Source of the DNA: Bradyrhizobium sp. CB1015
GTDB lineage: Bacteria > Pseudomonadota > Alphaproteobacteria > Rhizobiales > Xanthobacteraceae
Assembly: GCF_025200925.1 (NCBI RefSeq)
Contig: NZ_CP104174.1
Location: 1,178,001 to 1,242,000, forward strand
Length of the DNA stretch: 64,000 nucleotides
Direction: 5' to 3'
The notes beneath the pieces were generated by a model, which was not told the origin of the DNA, searched no databases, and saw nothing but the letters and a program-made list of their open reading frames with translations. The position numbers and the translations under genes were made by a program. This document shows positions 1 to 64,000 of this stretch, one piece after another. The stretch's first letter is position 1. Every line of letters starts with the position of its first letter.

Positions 1-135
1 CTGTTTGCCTTCCAGCGGGTGATCTTGTGGGAGATCCCGTTCATGCCGGCCCGTTTCGTCTGGTTCCGCTGCGCCGTCTCGGTGCCGTTCCCGTTCGTGG
101 CAGCGGCGATCGCAATGGTGATCGGCAAGCCTTGA
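1..135 (+). CDS. C-terminal end of a membrane protein (partial)
   Basis: Only the last 44 residues lie in the window; the frame is open from base 1 and stops at TGA 133-135. The segment is hydrophobic, with an aromatic-rich stretch followed by a helix rich in V, A and I, and ends in IGKP. That fits the final transmembrane helix of a permease-like protein. The family cannot be named from so little sequence. Confidence 0.55.
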   Translation: MFAFQRVILWEIPFMPARFVWFRCAVSVPFPFVAAAIAMVIGKP

Positions 136-144
136 GGCGGGGAC

Positions 145-242
145 CGTCATTCCGGGGCGGCGAAGCCGAACTCTGGTCGCAGTTGCGCACCTGAGAATCT
201 CAAGATTCCGGGTTCGGCTCCTCGAGTCGCCCCGGAATGACG
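145..242. repeat. Intergenic palindromic repeat, CATTCCGGGGCG type
   Basis: The left end (CGTCATTCCGGGGCG) and right end (CGCCCCGGAATGACG) are inverted copies around a roughly 70-bp middle. Similar elements occur at 6347-6474 and 24386-24482 in this window, so this is a dispersed REP-like family. It sits just downstream of a stop codon, where it could act as an RNA hairpin. Confidence 0.8.
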
Positions 243-264
243 TTAGCCCCGGCCGTGGACAGGC

Positions 265-284
265 GTAATGTTATAATATAACGT
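265..284 (+). promoter_or_regulatory. Probable Zur operator before the zinc operon
   Basis: The site GTAATGTTATAATATAACGT contains an almost perfect dyad, GTTATAATATAAC, at 270-282. It resembles the AT-rich palindrome bound by alphaproteobacterial Zur. It stands out as AT-rich in GC-rich surroundings and ends 6 bp before the ATG of a His-rich protein that opens the znu operon. Zur repression in zinc-replete cells is inferred from motif and context. Confidence 0.8.
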
Positions 285-290
285 CCGCAA

Positions 291-533
291 ATGGCTCCCG
301 CCGCGTCCCATGCCCACCAGCACGACCATGCTCATGGCCACTCCCACTCTCACGGCCACGGGCATTCGCACGGGCACGATCACAGCCACGCCCATGTCCA
401 CGATGCGGCCTCGCCGCATCCGGCCCAGGCCGCGTCCTGGTCGATCCTGCGCATGGCCATGGCGGGCCGTCTCGCGGCCGCGCTCGCGGTCTGCGTCGTG
501 CTCTGGGGCATCGTCTTCCTGGCGATGAGGTGA
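291..533 (+). CDS. Small His-rich membrane protein at head of zinc operon
   Basis: An 80-residue protein. Residues 7-38 are about half histidine, with HxH and HGH repeats, and residues 58-78 form one hydrophobic helix. It is probably a membrane-anchored metal-binding peptide that buffers or hands on zinc near the ZnuABC importer. No Shine-Dalgarno sequence is visible, because the probable Zur box ends only 6 bp upstream; translation may be leaderless or start differently. Its stop overlaps a possible GTG start of znuC, so the two are translationally coupled. The function is inferred from composition and position. Confidence 0.65.
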   Translation: MAPAASHAHQHDHAHGHSHSHGHGHSHGHDHSHAHVHDAASPHPAQAASWSILRMAMAGRLAAALAVCVVLWGIVFLAMR

Positions 534-535
534 CG

Positions 536-1291
536 ATGGCAGCGCTGCACTTCCACAACGTCACGCTCGGCTATGACCGGCACCCGGCCGTGCATCATCT
601 CAGCGGCGAGGTTGCGCCGGGCGCGCTGGTTGCGGTGATCGGCCCGAACGGCGCCGGCAAGTCGACGCTGCTGCGCGGCATCGTCGGCATCCTCAAGCCG
701 CTCGACGGCAGCATCCATCTCGGCGGGCTCGACAGCAGGGATATCGCCTATCTGCCGCAGAGTGCGGAGATCGACCGCAGCTTCCCGATCTCGGTGTTCG
801 ATTTCGTCGGCACGGGGCTGTGGCGTGGCACAGGCCTGTTCGGCGGCATCGGCAAGGCTGCGCGCGACAAGATTCTCCGCGCGATCGGAGCGGTTGGCCT
901 CAGCGGGTTCGAGAACCGCCCGATCGGCACGCTCTCCGGCGGCCAGATGCAGCGCGTGCTGTTCGCGCGTGTACTGCTCCAGGATGCCAGCCTGATCGTG
1001 TTAGATGAGCCCTTCAACGCCATCGACAGCAAGACCACCGCCGATCTGCTCGCGCTGGTGAAGCGCTGGCACGGCGAGGGCCGCACCGTGCTCGCCGCGC
1101 TGCACGACATGGAGATGGTGCGCAACCATTTCACCGAAACGCTGGTCCTGGCGCGCGGCCCGGTGGCATGGGGACCGACGGCGGAGGTGCTGACGCCGGA
1201 AAACCTGCTGGTCGCGATGCGGATGTGCGAGGCCTTCGACGACAGCGCCGCGGCCTGCGCCGCCGATGATATCGGCTCGCGGGCGGCCTGA
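536..1291 (+). CDS. znuC: Zinc ABC transporter ATP-binding protein ZnuC
   Basis: Cytoplasmic ATPase subunit of a zinc (possibly manganese) importer. Visible motifs are Walker A GPNGAGKST near residue 37, signature LSGGQMQR, Walker B LIVLDEP, and the switch histidine in ALHDMEM. ATG 536 is chosen because GAGG lies 5 bases upstream; an in-frame GTG at 530 overlaps the previous stop. About 251 residues is normal for the family. znuB follows after 6 bp and znuA after that, giving a complete transporter under one probable Zur box. Confidence 0.93.
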   Translation: MAALHFHNVTLGYDRHPAVHHLSGEVAPGALVAVIGPNGAGKSTLLRGIVGILKPLDGSIHLGGLDSRDIAYLPQSAEIDRSFPISVFDFVGTGLWRGTGLFGGIGKAARDKILRAIGAVGLSGFENRPIGTLSGGQMQRVLFARVLLQDASLIVLDEPFNAIDSKTTADLLALVKRWHGEGRTVLAALHDMEMVRNHFTETLVLARGPVAWGPTAEVLTPENLLVAMRMCEAFDDSAAACAADDIGSRAA

Positions 1292-1297
1292 TCTCCG

Positions 1298-2167
1298 ATG
1301 CTCTATGACGCGCTGATCGGTCCGTTCACCGAATTCGAGTTCATGCGGCGGGCGCTCGCCGCGGTGATCGCGCTGGCGCTGGCGGGCGCGCCGATCGGCG
1401 TGTTCCTGATGCTGCGGCGGATGAGCCTCGTCGGCGACGCCATGGCGCATGCGATCCTGCCCGGCGCGGCCGTCGGTTTCCTGCTCTCCGGCCTCAATCT
1501 GTTCGCGATGACGGCCGGCGGCCTGATCGCCGGCTTTGCCGTCGCGATCCTCGCCGGTGTCGTCGCGCGCTCGACCGGGCTGAAGGAGGACGCCTCGCTC
1601 GCGACCTTCTATCTCGCTTCGCTTGCGCTCGGCGTCACCATCGTCTCGATCAAGGGCACCAATATCGACTTGCTGCACGTGCTGTTCGGCAACATCCTCG
1701 CGATGGACGACCAGACGTTGCTGGTGGTGGCCTTCAACGCCACGGTCACGCTGCTGGTGCTCGCGGTGATCTACCGCCCGCTGGTGATCGAGAGTGTCGA
1801 TCCCCTGTTCCTGCGCACCGTGAGCCGGGCTGGCGGCCCGGCCCATCTCGCCTTCCTCGCACTGGTCGTCATCAACCTCGTCAACGGCTTTCAGGCGCTG
1901 GGCACGCTGCTGGCGGTGGGGCTGATGATTCTGCCCGCGGGAATCGCAAGGTTCTGGTCGCGCGATCTCACCGCGATGATCTGCATCGCCGTCATTGCTG
2001 CTGGGGTCTCCGGCTATGCCGGCCTCGTGCTGTCGTTCCAGACCCGCGTGCCCTCGGGCCCCGCGATCATTCTGGTGGCGACGGTGCTCTACATCGTCTC
2101 CGTCCTGTTCGGCCGCGTCGGCGGCATCGTCCGGCAGCTGTTTCCCGGCCGGCATCTGGAAGCATGA
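1298..2167 (+). CDS. znuB: Zinc ABC transporter permease ZnuB (ABC-3 family)
   Basis: A 289-residue integral membrane protein with seven or eight hydrophobic segments, matching the ABC-3 family of Zn/Mn permeases. The conserved MSLVGDAMAHAILPG segment near residues 41-55 is typical of the family, as is the loop with GLQALGTLL-like sequence (here GFQALGTLLAVG). It forms the membrane channel with ZnuC and receives zinc from ZnuA. Its stop overlaps the ATG of znuA by four bases, so the two are translationally coupled. Confidence 0.93.
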   Translation: MLYDALIGPFTEFEFMRRALAAVIALALAGAPIGVFLMLRRMSLVGDAMAHAILPGAAVGFLLSGLNLFAMTAGGLIAGFAVAILAGVVARSTGLKEDASLATFYLASLALGVTIVSIKGTNIDLLHVLFGNILAMDDQTLLVVAFNATVTLLVLAVIYRPLVIESVDPLFLRTVSRAGGPAHLAFLALVVINLVNGFQALGTLLAVGLMILPAGIARFWSRDLTAMICIAVIAAGVSGYAGLVLSFQTRVPSGPAIILVATVLYIVSVLFGRVGGIVRQLFPGRHLEA

Positions 2168-3033
2168 CGATGCGGCTCATCCTGATTTGTGCGCTGTTGC
2201 TGATCGCCTCGCCGCTGCAAGCCGCGGAGCGGTTCAACGTCGTCGCGAGCTTCTCGATCCTCGGCGATTTCGTCCGCAATGTCGGTGGTGACCGCATCAA
2301 CCTGACGACGCTGGTCGGCCCCGACAGCGACGTCCACGTCTATACGCCGGCCCCTAGCGATGCAAAGCGGATCGCGGCGGCGAAGCTCGTCATCGTCAAC
2401 GGGCTCGGCCTCGAAGGCTGGCTGCCGCGCCTCGTGCAATCCGCAGGCAGCAAGGCGCAGGTGATCACCGCCAGCGCCGGCATCGCGCCGCTGAAACTAG
2501 GTTCGGCCGCTGATCCCCACGCTTGGCAGTCCGTCCCGAACGCCAAGGTCTACGTCACGGACATCGCCAATGCGCTGGCCGCAGCCGCTCCTGACGACGC
2601 GGAGTTCTTCCGCGGCCAGGCCAAGGCCTATCTGGAAAAGCTCGAAGCTCTCGATCGCGAGGTCCGCGAGGCGGTCGCAAAAATCCCGCCGGAGCGGCGC
2701 AAGGTGATCTCCACCCACGACGCCTTCGGCTATTTTTCCGCCGAATACGGTATCCAGTTCATCGCGCCCCTGGGCGTCTCCACCGAAACCGAGCCGAGCG
2801 CGCGCGATATCGCCGCCATCATCGGCCAGATCAAGGCCCAGAAAATCCCGGCCGTGTTCCTTGAAAATATCACCGACGATCGCCTGATCCGGCGGATCGC
2901 CGCCGAGACCGGCGCCAGGGTCGGTGGGACCCTGATTTCTGATGGGTTGACCGGCGAAAAGGGGCCTGCACCCACTTACATTGACATGGTCAGGCACAAT
3001 ATAAAGGCCCTGACCAGCGCGCTTGACCATTAG
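2164..3033 (+). CDS. znuA: Periplasmic zinc-binding protein ZnuA
   Basis: A 289-residue cluster-A-I (cluster 9) metal-binding lipocalin-unlike solute receptor. An N-terminal signal peptide ends near LQAAERF. The expected metal ligands are visible as histidines in DSDVHVYTPAP, ADPHAWQS and STHDAFGYF, plus an acidic residue in the ENITDD region. It lacks the long His-rich loop of many ZnuA proteins; the His-rich function may be carried by the small protein at 291-533. It captures zinc in the periplasm for ZnuBC. Confidence 0.93.
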   Translation: MTMRLILICALLLIASPLQAAERFNVVASFSILGDFVRNVGGDRINLTTLVGPDSDVHVYTPAPSDAKRIAAAKLVIVNGLGLEGWLPRLVQSAGSKAQVITASAGIAPLKLGSAADPHAWQSVPNAKVYVTDIANALAAAAPDDAEFFRGQAKAYLEKLEALDREVREAVAKIPPERRKVISTHDAFGYFSAEYGIQFIAPLGVSTETEPSARDIAAIIGQIKAQKIPAVFLENITDDRLIRRIAAETGARVGGTLISDGLTGEKGPAPTYIDMVRHNIKALTSALDH

Positions 3034-3090
3034 GGCAGGGGCCACCCCGCCTCGCGTCGCGCGAAAAAAGCCTTGAAGTCCGGAGTTTTT

Positions 3091-4137
3091 ATGTCTGAAG
3101 CGACCTCCCAGAAGATTCCCGTGACCGTGCTGACCGGCTATCTCGGCGCCGGCAAGACCACGCTGCTCAACCGCATCCTGTCGGAGAACCACGGCAAGAA
3201 ATACGCCGTCATCGTCAACGAATTCGGCGAGATCGGCATCGATAACGACCTCATCATCGGCGCCGATGAGGAAGTGTTCGAGATGAACAACGGCTGCATC
3301 TGCTGCACCGTGCGCGGCGACCTCGTCCGCATCATGGACGGCCTGATGAAGCGCAAGGGCAAGTTCGACGCCATCATCGTCGAGACCACGGGTCTTGCCG
3401 ATCCCGCGCCGGTCGCGCAGACCTTCTTCGTCGACGAGGACGTGCAGAAGAATGCCCGGCTCGATGCGGTCGTGACGGTCGCCGATGCCAAATGGCTGTC
3501 CGACCGGCTGAAGGACGCGCCTGAGGCCAAGAACCAGATCGCCTTTGCCGACGTCATCGTTCTGAACAAGACCGACCTCGTCAACAAGGGCGAGCTCGCC
3601 GAGGTCGAGGCCCGCATCCGCGGCATCAATCCCTATGCGAAACTCCATCGCACCGAGCGCTGCTCGGTCGCGCTGGCCGATGTGCTCGACCGCGGCGCGT
3701 TCGATCTCGACCGCATCCTCGACATCGAGCCGGATTTCCTGGAGGCCGACGATCACGACCATGATCATCACCACCATCACGGCCACGACCACCATCACCA
3801 CCATGATCACGGTCACGGCCTGAAGCACTATCACGACGAGGACATGCAGTCGCTGTCGCTCAAGACCGACAAGCCGCTCGATCCCAACGTGTTCATGCCC
3901 TGGCTGCAGAACCTGGTGCAGGTCGAGGGCGGCAAGATCCTGCGCTCCAAGGGCATCCTCGCCTTCCACGACGATGACGACCGCTACGTTTTCCAGGGCG
4001 TCCACATGATGCTGGAGGGCAACCACCAGCGGAAGTGGAAGGAGGGAGAGCCGCGCGAGAGTCGCCTCGTCTTCATCGGCCGCGAATTGCCCGAAGAGGC
4101 CATCCGCAAGGGTTTCGAGAGCTGCATCGTCTCGTGA
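3091..4137 (+). CDS. COG0523 (CobW/ZNG1-type) GTPase metallochaperone
   Basis: A 348-residue P-loop GTPase. Visible features are Walker A GYLGAGKTT at residues 16-24, the metal site GCICC (C69, C71, C72), the guanine-specificity motif NKTD, a long His/Asp loop near residues 224-255, and a CobW C-terminal domain. Members deliver zinc to client proteins under zinc limitation, and the position after znuCBA supports that role rather than cobalamin synthesis. ATG 3091 is preferred because CGGAG lies just upstream; an in-frame TTG at 3073 is the alternative. Confidence 0.9.
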   Translation: MSEATSQKIPVTVLTGYLGAGKTTLLNRILSENHGKKYAVIVNEFGEIGIDNDLIIGADEEVFEMNNGCICCTVRGDLVRIMDGLMKRKGKFDAIIVETTGLADPAPVAQTFFVDEDVQKNARLDAVVTVADAKWLSDRLKDAPEAKNQIAFADVIVLNKTDLVNKGELAEVEARIRGINPYAKLHRTERCSVALADVLDRGAFDLDRILDIEPDFLEADDHDHDHHHHHGHDHHHHHDHGHGLKHYHDEDMQSLSLKTDKPLDPNVFMPWLQNLVQVEGGKILRSKGILAFHDDDDRYVFQGVHMMLEGNHQRKWKEGEPRESRLVFIGRELPEEAIRKGFESCIVS

Positions 4138-5156
4138 TGAAAGAGTTTACGCCGTCCCCGGAGTCCGCTTCGATCGTCTCTGTCACCGACCGCGTCAAGC
4201 CTGTTACGCTCGGCATGGCCGTGACCTCGGTGTACTTCCTGGGCCCTCGCGCCGCCTTCGTCGGCGGTGAGGAGAACGTCGCGTTCGTCGACGCCAAGGG
4301 TGAGATCACCACGGTCGCAGTGCACAGCGGCGGCATTCTCTCGACCGCTTGCGACGGCAAGACCCTCGTCATGGGCGGCGACGACGGCAAGGTCGTCTCG
4401 CTCGATGCCAAGGGCGAGGTGACGCTGCTCGCCACCGACCCCAAGCGGCGCTGGATCGACGCGGTGGCGCTGCACGCAGACGGCGCCTTCGCCTGGTCGG
4501 CCGGCAAGACGGCGACCGTCAAGAGCGGCAAGGCCGAGGAGAAGTCGATCGACGTGCCCTCGACCGTCGGCGGGCTTGCTTTTGCGCCGAAGGGCCTGCG
4601 GCTCGCAATCGCGCATTACAACGGCGTGACGCTGTGGTTTCCGAACATGGCGGGATCGGCCGAATTCCTGCCCTGGGCCGGCTCGCATCACGCGGTCACC
4701 TTCAGCCCCGACAACAAATTCCTGGTCACCGCGATGCACGAGCCGGCGCTGCACGGCTGGCGGCTTGCCGACAACAGGCACATGCGCATGACCGGCTACC
4801 CCGGCCGCGTCCGCTCGATGTCGTGGAGCGCCGGCGGCAAGGGGCTGGCGACCTCGGGCGCCGACACCGTGATCATCTGGCCGTTCGGCAGCAAGGACGG
4901 GCCGATGGGCAAGGAGCCCGCGATGCTCGCGCCGCTGCAGGCGCGCGTCTCGGTGGTCGCCTGTCATCCCAAGAACGACATCCTCGCCGCCGGCTACAGC
5001 GACGGCACCGTGCTGATGGTCCGGATGGAAGACGGCGCGGAGATCCTGGTCCGCCGCAATGGCACGCCGCCCGTGGCCGCGCTCGCCTGGAACGCCAAAG
5101 GCACGCTGCTGGCGTTTGCCGACGAAAATGGGGATGGTGGCCTGCTGGAGCTTTAA
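4137..5156 (+). CDS. WD40-repeat protein coupled to the COG0523 GTPase
   Basis: A 339-residue protein of repeated beta-rich blocks (for example FSPDNKFLVTAMHEPALHGW and GLATSGADTVIIWPFG), consistent with one seven-bladed WD40 propeller. No signal peptide is seen, so it is probably cytoplasmic. Its ATG at 4137 overlaps the GTPase stop (TGATGA), which implies coupled synthesis and perhaps a physical partnership in zinc homeostasis. Enzymatic residues are not apparent. WD40 identification is good; the role is inference. Confidence 0.85.
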   Translation: MKEFTPSPESASIVSVTDRVKPVTLGMAVTSVYFLGPRAAFVGGEENVAFVDAKGEITTVAVHSGGILSTACDGKTLVMGGDDGKVVSLDAKGEVTLLATDPKRRWIDAVALHADGAFAWSAGKTATVKSGKAEEKSIDVPSTVGGLAFAPKGLRLAIAHYNGVTLWFPNMAGSAEFLPWAGSHHAVTFSPDNKFLVTAMHEPALHGWRLADNRHMRMTGYPGRVRSMSWSAGGKGLATSGADTVIIWPFGSKDGPMGKEPAMLAPLQARVSVVACHPKNDILAAGYSDGTVLMVRMEDGAEILVRRNGTPPVAALAWNAKGTLLAFADENGDGGLLEL

Positions 5157-5186
5157 TCTGTCATGGTTCCCGCCGTATAGGGGACC

Positions 5187-5902
5187 ATGCGGTTTCTGAC
5201 GACCTTCCAGCTTGCCGATTTCGCCGACACGCTGATCAGCCTGACCACGGCCTTCGTGCTGGGCACACCATCGGCGCCGAGCGGCAATACCGCCAGCGCA
5301 CCGCGGGCCTGCGCACCAACGTGCTGGTCGCGGTGGGAGCGGCTGCCTTTGTCGATCTCGCCATGCACCTGGACGGCGCCGAGGGCGCGGTCCGGGTGAT
5401 CTCCTACGTCGTCTCCGGCATCGGCTTCCTCGGCGCCGGTGTCATCATGAAGCAGGGCATGGACGTGCGCGGCCTCAACACTGCGGCGACGCTGTGGGCC
5501 TCGGCCGCGGTCGGCTCCTGCGCCGGCGCCGACATGGTCGCGCAGGCGGCCGCGCTGACCGTGTTCGTCATCGCCGGCAACACCATGCTGCGCCCGCTGG
5601 TCAACGCCATCAACCGCATCCCGCTGAATGAGAAGGCGCTGGAGGCGACCTACTATTTCAAGCTCGCGGTTGCAGCCGACGCATTGCCCGACATGCGCGA
5701 CCGCCTCGTCGACAAGCTCGAGGCGGCGAAATATGCGGTGGCCGATATCGAGGTCGCCGAGATCAGCGAGGATATTCTGGAGATCGCCGCCAGGCTGGTC
5801 GCGAGCGCGGTCGACCCGAACGAGCTGAACGCGGTCGCGACCGATCTGCAGCATCTTCCAGGGGTGCGGCACGCAACCTGGGAAGTCAGCACGACGGAGT
5901 GA
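5187..5902 (+). pseudogene. mgtC: MgtC/SapB family membrane protein, single-base frameshift
   Basis: The first about 26 codons (MRFLTTFQLADFADTLISL...VLGT) are in one frame and everything after 5268 (IGAERQYRQRTAGLRTN...) is in another. The expected MgtC sequence GTLIGAE is restored if one base is added in the ACACCATC stretch at 5265-5270. The joined protein would be about 238 residues, normal for MgtC: an N-terminal four-helix membrane domain (VVSGIGFLGAGVI) and a C-terminal ACT-like domain. MgtC proteins act in magnesium-limited growth. The frameshift could be real inactivation or a base-calling error. Confidence 0.85.
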
Positions 5903-6003
5903 CGCGGCGTTTTGGCGCGTGCCGGCGTGGTTCCCCGCATCTACGGTTCCGGAACCGGCGCGCCCCGGTTTCGTTGATCCCGTGGACAAACGCGGTGATC
6001 GAC

Positions 6004-6342
6004 ATGCCTGGCCAAGATGACAAGCGCAGACTGAAGCTCGACCTGACAATCGCCGGTGCGCTGTTCGCAGCCGGCGTCGTGGTCTCTGTGATGTCGCTGG
6101 CGCAGATCCGCGCCGAAAGCCGGATGCAGTTGGCCCAGGCGACGCCCCCGCTTCAGGGCACCCCGTCCGACGAGCAGAGCAAGGTGCCCGCGGAGTCCAA
6201 GCCCGGCGGCGACCGGCCCACCACGCCGGCCCCCGAGCCCGCCCGGCCGGAGCCGCAGACGCAGGGCGCGGCAGGAGCGGCCAAGCCCGCGCTGCCGCCA
6301 GCGCCGGCCGAGAAGATCGCGCCGCCGATTGAGAAGAAGTAG
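6004..6342 (+). CDS. Small proline-rich membrane-anchored protein
   Basis: A 112-residue protein with a charged start (MPGQDDKRRLKLDLT), one hydrophobic helix near residues 14-33, then a long Pro/Ala/Glu-rich tail with low complexity. The most likely topology is a single-pass inner-membrane protein with a periplasmic extended tail. ATG 6004 is chosen over longer upstream starts because homology-like composition begins there. No family is recognised. Confidence 0.55.
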   Translation: MPGQDDKRRLKLDLTIAGALFAAGVVVSVMSLAQIRAESRMQLAQATPPLQGTPSDEQSKVPAESKPGGDRPTTPAPEPARPEPQTQGAAGAAKPALPPAPAEKIAPPIEKK

Positions 6343-6346
6343 CCCG

Positions 6347-6474
6347 TCGTCATTCCGGGGCGCGCAAAGCGCGAGCTACGGTGCGCAATTGCGCACCTGA
6401 GAATCCATTTACCCGCAGAGTCTGCCGCCCGATGGATTCCGGGCTCGCGCCAAGTGGCGCGCCCCGGAACGCCG
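6347..6474. repeat. Intergenic palindromic repeat, CATTCCGGGGCG type
   Basis: Inverted ends (CGTCATTCCGGGGCGCGC and GCGCGCCCCGGAACG) flank a middle that contains the smaller palindrome GTGCGCAATTGCGCAC. It belongs to the same family as 145-242 and 24386-24482. It lies between two convergent genes and may act as a bidirectional hairpin. Confidence 0.75.
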
Positions 6475-6491
6475 GGCGGAGAAAGCGTCCC

Positions 6492-7934
6492 TCACCGCAC
6501 CAGAATATTCCGGAACTGCCAGGGATCGCTGCTGTCGATATCCTCCGGGAACAGTCCCGGACGATCCGTCAGCGGGGTCCAGTCGGTATAAAAGCCCTTC
6601 ACCGGGCCGAGATAAGGCAGCTGAATTTCGAGCAGGCGTTCGAAATCCATCTCGTCGGCTTCGACGATGCCTTCATTGGGGTTCTCCAGCGCCCAGACCA
6701 TGCCGCCGAGCACGGCGGAGGTCACCTGCAGGCCGGTGGCGTTCTGGTAGGGCGCGAGCTCGCGGGTCTCTTCGATGGAGAGCTGCGAGCCGTACCAATA
6801 GGCATTCTTGTCATGGCCGAACAGCAGCACGCCGAGCTCGTCGATGCCGTCGACGATCTCGTTCTCGTCGAGGATGTGGTGCTTCTCCTGCATCTTCCCG
6901 GCGCGCCCGAACATTTCATGCAGCGACAGCACGGCATCGTCGGCCGGATGGTAGGCATAGTGGCAGGTCGGCCGGTAGATCGCCTTGCCTGAGGCGTCGC
7001 GCACGGTGAAGTAATCGGCGATCGAGATCGACTCATTGTGGGTGACGAGGAAGCCATACTGGGCGCCGCGGGTCGGGCACCAGGTGCGCACGCGCGTGTT
7101 GGCGCCGGGCTGCATCAGATAGATCGCGGCGCCGCAGCCGGCCTCATGGGTGTGCGCATTCTCGGGCATCCATTTCTCATGGGTGCCCCAGCCGAGCTCG
7201 GATGGCTGCATGCCTTCCGACAGGAAGCCTTCCACCGACCAGGTGTTGACGAAGACGTCAGGCTCCTTCGGCTTCTTCGAGCGCTGGGTGTCGCGCTCGG
7301 CGATGTGGATGCCCTTGATGCCGGCCTGCCGCATCAAATCCGCCCATTCGCCCTTGGTCTTCGGCCTGGGTGCATTGAGCTTCAGATCGGCGGCGACATT
7401 GAGCAGCGCCTGCTTGACGAAGAAGGAGACCATGCCGGGATTGGCGCCGCAGCAGGAGACCGCCGTGGTCGAGCCGGCGGGACGGGCCTTCTTGGCAGCC
7501 AGCGTCGTTTCGCGCAGCGCGTAGTTGGAGCGCGCTTCAGGGCCCTTCGAGGAATCGAAATAGAAGCCGAGCCAGGGCTCGTTGACGGTGTCGATGTAGA
7601 GCGCGCCGAGCTCGTTGCAGAGCTCCATGATGTCGGTCGAGCCGGTATCGACCGAGAGATTGACGCAAAAGCCCCGGCCGCCGCCCTCGGTGAGCAGCGG
7701 GGTCAGCACCTCGCGGTAATTGTCCTTGGTCAGGCCCTTCTGGATGAAGCGGACATTGTGCTTCTCGCAAAGCGCCTTGCGGCCCTCGTCCTTGGGATCG
7801 AGCACGGTGATGCGCGACTTGTCGTAGTCGAGATGCCGCTCGATCAAGGGCAACGTGCCTTTGCCGATGGAGCCGAAGCCGACCATGACGATGGGGCCGG
7901 TGATCTTCGCGTAGATCTGCGAGGGAGGGCTCAT
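6492..7934 (-). CDS. hss: Homospermidine synthase
   Basis: A 480-residue enzyme that joins two putrescines (or putrescine and spermidine) into homospermidine with NAD+. The N-terminal Rossmann motif VGFGSIGKGTLP is at residues 18-29. The rest matches the bacterial saccharopine-dehydrogenase-like Hss family in length and order, with SVDTGSTDIMELC and DTVNEPWLGFYFDS. Homospermidine is the characteristic rhizobial polyamine. The putrescine source, ornithine decarboxylase, is encoded 1.3 kb away on the same strand. Confidence 0.93.
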   Translation of the reverse strand: MSPPSQIYAKITGPIVMVGFGSIGKGTLPLIERHLDYDKSRITVLDPKDEGRKALCEKHNVRFIQKGLTKDNYREVLTPLLTEGGGRGFCVNLSVDTGSTDIMELCNELGALYIDTVNEPWLGFYFDSSKGPEARSNYALRETTLAAKKARPAGSTTAVSCCGANPGMVSFFVKQALLNVAADLKLNAPRPKTKGEWADLMRQAGIKGIHIAERDTQRSKKPKEPDVFVNTWSVEGFLSEGMQPSELGWGTHEKWMPENAHTHEAGCGAAIYLMQPGANTRVRTWCPTRGAQYGFLVTHNESISIADYFTVRDASGKAIYRPTCHYAYHPADDAVLSLHEMFGRAGKMQEKHHILDENEIVDGIDELGVLLFGHDKNAYWYGSQLSIEETRELAPYQNATGLQVTSAVLGGMVWALENPNEGIVEADEMDFERLLEIQLPYLGPVKGFYTDWTPLTDRPGLFPEDIDSSDPWQFRNILVR

Positions 7935-7993
7935 GGGATGGTTTCTCCGGAAAGTGCTGGCAGTGAGGGGTGGATCAGGCGCTGCGGCGCTTG

Positions 7994-8383
7994 TCAGATG
8001 CTGCGGCGCTTGGCGGTGACTTCGATCTCGACCTTCATCTCGGGCTTGGCGAGGGCAGAGACGACCAGCAGCGTCGCCGCCGGCCTGATGTCGCCGAGGA
8101 CCTCGCCGCAGACGGCGAAGTGGGCATCGATGGTGCTGGCGTCGGTCACGTAATAGGTCGCACGGACGATATCGGCCATCTCGAATCCGCCCTCCTTCAG
8201 GGCGGCGGCGATGGTCTTGAAGCAGTTGCGTGACTGGCTCGTGACATCAGCCGGCATCGTCATCGTGGTGTAGTCATAGCCGGTGGTTCCCGCGACGAAG
8301 GCGAACTCGCCGTCGATCACGGCACGGCTGTAGCCGACGGTCTTCTCGAGCGGGGAGCCGGTGGAGATCAGGCGACGGGACAT
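7994..8383 (-). CDS. RidA/YjgF family protein
   Basis: A 129-residue member of the Rid/YER057c family. Homologues are trimeric deaminases that hydrolyse reactive enamines or imines made by PLP enzymes. Residues such as SRAVIDGEFAFVAGTTG and VRATYYVTDAS are typical. The start is the ATG at 8383; a TTG two codons upstream is possible. It lies between hss and the ornithine decarboxylase, so a protective role next to polyamine and PLP chemistry is plausible but not shown. Confidence 0.88.
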   Translation of the reverse strand: MSRRLISTGSPLEKTVGYSRAVIDGEFAFVAGTTGYDYTTMTMPADVTSQSRNCFKTIAAALKEGGFEMADIVRATYYVTDASTIDAHFAVCGEVLGDIRPAATLLVVSALAKPEMKVEIEVTAKRRSI

Positions 8384-8527
8384 GGTCAAGGGCCTCGGCT
8401 GAAGGGGTGTTTCGCGGGGTTAAAGGGCGTTTCGCGGGCCTGCGCAACCCCAAAGGAACGGGCCTCGCAGGCGCGGCAGGGCGTTGCCGCGCGATGCGGC
8501 TGCGGTCTTCGCTACGCCAGCGATCCC

Positions 8528-9115
8528 TCAGGCCGCGTGCGCCTCAGGGGCGCGAACCGACCTCCGTTTGGGCAGGGCCGCGCCGGTCGGGACGATCATC
8601 CCGGCGGCGCCATCGAGCGCACCATCGGTGAACTCGATCGCCAGCAGGCGGTCGCGCTCGAACGGGCCCGGCAGCGACAGCTCGGCGGTCTTCTCAGTCG
8701 AGAAGCCGAAGCGGGCGTAATAGGGGGCATCGCCGAGCAGGATCACGGCGTCATGCCCGCGCGCCCGGGCGGCAGCCAGCGCTTGATGCATCAGCGCGGC
8801 GCCGATCCCGAGCTCGCGGCAGGCAGGGTCGACCGCCAGCGGTCCGAGGACCAGAGCGGGCCTGCCTCCGGCGCTGACATGCCACAGCCGCACGGTTCCC
8901 ACGAGCTTGCCCTCGCGCATCGCCGACAGGGCAAGGCCTGCAGCGGGCGCGCGTCCGTCGCGCAGGCGCTGGCAGGTGCGGCCGTGGCGGGTCTCGCCAA
9001 AGCAGGCATCGAGCAGCGCTTCGCGCGTCGCGACGTCGGCAGCACGTTCCGCACGGATCACGAACGGAGCGGCTTTCGAGGTGAGGGCAACTTGCGGCTT
9101 CCGAGGAGCAGTCAT
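8528..9115 (-). CDS. GNAT family N-acetyltransferase
   Basis: A 195-residue protein with the GNAT fold. Motif A is seen as LAVDPACRELGIGAALMHQAL near residues 89-109, followed by DAVILLGDAPYYARFGF, characteristic of the YhbS-type subgroup. It transfers an acetyl group from acetyl-CoA to an amine that cannot be read from the sequence. The neighbouring polyamine genes make a polyamine substrate conceivable, but that is a guess. About 30 residues at the C-terminus are less conserved. Confidence 0.85.
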   Translation of the reverse strand: MTAPRKPQVALTSKAAPFVIRAERAADVATREALLDACFGETRHGRTCQRLRDGRAPAAGLALSAMREGKLVGTVRLWHVSAGGRPALVLGPLAVDPACRELGIGAALMHQALAAARARGHDAVILLGDAPYYARFGFSTEKTAELSLPGPFERDRLLAIEFTDGALDGAAGMIVPTGAALPKRRSVRAPEAHAA

Positions 9116-9263
9116 GGCACGTCAGTCCCCGCTTGAACCGGCGTGCGCGCAGCACGCCTGTCCAAGACGTCGTCAGAAATCGAGCTGTTGGATAAGGAGC
9201 CGGCGGACCGGCTCCCGGGTTCGTCAGGCCCCTGGAAAAGAGAGGCGGATCAGATGTGGCAAA

Positions 9264-10406
9264 TCAGATGTGATACGTCTTCAGCGGCGGGATGCCGTTG
9301 AAGGCCACCGACGAGTAGGTCGACGTATAGGCCCCGGTGCCCTCGATCAGCACCTTGTCGCCGATCTCGAGCGTGACGGGAAGCGGATACGGGTTCTTCT
9401 CGTACAGCACGTCGGCGCTGTCGCAGGTCGGACCTGCGAGCACGCACGGGGTCATGTCCGCGCCGTCGTGACGGGTGCGGATGGCGTAGCGGATCGACTC
9501 GTCCATGGTCTCGGCGAGACCGCCGAACTTGCCGATGTCCAGGTACACCCAGCGCACCTCGTCCTCGTCGCTCTTCTTCGAGATGAGCACGACCTCGGAT
9601 TCGATGATGCCGGCGTTGCCCACCATGCCGCGGCCCGGCTCGATGATGGTCTCCGGGATCTGGTTGCCGAAGTGCTTGCGCAGCGCGCGGAAGATCGAGC
9701 GGCCGTAGGTCACGACCGGCGGCACGTCCTTCAGGTACTTGGTCGGGAAGCCGCCGCCCATGTTGACCATGGTCAGGTTGATGCCGCGCTCGGCGCAGTC
9801 GCGGAACACCTGCGAGGCCATCGCCAGCGCACGGTCCCACGCCTTCACCTTGCGCTGCTGCGAGCCGACATGGAAGGAGATGCCGCACGGCTCCAGCCCT
9901 AAGCGCTTGGCGAGGTCGAGCACCTCGACCGCCATTTCCGGGTCGCAGCCGAACTTGCGCGACAGCGGCCACTCGGCACCGGCGCAGTCGTAGAGGATGC
10001 GGCAGAACACCTTCGCACCGGGGGCGGCACGGGCGACCTTCTCGACTTCCGCGGCGCAATCGACCGCGAACAGGCGAATGCCGAGCGCGAAGGCGCGCGC
10101 GATGTCGCGCTCCTTCTTGATCGTGTTGCCGAAGGAGATGCGATCGGGCGTCGCACCCGCGGCCAGCGCCATCTCGATCTCGGCGACCGTGGCGGTGTCG
10201 AAGCAGGAGCCCATGGACGCGAGCAGGGACAGCACTTCCGGCGCCGGGTTCGCCTTGACGGCATAGAACACGCGGCTGTCGGGCAGCGCCTTGGCGAAGC
10301 TCTGGTAATTGTCGCGCACGACATCGAGGTCGACGACGAGGCACGGCTCGGTGTCGAGGCCTTCGTTGCGGCGGTTGCGCAGGAATTCCTGGATACGTTC
10401 GGTCAT
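9264..10406 (-). CDS. Ornithine decarboxylase (fold III PLP enzyme)
   Basis: A 380-residue alanine-racemase-fold decarboxylase of the eukaryotic ODC type. The PLP lysine is K51 in FYAVKANPAP; the phosphate-binding glycines are in VNMGGGFPTKY, the motif EPGRGMVG follows, and the catalytic cysteine is in AGPTCDSADV near residue 325. It makes putrescine from ornithine and may also take lysine. ATG 10406 begins MTERIQEFL. With homospermidine synthase it forms a polyamine route. A long untranslated leader precedes it. Confidence 0.92.
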   Translation of the reverse strand: MTERIQEFLRNRRNEGLDTEPCLVVDLDVVRDNYQSFAKALPDSRVFYAVKANPAPEVLSLLASMGSCFDTATVAEIEMALAAGATPDRISFGNTIKKERDIARAFALGIRLFAVDCAAEVEKVARAAPGAKVFCRILYDCAGAEWPLSRKFGCDPEMAVEVLDLAKRLGLEPCGISFHVGSQQRKVKAWDRALAMASQVFRDCAERGINLTMVNMGGGFPTKYLKDVPPVVTYGRSIFRALRKHFGNQIPETIIEPGRGMVGNAGIIESEVVLISKKSDEDEVRWVYLDIGKFGGLAETMDESIRYAIRTRHDGADMTPCVLAGPTCDSADVLYEKNPYPLPVTLEIGDKVLIEGTGAYTSTYSSVAFNGIPPLKTYHI

Positions 10407-10740
10407 GGCACTCTCCAACGGTCCCAGCGACGGGAGCCGTATCAACATGACGTCTGATGAGAATGCCTCGGCCGCATCGCGCGATGGAGGCGCGCTGAAG
10501 CCGAAAAACTCAAACCAGACTGTGCTGCCGTGGATTGGTTGGGAGAGTTTCCCGCCCGCTCACCTGGCAATGAAGGACAAGCCTTTTCAGTAGCCCGCGC
10601 CGGCGTTGGACTGCCGGTAGAGACCAAAAAAGCCCGATCCGTCGTTGCTTTAAGTCGCGTCCCCCGTTGAGAGCGGGGTGCGCCGGTTCGCCTCCGGCTG
10701 CCAGTCACGGTTGCAAAGAGCGAAGTCACCTTCGACATGG
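10407..10740 (-). promoter_or_regulatory. Candidate speF-type leader RNA upstream of ornithine decarboxylase
   Basis: About 690 bp separate this gene from the next one, 10407-11094. The proximal 330 bp read on the minus strand contain several GC-rich inverted repeats and a possible short upstream frame beginning near 10738. Alphaproteobacterial ornithine decarboxylase genes are known to carry the conserved speF leader RNA (Rfam RF00518). This placement suggests a homologue, but I have not matched its consensus base by base. I see nothing recognisable in the distal part, 10741-11094, apart from short hairpins near 11005-11030. Confidence 0.45.
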
Positions 10741-11094
10741 CATCTCTTTGAGAGAGATGCTGGGCGCTCCGGGTTTGCTTCGTCGTCCGACCTTCCGGTC
10801 TTGCGACCTCAGTCTTCCGACTTCCGCACTTCCGAAGAGCCCCTCGGCTTCTTCACCCCTTGGCGGCTGTCCGGCCTCTTGTCCGGATACCTACCGACTG
10901 ACACACGACCACAGGCACGTGCGAAATTGGGCAAGTCCGCACATAAGCGTTTTGACTCTGCTTCGCAAGAATTTTTTTAGGCTGCGGACATAATTGCCTA
11001 ACGTCTGCTTGCGCGCTGTTGCGCGAGCGACGCGGAAGATGAACACGCGTTAAGTTTTCGCCGCGCTGCGCGTGTTGCCCACGCGCGAGAAGCG

Positions 11095-11349
11095 TCAGCG
11101 GCGCTTGGTGAAGGGCTCGATGCGCTGAGCGCCGCGGATGAAGGCGGTCATCACGAGCACGCCGAGTGCGAACAGCACGGCCTGCAGGATATGGGCGCCC
11201 TGGTCGCCGAGCCCGAACAGGATTGCGAGCGCCCAGCCGCCGGCAAAGGCCGCGCCGAACACCTCCGCGCCGATCAGGATGGCGGCGCTGATGACGGTGA
11301 TGACGCTGGGCCAGACGATCTGGCGGGACGATGAAGAAGGCGCGTTCAT
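11095..11349 (-). CDS. Small two-helix membrane protein
   Basis: An 84-residue protein with two hydrophobic helices (VITVISAAILIGAEVFGAAFAGGWALAILFG at about residues 15-45, divided by G/A residues, and ILQAVLFALGVLVMTAF at about 53-69) and a basic tail. The ATG at 11349 is the first sensible start; the longer upstream reading is antisense to the next gene. No function is recognised. It is divergent from the M3 peptidase gene. Confidence 0.65.
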   Translation of the reverse strand: MNAPSSSSRQIVWPSVITVISAAILIGAEVFGAAFAGGWALAILFGLGDQGAHILQAVLFALGVLVMTAFIRGAQRIEPFTKRR

Positions 11350-11485
11350 GGTTTCAGAGGGTCCTGGCTTCGAGGGCCGCAATCTCCCCGAAAAGGCGGC
11401 CGGGAGCAAGGGCAAACGGCCCAAAAAAGCCCCACGCGTGCTATAGCTGGCCGCAACGATCGAGCCACGAAATCCGGGACTTGTG

Positions 11486-13567
11486 ATGTCAGAACCCCGC
11501 CAAATTACGGACGCCGAGACCAATCCGCTGCTGAAGGCCTGGGTGACGCCGTTCGCGACCCCGCCCTTCGACGAGATCAAGCCGGAGCACTTCCTCCCCG
11601 CTTTCGAGCAGGCCTTCGCCGACCATGCCGCCGAGATCGCGGCGATCACCAATGATCCCGCGGCGCCCGACTTCGCCAACACCATCACGGCGCTGGAGCG
11701 CTCGGGCAAGCTCTTGAGCAAGGTCGCGGCGGTCTTCTACGACCTCGTCTCGGCGCATTCCAACCCGGCCATCCTGGAGATCGACAAGGAGGTCTCCTTG
11801 CGGATGGCGCGGCACTGGAATCCGATCATGATGAACGCCGTGCTGTTCGGCCGCATCGCCCATCTGCACGAGAACCGCGCGGGTCTCGGTCTCACGCCCG
11901 AGCAGCTCCGCCTCTTGGAGCGCACCTACACCCGCTTCCACCGCGCCGGCGCCGGCCTCTCCGAGGAGGCCAAGACCCGGATGGCCGAGATCAACGAGCG
12001 GCTGGCCCAGCTCGGCACCGGCTTCAGCCACCATCTGCTCGGCGACGAGCAGGACTGGTTCCTGGAGCTCGGGGAGGCCGACTGCCAGGGCCTGCCGGAG
12101 AGCTTCGTCGCCAGCGCCAAGGCTGCGGCGGAAGAGCGCGGCATGGCAGGCAAGGCCATCGTCACGCTGTCGCGTTCCTCGGTCGAACAGTTCCTGAAGA
12201 GCTCCGCCCGGCGTGACCTCCGCGAGAAGGTCTACAAGGCCTTCATCGCGCGCGGCGACAACGGCAACGCCAACGACAACAACGCGACCATTGTCGAGAT
12301 CCTGAAGCTGCGCGAGGAGAGCGCCAAGCTCCTGGGCTATCCGACCTACGCCGCCTACCGGCTGGAGGATTCCATGGCCAAGACGCCGGACGCGGTGCGC
12401 AGCCTGTTGGAGCGGGTCTGGAAGCCGGCCCGGGCCCGCGCGCTTGCCGACCGCGACGAGATGCAGGCGCTGATCACGCAAGAGGGCGGCAATTTCAAGC
12501 TCGCCCCTTGGGACTGGCGCTTCTACGCCGAGAAGCTGCGTCTGCAGCGCGCCAATTTCGACGATTCCGCGATCAAGCCGTATCTCGGCCTCGACAACAT
12601 GATCGCCGCCGCCTTCGACTGCGCCACGCGCCTGTTCGGCGTCACCTTCGAGGAGCGCAAGGACATTCCGGTCTGGCACCCGGACGTCCGGGTCTGGGAG
12701 GTGAAGGGGCCGGACGGCAAGCACAAGGCGCTGTTCTATGGCGACTACTTCGCCCGGCCGTCGAAGCGCTCCGGCGCCTGGATGACCTCGCTGCGCGACC
12801 AGCAGAAGCTCGACGGCGACGTCGCGCCGCTCGTTCTCAACATCTGCAATTTCGCCAAGGGGGCCGGCGGCGAGCCGTCGCTGCTGTCGCCCGACGATGC
12901 CCGCACCCTGTTCCACGAGTTCGGCCACGGCCTGCACGGCATGCTCTCCAACGTGACCTATCCCTCGCTGTCTGGCACCTCCGTGTTCACCGATTTCGTC
13001 GAACTGCCCTCGCAGCTCTACGAGCACTGGCAGGAGCGGCCCGAGGTGCTGCAGAAGTTCGCCCGCCATGACCAGACCGGCGAGCCGCTGCCGGACGATC
13101 TCCTGCAGCGCTTCCTCGCCGCGCGAAAATTCAACCAGGGCTTTGCCACGGTCGAGTTCGTCTCGTCGGCGCTGATCGATCTCGAATTCCACACCCAGCC
13201 GGCTGCCGCCGCGCAGGATGTCCGCGCCTTCGAGAGGCGCGAGCTGGAGAAGATCGGCATGCCCGAGGAGATCGCGCTGCGTCATCGTCCGACGCAGTTC
13301 GGCCACATCTTCACCGGCGACCACTACGCCGCCGGCTATTACAGCTACATGTGGTCGGAGGTGATGGACGCCGACGCCTTCGGCGCCTTCGAGGAGGCCG
13401 GCGACATCTTCGATCCCGCCGTCGCCAAGCGTCTGCACGACGACATCTATTCGTCGGGCGGATCGGTCGATCCGGAAGCCGCCTACCAGGCGTTCCGCGG
13501 CCGTCCGCCCGAGCCGGATGCGCTGCTCCGCCGCCGCGGTCTGCTCGAAGACGCCAAGGCGGCCTGA
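11486..13567 (+). CDS. M3 family zinc oligopeptidase (Dcp/oligopeptidase A type)
   Basis: A 693-residue cytoplasmic metallopeptidase. The HExxH zinc motif is HEFGHGLHGML with H477 and H481, and the third ligand lies in the downstream glutamate helix. The length matches peptidyl-dipeptidase Dcp and oligopeptidase A. These enzymes degrade short peptides from proteolysis and cleaved signal peptides. ATG 11486 is used (GTG at 11483 is adjacent). The next gene overlaps its stop by one base (ATGA-like junction), although that gene is about metals rather than peptides. Confidence 0.93.
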   Translation: MSEPRQITDAETNPLLKAWVTPFATPPFDEIKPEHFLPAFEQAFADHAAEIAAITNDPAAPDFANTITALERSGKLLSKVAAVFYDLVSAHSNPAILEIDKEVSLRMARHWNPIMMNAVLFGRIAHLHENRAGLGLTPEQLRLLERTYTRFHRAGAGLSEEAKTRMAEINERLAQLGTGFSHHLLGDEQDWFLELGEADCQGLPESFVASAKAAAEERGMAGKAIVTLSRSSVEQFLKSSARRDLREKVYKAFIARGDNGNANDNNATIVEILKLREESAKLLGYPTYAAYRLEDSMAKTPDAVRSLLERVWKPARARALADRDEMQALITQEGGNFKLAPWDWRFYAEKLRLQRANFDDSAIKPYLGLDNMIAAAFDCATRLFGVTFEERKDIPVWHPDVRVWEVKGPDGKHKALFYGDYFARPSKRSGAWMTSLRDQQKLDGDVAPLVLNICNFAKGAGGEPSLLSPDDARTLFHEFGHGLHGMLSNVTYPSLSGTSVFTDFVELPSQLYEHWQERPEVLQKFARHDQTGEPLPDDLLQRFLAARKFNQGFATVEFVSSALIDLEFHTQPAAAAQDVRAFERRELEKIGMPEEIALRHRPTQFGHIFTGDHYAAGYYSYMWSEVMDADAFGAFEEAGDIFDPAVAKRLHDDIYSSGGSVDPEAAYQAFRGRPPEPDALLRRRGLLEDAKAA

Positions 13568-14205
13568 TGAGCATGCGCCGCCTGTTCGGATGCCTGCTCG
13601 CCGCCGCGGTGACGCTCGCGGCGGGGGCAGCAAATGCGCATCCGCATGTCTGGATCACCGCGACCAGCGAATTGCTGTACGCCGCCGACGGCAGCATCAC
13701 CGGCGTGCGCCACGCCTGGACCTTCGACGACATGTTCTCGGCCTATGCGGTGCAGGGGCTCGAGAGCAAGACCAAGGGCGCCTACACGCGAGAGGAGCTG
13801 ACGCCGCTGGCTCAGACCAATGTCGAGTCGCTGAAGGAATACGCCTACTTCACCTTCGCCAAGGCCGACGGCAAGAAGGAGCGCTTCCAGGAGCCGATCG
13901 ACTATTTCCTCGACTACAAGGACACGGTGCTGACCCTGCACTTCACGCTGCCGCTGAAGAACCCGGTCAAGCCCAGGCAGCTGGTGCTCGAAGTGTTCGA
14001 CCGCTCCTTCTTCATCGACTTCCAGATGGCCAAGGACAGTCCGGTCAAGCTGGTCGGTGCGCCCGCGGGCTGCCAGATGAAGCTGGAGCGGCCGAACGAC
14101 GGCACCGCGAGCGCGCAGAAGCTGAACGAACAGACGTTCCTGAACGGGGAGAACTCGAATTTCGGCATGATGTTCGCCAACAGGATCACGGTGGATTGCC
14201 CTTGA
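13567..14205 (+). CDS. DUF1007 periplasmic protein paired with NicO exporter
   Basis: A 212-residue exported protein. Its signal peptide (LFGCLLAAAVTLAAGAANA) is cleaved before HPHVWITATSELLY, the hallmark DUF1007 start with two histidines at the mature N-terminus. DUF1007 genes commonly precede NicO/RcnA-type nickel-cobalt transporters, as here. The mature HPH terminus may bind metal. It overlaps both neighbours by a few bases, so the genes are coupled. The biochemical role is not known. Confidence 0.88.
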   Translation: MSMRRLFGCLLAAAVTLAAGAANAHPHVWITATSELLYAADGSITGVRHAWTFDDMFSAYAVQGLESKTKGAYTREELTPLAQTNVESLKEYAYFTFAKADGKKERFQEPIDYFLDYKDTVLTLHFTLPLKNPVKPRQLVLEVFDRSFFIDFQMAKDSPVKLVGAPAGCQMKLERPNDGTASAQKLNEQTFLNGENSNFGMMFANRITVDCP

Positions 14206-15326
14206 AGCCGCAACTCTCTCCGCTCGCACGCGGGCTGCTCGTCTCTGCCGCTGTGCTGCTGGCCGTGGGTGTGACAGACGCCGCGCTTCACGATCTCCTC
14301 GCGCAAAACCCGTTCGGCGCGCCGCGACCGGCGCAGGCGGCCGAGCCTGAAGCAAGCGGCCTCATCGGCTGGCTCCTCGCCAAGCAGTCGGAATTCTATC
14401 GCCAGATGTCGGCGACCATCCGCGCCGCGAAGTCCGACGGCTCGGCGGTGTGGACGCTGCTCTTCATCTCGTTCGCCTATGGCATCTTCCATGCCGCCGG
14501 TCCCGGCCACGGCAAGGCGGTGATCGCCTCCTATCTGGTCGCCAACCGCGAGACCGCTCGCCGCGGCATCGCGCTGTCGTTTGCCTCGGCGCTGATGCAG
14601 TCGCTGGTCGCGATCCTCATCGTCGGCATCTCGGCCTGGATCCTGAATGCCACCGCCAAGACCATGTGCAAGGCGGAAGGCGTGATCGAGATCGCGAGCT
14701 ACGCCCTGATCGCGCTGTTCGGCCTGCGGTTGGTCTGGGTCAAAGGCCGCACCTTCATTCGCGCACTTCAGGCGACCCAGCCGGTGCCGGCGATGGCGGG
14801 CGTGCCGCACGACCACGATCACGATCATCACCATCACCGTGATGCGCATGATCATCATCACCACGATCACGGCCATGATCACCACCATGGCCACGGCCAC
14901 GCTCACCATCACCACGGGCATGACCACGTCCATGACGAGCATTGCGGCCATTCCCACGGACCCACGCCAAGCGAGCTCGCCGGCCCCGGCGGCTGGCGGC
15001 GCGGCTTCGCCGCGATCCTGACCGTCGGCATCCGCCCCTGCTCGGGTGCGATCCTGGTCCTCGTGTTTGCACTCGCCCAGGGCCTGTTCTGGGCTGGAAT
15101 TGCCGCGACCTTCCTGATGGGATTGGGCACCGCGATCACGGTGGCGGCCATCGCTGTTATCGCCGTCTCCGCCAAGGACATCGCCGCCCGTCTCAGCGCC
15201 GGCCGCGACGGCGGCGGCGCGCTGTTCATGCGCGGCATCGAGCTCGGCGCCGCAGGTCTGGTCCTGCTGTTCGGCGTCGGCCTCCTGTTCGGCTACATCG
15301 CCGCCGAACGGACCACGTGTTTTTGA
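14202..15326 (+). CDS. NicO/RcnA-type nickel-cobalt transporter
   Basis: A 374-residue integral membrane protein starting at a TTG that overlaps the DUF1007 stop. It has an N-terminal hydrophobic segment, the motif HAAGPGHGKAVIASYL near residues 96-111, then a loop of about 60 residues made mostly of His and Asp, then GIRPCSGAILVLVFALAQG and two more helices. The motif pair defines the NicO family of Ni2+/Co2+ exporters. The His-rich loop probably senses or gathers metal. The start codon is inferred; no ATG is available. Confidence 0.9.
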   Translation: MKPQLSPLARGLLVSAAVLLAVGVTDAALHDLLAQNPFGAPRPAQAAEPEASGLIGWLLAKQSEFYRQMSATIRAAKSDGSAVWTLLFISFAYGIFHAAGPGHGKAVIASYLVANRETARRGIALSFASALMQSLVAILIVGISAWILNATAKTMCKAEGVIEIASYALIALFGLRLVWVKGRTFIRALQATQPVPAMAGVPHDHDHDHHHHRDAHDHHHHDHGHDHHHGHGHAHHHHGHDHVHDEHCGHSHGPTPSELAGPGGWRRGFAAILTVGIRPCSGAILVLVFALAQGLFWAGIAATFLMGLGTAITVAAIAVIAVSAKDIAARLSAGRDGGGALFMRGIELGAAGLVLLFGVGLLFGYIAAERTTCF

Positions 15327-15337
15327 GCCACTCTTTC

Positions 15338-15503
15338 TTACCCTCCCCTGGAGGGGGAGGGTCGCTGCGCATGAAGCGAAGCGCAATGCGGAGCGGGGTG
15401 GGGTGACGGTCTCTCCACATCAAACGGTGCCGGTGCGGAGAGATCACCCCATCCCGCTCGCGCTGCGCGCGATCGACCCTCCCCCTCCAGGGGAGGGTAA
15501 GAG
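15338..15503. repeat. Intergenic palindromic repeat, CCCTCCCCTGGAGGGGGAGGG type
   Basis: The ends TTACCCTCCCCTGGAGGG and CCCTCCAGGGGAGGGTAA are inverted copies, each also carrying an internal CCCT-CC-AGGG hairpin. The middle holds a second inverted pair around CTCTCCACA and the matching GAGAGATCACCCC. Further copies are at 18717-18900 and 42308-42694. It lies between convergent genes. Confidence 0.85.
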
Positions 15504-15902
15504 TCACACCGGCAGAAACCGCTTCAACGCCGGCATGAAGAAGATCCCGAGATTGATCGCAAAGCCGATGCTCCAGAGGATCGAGCGCAGCGTCGGGCGG
15601 TTGCCGAGATAGGTCAGCACATAGGCGATCCGCACGATCAGGAACAGCGCCGCGAGCTCGTCGATCAGCCGCTGCGGCGAGTCCCTGTATTCGGCGAGCA
15701 GCACCGCGAACGCGAAGAACGGAAACGTCTCGATGCCGTTCTGGTGCGCGCCGAGCGCGCGTTGCGACAGGGCGTCCTCGTAGAAGGCGGGATCGCGCGG
15801 CCGGGAATTGTCGAAGCGGCGAAACCTGATCCATTTGACCGAGGCGATCGTAGACAGATAGAGCAGCAGCGCCCCGAAGACACACCATTCCGCGAGCGTC
15901 AT
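15504..15902 (-). CDS. MAPEG family membrane protein
   Basis: A 132-residue protein with four hydrophobic helices and the MAPEG signature region (SQRALGAHQNGIETFPFFAFAVLLAE, residues about 46-71, then VRIAYVLTYLGNRPTLRS). MAPEG proteins include glutathione transferases and eicosanoid enzymes. The bacterial substrate is unknown. The ATG at 15902 gives the usual family length. Confidence 0.88.
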   Translation of the reverse strand: MTLAEWCVFGALLLYLSTIASVKWIRFRRFDNSRPRDPAFYEDALSQRALGAHQNGIETFPFFAFAVLLAEYRDSPQRLIDELAALFLIVRIAYVLTYLGNRPTLRSILWSIGFAINLGIFFMPALKRFLPV

Positions 15903-15983
15903 CGTCCCTCCCCCCTTGGGTGCGACCCTAGCGAAACCAGCCTCATCTTGACAAGTTCGGACCAACGCGCGACCCAACCAGCC

Positions 15984-17021
15984 ATGAACAGCGTCGTCCC
16001 CCTCGAGACTGCGAAACCGGCCACCCGATCCGCCCTGCCGCGGGTCGGCGTGCTCCTGATCAATCTCGGAACGCCTGAGACGGCCGATGCGCCCGGCGTG
16101 CGGGTCTACCTCAAGGAGTTCCTCAGCGACGCCCGCGTCATCGAGGACCAGGGCCTGATCTGGAAGCTGGTGCTGAACGGGATCATCCTGCGCAGCCGTC
16201 CCCGCACCAAGGCGCTCGATTACCAGAAGATCTGGAACAATGATCGGAACGAGTCGCCGCTGAAAACCATCACCCGCTCGCAAAGCGACAAGCTCGCAGC
16301 CGCCTTGTCCGATCGCGCCAACGTCGTTGTCGATTGGGCGATGCGCTACGGCAATCCCTCGATCAAGTCGGGCATAGATGCGCTGATCGCGAAAGGCTGC
16401 GAGCGCATCCTGGCCGTGCCGCTCTATCCGCAATATTCTGCCTCGACCTCGGCGACCGTCTGCGACGAAGTCTTCCGCGTGCTGGCGCAGCTTCGCAATC
16501 AGCCGACGCTGCGGGTGACGCCGCCCTATTACGTCGACGAGGCCTATATCGAGGCGCTCGCGACTTCGATCGAGGCGCATCTGGCGGCGTTGTCCTTCAA
16601 GCCGGAGCTGATCGTGGCGTCCTTCCACGGCATGCCGAAATCCTACGTCGACAAGGGCGATCCCTATCAGCAGCACTGTATCGCGACGACCGAGGCGCTG
16701 CGCCGCCGGCTCGGCATGGACGAGACGAAGCTGCTGCTGACCTTCCAGTCGCGCTTCGGCAACGACGAGTGGCTGCAGCCCTATACCGACAAGACCATGG
16801 AGCGGCTCGCCAAGGAAGGCGTGCGCCGCATCGCGGTGGTGACGCCGGGCTTTTCCGCCGACTGCCTGGAGACGCTGGAGGAGATCGCGCAGGAGAACGC
16901 CGAGATATTCAAGCATAATGGCGGCGAGCAGTTTTCCGCGATCCCCTGCCTCAACGACAGCGGGCCGGGCATGGACGTGATCCGCACCCTGGTGCTGCGC
17001 GAGCTCCAGGGCTGGATCTGA
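15984..17021 (+). CDS. hemH: Ferrochelatase
   Basis: A 345-residue enzyme that inserts Fe2+ into protoporphyrin IX in the last step of heme synthesis. It starts near RVGVLLINLGTPETADAPGVRVYLKEFLSD, the typical family opening. The catalytic histidine is in IVASFHGMPKSYVDKGDPY, and the C-terminal acidic metal path is seen in TPGFSADCLETLEEI. It is membrane-associated in most bacteria. ATG 15984 fits the family start. Confidence 0.95.
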   Translation: MNSVVPLETAKPATRSALPRVGVLLINLGTPETADAPGVRVYLKEFLSDARVIEDQGLIWKLVLNGIILRSRPRTKALDYQKIWNNDRNESPLKTITRSQSDKLAAALSDRANVVVDWAMRYGNPSIKSGIDALIAKGCERILAVPLYPQYSASTSATVCDEVFRVLAQLRNQPTLRVTPPYYVDEAYIEALATSIEAHLAALSFKPELIVASFHGMPKSYVDKGDPYQQHCIATTEALRRRLGMDETKLLLTFQSRFGNDEWLQPYTDKTMERLAKEGVRRIAVVTPGFSADCLETLEEIAQENAEIFKHNGGEQFSAIPCLNDSGPGMDVIRTLVLRELQGWI

Positions 17022-17241
17022 CGTGACGGCGGGCGGCAAAACTTAACCTTGGCGCTAGGTCGGCCCGGGCATCCTTTCAAGAGCTTTCGTCCAAATTCAT
17101 AATCCCCGCCATTCCCTTTCCGTACGCCTTGTGCGGATTTGGCCTGATGCCGACGTTACGCACGACCGCTGAACCGGTAGGCTATCGATCCCGACCAAAT
17201 GACAGCGCCGGAAGGGCCTTTTTCCCGGCCTTGGAGGAGAT

Positions 17242-18240
17242 ATGAGCGGCTTCGACATTTTCGCGATTGTTCTGGTGTTGCTCGTCATCGTCACGCTGGT
17301 CGCCGGCGTGAAGACGGTGCCGCAGGGCTATGACTGGACCATCGAGCGGTTCGGCAAGTACACCCAGACGCTGAGCCCCGGGCTCAATTTGATCGTGCCC
17401 TATTTCGATCGCGTCGGGCGCAAGATCAACATGATGGAGCAGGTGATCGACATTCCCGAACAGGAGGTGATCACCAAGGACAACGCCACCGTGACGGTGG
17501 ACGGCGTCGCCTTCTTCCAGGTGTTCGATGCCGCCAAGGCGAGCTACGAGGTCGCCAATCTGAACCAGGCGATCACGGTGCTCACCATGACCAACATCCG
17601 CTCGGTGATGGGCTCGATGGACCTCGACCAGGTGCTGTCGCACCGCGACGAGATCAACGAGCGGCTGCTGCGCGTGGTCGACGCCGCGGTGTCGCCCTGG
17701 GGCGTCAAGGTCAACCGCATCGAGATCAAGGACATCGTGCCGCCCGCCGACCTCGTCGAAGCCATGGGCCGGCAGATGAAGGCCGAGCGAGTCAAGCGCG
17801 CCGACATTCTCGCGGCCGAAGGCCAGCGCCAGTCGGAGATCCTGCGCGCCGAGGGCGCCAAGCAGGGCCAGATTCTCCAGGCCGAAGGCCGCCGCGAGGC
17901 CGCCTTCCGCGACGCCGAGGCGCGCGAGCGTCTCGCCGAGGCCGAAGCCAAGGCGACTCAAGTGGTGTCGGAAGCCATTGCCAAGGGCGACGTTGCGGCG
18001 TTGAACTATTTCATCGCCGACAAATATATCAAGGCGTTCGGCCAGTTCGCGGATGCGCCGAACCAGAAGATCATCATGCTGCCGGTGGAGGCCGTGAGCA
18101 TGCTGGGCTCGCTCGCCGGTATCGGCGAGATCGCCAAGGCCACGTTCGGCGAGAGTGCTGCATCCGCAGCCGCTGCCGCGCGCCGCGGCGGATCGGTCCC
18201 GTCGTCGGGTCCGACGCCGCCCGCAGTGCCGCCGCAGTAA
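17242..18240 (+). CDS. SPFH/Band 7 protein (QmcA/stomatin-like)
   Basis: A 332-residue membrane-scaffold protein. One N-terminal helix is followed by an SPFH domain (VPQGYDWTIERFGKYTQTLSPGLNLI) and an Ala/Glu-rich coiled coil (EAEAKATQVVSEAIAKGD), ending in a proline-rich tail. GGAGGA lies 6 bases before ATG 17242. It precedes an NfeD gene, the standard partner: together they form QmcA/YbbK-YbbJ-type microdomain complexes in the inner membrane that support quality control. Confidence 0.92.
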   Translation: MSGFDIFAIVLVLLVIVTLVAGVKTVPQGYDWTIERFGKYTQTLSPGLNLIVPYFDRVGRKINMMEQVIDIPEQEVITKDNATVTVDGVAFFQVFDAAKASYEVANLNQAITVLTMTNIRSVMGSMDLDQVLSHRDEINERLLRVVDAAVSPWGVKVNRIEIKDIVPPADLVEAMGRQMKAERVKRADILAAEGQRQSEILRAEGAKQGQILQAEGRREAAFRDAEARERLAEAEAKATQVVSEAIAKGDVAALNYFIADKYIKAFGQFADAPNQKIIMLPVEAVSMLGSLAGIGEIAKATFGESAASAAAAARRGGSVPSSGPTPPAVPPQ

Positions 18241-18266
18241 CGGGGCTGTCTCACAGAGGTCGTGTC

Positions 18267-18710
18267 ATGACCGACATGTTCGTATCGCTCGGCAACTGGA
18301 ATTGGCTGATCTTCGGCTTCATCCTGATGGCGCTGGAGGTGATGGCGCCGGGCATCTTCCTGTTCTGGCTTGGGCTCGCAGCGTTGCTGGTCGGCCTGAT
18401 CTCGTTCGCGGCTGCGATCTCCTGGCAGATCCAGCTCGTGATGTTCGCGATCTTTGCCGCCGCTGCCGTGCCGGTCTGGCGCCGCCTGGCCAAGCCGAAG
18501 CCGGATGCCAGCGCCAGCCCGTTCCTCAACAAGCGCACCGAAGCGCTGCTCGGCCGTGAGTTCACGCTGGAGAAGCCGATCATCGACGGCACCGGCACCG
18601 TGCGCATCGGCGACACGGTGTGGCGCGTGGCGGGCCCCGATACACCGGCCGGCACGCGGGTAAAAGTGGTGCAGGTCGACGGCGCCAACCTGACGGTCGC
18701 CGCGGCGTAG
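18267..18710 (+). CDS. NfeD-like membrane protein
   Basis: A 147-residue protein with two N-terminal transmembrane segments (NWNWLIFGFILMALEVMAPG, then the stretch from LIFSFAAAISWQIQ-like sequence) and a C-terminal OB-fold of NfeD type (LLGREFTLEKPIIDGTGTVR...GDTVWRV). Short NfeD (NfeD1b/YbbJ class) partners SPFH proteins, and the SPFH gene lies 26 bp upstream in the same direction, probably one operon. Confidence 0.9.
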   Translation: MTDMFVSLGNWNWLIFGFILMALEVMAPGIFLFWLGLAALLVGLISFAAAISWQIQLVMFAIFAAAAVPVWRRLAKPKPDASASPFLNKRTEALLGREFTLEKPIIDGTGTVRIGDTVWRVAGPDTPAGTRVKVVQVDGANLTVAAA

Positions 18711-18716
18711 CTCCGC

Positions 18717-18900
18717 TTACCCTCCCCTGGAGGGGGAGGGTCGGCTCACATTGAGCGCAGCGAAATGTGAGACGGGGTGGGGTGACGGTCTCTCCACGTC
18801 CAACAGTGTTCGTGTGGAGAGATCACCCCACCCCGCTCGCGCTCCGCGCGATCGACCACGGGCGAGCTACGCTCGTCCCGGACCCCTCCAGGGGAGGGTA
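18717..18900. repeat. Intergenic palindromic repeat interrupted by an IS3 element
   Basis: The same family as 15338-15503, with ends TTACCCTCCCCTGGAGGG and CCCTCCAGGGGAGGGTA. The right half carries an extra short palindrome near 18857-18882. The IS3-family element begins immediately after base 18900, and the interrupted GTAAGAG end of the repeat resumes at 20157. Confidence 0.8.
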
Positions 18901-18959
18901 TGAAGCTCCTCCGAATAAGTGGACACCTGTAGTAGGCTCATTGAGCCCGGAGGTGTCGA

Positions 18960-19271
18960 ATGGAACGTCAACGTCGGTCATTTACCGAAGAGTACAAGCA
19001 CCAAGCCGTCGAGTTGGCTTTGTCGAGCGGGCGCTCGATCGGGTCGGTTGCCAAGGAACTCGGTCTGCGCGACTCGGTGCTGCGGCGCTGGGTTGACAAG
19101 CTCCGGCAGGAGCCGACATCGGCGGCGTGGCGCCCCACCACGCAGGCGACGCCGATGTCGGCGGACCAGGCTTCGGAGATCGCCCGCCTGCGTCAGGAGA
19201 ACGAACGGCTGCGCATGGAGCGCGACATTTTAAAAAAGTCGATCGCGATCTTCGCCGGAACCCGGACATGA
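18960..19271 (+). CDS. IS3-family transposase OrfA
   Basis: A 103-residue protein with an N-terminal helix-turn-helix (SFTEEYKHQAVELALSSG, SIGSVAKELGLRDSVLRRW) and a C-terminal leucine-zipper-like coiled coil (EIARLRQENERLRMERDIL). It binds the element ends. Near its end lies T-TTT-A-AAA-AAG at about 19228-19237, the A-AAA-AAG slippery site used by IS3 elements for a -1 frameshift to make the OrfAB fusion transposase. Confidence 0.92.
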   Translation: MERQRRSFTEEYKHQAVELALSSGRSIGSVAKELGLRDSVLRRWVDKLRQEPTSAAWRPTTQATPMSADQASEIARLRQENERLRMERDILKKSIAIFAGTRT

Positions 19272-20128
19272 GCTTCCGCTTCATCGAAGACCACCGCGAC
19301 GCCTATCCGGTGCGGCTGATGTGTGCCGTGCTCGAGGTCTCGCCGGCCGGCTATTACGCCTGGCGCGATCGCCCGGTGAGCGAGCGGACCAAATCCAATG
19401 CCAGCCTCCTGGCCGCGATCCGGCAAGTCCATCAAGACAGCAGCGGGCGTTACGGCAGTCCTCGCGTCCATGCCGTCCTGCGCAAGCAGGGCCGCGGCGC
19501 CAGCCGTGGCCGGATCGAGCGGCTGATGCACCGGCACGGTATCCGCGCCATCATGGCGCCGCCACGCCGGGTGCGCACCACCGACAGCCGTCACGACCTC
19601 CCGATCGCACCGAACCTGATCGCGCGCGACTTCACCGCTCCCGCCCCGAACCGGGTCTGGCTCGCCGATATCACCTACATCCCGACCGCGGAGGGCTGGC
19701 TGTATCTGGCGGCCGTCATGGATCTGTTCAGCCGAAAGATCGTCGGCTGGGCCATGCAAGACCATATCCAGGTCGAGCTCGCATCCGCGGCGCTGACGAT
19801 GGCCATCCAGCAGCAACGGCCGCTGGCCGGATTGATCCACCACTCCGATCGCGGTGTGCAGTATGCCTCACATGCCTATCGCAAGGTCCTCACCGGCGCC
19901 GGCATCGTGGCATCAATGAGCCGCAAGGCCGATTGCTACGACAATGCCCCGATGGAGAGCTTCTTCCATACCTTGAAAACCGAGCTGATCCATCATCGCG
20001 ACTACAACACCCGCGCCGAGGCCCAGCGCGACATCTTCGCCTTCATCGAGGGCTTCTACAACCGAACCCGGCTCCATTCCGCAATCGGATATATCGCCCC
20101 GATCGAGATGGAGCTAAAAGCCGCTTAA
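19268..20128 (+). CDS. IS3-family transposase OrfB (DDE integrase domain)
   Basis: A 286-residue protein beginning MSFRFIEDHRDAYPVRLMC. An HTH_21-type N-terminal region (SSGRYGSPRVHAVLRKQG) is followed by the rve DDE core. Acidic residues are in WLADITYIPTAEGWLYLAAV, HHSDRGVQYAS and the final glutamate in DNAPMESFFHTLKTE. It is made mainly as a fusion with OrfA by -1 frameshifting. All catalytic blocks are present, so it is probably functional. Confidence 0.93.
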   Translation: MSFRFIEDHRDAYPVRLMCAVLEVSPAGYYAWRDRPVSERTKSNASLLAAIRQVHQDSSGRYGSPRVHAVLRKQGRGASRGRIERLMHRHGIRAIMAPPRRVRTTDSRHDLPIAPNLIARDFTAPAPNRVWLADITYIPTAEGWLYLAAVMDLFSRKIVGWAMQDHIQVELASAALTMAIQQQRPLAGLIHHSDRGVQYASHAYRKVLTGAGIVASMSRKADCYDNAPMESFFHTLKTELIHHRDYNTRAEAQRDIFAFIEGFYNRTRLHSAIGYIAPIEMELKAA

Positions 20129-20168
20129 ACCCGTCCACTTTTTCGGGGGAAGATCAGTAAGAGGCGCC

Positions 20169-20495
20169 TCACCGCTTCCACCGCTCCGCAAACTTGTGCA
20201 GCGGCAAGAACGTCTCGCACAATTCGTGCCCCAGCGGCGTCAGTCCGTAGCCTCCACCGTCGCCCAGCTCCACGAAGCCCGCCTCGCGCAGCTCCGTCAG
20301 CCGTGCCTGCAGCACCGTGGGCGAGGCCTCGTCACAGGCGCTGCGCAGGGCGCGCGAGGTGAGGGGCTCTCCGCGCAACTCCCACAAGATTCGCAGGCTC
20401 CAGCGCCGGCCGAGCAGGTCGAGCAAAGCCATGATCGGCCGCCCGGTGCGCGAGCCGCGGACGCTGCGTGTCGCCGTGCCGGCCTGTTTCGCCAT
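20169..20495 (-). CDS. HxlR family transcriptional regulator
   Basis: A 108-residue winged-helix regulator. The HxlR core reads PIMALLDLLGRRWSLRILWELRGEPLTSRALR, followed by the wing region VLQARLTELREAGFVEL. It is transcribed divergently from a carboxymuconolactone-decarboxylase-like gene, with two 17-bp inverted repeats between them that are the likely binding sites. The signal it senses is unknown. It lacks the N-terminal cysteine typical of redox-sensing HypR/QorR-type members. Confidence 0.88.
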   Translation of the reverse strand: MAKQAGTATRSVRGSRTGRPIMALLDLLGRRWSLRILWELRGEPLTSRALRSACDEASPTVLQARLTELREAGFVELGDGGGYGLTPLGHELCETFLPLHKFAERWKR

Positions 20496-20513
20496 CGCCG
20501 CCTCTTCCGTCGC

Positions 20514-20552
20514 GCTACAGATAATGTAGCGTGTTGCTACGATAAATGTAGC
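20514..20552. promoter_or_regulatory. Double operator for the HxlR regulator
   Basis: Two near-identical 17-bp inverted repeats lie in tandem: GCTACAGATAATGTAGC at 20514-20530 and GCTACGATAAATGTAGC at 20536-20552. Their starts are 22 bp apart, about two DNA turns, so two dimers could bind on one face. They lie between the divergent starts at 20495 and 20568, a normal layout for autoregulation plus control of the target gene. Confidence 0.8.
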
Positions 20553-20567
20553 ATAGGAGCTCGGCCC

Positions 20568-21131
20568 ATGTCTGCCGCGATGTCCCAGGCCTCACCGCGC
20601 ATCGCTCCGCTCTCGCCGCCTTATCCCCCGGAAACCCAGGCGCAGTTCGACCGTATCATGCGCGGTGCGCCGCCGCTGATGCTGTTCCGGGTGATGGCGG
20701 GCCATGGCCGCGCCTGGGACAAGTTTCGCGCCGGCGGACTTCTTGATCCGGGGCCGCTCTCGCTGCGCCAGCGCGAGATCGTCATCGACCGCACCTGTGC
20801 GCTGAACGGCTGCGAATACGAATGGGGCGTGCATGTCGCGATCTTCGCCGGGCCGGCAAAGCTTACCGCGGAGGAGGTGCGCGCGACGGTGCTGGGCGAT
20901 GCGAGGTCGGCCTGCTGGTCGCCGGCCGAGCAGGCGCTGATCGCGGCCGTCGACGCGCTGCATCATCGCGCGACGCTCGCCGACGAGGAATTCGACGCGC
21001 TCTCCGCGCATTACGACGACGCGCAGATCCTGGAGATCATGCTGCTGTGCGGCTTCTATCGCACGGTGTCGTACCTGGCGAACGGATTGCGAATGCCGCT
21101 GGAGGAGAACGCGGAGCGGTTTCCGCGGTAG
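20568..21131 (+). CDS. Carboxymuconolactone decarboxylase/AhpD-like protein
   Basis: A 187-residue helical protein. The region QREIVIDRTCALNGCEYEWGVHVAIF resembles the CMD-domain core, where related peroxidase-like members carry CxxC and a following histidine; here one cysteine, in NGCEYEWGVH, replaces the pair. It may therefore be a non-AhpD CMD protein with decarboxylase or isomerase-like function. It is probably controlled by the divergent HxlR regulator. ATG 20568 starts MSAAMSQ. Confidence 0.82.
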   Translation: MSAAMSQASPRIAPLSPPYPPETQAQFDRIMRGAPPLMLFRVMAGHGRAWDKFRAGGLLDPGPLSLRQREIVIDRTCALNGCEYEWGVHVAIFAGPAKLTAEEVRATVLGDARSACWSPAEQALIAAVDALHHRATLADEEFDALSAHYDDAQILEIMLLCGFYRTVSYLANGLRMPLEENAERFPR

Positions 21132-21152
21132 ACTCTCTCGCCCCGCAAGCGG

Positions 21153-21363
21153 CAGGGCTATCGCATATGACTTGTGGCGGCGGCCTGCGCGCACGCCTCG
21201 TCCTTCGAGACGGCGCTTACGCGCCTCCTCAGGATGAGGCTAATCAGCGTCAGTGCTCGTTGAAACTGCTGCCGCGCACTCCGCCCTCATCCTGAGGAGC
21301 CCGCCCAAAGCGGGCGTCTCGAAGGATGGCCGCTGGGAAAAGCTCTCAAATGCGATAGCCCTG
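21153..21363. mobile_element. 211-bp non-autonomous element (MITE), copy 1
   Basis: The ends are perfect inverted repeats (CAGGGCTATCGCAT and ATGCGATAGCCCTG). The element is flanked by the 10-bp direct repeat CCGCAAGCGG at 21143-21152 and 21364-21373. The flanks outside belong to a hairpin repeat of the CTCTCGCCCCGCAAGCGGGGAGAGG kind (compare 34801-34933), so the element sits exactly at the hairpin tip. It has no gene. A second copy, also 211 bp and differing at about four bases, is at 42463-42673. Confidence 0.92.
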
Positions 21364-21388
21364 CCGCAAGCGGGGAGAGGCGAAGAAA

Positions 21389-22429
21389 CTACGCCACGCC
21401 CGCGCGCAGCAGATCGTGCAGGTGCACGATCCCCACCACCTTGTTGGCTTCCGTCACCAGCAGCGTGGTGATCTTGCGCGTGTTCAGCACCTCGATCATC
21501 TCGGTCGCGAGCATCGAGGGCGGCACGGTCTTGGGCTGTTTCGTCATGATCTCATCGACGGTCACCGTCAGAAGATCGGGCCGCATGTGGCGGCGCAGAT
21601 CGCCGTCGGTGATGATGCCGACCGCCTCGCCCGCATCGTTGACGATGCAGACGCAGCCGAGCCCCTTGGCCGACATCTCGACCACGGCTTCCGACATCTC
21701 GGTGCCGAGTGGCTTGAGCGGAATCTCCGCGCCGGTGCGCATGTAGTCGCGGACGAATTTCAGCATCGCGCCCAGCTTGCCGCCGGGGTGGAAATGCGCG
21801 AATTCCAGCGCCGTGAAGCCGCGCCCCTCGAGCAGTGCGATCGCAAGCGCGTCGCCGATCGCGGCCTGCATCAGCGTCGAGGTGGTCGGCGCCAGATTGT
21901 GCGGGCAGGCCTCGCGCGCCTTCGGCAGCTCGATCACGAGATCGGCGGCTTGGCCGAGCGAGGACGAAGCGTTCGAGGTCACCGCGATCATGGGGATCGC
22001 AAAGCGCGCCGAATAGTTCACGAGGTTCTTCATCTCCGGCTGCTCGCCGGACCAGGACAGCGCCATGATGACGTCGTCGGGCGTGATCATGCCGAGGTCG
22101 CCGTGGCCGGCTTCGGCGGCGTGCACGAAGAAGGCGGGCGTGCCGGTCGAGGCCAGGGTCGCCGCGATCTTGCGACCCATATGGCCGGACTTGCCAAGCC
22201 CGGTGACGATGACGCGGCCCTTGGCGTTGCGGATCAGCTCGACGGCCTTGGCGAAGGGCTCGCCCAGCGGTCCGCGCAGCGCGGCGGCGAGCGCGTTGAT
22301 GCCGCCGCTCTCCGTCTCCAGGGTGCGGAGCGCGGATTCGACGCTATCAGGAATGGAGCCGGATGATTGGGTCATCAGCGGTTTCGAGCTCGGCATGGTC
22401 TGGTCCAGGGAGGAGGGGCGTTCGCCCAT
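21389..22429 (-). CDS. Arabinose-5-phosphate isomerase (KpsF/GutQ/KdsD family)
   Basis: A 346-residue protein with an N-terminal SIS sugar-phosphate isomerase domain (VIVTGLGKSGHMGRKIAATLASTGTPAFFVHAAEAGHGDLG) and two C-terminal CBS domains (VCIVNDAGEAVGIITDGDLRRHM and ITTLLVTEANKVVGIVHLHDLLRAG). It converts ribulose-5-phosphate to arabinose-5-phosphate, the Kdo precursor for lipopolysaccharide or capsule. ATG 22429 is used; ATG 22396 is an equally possible start because neither has a strong ribosome site. Confidence 0.9.
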   Translation of the reverse strand: MGERPSSLDQTMPSSKPLMTQSSGSIPDSVESALRTLETESGGINALAAALRGPLGEPFAKAVELIRNAKGRVIVTGLGKSGHMGRKIAATLASTGTPAFFVHAAEAGHGDLGMITPDDVIMALSWSGEQPEMKNLVNYSARFAIPMIAVTSNASSSLGQAADLVIELPKAREACPHNLAPTTSTLMQAAIGDALAIALLEGRGFTALEFAHFHPGGKLGAMLKFVRDYMRTGAEIPLKPLGTEMSEAVVEMSAKGLGCVCIVNDAGEAVGIITDGDLRRHMRPDLLTVTVDEIMTKQPKTVPPSMLATEMIEVLNTRKITTLLVTEANKVVGIVHLHDLLRAGVA

Positions 22430-22587
22430 TGGCGCCTGCTTAGCACGCCCCGATCAGCGAGGCGACGCGCGCCCCAACGCCCTCAACTGGTCATTAACCA
22501 TAATTGTTGTAACTCCATTAACGATGGTTCCCGCCAGCCGGCGGGGATGATCGAGAAAGTGTTTGATTTCGTTGGGGTAATTCCATC

Positions 22588-24327
22588 GTGGGGTCGTCTC
22601 CAGGCAGCGGCCGGAGCACTGTCGCGCGTTTCCTGCGCGCCGCTTTGCCGTGCCTCGCGCTGACCACCCTCGCAAGCTGCCCGGCGGCCGCCCAGAGCCT
22701 GACGCCCGACCTGTTCAATCCCAACCGCGGCGGTTTTGCCTCGCCCGATACGCTGCCGACCCGCCGCACCGCCGGCGTTCTGCAGGCGCCCTCCGACGCC
22801 TTGCCGAAACTGCCCGATCCCAATGCCGACCCGCGCCAGCGCCAGCAGACGCCGGCGAGCTCGCGTGTCGGTCAGGTCCCAACCTACGGCCTGCCCGCCG
22901 CCACCGGCGCGAGCGGCTCCGGCTACGACTCGCTCAACCGCAAGCGGCAGCAGCCCAAGCTCTATCCGGGCCAGCCGAAGCCGAAGCGCGTCGGTCCCGG
23001 TTCGCCGCCGCCGCCCGCAACGCCGGCCACGACGCTCGGCCCGCCGCGCATCGCGCCGCCGCCGTCCGAGACCGCGCACAAGGTGCCGGTGCCGGCGGCG
23101 ATGGCGGGCAACGTGCCCGGCCAGCCGCTGCGCCGCCGCCTCAAGGCCGATGACGATCCGTTCGGCGCGGTCGGCGATTACGCCGGCAGCTTCCTGATCA
23201 AGGGCGGGCTCGAGCTCTCCGCCGGCTACGACAGCAATCCGACGCGCCTCAACAAGCCGGTCGGTTCGCCCGCCTATGTCATCGCGCCCGATCTGCTCGT
23301 GGTGTCGGATTGGGAGCGCCACGCGCTGGTCGCCGATCTGCGCGGCTCGTTCTCGGGCTATACCAACGACATGCCGGCGACGATCAACGGCTTCGCCTCG
23401 CCGTCGCCGGTCGAGGCCAACCGTCCCGATTTCAACGGCCATGTCGACGGCCGGCTCGACGTCACCCGCGATTTCAAGCTGACCTCGCAGCTGCGCCTGC
23501 GTCTCGCCACCGACAATCCCGGCAGCCCCAACGTGCAGGCCGGCCTGCAGAAATACCCTGTCTACGCCGCCTACGGCACGACGCTCGGCTTCGACCAGAC
23601 CTTCAACCGCTTCCAGGTCGCCGCCGGCGCCACCATCGATCGCACCGCCTACACCGATTCCAAGCTCACCGACGGCTCGACCTCCAGCAACGACGACCGC
23701 AACTTCAACCAGTACGGCGGCGTCGGACGCTTCTCCTACGACCTCAAGCCGGGGCTGAAGCCCTTCGTCGAGATCCAGGGCGATACCCGCGTCCACGACC
23801 AGGCCGCCGACCGCAACGGCTACTTGCGCGATTCGAACGGCGGCTATGCCAAGGTCGGCTCGTCCTTCGAGTTCTCGCGCATCCTCACCGGCGAGATCTC
23901 GGTCGGCTATTCCGCGCGCAGCTACACCGACCCGCGCCTCAGCCAGCTCGCAGGGTTTCTCACCACGGGCTCCCTGATCTGGAGCGCCAGCGGCCTCACC
24001 ACGGTGAAGTTCTTCACCGACACCCAGATATCGGAGACCACGGTCCCCGGCTCCTCCGGCGTCCTGGTGCGCACCTATTCCGCCGAAGTCGACCACGACT
24101 TCCGCCGCTGGCTCACGGCGGTCGGCAAGTTCACCTACGGCACGCTCGACTATCAGGGCCAGAACCGCAACGACAAGACCTACTCGCTCGAAAGCAATTT
24201 GATCTACAAGCTCAACCGCAACGTCTGGATCAAGGGCACGCTGCGCCACGACATCCTGGATTCGAACCAGGCAGGATCGAGTTCGCAGGGGACGGTGGTG
24301 ATGCTGGGGGTGAGGCTGCAGAATTAG
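22588..24327 (+). CDS. Outer-membrane beta-barrel protein
   Basis: A 579-residue exported protein, probably starting at GTG 22588. A signal peptide ends near ALTTLASCPAAAQS, followed by a Pro-rich linker to about residue 190. After that come alternating amphipathic strands (for example LELSAGYDSNPTRLNKP, VAAGATIDRTAYTDSK, ILTGEISVGYSARSY). The protein closes with VVMLGVRLQN, whose hydrophobic end is typical of barrels inserted by BamA. It resembles the BBP2_2/porin-like barrels of Rhizobiales. The substrate is unknown. Confidence 0.8.
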   Translation: MGSSPGSGRSTVARFLRAALPCLALTTLASCPAAAQSLTPDLFNPNRGGFASPDTLPTRRTAGVLQAPSDALPKLPDPNADPRQRQQTPASSRVGQVPTYGLPAATGASGSGYDSLNRKRQQPKLYPGQPKPKRVGPGSPPPPATPATTLGPPRIAPPPSETAHKVPVPAAMAGNVPGQPLRRRLKADDDPFGAVGDYAGSFLIKGGLELSAGYDSNPTRLNKPVGSPAYVIAPDLLVVSDWERHALVADLRGSFSGYTNDMPATINGFASPSPVEANRPDFNGHVDGRLDVTRDFKLTSQLRLRLATDNPGSPNVQAGLQKYPVYAAYGTTLGFDQTFNRFQVAAGATIDRTAYTDSKLTDGSTSSNDDRNFNQYGGVGRFSYDLKPGLKPFVEIQGDTRVHDQAADRNGYLRDSNGGYAKVGSSFEFSRILTGEISVGYSARSYTDPRLSQLAGFLTTGSLIWSASGLTTVKFFTDTQISETTVPGSSGVLVRTYSAEVDHDFRRWLTAVGKFTYGTLDYQGQNRNDKTYSLESNLIYKLNRNVWIKGTLRHDILDSNQAGSSSQGTVVMLGVRLQN

Positions 24328-24385
24328 GGGGCGGCCTGCTTGCGCGTCTCACGAGACGAACCGGAAAGGTGCGGCACTCTCCAAT

Positions 24386-24482
24386 CGTCATTCCGGGGCG
24401 CGCCTTTGCGCGAACCCGGAATCCATCGGGCGTCTGGGTTTGAATGGATTCCGGGCTCGCGCTTCGCGCGCCCCGGAATGAC
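24386..24482. repeat. Intergenic palindromic repeat, CATTCCGGGGCG type
   Basis: Inverted ends CGTCATTCCGGGGCGCGC and GCGCGCCCCGGAATGAC flank a shorter internal inverted pair (ATCCATC and GATGGAT-like). It is the third copy of the family in this window. It sits between two convergent genes. Confidence 0.8.
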
Positions 24483-24487
24483 CGACC

Positions 24488-25939
24488 CTACCGCGGCAGA
24501 TCCGTCTTCCCCATCAGGAACGTGTCGATCGACCGGGCGCACAGCCGCCCCTCGCGGATCGCCCACACCACCAGCGACTGGCCGCGGCGCATGTCGCCGG
24601 CGGTGAACACGTTGGGGCGCGAGGTCTGGTAGTCCAGCGTGTTGGCCTTGACGTTGCCGCGGGGGTCGAGCTCGACCGCGAGCAGCTTCAAGAGGCCCTC
24701 GTGCACGGGATGGACGAAGCCCATCGCGAGCAGAACGAGCTCGGCCTCTAACTCGAACTCGGTGCCGGCAATCGGCTTGAACTTGTCGTCGACGCGCACG
24801 CAGTGCAGCTTCTTGACCTGGCCGTTCTCGCCCGAGAATTTCTGGGTCAGCACGGCGTATTCGCGCACCGCGCCCTCGGCCTGGCTCGAGGACGTCCGCA
24901 TCTTTAGCGGCCAGTTCGGCCAGGTCAGGCCCTTGTTCTCGCGCTCGGGCGGCGCGGGCATGATCTCGAGCTGCGTCACCGACAGCGCGCCCTGGCGCAG
25001 CGAGGTGCCGATGCAATCGGAGCCGGTGTCGCCGCCGCCGATGACGACGACATGCTTGCCGCCGGCCAGGATCTCCTGGACGCCGCCGAGCGGCTCCTCG
25101 GAGACGCGGCGGTTCTGCTGCGGCAGGAAGTCCATGGCGTAGTGGATGCCGGCGAGCTCGCGGCCGGGGATCGGCAGGTCGCGCGGAGCTTCCGCGCCGC
25201 CGGTCAGCGCCACGGCGTCGTACTCGTTGAGCAGCTCGCGTGGATCGACGTTGCCCTCAGCGCCGACATGGCTGTTGTAGTGGAAGGTGACGCCTTCGGC
25301 TTCCATCTGCGCCACGCGGCGGTCGATGACGCCCTTTTCCATCTTGAAGTCGGGAATGCCGTAGCGCAGCAGGCCGCCGGCCTTGGCGTACTTCTCGTAG
25401 ACGTGGACGTCGTGGCCGGCGCGCGCCAGCTGCTGCGCGCAGGCCATGCCGGCGGGGCCCGAGCCGATCACCGCGACCTTCTTGCCGGTCTTCTCCGCGG
25501 CGATCTCAGGCTTGAGCCAGCCATTGTCCCAGGCGCGGTCGACGATCGCGCATTCGATGGTCTTGATGGTGACGGGGTTGTCGTCGATGTTGAGCGTGCA
25601 GGACGCTTCGCACGGCGCCGGGCAGATGCGCCCCGTGAACTCCGGGAAATTGTTGGTCGAGTGCAGGTTGCGCGAGGCCTCTTCCCAATTGCCCTGATAG
25701 ACGAGGTCGTTCCAGTCGGGGATCTGGTTGTTGACCGGGCAGCCGGGCGTGCCGGGCGCGACCGAGCCGGTGCCGTGGCAATAGGGAATGCCGCAGTTCA
25801 TGCAGCGCGCGGCCTGGTCGCGCACCTCTTTCTCGGAGAGCGGAACGACGAATTCCTTGTAATGCTTCACGCGCTCGGCGACCGGGGTGTACTTGCGGTC
25901 GTGCCGTTCGATTTCCAGAAAACCCGTGATCTTGCCCAT
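24488..25939 (-). CDS. gltD: Glutamate synthase small subunit
   Basis: A 483-residue FAD/NADPH subunit of glutamate synthase. The N-terminal 4Fe-4S cysteines are visible ([14 protein letters not shown] and CPVNNQIP...CPAPCEASC). The FAD-binding motif is [22 protein letters not shown], and the NADPH fold is [17 protein letters not shown]. It passes electrons from NADPH to GltB. gltB lies just upstream on the same strand, separated by a 150-bp region that contains a palindromic repeat. Confidence 0.95.
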
Positions 25940-25981
25940 TAAACCCGAAGTCCCTGCCGCTTAAATTCTTTGTTCTCTCAC

Positions 25982-26089
25982 TCCTCATCCTGAGGAGCGG
26001 CGCGCCTTTCGCGCCGCGTCTCGAAGGATAGAGGCCCGGATGGTGACCTCATGGTTCGAGACGCGCTACGCGCTCCTCACCATGAGGGC
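25982..26089. repeat. Palindromic repeat of the CTCATCCTGAGGAG type between gltB and gltD
   Basis: Two related blocks lie side by side: CTCATCCTGAGGAGCGGC...GCGTCTCGAAGGAT, and the inverted CTCATGGTTCGAGACGCG...CTCCTCACCATGAG. The same words (CTCCTCAGGATGAGG, CGTCTCGAAGGATGG) form the interior of the 211-bp mobile element at 21153 and 42463. Lying inside the gltB-gltD transcript, it may affect mRNA stability or subunit ratio. Confidence 0.75.
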
Positions 26090-26095
26090 TTTTTC

Positions 26096-29000
26096 TTACG
26101 CCCCGATCGCGATTTTCGGCTCGGCGTCCGCGTTGGCGGCCATTTCGCGCAGCGCGCGCCGGTACTCGACCGGCATCACCTTGCGGAATTTGGGCAGCCA
26201 GTCCTTCCAGTTGGCAAGGATCTCGGCGGCGCGCTTGGAGCCGGTCGCCTTGGCGTGGCGCGAGATCAGGACGTGCAGCCGCTCGACGTCGGAGGCGAGC
26301 AGGTTCTTGAACACGTCGACCCGGCCATGTGCCTCGAGGTCACCGGCGTGGTTATAGGTCCCGGCGTTGATCAGCTCCTCCGACAGCACCGGCTCGAGCT
26401 CGACCATGCTGAGGTTGCACAGCTTGTCGAAATCACCGGCCTCGTCCAGCACGTAAGCAATGCCGCCGGACATGCCGGCCGCGAAGTTGCGCCCGGTCTT
26501 GCCGAGCACGACCACGATGCCGCCGGTCATGTATTCGCAGCAATGATCGCCGGCGCCCTCGACCACGGCGACTGCGCCCGAGTTACGCACGGCAAAACGC
26601 TCGCCGGCGATGCCGCGGAAGTAGCACTCGCCCTCGATCGCGCCGTACATCACGGTGTTGCCGACGATGATGCTCTCCTCCGGCACGATCGCCGAGTTCC
26701 TCGGCGGCTTGACGATGATCTTGCCGCCCGAGAGGCCCTTGCCGACATAGTCGTTGCCTTCACCCTCGAGCTCGAAGGTGACGCCGTGGGCGAGCCAGGC
26801 GCCGAAGGCCTGGCCGGCGGTGCCCTTGAGGCTGACATGGATGGTGTCGTGCGGCAGGCCGGCATGGCCGTAGATCTTGGCGACCGCGCCGGACAGCATC
26901 GCGCCTGCGGAGCGGTTGGTGCTGTTGATCGCGGCCTCGATCTTCACCGGCGCGCCGCGGTCGAGCGCAGGCGTCGCCTGCTCGATCAGCGAGCGGTCGA
27001 GCACCGCCTCCAGATGGTGGTTCTGGCGCTCTGAGTGATAGATCTTCTGGCCCTTCTCTTCCTTCTGCTTGACGAAGAGCTTGGAGAAGTCGAGGCCCTT
27101 GGCCTTCCAATGCGCAACCAGCTTGGTCTGGTCGAGCAGCTGCACCTGCCCGACCATCTCGTTGAAGGTGCGGAAGCCGAGGCTCGCCATGATCTCGCGG
27201 ACCTCTTCGGCGACGAAGAAGAAGTAGTTGATCACGTGCTCGGGCTGGCCGGTGAAGCGCTTGCGCAGGACGGGGTCCTGGGTCGCGACGCCGACCGGGC
27301 AGGTGTTGAGATGGCACTTGCGCATCATGATGCAGCCGGCCGCGATCAGGGGCGCGGTGGCGAAGCCGAACTCGTCGGCCCCGAGCAGCGCGCCGATCAC
27401 GACGTCGCGGCCGGTGCGGAAGCCGCCATCGACCTGGACCACGATGCGGCTGCGCAGCCGCTCGCGCACCAGGGTCTGGTGGGTTTCGGCGAGCCCAATC
27501 TCCCAGGGCGAGCCCGCATGCTTGATCGAGGTCAGCGGCGAAGCACCGGTGCCGCCCTCGAAGCCCGCGATGGTGACGTGGTCGGCGCGCGCCTTGGCAA
27601 CGCCCGCGGCGACCGTGCCGACGCCGATCTCGGAGACCAGCTTGACCGAAACGTCGCCGGTCGGGTTGACGTTCTTGAGGTCGTAGATCAGCTGCGCCAG
27701 GTCCTCGATCGAGTAGATGTCGTGGTGCGGCGGCGGCGAGATCAGGCCGACGCCCGGCGTCGAGTGCCGCACCCTGGCGATGGTCGCGTCGACCTTGTGG
27801 CCGGGCAGCTGGCCGCCTTCGCCGGGCTTGGCACCCTGCGCCATCTTGATCTGCATCATGTCGGAGTTGACGAGATACTCCGTGGTGACGCCGAAGCGGC
27901 CCGAGGCGACCTGCTTGATCGCCGAGCGCATGGAATCGCCGTTCGGCATCGGCTTGAAGCGGTCGGCTTCCTCGCCGCCTTCGCCGGTGTTCGACTTGCC
28001 GCCGATCCGGTTCATGGCGATCGCGAGCGTGGTGTGTGCCTCGCGCGAGATCGAGCCGAAGCTCATCGCACCGGTGGCGAAGCGCTTGACGATGTCCTTG
28101 GCCGGCTCGACCTGGTCGAGCGGGATCGGCTTGCGCTTCTCCTCCTCCGCGTTCTTGATCCGGAACAGGCCGCGCAGCGTCAACAGGCGCTCCGATTGCT
28201 CGTTCAGGATCTTGGCGAAGGCGCGGTAACGCTCCTGCGAATTGCCGCGCGCGGCGTGCTGCAGCAGCGACACCGATTCGGCGGTCCAGGCATGGTCCTC
28301 GCCGCGGCTGCGATAGGCATATTCGCCGCCGACGTCGAGCGCGGTCTTGTAGACCAGCGCCTCGCCGAACGCGTCGGCATGGCGGCGCACGGCCTCCTCG
28401 GCGATTTCGGCGAGGCCGACGCCTTCGACGCGAGTATGCGTGCCCGCGAAGAACTTCGAGACGAAGTCGGCCTTGAGGCCGACGGCGTCGAAGATCTGCG
28501 CGCCGCAATAGGACTGGTAGGTCGAGATGCCCATCTTGGACATCACCTTGAGAAGGCCCTTGCCGATCGACTTGATGTAGCGCTTGACGATCTCGTAGTC
28601 GTCGAGCGAGCCGGGCAGGCGGTCCTTCATCGCGATGATGGTCTCGAACGCGAGGTACGGATTGATCGCTTCGGCGCCGTAGCCGGCGAGGCAGGCGAAG
28701 TGATGCACTTCGCGCGGCTCGCCGGATTCGACGACGAGGCCGACCGAGGTGCGCAGTCCGACGCGGATCAGATGATGATGCACGGCGGCGCAGGCCAGCA
28801 GTGCCGGGATCGGCACCCGGTCGGTGCCGACCATGCGGTCGGACAGGATGATGATGTTGACGCCCTCGCGCACCGCGCTTTCGGCGCGCGCGCAGAGCTC
28901 GTCGAGCACCTGGTCCATGCCGGCCGCGCCGAGACCGGCGTGGAAGGTGGTGTCCAGCGTACGCGACTTGAAGTGGGAGTCGGCGACATCAGAGATCGAG

Positions 29001-30841
29001 CGGATCTTCTCGAGGTCCGCGTCGGTCAGGATCGGCTGGCGCACTTCGAGGCGCTTGGTCGTTGCCATGCCCTGCAGGTCGAACAGGTTCGGCCGCGGCC
29101 CGATGATCGAGACGAGGCTCATCACCAGCTCCTCGCGGATCGGGTCGATCGGCGGGTTGGTGACCTGCGCGAAGTTCTGCTTGAAGTAAGTGAACAGCGG
29201 CTTGGCCTTGTCCGACAGCGCAGAGATCGGCGTGTCGTTGCCCATCGAGCCCGCGGCTTCTTCGCCGGTGGCCGCCATCGGCGTCATCAGGATGGTGATG
29301 TCTTCCTGGCTGTAGCCGAACGCCTGCTGGCGATCGAGCAGCGACAGGTTGGAGCGCACGCCGGTGGTCGGCACCTTCGGCAGGTCTTCGAGCACGATCT
29401 GGGTCCGCTCCAGCCACTCCTTGTAGGGATGGCTGGCGGCGAGCGAAGCCTTGATCTCGTCGTCCGGGATCAGGCGGCCCTGCTCGAGGTCGACCAGCAG
29501 CATCTTGCCCGGCTGCAGCCGCCACTTGGTGATGATCTGGTCCTCGGGGATCGTCAGCACGCCCATCTCGGACGCCATGACGATGCGCTCGTCCTTGGTA
29601 ACGAGATAGCGCGCCGGTCTGAGGCCGTTGCGATCGAGCGTGGCGCCGATCTGGCGGCCGTCGGTGAAGGCGATCGCGGCGGGGCCGTCCCACGGCTCCA
29701 TCAGCGCGGCATGATATTCGTAAAAGGCGCGGCGCTTCTCATCCATCAAGGGATTGCCGGCCCACGCCTCCGGAATCATCATCATCACGGCATGCGGCAG
29801 CGAGTAGCCACCCTGCACCAGGAATTCGAGCGCGTTGTCGAAGCAGGCGGTGTCCGACTGTCCCTCGTAGGAGATCGGCCACAGCCGGTTGATGTCCTTG
29901 CCGTAGAGCTCGGAGCTGACGGAGGCCTGCCGCGCCGCCATCCAGTTGACGTTGCCGCGCAGCGTGTTGATCTCGCCGTTATGCGCGATCATGCGATAGG
30001 GATGCGCCAGCGACCAGGCCGGGAAGGTGTTGGTCGAGAAGCGCTGATGCACGAGGGCGAGCGCGCTCTCGAAGTCCTTCTCGTGCAGGTCGGGATAGTA
30101 CTTGCCGAGCTGGTCGGCCAGGAACATGCCCTTGTAGATCACGGTGCGGCAGGACATCGAGCACGGGTAATAGCCGGCAAGGCCGCGGTCGCGGCGCTGG
30201 TAGATCGCCTGCGAGATCGACTTGCGCAGGATGTAGAGCCGGCGCTCGAACTCGTCCTCGGTCTTGGCGGTGCCGTTGCGGCCGATGAACACCTGCATGC
30301 AGGCGGGCTCGGTCGGCTTCACGGTGACGCCGAGCGAGGAATTGTCGGTCGGCACGTCGCGCCAGCCGAGCAGGGTCAGGCCCTCTTCCTTGATCTGGTC
30401 GGCGATGATGCTCTTGATGACGTTGCGCCAGGCGGTGTCGCGCGGCATGAACAGCGCGCCGATGGCGTATTCGCCGGGATTAGGCAGCGCGAAGCCGAGC
30501 TCCTTCGCCTTGCGGCTGAAGAAGGCGTGCGGAATCTGCACCAGGATGCCGGCGCCGTCACCGGCGCGCGGGTCGGCGCCGACGGCGCCGCGATGCTCGA
30601 GGTTGCAGAGGATGTTGAGCGCGTCCGAGACGATCTCGTGCGACTTCCTGCCCTTGATGTTGGCGATGAAGCCGACGCCGCAAGAATCCTTCTCCAGGCT
30701 CGGATCGTACAGGCCTTCGGCCTTGGGGCGCGAATTGTGCTCTTGAATCGGTGAGGTAATCGGATCGGTCGTTTTCGAGGCGACCGTCGCCGACAGCTCT
30801 TCTGCCACGATGTTTGCGCGCTCGAATTGCGACCCGTTCAT
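26096..30841 (-). CDS. gltB: Glutamate synthase large subunit
   Basis: A 1581-residue enzyme. The amidotransferase nucleophile is C54 in [16 protein letters not shown], so 53 residues are probably removed. The central and FMN-binding synthase domains follow ([43 protein letters not shown]), then the 3Fe-4S cluster cysteines ([19 protein letters not shown]). The C-terminal GXGXG beta-helix is read as [16 protein letters not shown]. It makes two glutamates from glutamine and 2-oxoglutarate. ATG 30841 has AGGACAGGA upstream; longer starts are less likely. Confidence 0.96.
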
Positions 30842-31331
30842 TGTTCCTGTCCTCTCCATGCGGCAAGCTGCCTCACCGCCACCTTCGGCGCACCTTTGGC
30901 GTCCCGCGGCACCCGCTCCTGGGCCACCGCTCGTCCTCTGCGAGCCGCATTTTCTTAAATTCAGGCCTAGGCGTTCTTCGTCCCCGAGAACGGCTTTGCC
31001 TGGTACCTTGCCGGCGCTCGAGAGCACCAGTTCTCGCTGCAATCCCTATGCCGGAACCGCAAGCAAAATTGAGACAGTCTTCCTGTCCTAACCATCACCT
31101 TGCCAAATTTTTGTCTAGCACACAAGCGCGCGGAAGTCCCGATTCCGCAGAAGTCAATCAATCGCTTTCCAAAAGTTGCGCAGCCCCGGTTTTGAGGCAA
31201 ACGCGCCCTGATCCGGCCCCGCCGGCGCCGAAATCCGCAATGAAGCTTCGGATCAACCTTCGGAAGGCGCCCCACGCCGCGAGAAGCGAAAGAGGGCGGT
31301 CGCCGGGAGGCCTGACAGGAGCGTCTCGATC
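30842..31331. other. Intergenic region upstream of gltB and an unknown secreted-protein gene
   Basis: These 490 bp separate two divergent genes. I see no clear RNA gene or repeat. The last bases before ATG 31332 contain AGGAGCGTC, a ribosome-binding site for that gene. The stretch should hold the gltB promoter, but I can mark no convincing -35/-10 pair. Confidence 0.4.
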
Positions 31332-32075
31332 ATGAAGTTTTTCACAGGATGTGTGGCGGCCGCCGCGTTGGCGCTGGCCAGTGCGGCGCATGCCCAGGTT
31401 CCCGCGAGCGGTATTGCGAGAGGGGCCGTCATCGCAGTGTCGGATTTCGACGGGCCCTATGCCCCGCCGGAGGCCGCCCCGCCGCCGCGCTACGGTTATG
31501 GCTACGAGGAACGCGGCCCGGCGCTGGCCTTGTTGCCGCCGACCGAGGTTTACGCCGTGCTGCGCGAGAACGGCTTCTCGCCGCTCGGCATTCCGCGCCT
31601 GCGTGGCAGCGTCTACACCATCGCGGTGATCGACAGAAGCGGCGACGATGGCCGGCTGGTGATCGACGCCCGCGATGGGCGGATCATCCGCTTCATGCCC
31701 GCCGCCAATGCCTATGGCATGGCGCCAGCTTATGACGAACGCGCGGTCGCACCGTACGGGCCGCAAACCGCGTTGCCGCCGCCGACCGTGATCCGCAGCG
31801 GCCCGCCGCGCCCGCCGGCCTCGATCCCGCATGTGGCAAGCCGCGCCGTGCCGCTGCCGAAGCCCGCCCCGCGGCGCGCCGAGACGCCGATCACTGCGAA
31901 GCCGGCTGAGCCCGCGGCGCAGCAGGTGCAAGCCCAGCAGGCGCAAGTCCCGCAGCAGACCGCTGCCGTGCAGGCGAAGCCGGCCGAGGCCGCTGCACCC
32001 ACCGTCAGTCAGATCAAGCCCGCGCCGACGATCCTGCCGACACAGGAGATGCCGGCGGCGCAGGGGCTGGACTAG
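31332..32075 (+). CDS. Secreted proline- and glutamine-rich protein of unknown function
   Basis: A 247-residue protein with a clear signal peptide (FFTGCVAAAALALASAAHA, cleaved before QVPASG). A middle region of about residues 70-120 (VLRENGFSPLGIPRLRGSVY...DGRLVIDARDGRIIRF) resembles a PepSY-like repeat, followed by a low-complexity Pro/Ala/Gln tail. It is likely periplasmic. No family was recognised with certainty. Confidence 0.75.
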   Translation: MKFFTGCVAAAALALASAAHAQVPASGIARGAVIAVSDFDGPYAPPEAAPPPRYGYGYEERGPALALLPPTEVYAVLRENGFSPLGIPRLRGSVYTIAVIDRSGDDGRLVIDARDGRIIRFMPAANAYGMAPAYDERAVAPYGPQTALPPPTVIRSGPPRPPASIPHVASRAVPLPKPAPRRAETPITAKPAEPAAQQVQAQQAQVPQQTAAVQAKPAEAAAPTVSQIKPAPTILPTQEMPAAQGLD

Positions 32076-32184
32076 GGCGACGCGAGTTTGACACGACAGT
32101 GCCAGCTACATCCTCGCTGTCGTCCCCGCCGAGTGCGCAATTGCGCACGGGGACGACGTCGGGGAGAGAGTTGGCCAAAACAAG

Positions 32185-32212
32185 AGGCGCCCGAGCAATT
32201 CAGGCGCCTTCT
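32185..32212. terminator. Hairpin between convergent genes
   Basis: The arms AGGCGCC (32185-32191) and GGCGCCT (32203-32209) pair around a short loop and are followed by TTCTGCATT. It lies between the convergent genes ending at 32075 and 32230, and could terminate both. A second palindrome, GTGCGCAATTGCGCAC, lies near 32135-32150 in a CGTCCCCG inverted pair. Confidence 0.5.
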
Positions 32213-32229
32213 GCATTTCGGCGATCACC

Positions 32230-33000
32230 TCAGCTCCGCGGATACCCCGCCGCATCCAGGATCAGATTCGCCACCTCCTTCGGATGCGACACCAGCGAGA
32301 GGTGGCCGGCATCGAGCTCGATCGTGGTGGCGTTCATGCGCCTGGCGAGGAAGCGCTCGAAATCGGGGTTGATGGTGTAGTCGTTCTTCGACACCGCGTA
32401 CCAGCTCGGCTTGGAGCGCCAGGCCGCTTCCGTGGTGCGGCCGGCGAAGATCGAGGCCGCGGTCGGCCATTGCACGGCGTAGAGCTCCTTGGCCTGCTCC
32501 GGCTTCACGCCATTGGCGAAGTACTTCAGGAAGGCCTCTTCCGAGAGCTTGGTGTAGCCGTCGCGCTCGACGATACCGGCGCGCGCCGGCCCGGTCGGAA
32601 ACTGCTTCGACAGCGCGACGAAATCCTCGTTCGCATCGGGCGCGCGTGCAGCGACGTAAACGAGGCCGGTGACCTTCGGGTCGGTGCCGACCTGGCTGAT
32701 CACGGTGCCGCCCCAGGAATGCGCGACCAGCACCGTCGGCCCGTCCTGCTCGGCCAGCGCCCGCTTGGTCGCCTCGACGGAGTCGCTGAGCGATGACAGC
32801 GGATTCTGCACGGCCGTCACATGCAGGCCTGCAGCCTGCAGGATCGGGATCACCTCCGACCAGCTCGATCCGTCGGCCCAGGCGCCGTGCACCAGCACGA
32901 TGTTCTTCGCCCTCACCGTCTGCGGTGTCTGGGCATGAGCAAGGTTGATAGGAGCCGCCAAGAGGCACGCGGCGACGAAAAGGCTGCGCCAGAGTGACAT
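32230..33000 (-). CDS. Exported alpha/beta hydrolase
   Basis: A 256-residue hydrolase with an N-terminal signal sequence (LWRSLFVAACLLAAPINLAHA). The oxyanion block is NIVLVHGAWADGSSW, the nucleophile serine is in VAHSWGGTVIS, and the catalytic histidine is in LDAGHLSLVSHPKEV. These match esterase-type hydrolases of the RutD/MhpC-like set. ATG 33000 has GGAGAAAAGATC upstream. The natural substrate is unknown. Confidence 0.88.
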   Translation of the reverse strand: MSLWRSLFVAACLLAAPINLAHAQTPQTVRAKNIVLVHGAWADGSSWSEVIPILQAAGLHVTAVQNPLSSLSDSVEATKRALAEQDGPTVLVAHSWGGTVISQVGTDPKVTGLVYVAARAPDANEDFVALSKQFPTGPARAGIVERDGYTKLSEEAFLKYFANGVKPEQAKELYAVQWPTAASIFAGRTTEAAWRSKPSWYAVSKNDYTINPDFERFLARRMNATTIELDAGHLSLVSHPKEVANLILDAAGYPRS

Positions 33001-33096
33001 GATCTTTTCTCCGTCTTGTTTGGGGTCGATGCCCAAAGGACGGAGACGAGGACGGCGGTGTTACGCCTTCACCCTTCTGTGATGCCATGCAAAATG

Positions 33097-33126
33097 AAAA
33101 AACGCCCCGGGGCACCGGGGCGTTTT
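33097..33126 (-). terminator. Rho-independent terminator after hsp20
   Basis: The stem AAACGCCCCGG...CCGGGGCGTTTT is very stable. On the minus strand it is followed by a run of T residues (GTTTTTTC), which fits a terminator for the Hsp20 gene. It also faces the upstream end of the hydrolase gene, so it may insulate the two. Confidence 0.82.
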
Positions 33127-33157
33127 CGCAACGTGGAAGTCGCTTGGTTCGCTTGGC

Positions 33158-33622
33158 TTAGGCGGCTTGCGCGGCCGAGTTCTCGATCACCTGCGCCTTG
33201 GCGCCGGCGTTGATCGCGATCTGGCGCGGCTTCTTGGCCTCGGGAATCTCGCGGACGAGGTCGACGTGAAGCAGCCCGTTCTCGAGCGAGGCGTCCTTCA
33301 CCTGCACGAAATCGGCAAGCTGGAAGGCGCGCTCGAAGGCACGCGCGGCGATACCGCGGTAGAGCACTTCGGATTTCGAGTTCTCGTTCGCGACCTTCTC
33401 GCCCTTGATCGTCAGCGTGTTTTCCTTGGCGACGATGGAGAGCTCATCCTTGGCAAAGCCCGAAACCGCAACGGTGATGCGGTAGGCGTTCTCGCCGGTG
33501 CGCTCGATGTTGTAGGGGGGATAACCGGGGCTGCCGTCGGAGCTGGCCTGGTCGAGCAGGTTGAAGAGACGGTCGAAGCCGACGGTGGAACGGTAGAACG
33601 GAGTGAGATCGTAGGTACGCAT
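33158..33622 (-). CDS. Small heat-shock protein, Hsp20/IbpA class
   Basis: A 154-residue ATP-independent holdase. The alpha-crystallin domain runs from about residue 35 (NIERTGENAYRITVAVSGFAKDELSI) to 128, with the conserved LENGLLHVDLVREIPE near its end. The short N-terminal arm (MRTYDLTPFYRSTVGFDRLF) is the bacterial class A type. A ROSE-like RNA thermometer overlaps its ribosome-binding site, so synthesis should rise on heat shock. Confidence 0.93.
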   Translation of the reverse strand: MRTYDLTPFYRSTVGFDRLFNLLDQASSDGSPGYPPYNIERTGENAYRITVAVSGFAKDELSIVAKENTLTIKGEKVANENSKSEVLYRGIAARAFERAFQLADFVQVKDASLENGLLHVDLVREIPEAKKPRQIAINAGAKAQVIENSAAQAA

Positions 33623-33720
33623 GGTCAAGTCCTCCATTGAGCGACTATTGGTAACCCGCCCGCCAATCGGGCCGGGCTTTAGTCTGTGTGCAGCCTGATG
33701 TTCCGGTTCCGAAACACTGG
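33623..33720 (-). promoter_or_regulatory. ROSE-type RNA thermometer in the hsp20 leader
   Basis: On the minus strand the ribosome site GGAGGA is paired in the hairpin AGTCGCTCAATGGAGGACT (plus-strand 33628-33646). The 5' arm contains TCGCT, the U(U/C)GCU anti-Shine-Dalgarno motif of ROSE elements, with a bulged G opposite the ribosome site. That conserved imperfection lets the hairpin melt at heat-shock temperature. ROSE was described for rhizobial small heat-shock genes, so motif, position and host all agree. Only the 3'-most hairpin was checked here. Confidence 0.82.
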
Positions 33721-33838
33721 TAGCGGCCTGCACGAAGGTGATATGGGTGGAACGAGACGGCGTTCAAGAGGGCGGGACAGGCGCCTTTTCGGCGCTTTGG
33801 CCCCTTGATTTGCAGCACTTCCCGCCCAAGCACGCCCA

Positions 33839-34786
33839 ATGACGCTGGTCTCGATTCCCGCTAATCCCGTCCCCGAAAACGTCGTCAGCGGTACCATCAA
33901 GACCCCCGACGGCGTCGAGCTGCGCTTTGCGCGCTGGGCGCCGCCGGCGAACCGCAAGGGTACGGTCTGCGTCTTCACCGGGCGCAGCGAGCAGATCGAG
34001 AAGTATTTCGAGACCGTGCGCGACCTGCGCGACCGCGGCTTTGCGGTGGCGATGATCGACTGGCGCGGGCAGGGCCATTCGTCGCGTCCCCTGCGCGATC
34101 CGCGCAAGGGCTATGTGCGCGACTTCGCCGATTTCGAGATCGACGTCGAGACCTTCGTGCAGCAGGTGGTGCTGCCGGATTGCCCGCCGCCGTTCTTCGC
34201 GCTCGCCCACTCCATGGGCGGCACGGTGCTGCTGCGGGTGGCGCATGCCGGCAAGCGCTGGTTCGACCGCATGGTGCTGTCCGCGCCGATGATCGACCTG
34301 CCTGGCCGCACCACCTCGTTTCCGGTGCGTGCGCTGCTCAAGACGATGCGCCTGCTCGGGCAGGGCGGCCGCTACGTTCCCGGCGGCAGCGACCGCCTCA
34401 CCGGGCTCGAACCCTTCATCAACAATCCGCTGACCAGCGATCCCGTCCGCTATGCGCGCAATGCCGCGATCCTGGAGGAAGACCCGACGCTCGGACTGGC
34501 CTCGCCGACGGTCGCCTGGGCCGATACCGCCTTCCGCGCGATGCACACCTTCAAGCGTGTGCACTACCCCTCCCAGATCCGCCAGCCGATCCTGATGCTG
34601 GCGGCCTCCAACGACACCGTGGTCTCGACCGCGGCGATCGAGGAGTTTGCCTATCATTTGCGCGCCGGCTCCCATCTCGTGATCGCCGGCGCCAAGCACG
34701 AGATCCTCCAGGAGCAGGACCGCTACCGCGCCCAGTTCTGGGCCGCCTTCGACGCCTTCGTGCCGGGCACGCCGCTGTTCAAGTGA
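33839..34786 (+). CDS. Alpha/beta hydrolase (lysophospholipase L2/PldB-like)
   Basis: A 315-residue serine hydrolase. The nucleophile is in FFALAHSMGGTVLLR (GxSxG-like HSMGG). The aspartate is in LMLAASNDTVVSTAA, and the histidine is in IAGAKHEILQE, a GA-KHEIL motif typical of the monoglyceride lipase/lysophospholipase group. No signal peptide is seen. It probably acts on lysophospholipids or monoglycerides at the inner membrane. Confidence 0.88.
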   Translation: MTLVSIPANPVPENVVSGTIKTPDGVELRFARWAPPANRKGTVCVFTGRSEQIEKYFETVRDLRDRGFAVAMIDWRGQGHSSRPLRDPRKGYVRDFADFEIDVETFVQQVVLPDCPPPFFALAHSMGGTVLLRVAHAGKRWFDRMVLSAPMIDLPGRTTSFPVRALLKTMRLLGQGGRYVPGGSDRLTGLEPFINNPLTSDPVRYARNAAILEEDPTLGLASPTVAWADTAFRAMHTFKRVHYPSQIRQPILMLAASNDTVVSTAAIEEFAYHLRAGSHLVIAGAKHEILQEQDRYRAQFWAAFDAFVPGTPLFK

Positions 34787-34800
34787 GAAGACGGTGGGCT

Positions 34801-34933
34801 CCCTCGCCCCGTTCTTACGGGGAGAGGGTTGGGGTGAGGGGCTTCTCTCCGCACGCGAGATCGTCGAGAGACCGGTACCCCCTCACCCGGATCGCAAGAG
34901 CGATCCGACCTCTCCCCGCAAGCGGGGAGAGGT
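34801..34933. repeat. Palindromic repeat of the CTCTCCCCGCAAGCGGGGAGAG type
   Basis: The left end reads CCCTCGCCCCGTTCTTACGGGGAGAGGG and the right end repeats CTCTCCCCGCAAGCGGGGAGAG, each a hairpin by itself, joined by an inverted pair around GGGTGAGGGG and CCCCCTCACCC. The same type of hairpin is the insertion site of the 211-bp element at 21153. It lies between convergent genes. Confidence 0.8.
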
Positions 34934-34942
34934 GAAAGCAGC

Positions 34943-37717
34943 TTACAGCGTCTTCAGATACTCGATCAGGTCGTAGCGCTCGGCGTCGTCCTTGAACATG
35001 CGGCCGATGACGCCGGGGCGCTTCGGCTCGCCGTCCTTGCGCTCGAAGGAATGGCCGAGCACGCTGTTGCCCTGGATCGGCTTGCCGTCGGTATCAGTCG
35101 CGGAGAACTCCGTTTCACCGGTCTTGCAGCGCTCGTTGGCGGTGACGGCGAAACCGAGGGTGTCGGGGTCATAGTCGCGGCGGCCCATGCAGAATGTCTG
35201 CGGGCGCTCGTTCTGCGGCTTCAGCAGCCAGTACAGCGACGGCACCGAGCCGTTGTGCAGGTAAGGCGCGGTGGCCCAGATGCCGTTCAAGGGTCGCGCG
35301 CGATAGCGCGGATCCGGCGCCGGATTGAGACAGTTCTTGCGCGCGAGATTCCACATCTGCGCCCGCTGGGCCTCCGGGATGTCCGCATCGTCCATCCATT
35401 TGCGGGCGACGAGATCCACCACCGTCATGAGGCCGAGCGCATAGACCATCTCGTTGGGCGAAGCGCTCGCGGTCGGGATCTCGCACTGCCACCATGTCTG
35501 CAGGTCGGCCGTGTTGACCTTCAGGAAGCCGGGCACGTCGACGGTCCGCTTGCTGAGAACGAGGGATTGCTCGGGATCCGTCTTGATCTCGTCGAGCGGG
35601 ATCGTCACCGCATTCAGCACCTTGCTGTCGCCGCTCGGCTCCCAGCGCTTCGACGACCAGAACGCCGGACTGTTGATATCAGGCAAATGGCATCCGGAGC
35701 ACATCTCGGCGTAGATGGCGCGGCCGCGTTCGACCCGATCGGGCTTCAGCTTCCAGGCGTCGCCGAGGATGTGCGAGGGCCATTTCGGTGCGAGCAGGCC
35801 GCCGAACTTCGGACCCGTGGCGGCATCGGCCGCCTTGAATGGATCGGGGCCTCTCAGCATGTCCTCGATCCAGCCGAGCGTCCTGATGTTCACCGACGAG
35901 CGCCACAGCCTGTCCGTCGGATAGGCATCGGACAGGTTGAGCAGGGCGGTCACGCCGAGGGCTTCGCCGGCGTTGCGGATCAGCGGCTGCTCGATCGAGG
36001 CGTCGTATTGGGCGAACTTGAACCACGGCACCGTCCAGATCGCGGGGTAGCTGACGGGCGCGTCCTGGGCATGCAGGTTCCTCTCGAATCCCTTGACGCC
36101 GCTCAGCGCGAGGTCCTGCGAAAACACCTGGTTGCCGATGCGGTTGAGGGCATCGAGGCGGCCGAACCCTTCCTCGGTGTCCTGCTGCTGCTTGCCGTCC
36201 CAGGTCTTCTTGGCCTCGATCGTCTTCTCGTAGTTCTTGGCCCAGTCGATCAGGAAGCTGCCGATCGCGCTGAGCCTTTGCTTGAGAGCGGCGCGGTCCT
36301 TCTTGCTGGCGTCGGGGCCGAGCACGCGATCGGCAAAACGCTGGAAGCGGAACGGGACGTACAGCGTGTAGGCGATCGACAGGCCGGTTGCGAGCTCGAG
36401 CTTCTTCAGGTCGGTCATCGCCGGGCCGCCGTCGAAGCGGACGTCGACACCCTGATAGTGGATCTGGCCGGTATGACAGGCGGCGCAGGTCAGCCCGATC
36501 TTGTCCTCTTCGCGCCGACCCGTCGCGGGATCGACGACGCCGGTCATGCGCGCGAAGCCGACGGGCAGGCCGTCGACGTTCTCCGCCGGTGTCCATCGCG
36601 TCGACCAATCCGACGCTTGCGTCGTCTCGTACACATTGGCGTAGCCGAAGCGGCGCAGCGTCGCCGTGTCGACCTGGACCGATTGCGGGCTCGGGATGAA
36701 GCCGAAGCGCTCGAGATAGGCGCTGTCCTTGATCATGCCGGGCTTCGAGAACAGATGGAGCTGCGGCTGCTCCAGCGCCACGAACCACTCATAGGGCACC
36801 GGGAACGTCGCGGTGCCCTGGCTGGCGTGGTGGAACCAGTGCCGGTCCTTCAGCGACCAGTTTTGCTCGAGCCAGTAGGCAGCCTTGGTTTCGGGCATTG
36901 CGGGCAGGGGCGGCGGCAGGAGATTCACCAGCACGCCCTTCTGGGGCAGCATGGCGCGAACCTGGTTGGGGAATTCGGCGACGGCCACCAAGGCGATGAG
37001 GCCAAGGCCGATGACGAACGCCGTGAGCGCGACCGCCCAGCGAAAACGGAGTTGGCAGGACGACAGCAGCGGCTGCGACACGATCCGCCGGTTGATGCGG
37101 TCGGGGAATTGGCGCTGCTCGAACAGCGTGCGCACGTCTGCCACGCTGAGATAACGCTCTTCGCCCTGCTTGCCCTTGCCGATGATCTTCAAAAGGATGG
37201 GCCATTCGAACTTCATCAGCAGCGGGTAGTACCACCGTGCGGCGCTGCCGGCGCGCTTGAGATTGTCGCGCATGAAGGTCTTGATTTCCGCAGCGTTGAG
37301 GCCCGGCTCGCTGCTGCCGGTGTTCGGGTCGGTGTAGGTCCGGCCGAAGCTCGCCAGCCGCGCGATCTCGTCCTCGTTGACCTTGCCGTCGACGCCGAGG
37401 ATGCGCGAGCCGGCGCCGCGCTTGTCCAGCGGCCCCCCGCGCAGCGCGTCGAGCTGCGCGCCCGAAAAGATGCTCTTCAGGATGTGCTTGATGCCGTTGG
37501 CGATCATCGCAACGCCGCGAACCTGGATGCGGGCCGAGACCTTCTTCAGCCCGGTCTCGCCGCTCGCATTGGCGATGGTCTGCGACAGCGTGTTGAGCGG
37601 GACGGTGCCGCCCTCGACGAAGCCTTCGCCGACGAGGCCGCGCAGGAATGGGCAGGGATTGTTCGGCGAGACTTGAATCGAGGGGTCGAAGGGCGGTTTC
37701 GAAGCGGGGTCGTGCAT
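34943..37717 (-). CDS. Large di-heme cytochrome (CcP/MauG/RoxA-like) with N-terminal extension
   Basis: A 924-residue protein. Two c-type heme sites are CAACH (near residue 411) and CSGCH (near 672). The sequence WATAPYLHNGSVPSLYWLL near residues 810-828 is characteristic of the CcpA/MauG/RoxA superfamily. A single transmembrane helix lies near residues 226-246, so the heme part is periplasmic. The first 220 residues have no heme motif and include an acidic DGKVNEDEIARL stretch resembling an EF-hand-like loop. The redox substrate cannot be predicted; RoxA-type oxygenases and MauG-type enzymes are both possible. Confidence 0.85.
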   Translation of the reverse strand: MHDPASKPPFDPSIQVSPNNPCPFLRGLVGEGFVEGGTVPLNTLSQTIANASGETGLKKVSARIQVRGVAMIANGIKHILKSIFSGAQLDALRGGPLDKRGAGSRILGVDGKVNEDEIARLASFGRTYTDPNTGSSEPGLNAAEIKTFMRDNLKRAGSAARWYYPLLMKFEWPILLKIIGKGKQGEERYLSVADVRTLFEQRQFPDRINRRIVSQPLLSSCQLRFRWAVALTAFVIGLGLIALVAVAEFPNQVRAMLPQKGVLVNLLPPPLPAMPETKAAYWLEQNWSLKDRHWFHHASQGTATFPVPYEWFVALEQPQLHLFSKPGMIKDSAYLERFGFIPSPQSVQVDTATLRRFGYANVYETTQASDWSTRWTPAENVDGLPVGFARMTGVVDPATGRREEDKIGLTCAACHTGQIHYQGVDVRFDGGPAMTDLKKLELATGLSIAYTLYVPFRFQRFADRVLGPDASKKDRAALKQRLSAIGSFLIDWAKNYEKTIEAKKTWDGKQQQDTEEGFGRLDALNRIGNQVFSQDLALSGVKGFERNLHAQDAPVSYPAIWTVPWFKFAQYDASIEQPLIRNAGEALGVTALLNLSDAYPTDRLWRSSVNIRTLGWIEDMLRGPDPFKAADAATGPKFGGLLAPKWPSHILGDAWKLKPDRVERGRAIYAEMCSGCHLPDINSPAFWSSKRWEPSGDSKVLNAVTIPLDEIKTDPEQSLVLSKRTVDVPGFLKVNTADLQTWWQCEIPTASASPNEMVYALGLMTVVDLVARKWMDDADIPEAQRAQMWNLARKNCLNPAPDPRYRARPLNGIWATAPYLHNGSVPSLYWLLKPQNERPQTFCMGRRDYDPDTLGFAVTANERCKTGETEFSATDTDGKPIQGNSVLGHSFERKDGEPKRPGVIGRMFKDDAERYDLIEYLKTL

Positions 37718-37898
37718 GGCCCAAATCCTGAAAACAGCGAATCGTGGAAAGCAGGCGCGCCGTTAGAGCGCGGAAAGTCCTAACAAACCCACAGCACGAT
37801 ATACTACTTCAGCGTGTGACGAAGTGTGGCGAATTTCACTGTCGTGTCAACAAGAGCAGGCGGTCGCTGCAAAGCCGCGGGGGTCTGCGGCCTTTCGC

Positions 37899-39695
37899 TC
37901 AGGATTCGGCGGCCCGTTTCAGGTCGCCCTGAACCAGCGTCAGCTTGCCGAGCGGCACACCGGCCTTCAGCAGCCCCTCGCGATAATGGCCGATGTCCTC
38001 GGGCCGCTTCCAGTGGAAGTTGCGCAAGTGCCTGTCCACGTTCAGCGTTGGATAATTTGCCATCAGCACGCGGGCGGCTTCGCTGGCCTCGTCGCTTCGT
38101 CCCAGCTGCGCCAACGCCGCGGCGCGGATCGCCAGCGCCTGCATGTGATTCGGGTTGATGTAGAGCTGCTCGCGCGCCCATGACAGCGTCGCGTCATATT
38201 GGCGCAACAAATAATGGCTGAACGCGTTCAGCGCCGCCCATTGATAGCGCGGGTCGCTGTTGTCGCGCTGCGCGGCCATCGAGAACAGCTCGATCGCCTC
38301 GCGGTGCTCGCCGACCATGAAATGGCAGATGCCGAGCACGCCGCGTGCGCCGTTGTCGTAAGGATTGAGCGCGACCGCGCGCTTGGCGGCGTCCATCGCG
38401 GCCTCGTGATGCCCCTCCATCGCATGCGCCCAGGACAGGATCGAGAACGCGAAGGAGGAGCGCGGGTCGAGCCGCACGCTGGTTTCGGCGAGGTTCATTG
38501 CCTCGGCCCACATCTCGCGCGTGCCCTTGACCCAGCCGAACTGGATGCTCTGGATCTGGATCGTGGCGAGATAGGCGTGTGCGATCGACAATTTGGGATC
38601 GAGCCGGATCGCCTCACGGAACAGCTCGACGGCGGCGGCCAGATCCTCCTTGGTCTGCCGGTAGTAATGCGACAGCCCCTTGAGGAAGCGGTCCCAGGCG
38701 GAGACGTCGGTCGAGAGCCGCGCCGGCGCCGAGGCCTCGGCACGGACGATCTCGGTGGCGATCGCGGCCGACAGATTGGTCGTGATCTCGTCCTGCATCG
38801 CGAACAAGTCGCCGATGTCGCGGTCGTAGCGGCCGGTCCAGAGCTGCTCGCCGGTCTCGGGCGCGATCAATTCGGCGGTGACGCGGATCTTGGCGCCGGC
38901 GCGCCGCACCGAGCCCTGGATCAGATAGGTGGCGTCGATCTCGCGCGCGATCAGCCGGGTGCCGATGTTCCTACCCTTGAAGGCGAAGGTCGAGTTGCGG
39001 CTCAGCACCCGATAGAAGGATTGCAGCGACAGCGCATGGATCAGGTCCTCGGTGAGGCCGTCGGAGAAATATTCGTCCTGGGCGTCGCTGAGATTGGCGA
39101 AGGGCAGCACGCCGACGATCGCGGTACGGTACTGCTGCGACAGCACCGAGGCCTCCCGGAGCTCGGGAGCAAGTGCCGGCGCGCCTTCGGGCGTCCAGGT
39201 AAAGACCCCGATCGCATCCTTGATGTTCTTGAAGCGATGATTGCCGGCATCGGTCAGCGGCACGGTGAGATGCTTGCTCGCCTCCCGATAGGCCTTGGCC
39301 GAGATCGCGAACCCGCCGGGGCTCGCCACCGATTCGAGGCGGACGGCGATGTTGACGTCGTCGCCGAAGACCTCGTCCTCGTCGGCGATGACGTCGCCCA
39401 TGTGGATGCCGAGCCGGAACTGCATGGCGCGGTCGGCCGGCAGATGGCGGTTGCGCTCTGCCATCAGCGTCTGCATCGCGATCGAAGCCTCGGTGGCGCC
39501 GACGATCGAGGGGAATTCCAGCAGGAAGCCATCGCCGGTGTTTTTCACGACGCGGCCGCCGTGATTGAGGATGATGGGATGGATCGCGGCGCGATGGGCC
39601 TTGAAGGCGGCATGCGTGCCGGCCTCGTCGCTGCCCATCATGCGCGAATAGCCGGCGACATCGGCGCAGACGATGGCGGCCAGACGTCTTTCCAT
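37899..39695 (-). CDS. Class III adenylate/guanylate cyclase with TolB-like and TPR domains
   Basis: A 598-residue protein. Residues 1-190 are a class III cyclase domain, with metal aspartates D12 in IVCADVAGYS and D55 in NTGDGFLLEF, and the substrate/transition residues in FGDDVNIAVRLE. Residues about 205-320 match the TolB/FlgN-like periplasmic segment (IVGVLPFANLSDAQDEYFSDGLTEDLIHALS). The rest are TPR repeats. This architecture is expanded in Bradyrhizobium. The catalytic residues are all present, so it may make cAMP. The C-terminal part resembles the decayed gene at 58786-59620. Confidence 0.9.
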   Translation of the reverse strand: MERRLAAIVCADVAGYSRMMGSDEAGTHAAFKAHRAAIHPIILNHGGRVVKNTGDGFLLEFPSIVGATEASIAMQTLMAERNRHLPADRAMQFRLGIHMGDVIADEDEVFGDDVNIAVRLESVASPGGFAISAKAYREASKHLTVPLTDAGNHRFKNIKDAIGVFTWTPEGAPALAPELREASVLSQQYRTAIVGVLPFANLSDAQDEYFSDGLTEDLIHALSLQSFYRVLSRNSTFAFKGRNIGTRLIAREIDATYLIQGSVRRAGAKIRVTAELIAPETGEQLWTGRYDRDIGDLFAMQDEITTNLSAAIATEIVRAEASAPARLSTDVSAWDRFLKGLSHYYRQTKEDLAAAVELFREAIRLDPKLSIAHAYLATIQIQSIQFGWVKGTREMWAEAMNLAETSVRLDPRSSFAFSILSWAHAMEGHHEAAMDAAKRAVALNPYDNGARGVLGICHFMVGEHREAIELFSMAAQRDNSDPRYQWAALNAFSHYLLRQYDATLSWAREQLYINPNHMQALAIRAAALAQLGRSDEASEAARVLMANYPTLNVDRHLRNFHWKRPEDIGHYREGLLKAGVPLGKLTLVQGDLKRAAES

Positions 39696-39929
39696 ATCCG
39701 CAGAGCTCCAAGGGGACTTGGGTGAGGAATCCGGGACCGGCCACACCGTGGCGGTTGCCGCGAATCCCGCATTTCAAGAACCCTGCCTTTATAGAGCAGA
39801 TGCGCCGCAGCGGAAGCATGATCCGCATTGCAAATTCGAGGTAAATCCTACGCAATCCCGGCGGTGGACGGGGAGGGGCGAACCGACTAAGCGGAACCAG
39901 GACCGCCGGGACGGCAGCGGGGCACCTTC

Positions 39930-40562
39930 ATGCTGGGTATTCACGAAATCGGGCTTTTCGTCCTGTCGGGCGTGCTGCTCAACATCACGCCGGGGCCGGA
40001 TTCGGTCTATGTGATCGGCCGCAGCATGCAGATGGGCTGGCGGGGCGGCGCCGCTGCCGCCTTGGGCATCAGTTGCGGCTGCTTTGTCCATGTCGCGGGC
40101 GCGGCGATCGGGCTTTCGGCTCTGCTGATGGCCTCGTCCACGGCCTTCTCGATCCTGAAGCTGGTCGGCGCAGCCTATCTGGTCGTCACCGGCCTCCAGA
40201 TGCTGTGGTCGCGCCCGGTGCTGGCTTCAGGCATCGACGAGCCGGTGCGCAGCTCGCTCTCGCGGGTGTTCCTCCAGGGCGTCTTCACCAACGCGCTCAA
40301 TCCCAAGGTCGCGCTGTTCTTCCTGGCCTTCCTGCCGCAATTCGTCGCACCCGATGCGCCGCACAAGCCGCTCGCCTTCCTGACGCTCGGCCTGATCTTC
40401 ATTTTTACGGGGACGCTGTGGTGCCTGGTGCTCGCCGCGTTCGCCGCCAAGGCCGCGCACCGGCTGCGCAAGTCCGAAGGGGCGATCGCCTGGGTCAACC
40501 GCGCGCTCGGCGGCCTCTTCGTCTATCTCGGCATCCGTGTCGCCACGCTGGAGAGCCGGTAA
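39930..40562 (+). CDS. LysE/RhtB family amino-acid exporter
   Basis: A 210-residue membrane protein with five or six hydrophobic helices, beginning LGIHEIGLFVLSGVLLNITPGPDSVYVIGRS, the LysE-family opening with the ITPGPD motif. The loop LQGVFTNALNPKVALFFLAFLPQF is also characteristic. It exports an amino acid such as threonine, homoserine or lysine. Substrate specificity cannot be read from the sequence. Confidence 0.92.
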   Translation: MLGIHEIGLFVLSGVLLNITPGPDSVYVIGRSMQMGWRGGAAAALGISCGCFVHVAGAAIGLSALLMASSTAFSILKLVGAAYLVVTGLQMLWSRPVLASGIDEPVRSSLSRVFLQGVFTNALNPKVALFFLAFLPQFVAPDAPHKPLAFLTLGLIFIFTGTLWCLVLAAFAAKAAHRLRKSEGAIAWVNRALGGLFVYLGIRVATLESR

Positions 40563-40567
40563 CTCCT

Positions 40568-41320
40568 TCAGGCAAACTCCTTCGCCAGCGCGCTACCGGC
40601 GAGATAGAGGCCGAGAAGGATCATCGCGATCAGGAACCAGCGTCGAAACGCATCCGCCGGCATCCGCGCCCGCACCGATTGGCCGATGAACATGCCGGCA
40701 GAGGCCATGGCGAGGCCGATCGCACCCGGCACGATATTGGCCGGCGTCAGCAATCCGACCGCGGTCAGGTTGAAGGCGAGCGCCAGCGTTGCGGTGGTGA
40801 AAAACACGCCGAGCGCCTGCACCAGCTCGTCCTTCTCCATGCCGATTGCCTGCATGAACGGCATCGAGGGGATCACCTGCACGCCGGTCGAGGCCGAGAT
40901 CACGCCGGTGACGACGCCGACCACGCCGCCGACCCATTTCTCGTTCTCGGGCGTGACGCGGAAGTGGAATTTGTTCAGCCCGATCACGGCGTAGAGGACG
41001 AGCAGAGCGCCGAGCACGATCGTGCCGTAGCGCGCGTGAGGCCCGGTCAGCGCGCCGGCATTGAGCCAGCAGCCGACCACGGTGCCGATCATCAGCGGCC
41101 ACAGCCGCCGCAGGATGTCGCGCAAATACGGGCCGACGAAGGTCTGCCAGATGTTGGTGATGATAGCCGGCACAATGACGATGGCGATGGCGCGGCTCGG
41201 CGCCATGCTGACCGCCAGCAGGCCCATGGACACCGTCGGCAGGCCGAGCCCGACCACGCCCTTGACGAATCCGGCAAGCAGGAAGACGGCGGCGATGAGG
41301 ATGAGCAGCGGGTCGATCAT
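40568..41320 (-). CDS. TauE/SafE family membrane transporter
   Basis: A 250-residue protein with eight hydrophobic segments and the TauE/SafE pattern (VFLLAGFVKGVVGLGLPTVSMGLLAV at about residues 9-34; repeated glycine-rich halves with ITGVISASTGVQVIPSMPF). Members export sulfite or organosulfonates or supply substrate for sulfur assimilation. It lies divergent from a LysR regulator 90 bp away, which probably controls it. ATG 41320 is the chosen start. Confidence 0.9.
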   Translation of the reverse strand: MIDPLLILIAAVFLLAGFVKGVVGLGLPTVSMGLLAVSMAPSRAIAIVIVPAIITNIWQTFVGPYLRDILRRLWPLMIGTVVGCWLNAGALTGPHARYGTIVLGALLVLYAVIGLNKFHFRVTPENEKWVGGVVGVVTGVISASTGVQVIPSMPFMQAIGMEKDELVQALGVFFTTATLALAFNLTAVGLLTPANIVPGAIGLAMASAGMFIGQSVRARMPADAFRRWFLIAMILLGLYLAGSALAKEFA

Positions 41321-41410
41321 CTCCGCACATTGACCGAAGCCGCGCGGGCGCACAATCTGGAGGTTACGGAGAAAGCCTTCGTCAGCGGCGAAGGCTCAAG
41401 GAGACATCTC

Positions 41411-42301
41411 ATGCGCTTCGACCTCGTCGATCTCCAGCTCTTCATCGCGGTGGCCGACCAGCGCAGCATCACGCGCGGAGCGGAGCGCTCGCATCTCGCT
41501 CTGGCCTCGGCCAGCGCGCGGATCAAGGGGCTCGAGGATGCGCTCGGCGTCGCGCTGCTCAAGCGCGGCCGCCGCGGCGTCGAGTTGACCGCGGCCGGCG
41601 AGAGCCTGCTCGATCATGCCAGGCTCGTGATCCATCAGATCGACGCCATGCGCGGCGATCTCGCCGGCTTTGCCAGCGGCGTGCGCGCCAGCGTGCATTT
41701 TCTCGCCAACACGTCGGGCCTGTCGGAGCATCTGCCGAAGGCGCTCGCCGGCTTCCTGCGCGAGCATCGCGACGTCGCCGTCGACATCGAGGAACGCGAG
41801 AGCACCGATATCGCAGCCGCCATCACCGCAGGCGCCGCCGATCTCGGCTTCGCCGCCGAGCACGCGCTGCCCGAGCATATCGAGCGCTTTGTCTTCAGCG
41901 AGGATCGTCTGACGCTGGTGACGTCAAAACGCGGCCCGTTCGCCGGCCGCCGCCAGATCGACTTTCAGGAGGCGGGGGCTTGCGACTTCGTCGGCCTGAC
42001 CAGCGCCACCGCGCTCCAGATGCATATTTCCAGGCACGCCGCGCGGCTCGGCATCCGCCCGCATGTCCGCGCCCGCCTGCGCGATTTCGACGCGATCTGC
42101 CAGATGGTCGCCGCCGATGTCGGCGTGGCGCTGGTGCCGGAAGCCGCCGCCCGCCGCTGCGCCAAGACCATGCCGCTCGCCATGGTCCGCCTGCGCGATG
42201 CCTGGGCCAACCGCCGCCTCGTGATCTGCGCGCGCAGCTTCAAGACGCTGCCGCGGCCGGCCAAGATGCTGGTGGAGCATTTGCGAGCAGAGGCGATGTG
42301 A
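41411..42301 (+). CDS. LysR family transcriptional regulator
   Basis: A 296-residue regulator. The winged helix-turn-helix spans residues 2-60 (DLVDLQLFIAVADQRSITRGAERSHLALASASARIKGLEDALGVALLKR), followed by a periplasmic-binding-like effector domain (VRASVHFLANTSGLSEHLPKALAGFLREHRDV). AAGGAGACATCTC before ATG 41411 is a good ribosome site. Divergent orientation to the TauE/SafE gene suggests it regulates that transporter. The inducer is unknown. Confidence 0.93.
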   Translation: MRFDLVDLQLFIAVADQRSITRGAERSHLALASASARIKGLEDALGVALLKRGRRGVELTAAGESLLDHARLVIHQIDAMRGDLAGFASGVRASVHFLANTSGLSEHLPKALAGFLREHRDVAVDIEERESTDIAAAITAGAADLGFAAEHALPEHIERFVFSEDRLTLVTSKRGPFAGRRQIDFQEAGACDFVGLTSATALQMHISRHAARLGIRPHVRARLRDFDAICQMVAADVGVALVPEAAARRCAKTMPLAMVRLRDAWANRRLVICARSFKTLPRPAKMLVEHLRAEAM

Positions 42302-42307
42302 GGTGAC

Positions 42308-42694
42308 TCTTACCCTCCCTGGAGGGGGAGGGTCGATCGCGCGCAGCGCGAGCGGGTGGGGTGACAGTCTCTCCATTGAGGCGGTGCCCGTGTGGAGAGA
42401 TCACCCCACCCCGCTTCACCTCTCGCTTCGCTCAAGGCGAAGCGACCCTTCCCCCTCCAGGGCAGGGCTATCGCATATGACTTGTGGCGGCGGCCTGCGC
42501 GCACGCCTCGTCCTTCGAGACGGCGCTTACGCGCCTCCTCAGGATGAGGCTAATCAGCGTCAGTGTTCGTTGAAACTGCTGCCGCGCACTCCGCCCTCAT
42601 CCTGAGGAGCCCGCCCAAAGCGGGCGTCTCGAAGGATGGCTGCAGGGAAAAGCTCTCAAATGCGATAGCCCTACCCTCCAGGGGAGGGTAAGAA
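42308..42694. repeat. Palindromic repeat of the CCCTCCCTGGAGGGGGAGGG type, split by a mobile element
   Basis: The left arm TTACCCTCCCTGGAGGG starts at 42310 and the closing arm CCCTCCAGGGGAGGGTAA ends near 42692. The 211-bp element occupies 42463-42673. Outside it the repeat matches 15338-15503 and 18717-18900. The middle contains the usual CTCTCCA and GAGAGATCACCCC pair. Confidence 0.85.
42463..42673. mobile_element. 211-bp non-autonomous element (MITE), copy 2
   Basis: The ends are CAGGGCTATCGCAT and ATGCGATAGCCCTA (the last base differs from copy 1). It is flanked by the 10-bp direct repeat CCCTCCAGGG at 42453-42462 and 42674-42683, which is itself the tip of the CCCT-CC-AGGG hairpin. It differs from the 21153 copy at only about four of 211 positions, so both are recent or under a common source. 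It carries no gene. Confidence 0.92.
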
Positions 42695-42744
42695 CACCTA
42701 GCTCGCCGTCTCCACGCCCGCGTTGATCATGCAAGCCTCGCGCA

Positions 42745-43527
42745 CTATTGGTTCAGAAGCTTCAACGCCTCCTCGTGAACCCGCGCGTCGCCGGCCGCGA
42801 TGATGCGGCCGCCGCCCTGGGCCGGCTTGCCTTCCCAGGTGGTGACGACGCCGCCGGCGCCGGTCACGATCGGGATCAGCGCCGCGATGTCGTAGGGCTT
42901 CAGCTCGGTCTCGACCACGAGGTCGACGTGGCCGGCGGCAAGCATGCAATAGGAGTAGCAGTCGCCGCCATAGCGCGACAGCCGCGCGCTCCTCTCGATG
43001 CGGCCGAAGATGGCGCGGTCGCTCTCGTTCATCAGCAGGGGGCTGGTGGTGTAGGTCGTGGCCTCCCCCAGCGAAGCGCAGCGGCGGACCTGGAGCCGGC
43101 GCTCGCCCGACGGCCCCTTATAATTGGCCGAACCGTTGTCGCCGGAAAAGCGCTCGCCGATGAAGGGCTGGTGCATCATGCCGAATACCGGCGAGCCCTT
43201 GTGCAAGAGCGCAATCAGCGTGCCCCAGATCGGAAAGCCGCCGATGAAGGACTTGGTGCCGTCGATGGGGTCGAGCACCCAGACGTAGTCGGCGTCCTCG
43301 TGCTCGCTGCCGAATTCCTCGCCGACGATGCCGTGCTGGGGGAAGTTGGCCTTGATCAGCCGCCGCATCACCGCCTCGGCGGCGCGGTCGGCCTCGGTCA
43401 CGGGATCGAAATCCTTGGTCTTGCTCTTGTCGTCGATCGACAGCGAGGTGCGGAAGAACGGCAGGATGGTTTCGCCGGAGGCGGTTGCGAGCCGACCGAT
43501 GAAGGCGGAGAAGTCGATCACCGTCAC
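42745..43527 (-). CDS. hisN: Histidinol-phosphatase (inositol monophosphatase family)
   Basis: A 260-residue metal-dependent phosphatase. The IMP-family motifs are GEEFGSEHEDADYVWVLDPIDGTKSF (metal-binding E and DxxDG at about residues 70-92) and the second metal aspartate in KPYDIAALIPIV. The protein is close to the HisN branch that acts in histidine biosynthesis; SuhB/inositol monophosphatase is the alternative. It starts at GTG 43527 with GAGGA eight bases upstream. An mmgR/suhB-type sRNA lies divergent to it. Confidence 0.9.
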   Translation of the reverse strand: MTVIDFSAFIGRLATASGETILPFFRTSLSIDDKSKTKDFDPVTEADRAAEAVMRRLIKANFPQHGIVGEEFGSEHEDADYVWVLDPIDGTKSFIGGFPIWGTLIALLHKGSPVFGMMHQPFIGERFSGDNGSANYKGPSGERRLQVRRCASLGEATTYTTSPLLMNESDRAIFGRIERSARLSRYGGDCYSYCMLAAGHVDLVVETELKPYDIAALIPIVTGAGGVVTTWEGKPAQGGGRIIAAGDARVHEEALKLLNQ

Positions 43528-43832
43528 AGGCGAAATCCTCGAAGCGAAGGTTGGATGGAGCTTGCCTCCTGCCTAGCTCAATTCGCCTGCCGCGTGCAGC
43601 GCTGACTTGATGTTGCTCCCTGGTATTTTGGATGCCGAAGCGCGCTGCCCCATTCCAGTCATCTGCTGGCCAAATATCGATCATTGAGTTGAAAACTTAG
43701 TTCCGAGGTTGCCTTGTTCGTATGCAAATGACTATCAACCCATTGAATTTCCTCATCAAACAAACTGAATCTGGGTTTCCATGGAAGCAACTGAGCCATG
43801 TGCGATTTGCATGGGAAATGGCGCAAAAGCCC
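43528..43832. other. Intergenic region between hisN and the sRNA
   Basis: About 300 bp with no supported gene. Possible short frames are not backed by ribosome sites. It should contain the hisN promoter, but no clear hexamers are marked. The region beyond is the sRNA promoter. Confidence 0.4.
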
Positions 43833-43861
43833 TTGCACTTTGTGCGGCGCGGTCGCATATT
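43833..43861 (+). promoter_or_regulatory. Sigma-70-type promoter of the sRNA
   Basis: The -35 box TTGCAC at 43833-43838 and the -10 box CATATT at 43856-43861 are separated by exactly 17 bp. Transcription should start near 43868. The following transcript ends at a terminator at 43924-43958, a compact sRNA unit. Confidence 0.75.
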
Positions 43862-43867
43862 GTTGCG

Positions 43868-43958
43868 GTGCGGTAGCGCTTCGCGTTACCGCTGCCCTCC
43901 TTGGGCGTTTCCTCCCTAGACTTGGGCCGCTTGCGTCATTCGCGAGCGGCCCTTTTTT
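43868..43958 (+). ncRNA. mmgR/suhB-family small RNA
   Basis: A predicted 91-nt transcript with a 5' hairpin at 43870-43892 (GCGGTAGCG...TTACCGC), an unpaired stretch carrying TTTCCTCCCT at 43908-43917, and a terminator. That decanucleotide in a loop is the hallmark of the rhizobial mmgR/alpha-r8 sRNAs, which regulate storage metabolism through anti-Shine-Dalgarno-like pairing. The related Rfam suhB motif is found near suhB-type genes, and a hisN/suhB-like gene is the neighbour. The promoter spacing supports it. Confidence 0.82.
43924..43958 (+). terminator. Terminator of the small RNA
   Basis: The stem GGGCCGCTTGCG...CGCGAGCGGCCC is followed by TTTTTT, a strong intrinsic terminator on the plus strand. 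It closes the sRNA about 90 nt after the promoter and lies before the convergent N-formylglutamate amidohydrolase gene. Confidence 0.85.
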
Positions 43959-44053
43959 CTTGCCGCCGCCGTTTTCATTTTGGGGCGCGCAAGCCTGCGA
44001 AGCGAAAACGCACTCGCGCGCAAGGCCTCGTCGTTTGAGAGAGAAGCTGCGTC

Positions 44054-44944
44054 CTATTCCGCCGCGGCTTGGAACGGGCCGAGGTCGGCGAACGGAATCG
44101 TGGTTGCCAGCACGTCGGCGAGAATGCCGAAGTCGGAGGCCACTTGCGCAAAGCGAGCACTGCGCTCGCGCCGCCGCTCGTCCATGTAGATCGCGCGATT
44201 GAGCTCGAGCTGCACCGCGTGCAGGCCGCTCGCGGGATTGCCGTAATGCTCGGTGATGAATCCGCCGGCATAGGGCTTGTTGCGGCCGATCGAATAGCCG
44301 AGCCCGCTCATGGTCTCCTCGACGCGATCCGGCAAGAGCGGCGTGCAGCTGGTGCCGTAGCGATCGCCGATCACGACGTCGGGCCGGCGCGGCTCGTCCC
44401 TGCTGACGCCGACCGAAGGCATCGAGTGGCAGTCGACCAGCACCACCGTGCCGAACATCTGGTGCACCTTGTTGATCAGCCGGCGCAGCGCGCGATGGTA
44501 GGGCTTGTACAGCGTCTCGATCCGCCCCAGCGCATCGTCGACCAGGATGCGGTCGCGGTAGATCTCCTGGCCGTCGCCGACCACGCGCGGGATGGTGCCG
44601 AGGCCGCCGGCGACGCGCATCGAGCGGGTGTTGGCGAAGCTCGGCAGCCGGCCGGTGAACATGCGCGGGTCGAGCTCATAGGGCTCGCGATTGACGTCGA
44701 CATAGGAGCGGGGAAAGTTGACCCGCACCGTCGGAAAGCCGCGCTCGCTCAGATGGCCGATCAGCTCGTCCATGAACGAGTCTTCCGACCGCCGCAGCGT
44801 GGGCAGGTCGATCCGCGACGCCGCCAGGAATTCCTCTGGATAGGTCGAGCCGGAATGCGGCGAGTTGAAGATGACGGGCGCGCGCCATTCGGCAGGCTCG
44901 AAGATCTCGAAGGCTGGCGACATGTCGCCGTCAAACCGGGTCAT
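44054..44944 (-). CDS. N-formylglutamate amidohydrolase family protein
   Basis: A 296-residue FGase/HutG-family hydrolase. The family motifs are FNSPHSGSTYPEEFL, YVDVNREPYELD and the metal-site region VLVDCHSMPSVG, then GGFITEHYGNPASGLHAVQLELNRAIYMDE. It cleaves N-formylglutamate to formate and glutamate in histidine degradation, or acts on related N-acyl compounds. ATG 44944 is preferred over an upstream start at 44998. cpdR lies upstream in the opposite direction, an arrangement often seen in alphaproteobacteria. Confidence 0.88.
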   Translation of the reverse strand: MTRFDGDMSPAFEIFEPAEWRAPVIFNSPHSGSTYPEEFLAASRIDLPTLRRSEDSFMDELIGHLSERGFPTVRVNFPRSYVDVNREPYELDPRMFTGRLPSFANTRSMRVAGGLGTIPRVVGDGQEIYRDRILVDDALGRIETLYKPYHRALRRLINKVHQMFGTVVLVDCHSMPSVGVSRDEPRRPDVVIGDRYGTSCTPLLPDRVEETMSGLGYSIGRNKPYAGGFITEHYGNPASGLHAVQLELNRAIYMDERRRERSARFAQVASDFGILADVLATTIPFADLGPFQAAAE

Positions 44945-45277
44945 CTTCTCAGGCTTCGTCCCTTCGTGCCGCACGATCCGGACAAGCTCCGGATCCAATG
45001 ATTCGGCCGATCAAGCGGCTCTTATGTGTCGTCATTGTCCGGAATCGCAACCATTCTGCCAAGCGAAAAGATGTCATGGTCTATTGGAACACGTCTTAAC
45101 CGTGCAGGCATGGGGATGGGGACCCGTCGGTCCGGCTCGATTGATTCGGACCTCGTTCCGGTCCACAAAGAGCCGGCAGCGGGGCCGGCGCAGGGTTAAG
45201 ATTTTCACCCCAAATTTACCCTCTGTCGGGCTTAGTGACCTCTGCTGATATCCTCTGGGGATTCGACGTTTCCTGCC

Positions 45278-45637
45278 ATGCCAAAGATCCTGCTCGCCGA
45301 AGACGACAACGACATGCGCCGTTTCCTGGTCAAGGCGCTGGAAAACGCCGGTTTTCAGGTCTCGTCCCACGACAACGGCATGGCCGCCTATCAGCGGCTG
45401 CGGGAAGAGCCGTTCGAGATGCTGCTGACCGACATCGTGATGCCGGAAATGGACGGCATCGAGCTCGCCCGCCGGGCCTCGGAACTCGATCCCGACATCA
45501 AGATCATGTTCATCACCGGCTTTGCCGCGGTCGCCCTGAACTCGGATTCGGACGCCCCCAAGAACGCCAAGGTGCTGTCCAAGCCCGTGCATCTGCGCGA
45601 ATTGGTCAGTGAAGTGAACAAGATGCTGGCGGCCTAA
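45278..45637 (+). CDS. cpdR: Response regulator CpdR
   Basis: A 119-residue stand-alone receiver domain. The acidic pocket is in LLAEDDNDMRRFL, the phospho-acceptor is D52 in LLTDIVMPEMDG, and the conserved lysine is in VLSKPVHLRELV. Length and sequence fit CpdR, which in its unphosphorylated form brings substrates such as CtrA-related proteins to the ClpXP protease and so times the cell cycle. It is phosphorylated through the CckA-ChpT relay. The 280 bp before it contain no other gene. Confidence 0.9.
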   Translation: MPKILLAEDDNDMRRFLVKALENAGFQVSSHDNGMAAYQRLREEPFEMLLTDIVMPEMDGIELARRASELDPDIKIMFITGFAAVALNSDSDAPKNAKVLSKPVHLRELVSEVNKMLAA

Positions 45638-45710
45638 ATCGGCCCCGTTCCGTCCTTGCGCGCGCTCCCCTGAGCCGTTATAGGGACCCCACCCGACGAA
45701 ATGACCTCTA

Positions 45711-45785
45711 GGGCACGTAGCTCAGCGGGAGAGCACTACCTTGACATGGTAGGGGTCACAGGTTCGATCCCTGTCGTGCCCACCA
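45711..45785 (+). tRNA. tRNA-Val (anticodon GAC)
   Basis: A 75-nt cloverleaf that includes an encoded CCA end. The acceptor stem pairs GGGCACG with CGTGCCC; the D arm contains AGCTCAGCGGGAGAGC; the anticodon arm is CTACC-TTGACAT-GGTAG with anticodon GAC; and the T arm GTCACAGGTTCGATCCCTGTC follows the TTCGA rule. It marks the border between ordinary chromosome and the accessory region downstream, a common integration point. Confidence 0.96.
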
Positions 45786-46147
45786 TCCTCTTCAATGACT
45801 TAGGCGCCCCGCGCCCGAGGCCTGAAGGGGTGGTTTCCACGAAATTTCCACGAAGGCCCATTTCCGCGCGGGCCGCCCCGTCCAGATGAGGCTGGCTGCC
45901 CCAATGCGGGTGCTCGGTTTCCAGGCCCCTGGAGACGGATGCCGAAGCATAGCCTCGCTTCCCCCACGTTACTCCGAAGGTAACGCAGAAGACCGCGTGC
46001 TCTTTCTCTGTCATCTTCTCCGTCATTCCTTCGGCCTGAGCCATCACTTCTCTATCTCGCATCGAGCGCGCTAGATCGTATCGACTGGAGAGAGAGCGCG
46101 ACAACAGTGTCACGCGAAGCGCCTCTGTCGTCAACAGCACATTTCTT
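45786..46147. other. Gap between tRNA-Val and the accessory genes
   Basis: About 360 bp without a supported gene. It contains a tandem TTTCCACGAA motif at about 45835-45855. An antisense frame running through the tRNA is a shadow (see rejected items). No integrase or copy of the tRNA 3' end is seen inside the window. Confidence 0.5.
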
Positions 46148-46175
46148 TTGTTAAGCCAGTGCGCTGGCTTATACT
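46148..46175 (+). promoter_or_regulatory. Promoter with palindromic operator before an unknown gene
   Basis: A possible -35 (TTGTTA, 46148-46153) and -10 (TATACT, 46170-46175) are 16 bp apart. Between them, overlapping both, is the perfect inverted repeat TAAGCCAGTGCGCTGGCTTA at 46152-46171 (8-bp arms, 4-bp centre). A repressor bound there would block RNA polymerase. The gene starting at 46214 has a helix-turn-helix-like N-terminal part and may be its own regulator. Confidence 0.65.
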
Positions 46176-46213
46176 AATGGGCCCTCACGCATCTCGATTC
46201 GGCGCCTCCGCGT

Positions 46214-46975
46214 ATGTCACCATCTCCCGGAAGAATAGCCAGCGAGTGGCTCGCTTACATTCGGCCGCATGTCCGCCCCTACGAGGCGCTCGGCCGAGGC
46301 GATCGGCGCGACTACATCGCCAAGCTGTCGAAGCGGGTGAAGCTGAGCGATAACACACTTCGGCGTTTTATCTGGGCTGCCCAGTATCTGGATGCCGAGG
46401 GCATCACCAAACTGCCGTCTGGCGTTCGGATGCCCGTGGCTGCCGTCGAGCGCGTCGCTCGCATTGCAGCCCGCCAACCCGAGAAACGACAGCAATTGCT
46501 CAAGGACGTTGCCGAGGGCAGGCTCACCATCGTTGAACTCAGGGAGCTTCTCAAGAAGAGCACCAGGGCTGCTCGTAAGCGCCAGCGCATTGCAAACCCA
46601 GAAGAGCCGCTGGAGAATCGGGCGTTGGCGGCACTTAAGGCGCGAGGCGTTCTCAAACAATCCGATGCAGTGTTTGCTACGTTTCAGGGTCTGGAGCATT
46701 GGCCGTACTTCGATTCCCAGGCGAATCCTGTTGTGGTTATTCTTCTTTCGCAGGACCGACGCATCGTCGCTATGAATGATCGACCGCTCGGCGGGACGAC
46801 TGCCTCGTTCGCGAGGAAACGAAGGGAGTTCTTGCGCAACATCCTCGCCGGTACAGCCCTTTATGACCTGGTCCTCGTCTTCGCCTCGATATGGCACGAT
46901 GACGTCGGGAAATTGATAGGGGCGATGCGGCCAGAGATGCGGCAGCGCGTTATTCTATTAGGGTCGGAAGCATAG
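46214..46975 (+). CDS. Unknown protein with a possible HTH N-terminal region
   Basis: A 253-residue protein of no recognised family. Residues about 25-95 (GRGDRRDYIAKLSKRVKLSDNTLRRFIWAAQYLD and the following Lys/Arg-rich helices) could form a helix-turn-helix of the ParB/KorB kind. The C-terminal part (VVVILLSQDRRIVAMNDRPLGG, LYDLVLVFASIWHDDV) looks alpha/beta. It sits alone behind a palindromic operator at the edge of the accessory region. A DNA-binding or defence-related role is inferred from context only. Confidence 0.55.
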   Translation: MSPSPGRIASEWLAYIRPHVRPYEALGRGDRRDYIAKLSKRVKLSDNTLRRFIWAAQYLDAEGITKLPSGVRMPVAAVERVARIAARQPEKRQQLLKDVAEGRLTIVELRELLKKSTRAARKRQRIANPEEPLENRALAALKARGVLKQSDAVFATFQGLEHWPYFDSQANPVVVILLSQDRRIVAMNDRPLGGTTASFARKRREFLRNILAGTALYDLVLVFASIWHDDVGKLIGAMRPEMRQRVILLGSEA

Positions 46976-47232
46976 GGACACAACAACGGCGCAAGTTCTT
47001 TCCCTCACTACTCTCGTAACCTCGACGTCCGGCGGAGTAGACGTCGGTGGGATCTCCAACATGACAAAAGCGCACCCACTATTTTCCAATTGATTGCCGA
47101 AGCGATATTGAGCCAAGATTACAACCATTACGCTATTGCTGTGATTCCCCTCTGTTGCCCGGCGGGCCGTACTGGAGCCCAGAACCGCGTCAGATTGCCG
47201 TCACGTAAGCCCATTTGGAACAAGGTCACTGG
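46976..47232. other. Intergenic gap in the accessory region
   Basis: About 260 bp with lower GC than the chromosome part. I see no repeat, RNA or promoter I can support. A weak AAGG ribosome site precedes the next gene at 47233. Confidence 0.4.
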
Positions 47233-48528
47233 ATGCGTCGCGATTATCGCCTCTACGAACTAAGCGAGGGTGAGTTTGAAGAGCTCGTCGTCAAGATTTG
47301 CATCAACTGGCTGGGTGAAGGTGTCACGCCATTCGCGCCCGGTCGCGACGGCGGTCGTGATGGCAAGTTCAACGGCAAGGCCGAATGCTTTCCCAGCGCC
47401 AACATGCCCCTTGAGGGTCAGGTTGTCCTCCAGGCCAAGCACGTAGCCGTATTCGACAAATCATGCTCGGATAAGGATTTTGAGCGCCTCCTGAAAAAGG
47501 AGCACGCAAAAATTAAGCGGCTCGCAAAGAAGGGCCTATGTGACCACTACCTAGTGTTCACCAACCGCCGCTATACTGGAGGTGCCGACGAGAAGTTAAT
47601 CGCCAGCCTGATGGCACTCGGCGTCAAGCGTGCTCACATCATCGGGGTTGAGCGTCTCAACGCCGCACTGGATGATATGCAGCATATCCGGGAATGGCTT
47701 CCGAACCGGAAAGATCCCATCCCGTTCCGCTTCGAACCGGACGATCTCATCGAAGTGATTGGCGCGGTCCACGACTACGCAGATGGGTCAGCGCTGAGCG
47801 CGGTCAACAGCGCCAGAGACTTTGAAAAGCTCAAGCTGCGAGAGGAGAAGAACAAAATCAATGGATTGTCAGACGAGTACTACAACCAGATCATCGTCAG
47901 CAACTCTTTCCCTCACTTTGCGCGGATCGACCATTTCCTGAAGAATCCCCGCAATACTCAGGTTGCCGCCCTTTATCACGACAGCGCCGACGAACTAAAG
48001 CAAAAGATACTGGCCGCCCGTGCCGAGTTTGCAACGTTCGATAATGTTTTTGCCTTTTTGATCGAGGAGATCCAAAAGAGGCGCGCTGCACTGAAGGGCA
48101 GGAGGCGTATGATAAGCGTCATGCTCCACTATATGTACGCCAACTGCGACATCGGCTCGAAGAAACTTCCATCAACCACGCAAACCGGCAAGACCTCTAG
48201 CCAGGGAGAAGGGACGAGTTACAAAAAGCTGGTCTGTGCCCTGTTCGATCTAGCTCTGCTGAAGGTGTATGAGGACGTAGGCTTCTTCCATTTTGTCTAC
48301 CACGACGGAATCTTCGAAGCTCTGGACGACCGAAAGAAGCTGGCGCTGTTAGAGGTTGTGCGTGAACAGACGAGTACCAAGAAGATGCAATACATAATGA
48401 CGCTAATTGCTTCAGACCTGCCGCGTATCGAAGAGAAGTCACCCCCCACGTTTGCGCCGGACGAAATTATACTTCGCCTTCACGACGACGGAGCCGACGG
48501 TCGCCTCTTCAAGATGGCAGAATTCTAA
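47233..48528 (+). CDS. ABC-3C-like effector fused to a DUF2326 C-terminal segment (probable deletion chimera)
   Basis: A 431-residue protein in three parts. Residues 1-150 are a PD-(D/E)xK-like nuclease module (FEELVVKI, PGRDGGRDGK, then VVLQAKH with K69). Residues about 200-310 match the C-terminal module of ABC-three-component (ABC-3C) proteins (EEKNKINGLSDEYYNQI...LKNPRNTQVAALYH...LHYMYANCDIG). Residues 315-431 match the C-terminal end of DUF2326 ATPases (GTSYKKLVCALFDLALLKVY, FVYHDGIFEALDD, LRLHDDGADGRLFKM). The middle component and the ATPase N-terminal lobe with Walker A are missing, so a deletion probably fused the two ends of an operon. Confidence 0.7.
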   Translation: MRRDYRLYELSEGEFEELVVKICINWLGEGVTPFAPGRDGGRDGKFNGKAECFPSANMPLEGQVVLQAKHVAVFDKSCSDKDFERLLKKEHAKIKRLAKKGLCDHYLVFTNRRYTGGADEKLIASLMALGVKRAHIIGVERLNAALDDMQHIREWLPNRKDPIPFRFEPDDLIEVIGAVHDYADGSALSAVNSARDFEKLKLREEKNKINGLSDEYYNQIIVSNSFPHFARIDHFLKNPRNTQVAALYHDSADELKQKILAARAEFATFDNVFAFLIEEIQKRRAALKGRRRMISVMLHYMYANCDIGSKKLPSTTQTGKTSSQGEGTSYKKLVCALFDLALLKVYEDVGFFHFVYHDGIFEALDDRKKLALLEVVREQTSTKKMQYIMTLIASDLPRIEEKSPPTFAPDEIILRLHDDGADGRLFKMAEF

Positions 48529-48545
48529 CCTCTGAGGGGGCCAAT

Positions 48546-49958
48546 CTACTCCGCCGCCTCGCCCTTCACCTCAATCATCAGCACATCAAGACTCTCGATC
48601 TCCTGCATCGCGCGGCCGGCGATTCCCTGGAGGTCGCCATAGAGACCGGCCGTGGAGTCGAGCACCCCACGGAGCTGTTCCTCGCGCTTGGCCCAGAGCC
48701 GCATCATCGTCTTGCGCTCGCGGTCGAGGTCGGCCTGCATGTCGGTGAACTTCTCGACGATCGCATCGATCCGGTGACGGAAGCGCGGACCGGTCAGATA
48801 GCCGTACATCATCTCCATCTTGGTCTGCTGGCCTTCCTGGGACTGACGGCTGCCGGCGAGGTCGATCAGCCCGTGCCGGAGTACGATCGCCAGCGGAACG
48901 GCGAACCGGGGCTCTGCGACCCAGACATTGTCGAGCAGACCGAAGGTTTCGATATCGTTCGGCAACGCGCTGGAGACAATAAGGGCGACCTCCGCTTTAG
49001 CAGCGCGCTGGTCGCTTCTGAGCTTGGTCAGCCAGTCGTCGCTCCAACGTTTGGTTCGCTTGGATTCCCACAGGATCGTGCCGCAAGTCTGCCCACCGGG
49101 ACCGAACACGCGATGGAGGACGTCGCCACCAAAATCGCCCTTCGGCACCGGCTCGATGAGATCGCGCGGAAACTGATTGCGGAGCAGGGATTCCAGTTCG
49201 AGCTCCAGGGCTTCGCCTTGCAACTGCTGTGAGCCCTGTTCAGCACGGCGGCGGAGTTCTTCGATCTGCCGGTTCATGCCGGCGATCTGGGCTTCCTTCT
49301 CCGCGACTTTCGCCTTGAAGCCGTCCTCGGCCTCCAGCTTGGCCTTGTCGCGCACAGCGGCGAGTGCCTGCTGGACCTTCGTCTCGATCGTGAGCTCGAC
49401 TTCGCGCCTGGCATCGTCGAGCTCGCGCTCCTTGCGGAGCATGTCCGCCTGGATCTTCTGGGCTGCGGCCAACTTCTCGTTGTTCGCTGCGAGTATTTGC
49501 TGCAAATCCGCCAATTGCCGGTCGCGTTCGCCGAGTTCATCGGCGATCGCCAGCCGTGCTCGCTTTGCTTCCATTTCGACGATATTGGACCGCTCCGCCT
49601 TCAGCTTTGCGGCGACCTGTTCGTCGACGGCCTCGCGAGCTTTCGCGATTTCTTCGCTGGCCTGCTTGAGCAGCGCTTCGCGCCGGCCAAAGTCCGCTTC
49701 CTTGGCGGCAAGCTGCTGGTCGAACTTGCGGCGCGTCTCCGCAATCAGGGGCGCCGCGAGCGATTCTGTCAGCTTGATTTCAGTGCGGCAGCTCGGGCAG
49801 ACGATCTGGGGATCGGTCACGGTATTGGTCCTCGGATGATTGTCCGCGATAGTACCGGGCGAGGGTGCGCCGTTTAAGCCCTGCGCGCGGGTTATCCCGC
49901 GCAATTGCGGCGGCCGCGGCAGCGGCGGCCGTGTCTTTCCGTTGTTCTGTTCCACCAT
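48546..49958 (-). CDS. DUF2130 coiled-coil protein with PD-(D/E)xK-like core
   Basis: A 470-residue protein. An N-terminal CPSCR motif (CxxC) near residue 54 precedes a long Ala/Glu/Arg coiled coil (residues about 75-250). The core GDFGGDVLHRVFGPGGQTCGTILWESKRTKRW (from about residue 287), with D and the ESK lysine, resembles a restriction-endonuclease fold, as proposed for DUF2130. Family members usually start near TDPQIVCPSC, corresponding to GTG 49820; the ATG at 49958 adds 46 residues and lies two bases after the AAA gene's stop. Last gene of the four-gene operon. Confidence 0.8.
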   Translation of the reverse strand: MVEQNNGKTRPPLPRPPQLRGITRAQGLNGAPSPGTIADNHPRTNTVTDPQIVCPSCRTEIKLTESLAAPLIAETRRKFDQQLAAKEADFGRREALLKQASEEIAKAREAVDEQVAAKLKAERSNIVEMEAKRARLAIADELGERDRQLADLQQILAANNEKLAAAQKIQADMLRKERELDDARREVELTIETKVQQALAAVRDKAKLEAEDGFKAKVAEKEAQIAGMNRQIEELRRRAEQGSQQLQGEALELELESLLRNQFPRDLIEPVPKGDFGGDVLHRVFGPGGQTCGTILWESKRTKRWSDDWLTKLRSDQRAAKAEVALIVSSALPNDIETFGLLDNVWVAEPRFAVPLAIVLRHGLIDLAGSRQSQEGQQTKMEMMYGYLTGPRFRHRIDAIVEKFTDMQADLDRERKTMMRLWAKREEQLRGVLDSTAGLYGDLQGIAGRAMQEIESLDVLMIEVKGEAAE

Positions 49959-49960
49959 GA

Positions 49961-51538
49961 TCAGTTCCTCAATGCTCGGACGTCGCGTTCGCGCAGGATG
50001 GCCTCGACGATGCGGCGCAGGCGCCGCACCGAGCCGCCGGCCCAGTGCTTCGCGACAGCTTCGCGCTCAACGCCGTCGAGCGGTGTCATCCAGCTCTGGT
50101 CGAGGCCGCGCTCCTTGGCGAGGTCAACGATCACGGCCGGCAGCAGCGCGTCCAAGTCATTCGCGGTCGGCTTGGGAAAGGTCACGATGCGGAAGCGGTC
50201 TCTGATTGGACTTGGCAACGGCTCGAGGCGGTTGGCAGTGGCGATGTACGACACCTGCGACAGATCAAGATTGGTCTGGAGCGCGGGGTCGGGGTAGCGG
50301 ACGCTCGTTTCCGGTTCGAGAAAGCCGAGCAGGCAGTCCCATAGCCGGCCGTAGTCGGACCTCGTCGCCGCTTTCTCCAATTCATCGAGGAGGACCAGCA
50401 CATTTGCCGTTTTGCCTTGCGCGATGGCGAGAAAAGGATGGCAAGGCTCGCTAGAGTACCAGCGCCGGTCGGTCCCCCCGAACACCGCGCCGTCGGAACG
50501 ACTGGCTTCGGTCCGCCAAACGTGGAGACCCAGCACCTCACCGAGCCGGCGGGCAAATCGGCTCTTACCGCCGCCGGGCTCGCCAACAATCAGAAGCGGG
50601 CGCAAACGGACCGTGGTGCGCCCAACAAGATCCGCCAGCGCGAAATCGATGACGTCGATGGCGTACGGGAACTCGAACTGCAGAACGCTGCGCGCCTCGT
50701 GGAGCGGCGGCACCTCAACGAGCGGCAAAGCAGTGTTAATGACGTTCTTCAGCGGGCCAAGGATTTCCTTGAGTTTGATGTTCTTCAACTCGGCCTCGGA
50801 CAGACGCGCAACGACGAGATGACGGTCGGGAATGAGTTCAGGGTCCGGGACGGCTTCTTGCTTGACGGTTTCGGTCCGGTCCTCGGCTTCCCGCTTTTTC
50901 CGGCTGTCCTCCTCCTCCTTGAGTTGGAGCCGTAACGTGGCCTTGGCCGCGGTGATGCGGTGCTCGGCCAAGCGGTGCCCGACCAGGGAGGCGTTAATCG
51001 CAGCAGAGAACTTCTTCGGCAGAAAATGCGTGCAGGCCGGCAGCGCAGCCCAGCCATAGGTAAACCGTTCGAGATCGCAGCGAACCTTCTGTTCGACGTG
51101 CAGCGAATTCACCTGAAAGGCCTTGACCAGCGCCTTGGCGACCCTGCGGTGCTGCTGGAAGTGTTCGTCATCACGCGGCGTTGGCAAGCTCACGAGCCGG
51201 ACGCTATCAGCAAGGCTCCTGAGAGCTGGCTCACTATGGGCTGCAGCGCGGCGATCGAGTTCAGTCGCCAGTGCCATTGCGGCCTCCAACGACCTGCTGG
51301 TGGCCCAAGCGACATTGTGTGGCAGTCCCGGGCAAAGCTCGTTGACTTCCGCGATAAGCCGTTCCTCAATGTGTTCGGCGCCATTGACGGCGAGCAGGGC
51401 ATAGCGCAGAAGCCGCGGCAGGCCTTTGAGCCGCTCGTCCCAATCGGCCGAATCGGCGGCGGCGCCGGTCGTGACCGCGTCCTCCGCGGTTGGCAGATCC
51501 TGGTGATCGGCGCCGTCATCACCGCCATCGGTACTCAA
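49961..51538 (-). CDS. Lon-like AAA+ ATPase without protease domain
   Basis: A 525-residue protein beginning at a TTG that overlaps the stop of the previous gene (TTGA). The N-terminal about 310 residues have no clear fold. The AAA+ core follows: Walker A GEPGGGKS (319-326), Walker B LVLLDELE (D385, E386), sensor 1 asparagine in YIATANRLEP (N436), arginine finger in IRDRFR, and sensor 2 helix GGSVRRLRR (501-509). It resembles Lon/MoxR-like ATPases but has no protease domain. It is probably the motor of the operon with nuclease-like partners. The function is inference. Confidence 0.82.
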   Translation of the reverse strand: MSTDGGDDGADHQDLPTAEDAVTTGAAADSADWDERLKGLPRLLRYALLAVNGAEHIEERLIAEVNELCPGLPHNVAWATSRSLEAAMALATELDRRAAAHSEPALRSLADSVRLVSLPTPRDDEHFQQHRRVAKALVKAFQVNSLHVEQKVRCDLERFTYGWAALPACTHFLPKKFSAAINASLVGHRLAEHRITAAKATLRLQLKEEEDSRKKREAEDRTETVKQEAVPDPELIPDRHLVVARLSEAELKNIKLKEILGPLKNVINTALPLVEVPPLHEARSVLQFEFPYAIDVIDFALADLVGRTTVRLRPLLIVGEPGGGKSRFARRLGEVLGLHVWRTEASRSDGAVFGGTDRRWYSSEPCHPFLAIAQGKTANVLVLLDELEKAATRSDYGRLWDCLLGFLEPETSVRYPDPALQTNLDLSQVSYIATANRLEPLPSPIRDRFRIVTFPKPTANDLDALLPAVIVDLAKERGLDQSWMTPLDGVEREAVAKHWAGGSVRRLRRIVEAILRERDVRALRN

Positions 51539-52035
51539 GCGTCGCCCTCCTCATCGGAGAGAGCTTGCTTGACGGCCACTTCTGTCTGAGCAAACCAGCG
51601 CGGATCCCTCGTACGACCGAGATGGTGGGTGAGCCAAAGGGTCGAGAGCTCGATCTTCAGGGGGTGATCGAATTCGGCATTGCTAAGGATGTGCGACAAG
51701 ACGAGGGCCGCCGTGGCGTCATCCTTGAGCGCGCAATGCAGAAGAGCCGACATGACGATATCGACTTGAAGATCGACGTCTCCTAGCGGCGTCAGCGACA
51801 GTGCCGCGGCGACGGCGGCAGCCGGATCGCCCTTGAGGGCGGCCGGGACGTTGTCGGTGACGCGGAGGACGGCTAGGCTTTCGAGAGTGGCGCCGAGATC
51901 AAGGCGTTCGGCCGCGCTGAACGCGTCGGGCGGCAGCATGCGCCACCACGCAAGCGGGTTTGAGTCATCCGAGGCGTATGGCCAGGGATTGCTGCGGCCG
52001 GCGATGGTGGAGTTTAGTTCGCGGACTTGACGCAT
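51535..52035 (-). CDS. Unknown small helical protein in the AAA operon
   Basis: A 166-residue protein starting at ATG 52035, 23 bases after the upstream stop, with GGAG upstream. A GTG overlapping that stop (GTGA at about 52060) is a possible longer start. The protein is mostly helical with several Leu/Ala-rich blocks (LESLAVLRVTDNVPAALKGDPAAAVAAALSL). It has no catalytic motif I recognise. Its stop overlaps the AAA gene start, so the two products are probably made in equal amounts and may form a complex. Confidence 0.65.
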   Translation of the reverse strand: MRQVRELNSTIAGRSNPWPYASDDSNPLAWWRMLPPDAFSAAERLDLGATLESLAVLRVTDNVPAALKGDPAAAVAAALSLTPLGDVDLQVDIVMSALLHCALKDDATAALVLSHILSNAEFDHPLKIELSTLWLTHHLGRTRDPRWFAQTEVAVKQALSDEEGDA

Positions 52036-52058
52036 GTGTGCAGCTTCTCCTATTGCCC

Positions 52059-52919
52059 TCACCGCGCGTTGGATGACACCGCGGGCGCTATCCACTGTCC
52101 GGGCCCGAGCGGGCGCGCCTGAAGAACGCTGGTCAGCCAATCGTGCTGTTCGATGGGAGTCTCAGGTTCGGGTGCCGGCTTAACTACCTTGGGCTTCCGC
52201 GCTGCGTTCAGCTTGCTAATGGCGGGCTCGAGGATTGCGCCGAGGCGCGTGTGCATCTCCTGCCGCAGCGCGGCGGTCATGGTCTCGATGCGCTCGACCA
52301 CCGCGACGCCGAAGTGCGCGTTCAATTCATCGCGCACGAGCTTGATGTCACGCGAGAACCCCGAACCGCCGTAGTAGTCGATGACCGCGGTCGTCACTCG
52401 ATCGACGTCATGTCCGAGCTTCTTGAGATGCGAGGCCAGCACGAGGCGGGTCGCGCGCAGATCCCTCTCGATCGGTTTGCGCTTGTTCCAAGCCGTTTCG
52501 CCATTGCCCCTTTTCACGTCGTAAGCGCCGGCCCAGCCGCGTTCGGAATCGATGACAATCAGGTCGAGCTTCGCCATCCTGATGACAGGCGAGTCCGACT
52601 TCAGTTGGATCTTCGCCAGGGCTGCGTTGGAGTTCTGGGAGGTCAGAAGATCGTTGGCCGCCACGGTGATCGGCACATGGATTTCGCTCAGAACTTCGAA
52701 ACGACCGCTGGTGGCGAGCGTGTCTGCGAGCGTCGTCTGGATCAGAAGACCGTGGCGGCGCACGCAAGAAGAAATGACGGCGAACGATTGGGAGAGTTCG
52801 TCGCCGATAATCGGGTCGATCGAGAAGTTGGCTTCAAGGGCCGTTGCGACGACCTGCTTGGCCGCGCGGACGGCGTCCTCATTGGTTTTCAGCAATTCGG
52901 TGAGTGGATCGATAGGCAC
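52059..52919 (-). CDS. PD-(D/E)xK-like protein, first gene of the AAA operon
   Basis: A 286-residue protein. The pattern E79 (VLSEIHVPIT), D119 (AKLDLIVID) and D134-V-K136 (GAYDVKRGNG) matches the spacing and hydrophobic strands of a PD-(D/E)xK nuclease core. A helical tail rich in charged residues follows and ends with a Pro-rich segment. GTG 52919 is chosen because AGAGGAG lies six bases upstream; TTG 52985 is a weaker start. The next gene begins near its stop. It is divergent from an XRE regulator. A nuclease role is inferred from pattern only. Confidence 0.6.
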   Translation of the reverse strand: MPIDPLTELLKTNEDAVRAAKQVVATALEANFSIDPIIGDELSQSFAVISSCVRRHGLLIQTTLADTLATSGRFEVLSEIHVPITVAANDLLTSQNSNAALAKIQLKSDSPVIRMAKLDLIVIDSERGWAGAYDVKRGNGETAWNKRKPIERDLRATRLVLASHLKKLGHDVDRVTTAVIDYYGGSGFSRDIKLVRDELNAHFGVAVVERIETMTAALRQEMHTRLGAILEPAISKLNAARKPKVVKPAPEPETPIEQHDWLTSVLQARPLGPGQWIAPAVSSNAR

Positions 52920-52967
52920 GTTGTTCTCCTCTGTATCGGGAGAACTTTTCTCATGGCCGGGACCAAA

Positions 52968-52984
52968 TGTCAGTTGATCTGACA
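52968..52984. promoter_or_regulatory. Inverted-repeat operator between the AAA operon and the XRE regulator
   Basis: TGTCAG-TTGAT-CTGACA is a perfect 6-bp inverted repeat with a 5-bp centre. It lies in the 92-bp space between the divergent starts (GTG 52919 and ATG 53012), where a small XRE repressor encoded next door could bind to control both units. If the TTG start at 52985 is used for the first operon gene, this site would be inside its coding start. Confidence 0.6.
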
Positions 52985-53011
52985 AATTAACCTTAATAGA
53001 ATCTTTCCGAC

Positions 53012-53245
53012 ATGATTTCCGTAGAACAGATTCGCGCAGCGCGTAGCTGGTTAGGGATTTCGCAGCAGGAGCTTGCGGACGCTGCCGGCGTAGAGGTGAA
53101 GACTATTCACCGGATCGAGACAGGCTTTCGCGGAGCCACGGAACGAACCCTGGAAAGAATCCGACGGGCTTTCGAAGCGAGGGGCCTCGAGTTCATTTTC
53201 GACGGAAGCAAGCCGGTCGGTTTGCGAACCCGAAGCGCGCGCTAA
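53012..53245 (+). CDS. XRE family HTH regulator
   Basis: A 77-residue protein that is almost entirely a helix-turn-helix of the Cro/C1 type: QIRAARSWLGISQQELADAAGVEVKTIHRIETG, then ATERTLERIRRAFEARGLEFI. No other domain is present. It is probably a repressor of the divergent four-gene operon and of itself, with a 17-bp inverted repeat nearby. Confidence 0.88.
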   Translation: MISVEQIRAARSWLGISQQELADAAGVEVKTIHRIETGFRGATERTLERIRRAFEARGLEFIFDGSKPVGLRTRSAR

Positions 53246-53543
53246 CGTAAGACTATCATCGCCGAGACTTCGCGGCCGCTTTTGGCGCGAGGCGGCCATC
53301 GCGCCAACGGAAGCGGGTTTCGACAGTTTCGCGAGCTTTACCTTGACTTCGATCCGCGTGTGTCGACACGACCGAATTCGTGCTCGACGAATATGCCTGT
53401 GGCTGCAATGAGCCATCCGGCGCTGCACGATGCAGATTGCAGTAGGCGGGCAGTAAGCCCTCATCCGAAACGCGTTGGGCAGCGTGGTCGTGGCTGGTTG
53501 CCAAGATGTCGTCGGGGCGGATCGCTCTTCCGTTCTGCGCCTG

Positions 53544-54150
53544 TCCGATTTTGTCCGCAATGCGAACCAGATCCGCGATGGACTGTGCCCCCATTTTGGT
53601 CATGATCCGGCCACTGTGAACACGGGCAGTATGCGTACAGATCCCTAGCCGGCCAGCTATGTGCTTGGGTCCAAGTCCTGCCGAGAGCAGCGCCATGGTC
53701 TCTCTTTCGCGGGGCGATAGCGACGCAAAGCCTCGCACGCAGTTCGTCCTGGATCTGCTCTTGCCGGTGCCGCGTGAGATCGCGTTCGATGCCGCGTCTG
53801 ACCGCGTCGACAAGCTGTTCAATCTGGAACGGCTTGATGAGATAGTCGATGGCGCCATTCTTCATCGCCTAGACGCAGGTCCTTGCCTCGTCCTGAGCCG
53901 TCAGAAACAACAATGGTGTCTTGCGTCCAATCCTTGTCTGGTGGGATTGAAGATCGAGACCGCCGATGCCAGGCAACCGCACATCCAATATGATGCAGTG
54001 AAGTGGATTGGTCTCGCTTCTCATCAAGAAATCCTCGGCTGAATTGAATACCTCGACCGTCAGGCCAGCCGCGACGAGGCAATCCAGCGCCTTCGCTCGC
54101 GAGGAGCTGTCGCTGTCGATAACTGCTACTAGCGGTCGGTCAATGATCAT
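53544..54150 (-). pseudogene. Broken FixJ/NarL-type response regulator
   Basis: The reading order is intact but spread over three frames. A receiver domain (VAVIDSDSSSRAKALDCL, IILDVRLPGIGGLDLQ) ends at LLFLTAQDEA near 53870. Its last part, IDYLIKPFQIEQLVDAVRRGIERD, continues in another frame. The LuxR-type HTH (LSPREREMALL-like SPRERETMALLSAGLGPKHIAGRLGICTHTARVHSGRIMTKMG) lies in a third. At least two indels have therefore broken it. FixJ-like regulators are common in rhizobia. Confidence 0.85.
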
Positions 54151-54265
54151 CGGCTATATCGTCGGCACTCTTGATGGAGGACGGCATCGTTCCGCATCTC
54201 GGTGTACTTTCATCACGATAAGGTCGGGTATCGAGCTACGGAGCGGCTGCGCGAGATCGTTTCGA

Positions 54266-54820
54266 TTACCATTTGCCGACATGTGCGCCGCCGTCGACGC
54301 GCAGGATCTCTCGCGTGATGCGGCGAGCCTCGATCACAATCTCCTGAATGCTCGAAATGCTTCCCATCGGGGACGGTCTGCGAAGAAAGTCCCAATCGGG
54401 TTTGCCCGCGAGGGCTGCAGTGATGCTGACAATGCTGCCGCCTGACGTTTGTGCCATGATCTGTATCTGTCTGATCGCGACTTGGGTCATGTAGATGAAG
54501 CCGTTGAGATTGGTGGAGAGCAGCTGCTTCAAATCATCACCCGGGTAGTCGGTGAACGGGTTGACCACGAAGATCTCAGCATTGTTCACCAACGCATCTA
54601 TCGAGCTGAACTTGCCAACAGCTGTCTCGGCAACCCTGGTGGCTGTCGAGGCATGCCGACGTCCCCATCCACCAGGGCCAAGCTCGGAGAGAAGGGATCG
54701 CGTCACTCTCCGCGAGGTCGCGACGACGTTGTAACCTCGTTCAATGAATGTCCGTACCGCACTTAAGCCGATCCCCTGCAAGCCGCCGGTGACAATCACG
54801 GTCTTTGATCCTTGAGTCAC
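54266..54820 (-). pseudogene. SDR-family oxidoreductase remnant lacking its catalytic segment
   Basis: A single open frame of 184 residues. The N-terminal cofactor site is TVIVTGGLQGIGLSA, and LVNNAEIFVVNPF corresponds to the NNAG motif. The catalytic YxxxK region and the following helix are missing: the sequence jumps from SIVSITAALAGKPDWD to SPMGSISSIQEIVIEA, and ends normally (TREILRVDGGAHVGKW). About 60-70 residues are lost compared with a normal SDR. It is probably inactive. Confidence 0.78.
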
Positions 54821-55533
54821 GCTAGGTCTCCTTGCTCTAGCCGGGCAGTGGCGATGATTAGTTTCTTATCGCCGTGGAACTCGATCGCTGAATGTGCTGT
54901 GCCGCTTGGGGGCAGCTCGCTTGAAACGCGACCTCACAGCTTGCCAATTCGGAAGTCGGGTTCGCGAAGTTACATGCGCGCGAAGACGTGACTTCGCTTT
55001 GCTCTCGTTGGCCCAACGCACGCCGGGATAATGAGCGAGCAGAGTAGCTGGATGTACCCCACGAACGAGAACGCATTCGGTTCGGCCACTACGCCGGTTG
55101 AGGTAGAAGCCGCACACCTGCACGTCGTCAAGCGGCAATGACGGAAGAGGCGCGAGCTAAGGCAGCGCTGCTTGAGATCGCCGAAGAGTATCGCGCGCGG
55201 GCCGAACACCAAGAGCGGGAGCTCCCTGAGAGGAGCAAAAGCTAGTGAACGTCGCCTTATGGCCCATCTGCGAAGTTGCACCGCATCTGACGGAGGTCCC
55301 CTCATCACGCCACAGCGGACCAGATTTGCTCAACCGCAGTTCTTCGCATTTTGACCCAACCCGGACATCAGGGGCTGCGCAGCCTCTACCGAGGGGGCCC
55401 ACGATCAACGAAATATGCCCCCGGATACGCCTTTGGACTCATCTCGGGCTGACGGTTATTTCACCGGCTCACCCATTCAAAATTCCGAGTTGCGGGCGCA
55501 TATTGTAGCGATAGGGCGCCGCGAGGTGACTTA
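54821..55533. other. Decayed region with small gene remnants
   Basis: About 700 bp without an intact gene except a short helical remnant at 55138-55245. Base 55341 starts a 17-bp word, TCTTCGCATTTTGACCC, repeated at 55697. Frames here are short and overlap in all directions. I see no RNA gene. Confidence 0.5.
55138..55245 (+). pseudogene. Short helical protein remnant
   Basis: A 35-codon frame (MTEEARAKAALLEIAEEYRA...ERSKS) ending in TAG. The Ala/Glu/Arg-rich helix looks like the C-terminal end of common small rhizobial proteins whose N-terminal half is absent. Without the rest I cannot assign a family. It is probably a fragment rather than a gene. Confidence 0.45.
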
Positions 55534-55710
55534 ATGAAACGCCGCGATTTTGTCGCTCTTCTCAGCGCTGCGGTAGTCGCCTTGCCCCTCGCAGCCCACG
55601 CGCAGCAACCAGCGGTGCCGCGGGTCGGCTACGTCTGGAGCGGCGCTCGCGGGACGGACGTGTACTACCAGACCGGATTCCGTCAAGGACTAGAGGTCTT
55701 CGCATTTTGA
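55534..55710 (+). pseudogene. N-terminal fragment of an ABC substrate-binding protein
   Basis: The 58-codon frame starts MKRRDFVALLSAAVVALPLAAHA, a twin-arginine-like or Sec signal seen in rhizobial ABC_sub_bind (TRAP-like) lipoproteins, then AQQPAVPRVGYVWSGARG as in that family. It runs into the repeated word TCTTCGCATTTTGACCC and stops. The remaining about 270 residues are missing. Confidence 0.7.
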
Positions 55711-55776
55711 CCCGTTGCGGACTTTTGGATATCGGTACTAGAGAACCCTATCATCGTGGATTCCGGGGAGCAGAGC

Positions 55777-56223
55777 TTGAAGAACATTCAGATCATCGAT
55801 CCCGCCGTCAACGCGACGTTCAGCTTGTTTCAAGCGACTGATGATGAGTTTGCTGCCATCTTTCCTGGGGCGGGCCAAGACTTAGAGTTGATCGAGGACT
55901 TTACCGAACGCGTAGGGGAAGAGCAGGCTTTGCGAATATTGTCGCCCGTATGGGAGCGCCCTATCTTGAAGCGCGATGCGCAAGGTATCCACGGGACGCT
56001 GTACTACGAGTACGCGGACCGGAAGCAATATCTTCCGGCATCCAGGAGAGAGGTCGACTGGCCCGATTCCTACGTTAATCTCGCGCAGCGCAAGCCGTCC
56101 GAGCGAATGAGCCGCGCGAACTGCCATCGGCGGGCGCCACGATACACAACAGAACCGACAGTCCCTTTGTGCCGGTCTCTCACTGAGCGCTGCCAGCTCA
56201 GGCACGCGAAACGATCACGTTGA
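55777..56223 (+). CDS. Small conserved-looking protein of unknown function
   Basis: A 148-residue protein beginning at TTG 55777 (LKNIQIIDPAVNATFSLFQATDDEFAAIF) with GGGGAGCAGAGC upstream. Residues 1-95 are well ordered and look like a real domain with many acidic residues; after about residue 103 (RKPSERMSRANCHRRAP) the composition becomes basic and may be out of frame. No function recognised. Confidence 0.55.
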   Translation: MKNIQIIDPAVNATFSLFQATDDEFAAIFPGAGQDLELIEDFTERVGEEQALRILSPVWERPILKRDAQGIHGTLYYEYADRKQYLPASRREVDWPDSYVNLAQRKPSERMSRANCHRRAPRYTTEPTVPLCRSLTERCQLRHAKRSR

Positions 56224-56241
56224 TCGCAACGAGGCAGCACG

Positions 56242-56931
56242 ATGAAATCAAGACTTGGAAGGTTCATTACGCCATTTATCGCCACGCTCGCTCTTCGCGC
56301 GATAGTCATTGTCGCCACGGTTTGTACTGTACTGACGTGGGCCACGATCCACAGCGTTCGCGCCGAAGAAAGGGTGATCAAGATCACGGTGCTCGGGGAT
56401 TCTCTCATCGAAAATAAAGGTGTTCCCGTTGCCCATCGTTTCCCGGACAAACTTGAATTTGCACTGAAAGCCAGAGGTCAATCAGTCGCCGTAACCAATG
56501 CCGGCTGGGCTGGTGACACAGCCGCAAAAGGTCTCGCCAGATTGGACCGAGTGATCACCGACCAACCCGATGCGGTCATTGTGGTGCTCGGTGCGAATGA
56601 CATGGTCTGGGGAATCGATCCAAATGCTACTCGTGCCGCGCTGGCGGAAATTTTACGTAAACTCGAAGCGCGGCGGATTGCCGTGCTTCTTTGCGGCGTG
56701 CGGACGCAATCAAAATTTGGAGAAGAATACAAGAATGCTTTTGCGGCGATGTTTTCTGGTCTTGCCAGCGAGCACAACGTGCTGTTCTACCCAGCTTTCG
56801 ATGATGCGTTTGTCGATGATGCCCAACTCAAAGCGCTCGATGGTCTACACCCGACCCCGGCCGGAATCGAGGCGGTCGTAACGCGCATCCTACCACAAGT
56901 CGAGGCCCTGATCGCGAGCGCGCGCCGCTAG
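56242..56931 (+). CDS. SGNH/GDSL hydrolase (TesA-like arylesterase)
   Basis: A 229-residue esterase with an N-terminal hydrophobic export segment (FIATLALRAIVIVATVCTVLTW). The SGNH blocks are: block I serine in ITVLGDSLIENKG, block II glycine in NAGWAGDTAAKG, block III asparagine in VVLGANDMVWG, and block V aspartate and histidine in ALDGLHPTPAG. It likely hydrolyses thioesters, aryl esters or lysophospholipids in the periplasm. An intact gene among decayed ones. Confidence 0.9.
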   Translation: MKSRLGRFITPFIATLALRAIVIVATVCTVLTWATIHSVRAEERVIKITVLGDSLIENKGVPVAHRFPDKLEFALKARGQSVAVTNAGWAGDTAAKGLARLDRVITDQPDAVIVVLGANDMVWGIDPNATRAALAEILRKLEARRIAVLLCGVRTQSKFGEEYKNAFAAMFSGLASEHNVLFYPAFDDAFVDDAQLKALDGLHPTPAGIEAVVTRILPQVEALIASARR

Positions 56932-57098
56932 GGACCGTTGAGACTCACGATTGGCATGAAGAAGGCTGCTACGTCGTTAGCGCGGGCAATTCCGACAATG
57001 GCCCTCAGCCGAATTGCCTATGAACGGCCGCAAAGGCCCCTTTCGAAGGAAAGCCGGACCTGACGAGCTGAGTGGTCGAAACCGCCGCTTGTGACCCT

Positions 57099-58623
57099 GG
57101 CTGTGTGAAAAGTCTCGGCCTGCTATAGTTCTCCTGCTGAATCGGTGGGGGACATGATGCCGGGCTTTGTTGCGGGGATGGACCGGGGGCAAGCGACGCT
57201 GTTGCCGGAATGCCTCGACGACTGGGTCGACGACAGCCATCCTGTTCGCGTGATCGATGCGTTCGTCGAGATGCTGGATCTGCGCGCTCTTGGCTTCACC
57301 AGCGTCAATCCGGCCGACACCGGTCGTCCGGCTTATCACCCCTCGATCCATCTGAAGCTCTACATCTACGGCTATCTCAACCGCGTGCATTCGAGCCGGC
57401 GGCTCGAGCGCGAGGCGGGCCGCAACGTGGAGGTCATGTGGCTCTTGGGCCGGCTGGCGCCGGACTTCAAGACGATCGCCGATTTCAAGGACAATGGGCC
57501 GGCGATCAAAAAAGTCTGCGCGCGCTTCGTCGAGGTGTGCCGCGAGATGGGATTGCTCGCGAAGGCCAGCGTCGCGATCGATGGCAGCAAGTTCAAGGCA
57601 GTGAATAACCGCGACAAGAACTTCACGCAGGCGAAAGTCGAGCGCCGGCGGAAGCAGTTGGAGGAGAGCGTGGCACGCTATCTGGCACGACTCGACTCCG
57701 CAGACCGGCAGGATCCGTCGGAAGTCGTCACGCTGAAGAAGATGCGTTACAAAGAGAAACTCGAGAAGTTGAAATCCGAAATGGCGAAGCTGGCGGCTAT
57801 CGAGAAGCAGGTTCTGGCCGCGCCCGATAAGCAGGTTTCGTTCACCGATCCCGACAGCCGCTCGATGGCGACCAGCGGGGCGCGGCTCCGGCGTCGTCGG
57901 CTACAATGTGCAGACGGCGGTCGACACTGAGAACCATCTGATCGTCGCGCACGAGGTTACGAATGTGGGCTCGGATCGCTCGCAACTTGCGAATACGGCG
58001 CAGGCGGCCAAAGAAGCGTTGAAGGTCGAGAAACTTGAGGCCGTCGCCGATCGCGGTTACTTCAACGGCGAGGAGATCAAGGCGTGCGAGGACGCCGGCG
58101 TCACCGTGACGTTGCCGAAGCCGATGACATCTGGTGCCAAAGCGGAAGGCCGTTTCGGCAAGCAGGGTTTTGTTTATCTGGCTGAGGAGGATGTTTATCG
58201 CTGCCCGGCCGGGGAGCAACTCACCTATCGAATGACGACCGTGGAAAACGGCCAGAACATGCGCCGGTATTGGACAAATGCGTGCCGCGCCTGTCCGCTC
58301 AAGGCGAAATGCACGAAAGGCTCGGAGCGGCGGATCACCCGCTGGGAGCACGAGCAGGTGGTCGAGGCTGTGCAGGAGCGGCTCGACAAGAACCCCGAGG
58401 CGATGCGCACGCGGCGCGAGACGGTCGAGCATCCGTTTGGCACACTGAAGATGCGCATGGGCGCGACGCACTTCTTGTGCAAGACGCTGCCCAAGGTTGC
58501 GACCGAGATGGCGCTCTGCGTGCTCGGCTACAACATGACGCGCGTGCTGAATATCGTCGGCGTCAAGCCGCTGCTGGCGGCGATCGCGGCCTGAGACGGC
58601 CCCACTGCAGGCTCTGCACAGCC
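57099..58623 (+). mobile_element. IS1182-family insertion sequence
   Basis: Short inverted ends GGCTGTG (57099-57105) and CACAGCC (58617-58623) bracket a transposase of the IS1182/IS5-like DDE type. I cannot see a clear target duplication. The transposase is frameshifted by one base, so this copy is probably immobile without help. Confidence 0.75.
57154..58594 (+). pseudogene. IS1182-type transposase broken by one extra base
   Basis: The N-terminal part, ATG 57154, reads MPGFVAGMDRGQATLLPECLDDW and continues with the usual HPSIHLKLYIYGYLNR block and the KVERRRKQLEESVARYL coiled region. After SMATSG near 57876 it shifts frame and resumes as VVGYNVQTAVDTENHLIVAHEV...DRGYFNGEEIKACEDAG, ending in EHPFGTLKMRMGATHFLCKTL and MALCVLGYNMTRVLNIVG. 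Removing one G from the GGGGCGC run restores one frame of about 480 residues, so a point insertion disabled it. Confidence 0.85.
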
Positions 58624-58785
58624 TGAGAGCCGGTCAGGTTTACCTGATGATGAACCAGCTTGCCTCCCAGACCCGAAATCGGAAAAATATGCTCGAAACC
58701 GTCACCTTGCAGCGCATCCAGCCTGGAGCGGCTCGCCGATACCCCATCCGCCGCGTTATCACACGGCCAAGACCCAGAGCCGACA

Positions 58786-59620
58786 TCACTCCTTCGGCAC
58801 TCCGGCCAAGTGAAACCCTTTTACGGCGCGCTTGGCACCTGCGAGAAACGCCGGATTGTCGCTTACTGAAAAGCTTTTGAAGCGTTTGATAGCAAACGTC
58901 GGATTTAGCGCAAGCCCCGCTTGCACGGCAGCCCACGCCTCCTCCTGCTTACCGAGAAGCGCGAGCGCAGCAGCCAGCCCAAAATGCGAGGTGGGATGAT
59001 TACGGTTGGTCTCGATGCTGCGACGGAACCAGCTGAGTGCTTCGTCGTCCGCGCTAACCTGCAACTTGGCGAAGCCTACCATCATTGACCATTGGAAGCT
59101 CAGGATATCGCGAGGAGAGAGACGAAATGCTTCACTGATATGAGTCTCGGTCTCTGCTCCGCGCCCCATAAAATACTTGGCCCAGCCGATCAGCGCGTGC
59201 GCCTCAGCTATGTTTCGATCCAGCGCCAATGCTCGTTCGCACTCAGCAAGGCCCTGAGCGGCTCGGCAACTACACATGAGCACGCCGCCCAAAGCTAAAT
59301 GGGCAAACGCATGATTAGGCGCGAGGGACAGCACCCTTCCCAGCGCGGCCTCGGCCGCCACAAGATGCGCGGTTCGTTCGTCGGTAAAGAAGCTACTTCC
59401 AACCACAAGATCGACAAACGCAATGCCCACCATCGCTTCGATATTTCCAGGATCGAGGAATAGCGCCCGTTCAAAAAAAAGCCCGCGCTTGTTCCATATG
59501 TTCAGGCGTCCACCCCTTGTTCCACGAAGCTTTACCTTGGAAGCACAGATCCATTGAACCGCGATGCACAGATCGTTCTGACCGCTGGGCCTCGAATTCT
59601 GTCAGCTGAGCATTTAGCGC
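58786..59620 (-). pseudogene. C-terminal part of a TPR protein, frameshifted
   Basis: The open part, 58786-59433, has five TPR-like units (AEAALGRVLSLAPNHAFAHLALGG; AECERALALDRNIAEAHALIGWA; ISEAFRLSPRDILSF). Upstream the sequence continues as EQARAFFERALFLDP only if a run of eight T at about 59473-59480 is shortened to six. Before that, the frame reads LTEFEAQRSERSVHRGSMDLCFQG. It resembles the TPR tail of rhizobial class III cyclases such as the one at 37899. The N-terminal cyclase domain is missing. Confidence 0.75.
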
Positions 59621-59999
59621 ATTGGGGCGGAGGATTTCGTAGGATCTAACCCCAAAAATGATGTACCTTCGAGGTCGCGGTGTTGAAATCTCAATGCCTG
59701 AGAACTCGCAATAGCGCTCTGGTCACTTGCCGCCGTCTGCGTGGTGGCGTTCAGTGTGGCCGCAATCGTGTCTCCTCACTGATCGAACAAGAGACCGTCT
59801 GCCTCCCGCCGGGGTCGAGGAGCCAGCGCCGCTGGGCGCCGCAGCAGGTGGTGATTGTTCGACGCCAACTTCGCCGCAACGCCCGGCCCCAGTGGCGGCA
59901 GTGGCCGCAGCCTCCACTGCGCCGAGGCGGGCGACGACGCAGCGGTGTGTGGTCGGCCTCGGCCTTAAGCTTGAATTGAGCGATGGGCCAATTGCTCGC
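59621..59999. other. Gap without a convincing gene
   Basis: About 380 bp. Several frames are open because of the GC-rich composition but none has a ribosome site or recognisable motif. One plus-strand frame has low-complexity Pro/Ala segments (APVAAVAAASTAPRR) and is probably chance. Confidence 0.4.
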
Positions 60000-60212
60000 C
60001 TAGTAAACGCACTGTCTGACCCAGTAGCCACCGCTCACCCGTATCCACTGACATGGCTCGGCGGGGCTCTTTGATGATCGGCCACCCGTGAATATCGATG
60101 TTTGTTGGCGCGGTGATCCGCGCCAAAAGACAGCATTCGCTTCGGAGGAATGGAAGACCAGAGCTCCGGCGAAGCAGGTAGCGGCTACACAGCACAGCAG
60201 GAAACGGCTCAT
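60000..60212 (-). CDS. Small secreted protein
   Basis: A 70-residue protein with a clear signal peptide (FLLCCVAATCFAGALVFHSSEANA). The mature part is about 45 residues and ends WIRVSGGYWVRQCVY, with aromatic residues and two cysteines. Similar short exported proteins with a WIRV..WVRQC ending are common in Bradyrhizobium. The function is unknown. Confidence 0.6.
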   Translation of the reverse strand: MSRFLLCCVAATCFAGALVFHSSEANAVFWRGSPRQQTSIFTGGRSSKSPAEPCQWIRVSGGYWVRQCVY

Positions 60213-60485
60213 TTGTCTGATCCCGGTGAGACGTTGAACCCTTGCGAATGCTACGCGAGCCGCCGGGTTTTATCCACACCCGGGCAAACAAGAGCAGCTA
60301 GGTTTCGCAGTACCGTCAGCGAAAGTTGCCGAATTCCTTGAGCGGGCTGAGCACTACGCAGCGCTAAAAAAAGCAGCTGAAACACTTGCCGACCCGCCGC
60401 ATTTACGAACAAATGGAAGCAGCTACCGCATTCCCGCCCAGAGCCAGTTGCATCTGAATTTCCGTTTTTAGGGGGTTTTTGATCC
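60213..60485. other. Gap with a coding-like remnant
   Basis: One plus-strand frame from about 60263 to 60471 (GKQEQLGFAVPSAKVAEFLERAEHYAALKKAAETLADPP) reads like the end of a small helical protein but has no start in frame. I treat it as a fragment. Confidence 0.35.
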
Positions 60486-60695
60486 ATGTGCCCAACTCAA
60501 TGTGAGTACATTGCTGCGTTGATCAAGCTGCACGACCAACATATTGAAGCTCTTCGCGTCAGCCCCGCGATTGAGAAGGAATATGCGGAGATGCTTCTGT
60601 TGAGGGAAAGGATAAGAACGGCACTCGATAGGAAAGACCACGTCCTCGCCCCGGAATTGATCGGCTCTAGGAACCGGCCCATTTCTCGAGCATAG
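60486..60695 (+). CDS. Small helical protein of unknown function
   Basis: A 69-residue protein preceded by AGGGGG. It is mostly helix (CEYIAALIKLHDQHIEALRVSPAIEKEYAEMLLLRERIRTAL). Length and composition resemble small rhizobial hypothetical proteins. No motif is recognised. Confidence 0.5.
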   Translation: MCPTQCEYIAALIKLHDQHIEALRVSPAIEKEYAEMLLLRERIRTALDRKDHVLAPELIGSRNRPISRA

Positions 60696-60704
60696 GAGGC
60701 CGAC

Positions 60705-60873
60705 ATGATCGAGACTGCACCGACGCAAGTTATACTTGCATGCTCGAAATGCGGAGAAGCGTACAGCGCAGTTCAAGCCCAATCGTCTGTGAACAGGACA
60801 AAATCGTTTCAACTGTTTAGTCTGCGCAGCCGTGGTCCTCAGCTGGATGGGTGACTACGACCATAGCGACTGA
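60705..60873 (+). pseudogene. Frameshifted zinc-ribbon small protein
   Basis: Starting at ATG 60705, a first CxxC (ACSKCGEAYSAVQAQ) is followed after about 60800 in a different frame by the second (RFNCLVCAAVVLSWMGDYDHSD, stop at 60871-60873). The CxxC...CxxC pair with the WMGDYDHSD end is typical of a short rhizobial zinc-ribbon protein of about 55 residues. One base gained or lost near 60790 breaks it. Confidence 0.7.
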
Positions 60874-61682
60874 AAGCCGCTTCCGACGCGGCCCGAGAGA
60901 GCGATCTGATCCCCGAGAGAGGAGCGAACTTCACTGGGCCGCAGAGTTGTTACCATTTTTTCCCAATCCTAAATCATTGTTTACAATCTGCTGTCATCCT
61001 TGTTCGCATGCTGAAAGGTATTGTGATCTGCTTTTTCGCCTTCGTATTTTCAAGCCCTGGACGGCTACCTGATGCCGGTCGGCATCGCGACGCGGTTGTT
61101 ACAATGCTGATCGAGATCGACGACAGTTGGAGCCGCTAGCGCTTTCGCTCCAATGGGACAGCCAGGGCACATAGAACTCATCGTCTCGCCTGCGATACGT
61201 CGCGCGATGATTGCGATCAACGACCAGAAAGCGTTTCGCGCTTTACGGTCCAAATGGGAGCGTCTGGAAGTGCGAGCGCGATGGTGTCTCGCCGCGCACA
61301 CTCTGGAAGCTGCTCGCGAATCTCCTGATGGAGGACGAACCGCAGACAACCGTTACGACGGCTTCACTCACCACAGTCCGTATGCGCCTGAGCAAGGTTG
61401 GCCTAAATGTCTTGAAAGCGAACTTAGTCAGGAAGGCATGACGCTGGCGCTAATGCTCGATCTTCCTTCGGAGCTACCATCACGGCGCGTCAATCGGGCG
61501 ACGGCCGTTGCAGCGTCTCCGCTCATCCCATGGCGCTCGCATCCAGGCATTGCGCCGTTAAGGAACTGGTTACTAGTCACTGTCACCTTTGCTGTATTAG
61601 GCCGCGATATGCGGCAGTGCATTCCGAGAACGGTTTAATACTTCGACACGCCCGGTTGGCGGTTTCTTGAAGGAGAGGCCCA
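60874..61682. other. Gap with no supported gene
   Basis: About 800 bp. A frame at 61153-61638 (MGQPGHIELIVSPAIRR...) is weakly similar at its start to the protein at 62076, but its C-terminal half looks out of frame, so it is not annotated. No RNA gene, repeat or promoter seen. Confidence 0.4.
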
Positions 61683-61817
61683 ATGTTTAAGGGCTTCACG
61701 GTGGCAGTTGTGGCGTTGATTAGCACAGCGCAGCTGGATCGATACCTAACCAACGGTCGGTACACCGACGCGGCTATAGCTATGCTGCGGCAAATTGGGC
61801 GCTCGTTTGGTTTTTGA
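61683..61817 (+). CDS. Small membrane-associated peptide
   Basis: A 44-residue protein (MFKGFTVAVVALISTAQLDRY...MLRQIGRSFGF) with GGAGAGG seven bases before ATG 61683. It has one amphipathic hydrophobic helix near its start. Short peptides beginning MFKGF and ending in FGF are frequent in Bradyrhizobium genomes. The function is unknown. Confidence 0.65.
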   Translation: MFKGFTVAVVALISTAQLDRYLTNGRYTDAAIAMLRQIGRSFGF

Positions 61818-61842
61818 ATATTATTGGACGCGGAGGCGCGTG

Positions 61843-62041
61843 ATGGACATCTCATGGGCTGATCTCGATAGCGATGAGCAGCGCACCATTGCGATATTGG
61901 GAGCCGGACTTTCCATTGAACTGTGCGACCCTCTTGCCCTCCTGACGCTAAGGCCGGCTCGGTCTGGTCATAGGGTCGCATTTGACCGCCGCTGGACACA
62001 ATCTGCGAAGAGATGCCGTTGTGAAGAGTGCCGCGGGCTAA
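61843..62041 (+). pseudogene. Frameshifted small winged-helix-like protein
   Basis: GGAGG precedes ATG 61843. The frame reads MDISWADLDSDEQRTIAILGAGLSIELCDPLALLTLR and then resumes, after one extra base near 61945, as GLVIGSHLTAAGHNLRRDAVVKSAAG and stops at 62039-62041. The joined product (about 65 residues) looks like a small winged-helix protein. A single C insertion breaks it. Confidence 0.65.
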
Positions 62042-62075
62042 GCGTTGCGGGTGTTCATTGAGACTAGGATCGGGG

Positions 62076-62288
62076 ATGCCAAGCGCAATCGAACTTATTG
62101 TAGACGCTTACGTTCGCCTCAATGACAGGAGAGCTCTCGACGATCTGCGCATACAGCGCCGGAAGCTGGCCGTGGACCTGAAGGCACGCACCGACTTTGA
62201 CTGCCGGACAACCATTCAGCAGATCGAGGAAGATATCCTCGTGATCGAGGCTGGGCTGGCGCAGCTGGATGGTGCGGCGACGAGCTAA
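62076..62288 (+). CDS. Small conserved-looking helical protein
   Basis: A 70-residue protein (MPSAIELIVDAYVRLNDRRALDDLRIQRRKLAVDLKAR...IEEDILVIEAGLAQLDG) with AGGATCGGGG upstream. Two helices with regular Leu/Arg spacing suggest a coiled coil. It lies in a run of small genes typical of rhizobial accessory regions. No function recognised. Confidence 0.6.
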   Translation: MPSAIELIVDAYVRLNDRRALDDLRIQRRKLAVDLKARTDFDCRTTIQQIEEDILVIEAGLAQLDGAATS

Positions 62289-62306
62289 GCCGCCGACCTG
62301 CTCGAC

Positions 62307-62507
62307 CTAGATCATCCGCTCCTTGGTGACCCGCAAGCTGCGAACGTAATAGCCCTGTCTTTGAACGGCTGACTTGATCTCGTCGCTGACTTTGAGAACT
62401 CGTTTTCTGCTCTTGCGCCAATTATTTGCAGAGTAAGCGCCGGGTATCGCGGCCCCTGTGCTTAGAACGAGCAAGTCCCGCTTGCCATTGCGATAGACAT
62501 CAAACAC
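62307..62507 (-). CDS. Small basic protein of unknown function
   Basis: A 66-residue protein starting at GTG 62507 ([22 protein letters not shown]) with GGAAA upstream. It is rich in Arg and Lys ([27 protein letters not shown]) and may bind nucleic acid. Similar short proteins occur widely in Bradyrhizobium. The function is unknown. Confidence 0.6.
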
Positions 62508-62860
62508 TTTCCGCCCCCGCTGATTGTATCGAAGTAAACACGAAGTATGTTTCAGTCATTCTGCTCGGTCAGCTTACTACCTCGAATGGCCGTGCGGGTT
62601 GCAAATGTGCAACGCCCCGCGACTTCTGCTTCACCAGCAAAGATGCGGTGGAACGTCCTTTGCGCCTGACCGCTCGCCTCGGGATTGCACACCCTCAGTG
62701 CCACGGCGCTACAAAAGTAGCCACCGAGGACGAACATTCGTGGGTCAAGTCTATTGCCGCATAAGAGGTCCACTCAGCCGATTGGCTTTGCTCACCAGCA
62801 CTATTCGGAACGTTGCACTTTCTGGTGCGTTGGGTGTCATCCAGATCTAAGGAGCGCGTT
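62508..62860. other. Gap with no supported gene
   Basis: About 350 bp. Open frames exist on both strands, but none has a ribosome site or conserved-looking content. The last bases (AAGGAGCGCGTT) are the ribosome site of the next, broken gene. Confidence 0.4.
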
Positions 62861-63031
62861 ATGGATCGCGCGAGCATGTGAAAGGTGCTGCTGATAAGGC
62901 CAAGGGCAGCATTAAGGAAGGCGCCGGTAAGCTAAGCGGCGATAAGGACCTGCAAATGGAAGGCAAGGCACAATGCCGCAGGTGACGTTAAGGATGCGGC
63001 GAGAGACGCAGCAGACGCCATGAAGAAGTGA
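62861..63031 (+). pseudogene. Frameshifted CsbD-like stress protein
   Basis: The ATG at 62861 has a good GGAG site. The CsbD-like sequence (EHVKGAADKAKGSIKEGAGKLSGDKDLQMEGKA ... AAGDVKDAARDAADAMKK) appears only after skipping two extra bases near 62871 and one near 62974. The restored protein is about 55 residues, normal for this small general-stress family. Total length stays a multiple of three, but the first shift meets a TGA, so the gene is broken. Confidence 0.75.
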
Positions 63032-63341
63032 GTTCCGCTCATTATCTAGGTTTAGCGCTCGCCGCTCCTTCCGGGGGGCTTTTGTTTGTGCTTCTAGAAA
63101 GAAAGCGCGCGCAAATGCAGCGGCCATCAGAACCTGAGCACATCATCCAACAACTGGCCGTTGCGGCACCTTCACCTCGTTCCAAGGCTTCGTTCTGAGG
63201 ACGTGGCCTTTCGGAACTCTTGCAGTCCGCAATGAGTTACAGAGCCGCCGACAGGAGGAGCATGAGCGGTCGCGTGCGCGGTAGCACGTGACGGTTGCTT
63301 GATCGCGCCGGCCGGCAGCACTTGAACAGAGAGAGGCGACA
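63032..63341. other. Gap upstream of a secreted-protein gene
   Basis: About 310 bp without a gene. A T-rich stretch near 63075-63090 follows a GC-rich hairpin-like sequence (CCTTCCGGGGGG) and could end the CsbD-like transcript. AGAGAGGCGAC precedes the next ATG. Confidence 0.4.
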
Positions 63342-63608
63342 ATGAAGGCAAGACTTCTTCTTGCTGGCGCATTAATCATCGGATGCGCCGCCCCGGCACT
63401 GGCCGATGAGTACTATGTCGTGCAGGGTCCGAACCGCCAATGCACCGTTACCACCACACGTCCGGCGGACAAGGAGGTCGTAACACAGATCGGTCCGCTG
63501 GCTTTCAAGAGCCGCGTGGAAGCCGAAGATCGCATCAAGCAGACCAAAGTCTGCGAGGAAGGGACGGTTGGCAGTAGCGGCAGCACGACTGTCATCAAAG
63601 AGAAATAG
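63342..63608 (+). CDS. Small secreted protein of unknown function
   Basis: An 88-residue protein with a signal peptide (LLLAGALIIGCAAPALA, cleaved before DEYYVVQGP). The mature part (YYVVQGPNRQCTVTTTRPADKEVVTQIGPLAFKSRVEAEDRIKQTKVC) looks like a compact beta-rich domain with two cysteines that could form a disulfide. Similar periplasmic proteins are common in Bradyrhizobium. It is intact, with a good AGAGAGGCGAC ribosome site and a terminator behind it. Confidence 0.82.
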   Translation: MKARLLLAGALIIGCAAPALADEYYVVQGPNRQCTVTTTRPADKEVVTQIGPLAFKSRVEAEDRIKQTKVCEEGTVGSSGSTTVIKEK

Positions 63609-63646
63609 TCGAGGGCATCATTCCTGAACGTCTTTGGCTATTCGAG

Positions 63647-63683
63647 AAAAGTCGCGCCCATCCTGTCGGCGCGACTTTTTGTT
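63647..63683. terminator. Rho-independent terminator after the secreted-protein gene
   Basis: The stem AAAAGTCGCGCC (63647-63658) pairs with GGCGCGACTTTTT (63668-63680) around a 9-base loop, with T-runs on both sides. It ends the transcript of the gene at 63342-63608 and could also work on the minus strand. Confidence 0.8.
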
Positions 63684-64000
63684 TGCCATGCCGGCATTCG
63701 ACCAGTGGATTTCTGGCGCGTGCCTCTGCGGCGACGATGATTGCTGAAGTTAGCGAACTGGCCGGGTGTCCGCGGCGACGGTGGCATGCCCCAAGTGCAT
63801 CAGCGCTATCATCTCTCCCACCTTCGATGTTGCGCGTCGCGGGCGCGGGATAGTCCGGGAAGTCGCCGGCTCGGCTGCAAGTTGCCGATGTGGACACCGA
63901 CCACGCCAGTAGGGCGCGAGGATGGCGGCTTGGTTAATTACCCTTGAGTGCAGCTCCTTGCTCTCAATGAGAGGCCGAAGCCCTTGGATCAGGCAAAAGG
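63684..64000. other. Unassigned end of the window
   Basis: About 320 bp. One frame contains CPKC and CRCG (at about 63770-63910), but it has no clear start, so no gene is called. The region continues beyond the window. Confidence 0.4.

Follow-up and report, generated by a model that had tools for sequence, protein, structure and literature searches.

An apparently undescribed modular cassette of exchangeable nuclease-type proteins and AAA+ ATPases, with one copy in a Bradyrhizobium symbiosis island

A Lon-like AAA+ ATPase within a multi-gene defence operon is a feature of BREX, in ietAS the partner protein IetS is a subtilase, and toxin-antitoxin-like modules of two genes are known. PDC-S14, a PADLOC candidate, is said in one publication to overlap GAO_29 (PMC10855318). 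Here we consider a locus in a window of 64,000 nucleotides from Bradyrhizobium sp. CB1015, where a first-pass annotation had proposed a defence or DNA-processing operon of four genes divergent from an XRE repressor gene; all five reading frames are open and intact where it placed them. Judged from sequence comparison, the four genes are one form of an apparently undescribed modular cassette, which was found mainly in Hyphomicrobiales, with a single occurrence in a different order of Alphaproteobacteria, and in which the slot preceding a small hallmark gene is filled by a PD-(D/E)xK nuclease (as in the window), a GIY-YIG-type protein or a phage-family protein.

The four genes lie on the minus strand. 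Gene A (52059..52919; listed reading frame to 52985), in slot 1, encodes a predicted PD-(D/E)xK-fold nuclease; gene B (51535..52035; listed to 52140), the hallmark, a small helical protein, perhaps a Sel1/TPR-like adaptor; gene C (49961..51538), in the motor slot, a Lon-like AAA+ ATPase that lacks a protease domain (Pfam AAA, 9e-9); and gene D (48546..49820; listed to 49958), in the last slot, a DUF2130 protein with a D...ESK pattern. A probably starts at GTG 52919, since GAGGAGA precedes this codon and nearly all displayed relatives start within a few residues of it. Likewise, D probably starts at GTG 49820, because the conserved sequence of its relatives begins there and three plasmids have an annotated DUF2130 gene with the corresponding start; the conserved part of B starts near 52035. 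The overlapping or near-touching gene ends described earlier are retained for B and C, which share 4 nt (51535-51538), but not for C and D, where the corrected start leaves a gap of about 140 nt instead of 2.

The earlier guess that A belongs to the PD-(D/E)xK group is borne out by residue conservation and by the structure model. D141 and K158 are invariant across 43 sequences, position 156 is D or E in the displayed rows, and in the model the core strands 134-146 and 151-157 carry the D...(D/E)xK residues within a restriction-endonuclease-like fold whose catalytic residues are conserved. McrC is among the structural matches of this model. A models as a PD-(D/E)xK nuclease, which would cleave nucleic acid. 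A profile of A found no restriction-type nuclease among PDB sequences, the few weak rows including a Cas9 chain, and neither A nor B matched anything in Pfam, PADLOC or NCBIfam, their PHROGs matches being weak and at chance level. A single relative of A was found in viral contigs, beside Tn7-like genes.

B represents an orphan family with an all-helical structure model, on which it may perhaps be read as a Sel1/TPR-like repeat protein. A profile search with B in 397 genomes of the order returned 21 places in 16 genomes; five of these are rows of the query alignment, one (L056) was already known from the motor search, and 15 are new. All 15 new places have an AAA+ FtsH-like motor at most 1.6 kb away, on the same strand in 14 of them. 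Beyond the order, a class-level search of 385 genomes found B in one besides that of the window. In four loci (L125, L129, L130, L131) a GIY-YIG-type region is fused to B, and a profile-profile comparison relates this region to the stand-alone GIY-YIG-type family of slot 1 (94.9%, E 4.5e-8, 224 columns), four control families giving 0.1-0.2%. A single-protein search with A in 296 genomes of the family found 12 places, and B adjoins A in 11, including the window and its copy; the sole exception is interrupted by a stop and shares 28% identity.

The description of C as a Lon-like AAA+ protein without protease was likewise sound. The match to TIGR00763 covers the ATPase half only (positions 355-563 of 795; 1.4e-18, far below the family cut-off) and stops at model position 563, the reading frame ending four residues later with no C-terminal serine protease domain; Lon structure chains are matched at E 1e-18 and AAA_5 falls just below the Pfam cut-off. 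Elsewhere the alternative motor is an FtsH-like AAA+ protein with Peptidase_M41, which in L144 occupies the Lon-like slot in an otherwise similar gene order (compare L040 and L041). The motor is present in 32 of 296 family genomes, at 44 places; neighbourhoods were read at 40 of these together with the window and its copy (G159 and G204 left out), and in six of 19 matching plasmid records. A phage origin was rejected, since 50,697 phage records gave the motor one weak match, at 27.7% identity and covering 39% of the query, and a pattern search gave no confirmed relative in viral contigs.

The peptidase of the FtsH-like motors would fit a proteolysis-gated toxin or toxin-antitoxin-like module, in which the AAA+ protein would control a nuclease toxin via B and so stabilise the element carrying it instead of warding off outsiders; the small XRE regulator and the carriage on plasmids and islands would suit such a module. 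We nevertheless consider it distinctly improbable, since the motor in the window has no protease and the operons, which reach six or seven genes and include two nuclease-type genes and a phosphoesterase, are unlike two-gene modules.

D belongs to DUF2130 (8.7e-78), and the ESK motif reported for it is found in an alignment of ten sequences, with D233 in nine and E252-S-K254 in all ten; by this D...ESK pattern D is a putative PD-(D/E)xK protein. In other loci the last slot holds a 3'-5' exonuclease of DnaQ, PolB-exo2 or ExoI type.

As to whether the four genes stay together, they do keep company with one another in other genomes, but not as a fixed A-B-C-D unit: the complete set is found in three of 27 full-length C loci, namely the window clone L005, L038 and L037, the last with a phosphoesterase gene and a DUF6634 gene inserted. 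From locus to locus the nuclease, the motor and the last gene can each be replaced by another type, and slot 1 is swapped even between close motor relatives, the PD-(D/E)xK form of L005 being paired with the GIY-YIG form of L006 (100/95); a swap likewise separates L038 from L039 (100/98). The original idea is supported in part, the exact four-gene set being one form among several. Such variable composition could suggest unrelated genes gathered by chance in an accessory region, with no functional unit, a reading that we regard as very improbable and that the searches with A and B reject. The gene order is shared by different genera and reappears outside their taxonomic order, and a nuclease-type protein is fused to B. 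Moreover, nine comparisons involving the window copies of genes A, C and D indicate purifying selection, with NG86 dN/dS values of 0.12-0.26 that are rough, dS exceeding 1 in eight of the nine; taken together with the gene order recurring in other genomes, these values argue that the locus is more than a chance assembly.

The accessory setting near a tRNA, also remarked on earlier, proves to be the edge of an island. A tRNA-Val(GAC) gene (45711..45785, plus strand) forms the left end of a nifH-bearing symbiosis island of about 584 kb, within which the cassette lies at 2.8-7.5 kb. The 3' part of the tRNA is repeated (61/65 bp) at the far end, about 584 kb downstream, with nifH between, and no tRNA repeat of at least 18 nt was found nearer, at 45.6-62 kb of the window. 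The adjacent gene (47215-48528) carries CTD12 and DUF2326; both are absent from the genes of the cassette, which gives no sign of ABC-3C membership. Related cassettes have genes of Gabija, short pAgo and CBASS among their neighbours, as well as type III methylase and conjugation genes; single scans of flanks identified Gabija at L041, TIR-APAZ with pAgo at L037, SIR2-APAZ at L098 and a type III methylase at L089, and CBASS is annotated next to L100. At E<=1e-15, 128 PADLOC models were matched by the flank genes of 25 cassettes, hand-picked to avoid near copies, against five in controls, which comprised 93 of 98 genes in 19 of 20 stretches (L165 excluded) at hand-chosen round-number positions; some of these positions fall on contigs 160-570 kb long, which could be mobile DNA too. 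Of the traits of a bipartite tRNA-Val symICE (conjugation genes, a second element at ybgC, recombinases), recombinase/excisionase-like genes were noted in L140, identified by reading only.

The same surroundings lend themselves to a different interpretation, namely that the AAA+ motor, nucleases, exonuclease and phosphoesterase serve mobile elements in DNA maintenance or repair: they would process the intermediates that arise when islands and plasmids recombine or transfer, and would play no part in defence. Some cassettes lie on conjugative plasmids, one beside virB genes, and that of the window is near an island end; in L100 and L145, A and an exonuclease gene precede Tn7-like tnsA/tnsB genes by about 0.9 kb (the TnsA match at L145 being under the Pfam cut-off); and the exonucleases are of replication type, with polymerase Y and error-prone polymerase genes adjoining the motor relative of L099. 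We judge this interpretation unlikely, though less so than a gated toxin, because the patchy distribution (motor in 32 of 296 genomes, B in 16 of 397), the exchange of nucleases and the defence neighbours fit conflict better. To our knowledge, repair genes seldom exchange their catalytic fold.

The XRE/HTH_3 regulator of 77 residues (53012..53245, plus strand; Pfam HTH_31 1.5e-9, HTH_3 4e-9) is divergent from A. A profile built from the window protein and that of L094 finds matches in nine of 13 A-bearing loci, always divergent from A and adjoining it. As to the inverted repeat reported between the two genes (52920..53011), it is present but weak: two short perfect palindromes were found by eye, with arms at 52923-52929/52939-52945 and 52968-52973/52979-52984, which by a rough estimate are not clearly above chance expectation, and a repeat-finding tool with minimum arms of 8 nt returned a different pair instead (13 nt, 77%).

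On balance we think it fairly likely that the locus is a modular, mobile, XRE-associated conflict cassette directed against phages or other elements, with B as the link between its nuclease and its motor, both of them exchangeable. B would act as a helical adaptor linking the nuclease, here A, to the AAA+ motor, here C; the motor would use ATP to remodel the nuclease or load it on invading DNA; the last-slot protein, D or elsewhere the 3'-5' exonuclease, would process the products; phages or competing mobile elements would thereby be restricted; and the XRE protein would hold the operon low until needed. More tentatively, the cassettes may constitute an undescribed defence family in which the orphan adaptor B docks PD-(D/E)xK, GIY-YIG or phage-family proteins onto Lon-like or FtsH-like AAA+ proteins, effector and motor being swapped independently on a constant scaffold. 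If so, rhizobia would possess a defence cassette whose nuclease and motor slots can be separated, and which would show in nature how AAA+ machines drive different nucleases. Since one copy lies inside a nifH-bearing island, it may affect which phages or elements symbiotic strains accept. The cassette also gives a context to DUF2130, DUF6634 and B, families without known function.

The earlier impression that no named system has this composition agrees with the PADLOC 2023 library, in which A, B and C have no match and D has only a weak one to LmuB (3e-5), confined to the coiled-coil part. Searches of a limited literature library found nothing on DUF6634, only papers unrelated by title on DUF2130, and nothing, judged by title and abstract start, on the combined gene set. 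The cassette shares with BREX a Lon-like AAA+ protein, but no PglZ, PglX or BrxC match was seen among the scanned cassette proteins. Similarly, the AAA domain of the FtsH-like motor matches IetA models (best 2e-16), but this match is limited to the AAA region and no IetS subtilase was seen. PDC-S14 is matched by the GIY-YIG-type slot-1 protein of sister cassettes (3e-26); by its label, however, it is a one-gene candidate, whereas in the cassette the protein fills one exchangeable slot, occupied in the window by a PD-(D/E)xK protein instead. Both motor types share their ATPase domains with the Lon and FtsH proteases, from which the cassette differs in that C has no protease half and both types adjoin B. 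As for McrBC, neither McrB nor McrC appears by name in the Pfam, NCBIfam or PADLOC output for A to D, though A has McrC as a structural match and C comes close to the cut-off of AAA_5; the best named family of the cassette motor is Lon, or elsewhere AAA with M41, and the cassette is distinguished by its separate gene B, its exchangeable nuclease and motor, and its additional exonuclease and phosphoesterase genes.

The four minus-strand genes and their divergent regulator make up a real, conserved and mobile cassette. All five reading frames are open in the window. With starts corrected by conservation, the operon comprises A (52059-52919), encoding a predicted PD-(D/E)xK-fold nuclease, B (51535-52035), encoding a small protein predicted to be helical, C (49961-51538), encoding a Lon-like AAA+ ATPase motor devoid of a protease domain, and D (48546-49820), a DUF2130 gene, all divergent from the plus-strand XRE regulator gene (53012-53245). 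The host genome is a single contig (C1) of 8.41 Mb, with the window at C1:1178001-1242000; Bradyrhizobium sp. RP6 possesses a locus with an identical motor, the adjoining genes also being 100% identical to those of the window. Nine comparisons with the window (NG86) gave dN/dS values of 0.12-0.26 for A, C and D, which are rough, dS exceeding 1 in 8 of the 9.

Beside the cassette, at 47215-48528, lies a gene for a 437-aa protein combining an ABC-3C CTD12 match (2e-30) with a DUF2326 piece (1.5e-24), its N-terminus matching PADLOC PDC-S73 (3e-13); these domains suggest an ABC-3C effector that is fused or a remnant. Next to the XRE gene, at 53256-54150, frames that overlap one another carry a LuxR-type domain (GerE, 1e-14) and, by reading, a receiver-like piece, and look like a broken FixJ-type regulator. 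Rfam matches in the window are a speF leader (10459-10619) and a suhB/mmgR RNA (43887-43966). The same genome also harbours a second, truncated motor gene copy with an internal stop, 69% identical (L055, C1:6404602-6405612), around which the profiles gave only one further piece, matching the DnaQ family.

Related loci (L-numbers) were taken as neighbourhoods of 3-18 kb, trimmed at contig ends, from 40 of 44 motor places, 8 A places, 15 B places and 6 plasmid matches, together with one class-level match and one viral-collection contig; genes were called by a codon-usage script, and six-frame scans used profiles built from clusters (71, then 73 loci). The usual order is a divergent XRE gene, slot 1, B, an optional phosphoesterase, an optional DUF6634 gene, the AAA+ motor and an optional last slot. 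Slot 1 holds one of three kinds of protein: the PD-(D/E)xK nuclease, a GIY-YIG-type protein, which scores below cut-off with Pfam GIY-YIG (0.0076) and matches PADLOC PDC-S14 (3e-26), or a 190-aa protein matching the phage family phrog_4652 (3e-41), whose representative at L041:11645-12217 has a glycine-rich C-terminal stretch. The motor is either Lon-like or FtsH-like with Peptidase_M41, and the last slot carries DUF2130 or an exonuclease of DnaQ, PolB-exo2 (L124, L126, L128) or ExoI-like (L091) type. The fullest forms are L037, with XRE opposite A-B-phosphoesterase-DUF6634-C-DUF2130, and, from another order, L144, with c37-B-phosphoesterase-DUF6634-FtsH-DUF2130, whose XRE gene lies upstream in the same orientation instead of diverging.

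Of 397 order genomes searched with a B profile, 16 gave matches, at 21 places in all; five were rows of the query alignment (the window, L037, L039, L041, L088), L056 came from the motor search and 15 were new. At each of the 15 new places an FtsH-like motor gene lies no more than 1.6 kb away, on the same strand in 14 (the exception is L132); over all 21 places a motor lies within this distance in 20, on the same strand in 19, L088 being without one. The window A protein alone, searched against 296 family genomes, matched at 12 places in 11 of these, and B adjoins A at 11 of the 12 places, including the window and its copy G242:C18; the remaining place (L095, 28% identical) carries a stop. Across the 73 loci, a set biased by the many taken from the motor search, 43 of 46 B genes (in 44 loci) have a same-strand motor within 3 kb. 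Among 27 loci with full-length C, B occurs in 19, DUF2130 in 9, the phosphoesterase in 12, DUF6634 in 11 and an ECF-sigma gene without B in 7; the complete A-B-C-D set occurs in 3.

A separate recurring set combines an ECF sigma factor and a ParA/MinD-like protein, the latter matching its family weakly, with DUF6634 and a Lon-like motor (L043, L044, L048-L050, L052, L053); it forms one motor-tree clade (100/100). More distant motor relatives (L065-L074) mostly have a DUF6634-like gene close by and in several cases adjoin families c8 and c12, the latter reading like a ribbon-helix-helix protein; their surroundings look like other mobile DNA. In L100 (a plasmid) and L145 (the viral-collection contig), A accompanies a DnaQ-type exonuclease, locus scans finding neither B nor motor, with Tn7-like tnsA and tnsB about 0.9 kb beyond. 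Together with L088, these two loci demonstrate that components of the cassette can occur apart from the others.

Slot 1 has been exchanged between related motors. On the C tree, two sister pairs differ in slot 1: L005 (the window motor copy), with PD-(D/E)xK, groups with L006, which has GIY-YIG (100/95), and L038, with PD-(D/E)xK, groups with L039, which has GIY-YIG (100/98). The PD-(D/E)xK label needs three changes. In L125, L129, L130 and L131 a single frame encodes a long region followed by B. Single GIY profiles score these regions weakly (0.0023 in L131, 0.14 in L125), the GIY family profile has no match in those of L129 and L130, and Pfam none in that of L130. Stronger evidence for fusion of a GIY-type region to B comes from profile-profile comparison: the four regions, mutually homologous at 27-72% identity, match the stand-alone GIY-type family with a probability of 94.9% (E 4.5e-8, 224 columns), against 0.1-0.2% for the A, phosphoesterase, DUF2130 and motor families. 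B is itself sometimes doubled, as two B-like halves, by reading, in one database protein (P0123, P0148), and as tandem genes on plasmid pS11L-1 (L098:5931-6873).

The genomic setting is that of mobile DNA. Window 43800-45785, to the end of tRNA-Val, is conserved in 18 of 18 other same-genus genomes searched; of 53869-58500 the same genomes hold pieces only, with no conserved block. The cassette lies 2.8-7.5 kb from the tRNA end. The 3' end of the tRNA is repeated 584 kb downstream, at about C1:1808033, matching at 61 of 65 bp with full identity over the last 51, with recombinase- and excisionase-like genes, so named by inspection, just inside the repeat; nifH lies within the island (C1:1318531). 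Such an arrangement agrees with the published description of symbiosis ICEs at tRNA-Val (PMC9174649). Some relatives are carried on plasmids: the one in L096 has virB genes nearby, that in L097 adjoins a DNA adenine methylase gene and that in L098 lies near SIR2- and PIN-annotated genes, and on the L100 plasmid A and the exonuclease lie between CBASS and Tn7-like genes.

Around 25 hand-picked cassettes we collected 93 flank genes, at most four per cassette, choosing the nearest non-cassette genes that encode 100-1200 aa and lie within 5 kb; two of them were in fact cassette exonucleases (L091, L126). Controls came from arbitrary 10-kb stretches in many of the genomes that carry these cassettes, with 19 of 20 stretches and 93 of their 98 genes used. 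At E<=1e-15 flank genes matched 128 PADLOC models against 5 for controls, the models being redundant and the controls unmatched for mobile DNA. Scanned singly, 8 of 10 flank proteins matched, namely GajA and GajB (L041), TIR-APAZ and pAgo (L037), SIR2-APAZ (L098), a type III methylase and UvrD-type helicase (L089) and an ExoI-like protein (L091), those of L039 and L093 having no match. With the annotated CBASS at L100, known systems adjoin at least 5 of the 25 cassettes.

What the cassette does is a well-founded guess. We infer that XRE would repress the operon, and that B would hold the slot-1 nuclease and dock it onto the AAA+ motor, whose ATP turnover would move or activate the nuclease on foreign DNA, the products being trimmed by the last-slot protein. 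The phosphoesterase might clean ends or remove a signal, and in FtsH-like forms the peptidase may additionally remove an inhibitor. An adaptor role of B would predict both its fusion and independent swaps of nuclease and motor, and both are seen. The parts are of known kinds; their combination, and B, appear undescribed within the literature and database searches made. The way of working of the cassette would be like that of motor-plus-nuclease restriction; by the tests run it falls outside BREX and ABC-3C, and its membership of McrBC is unproven.
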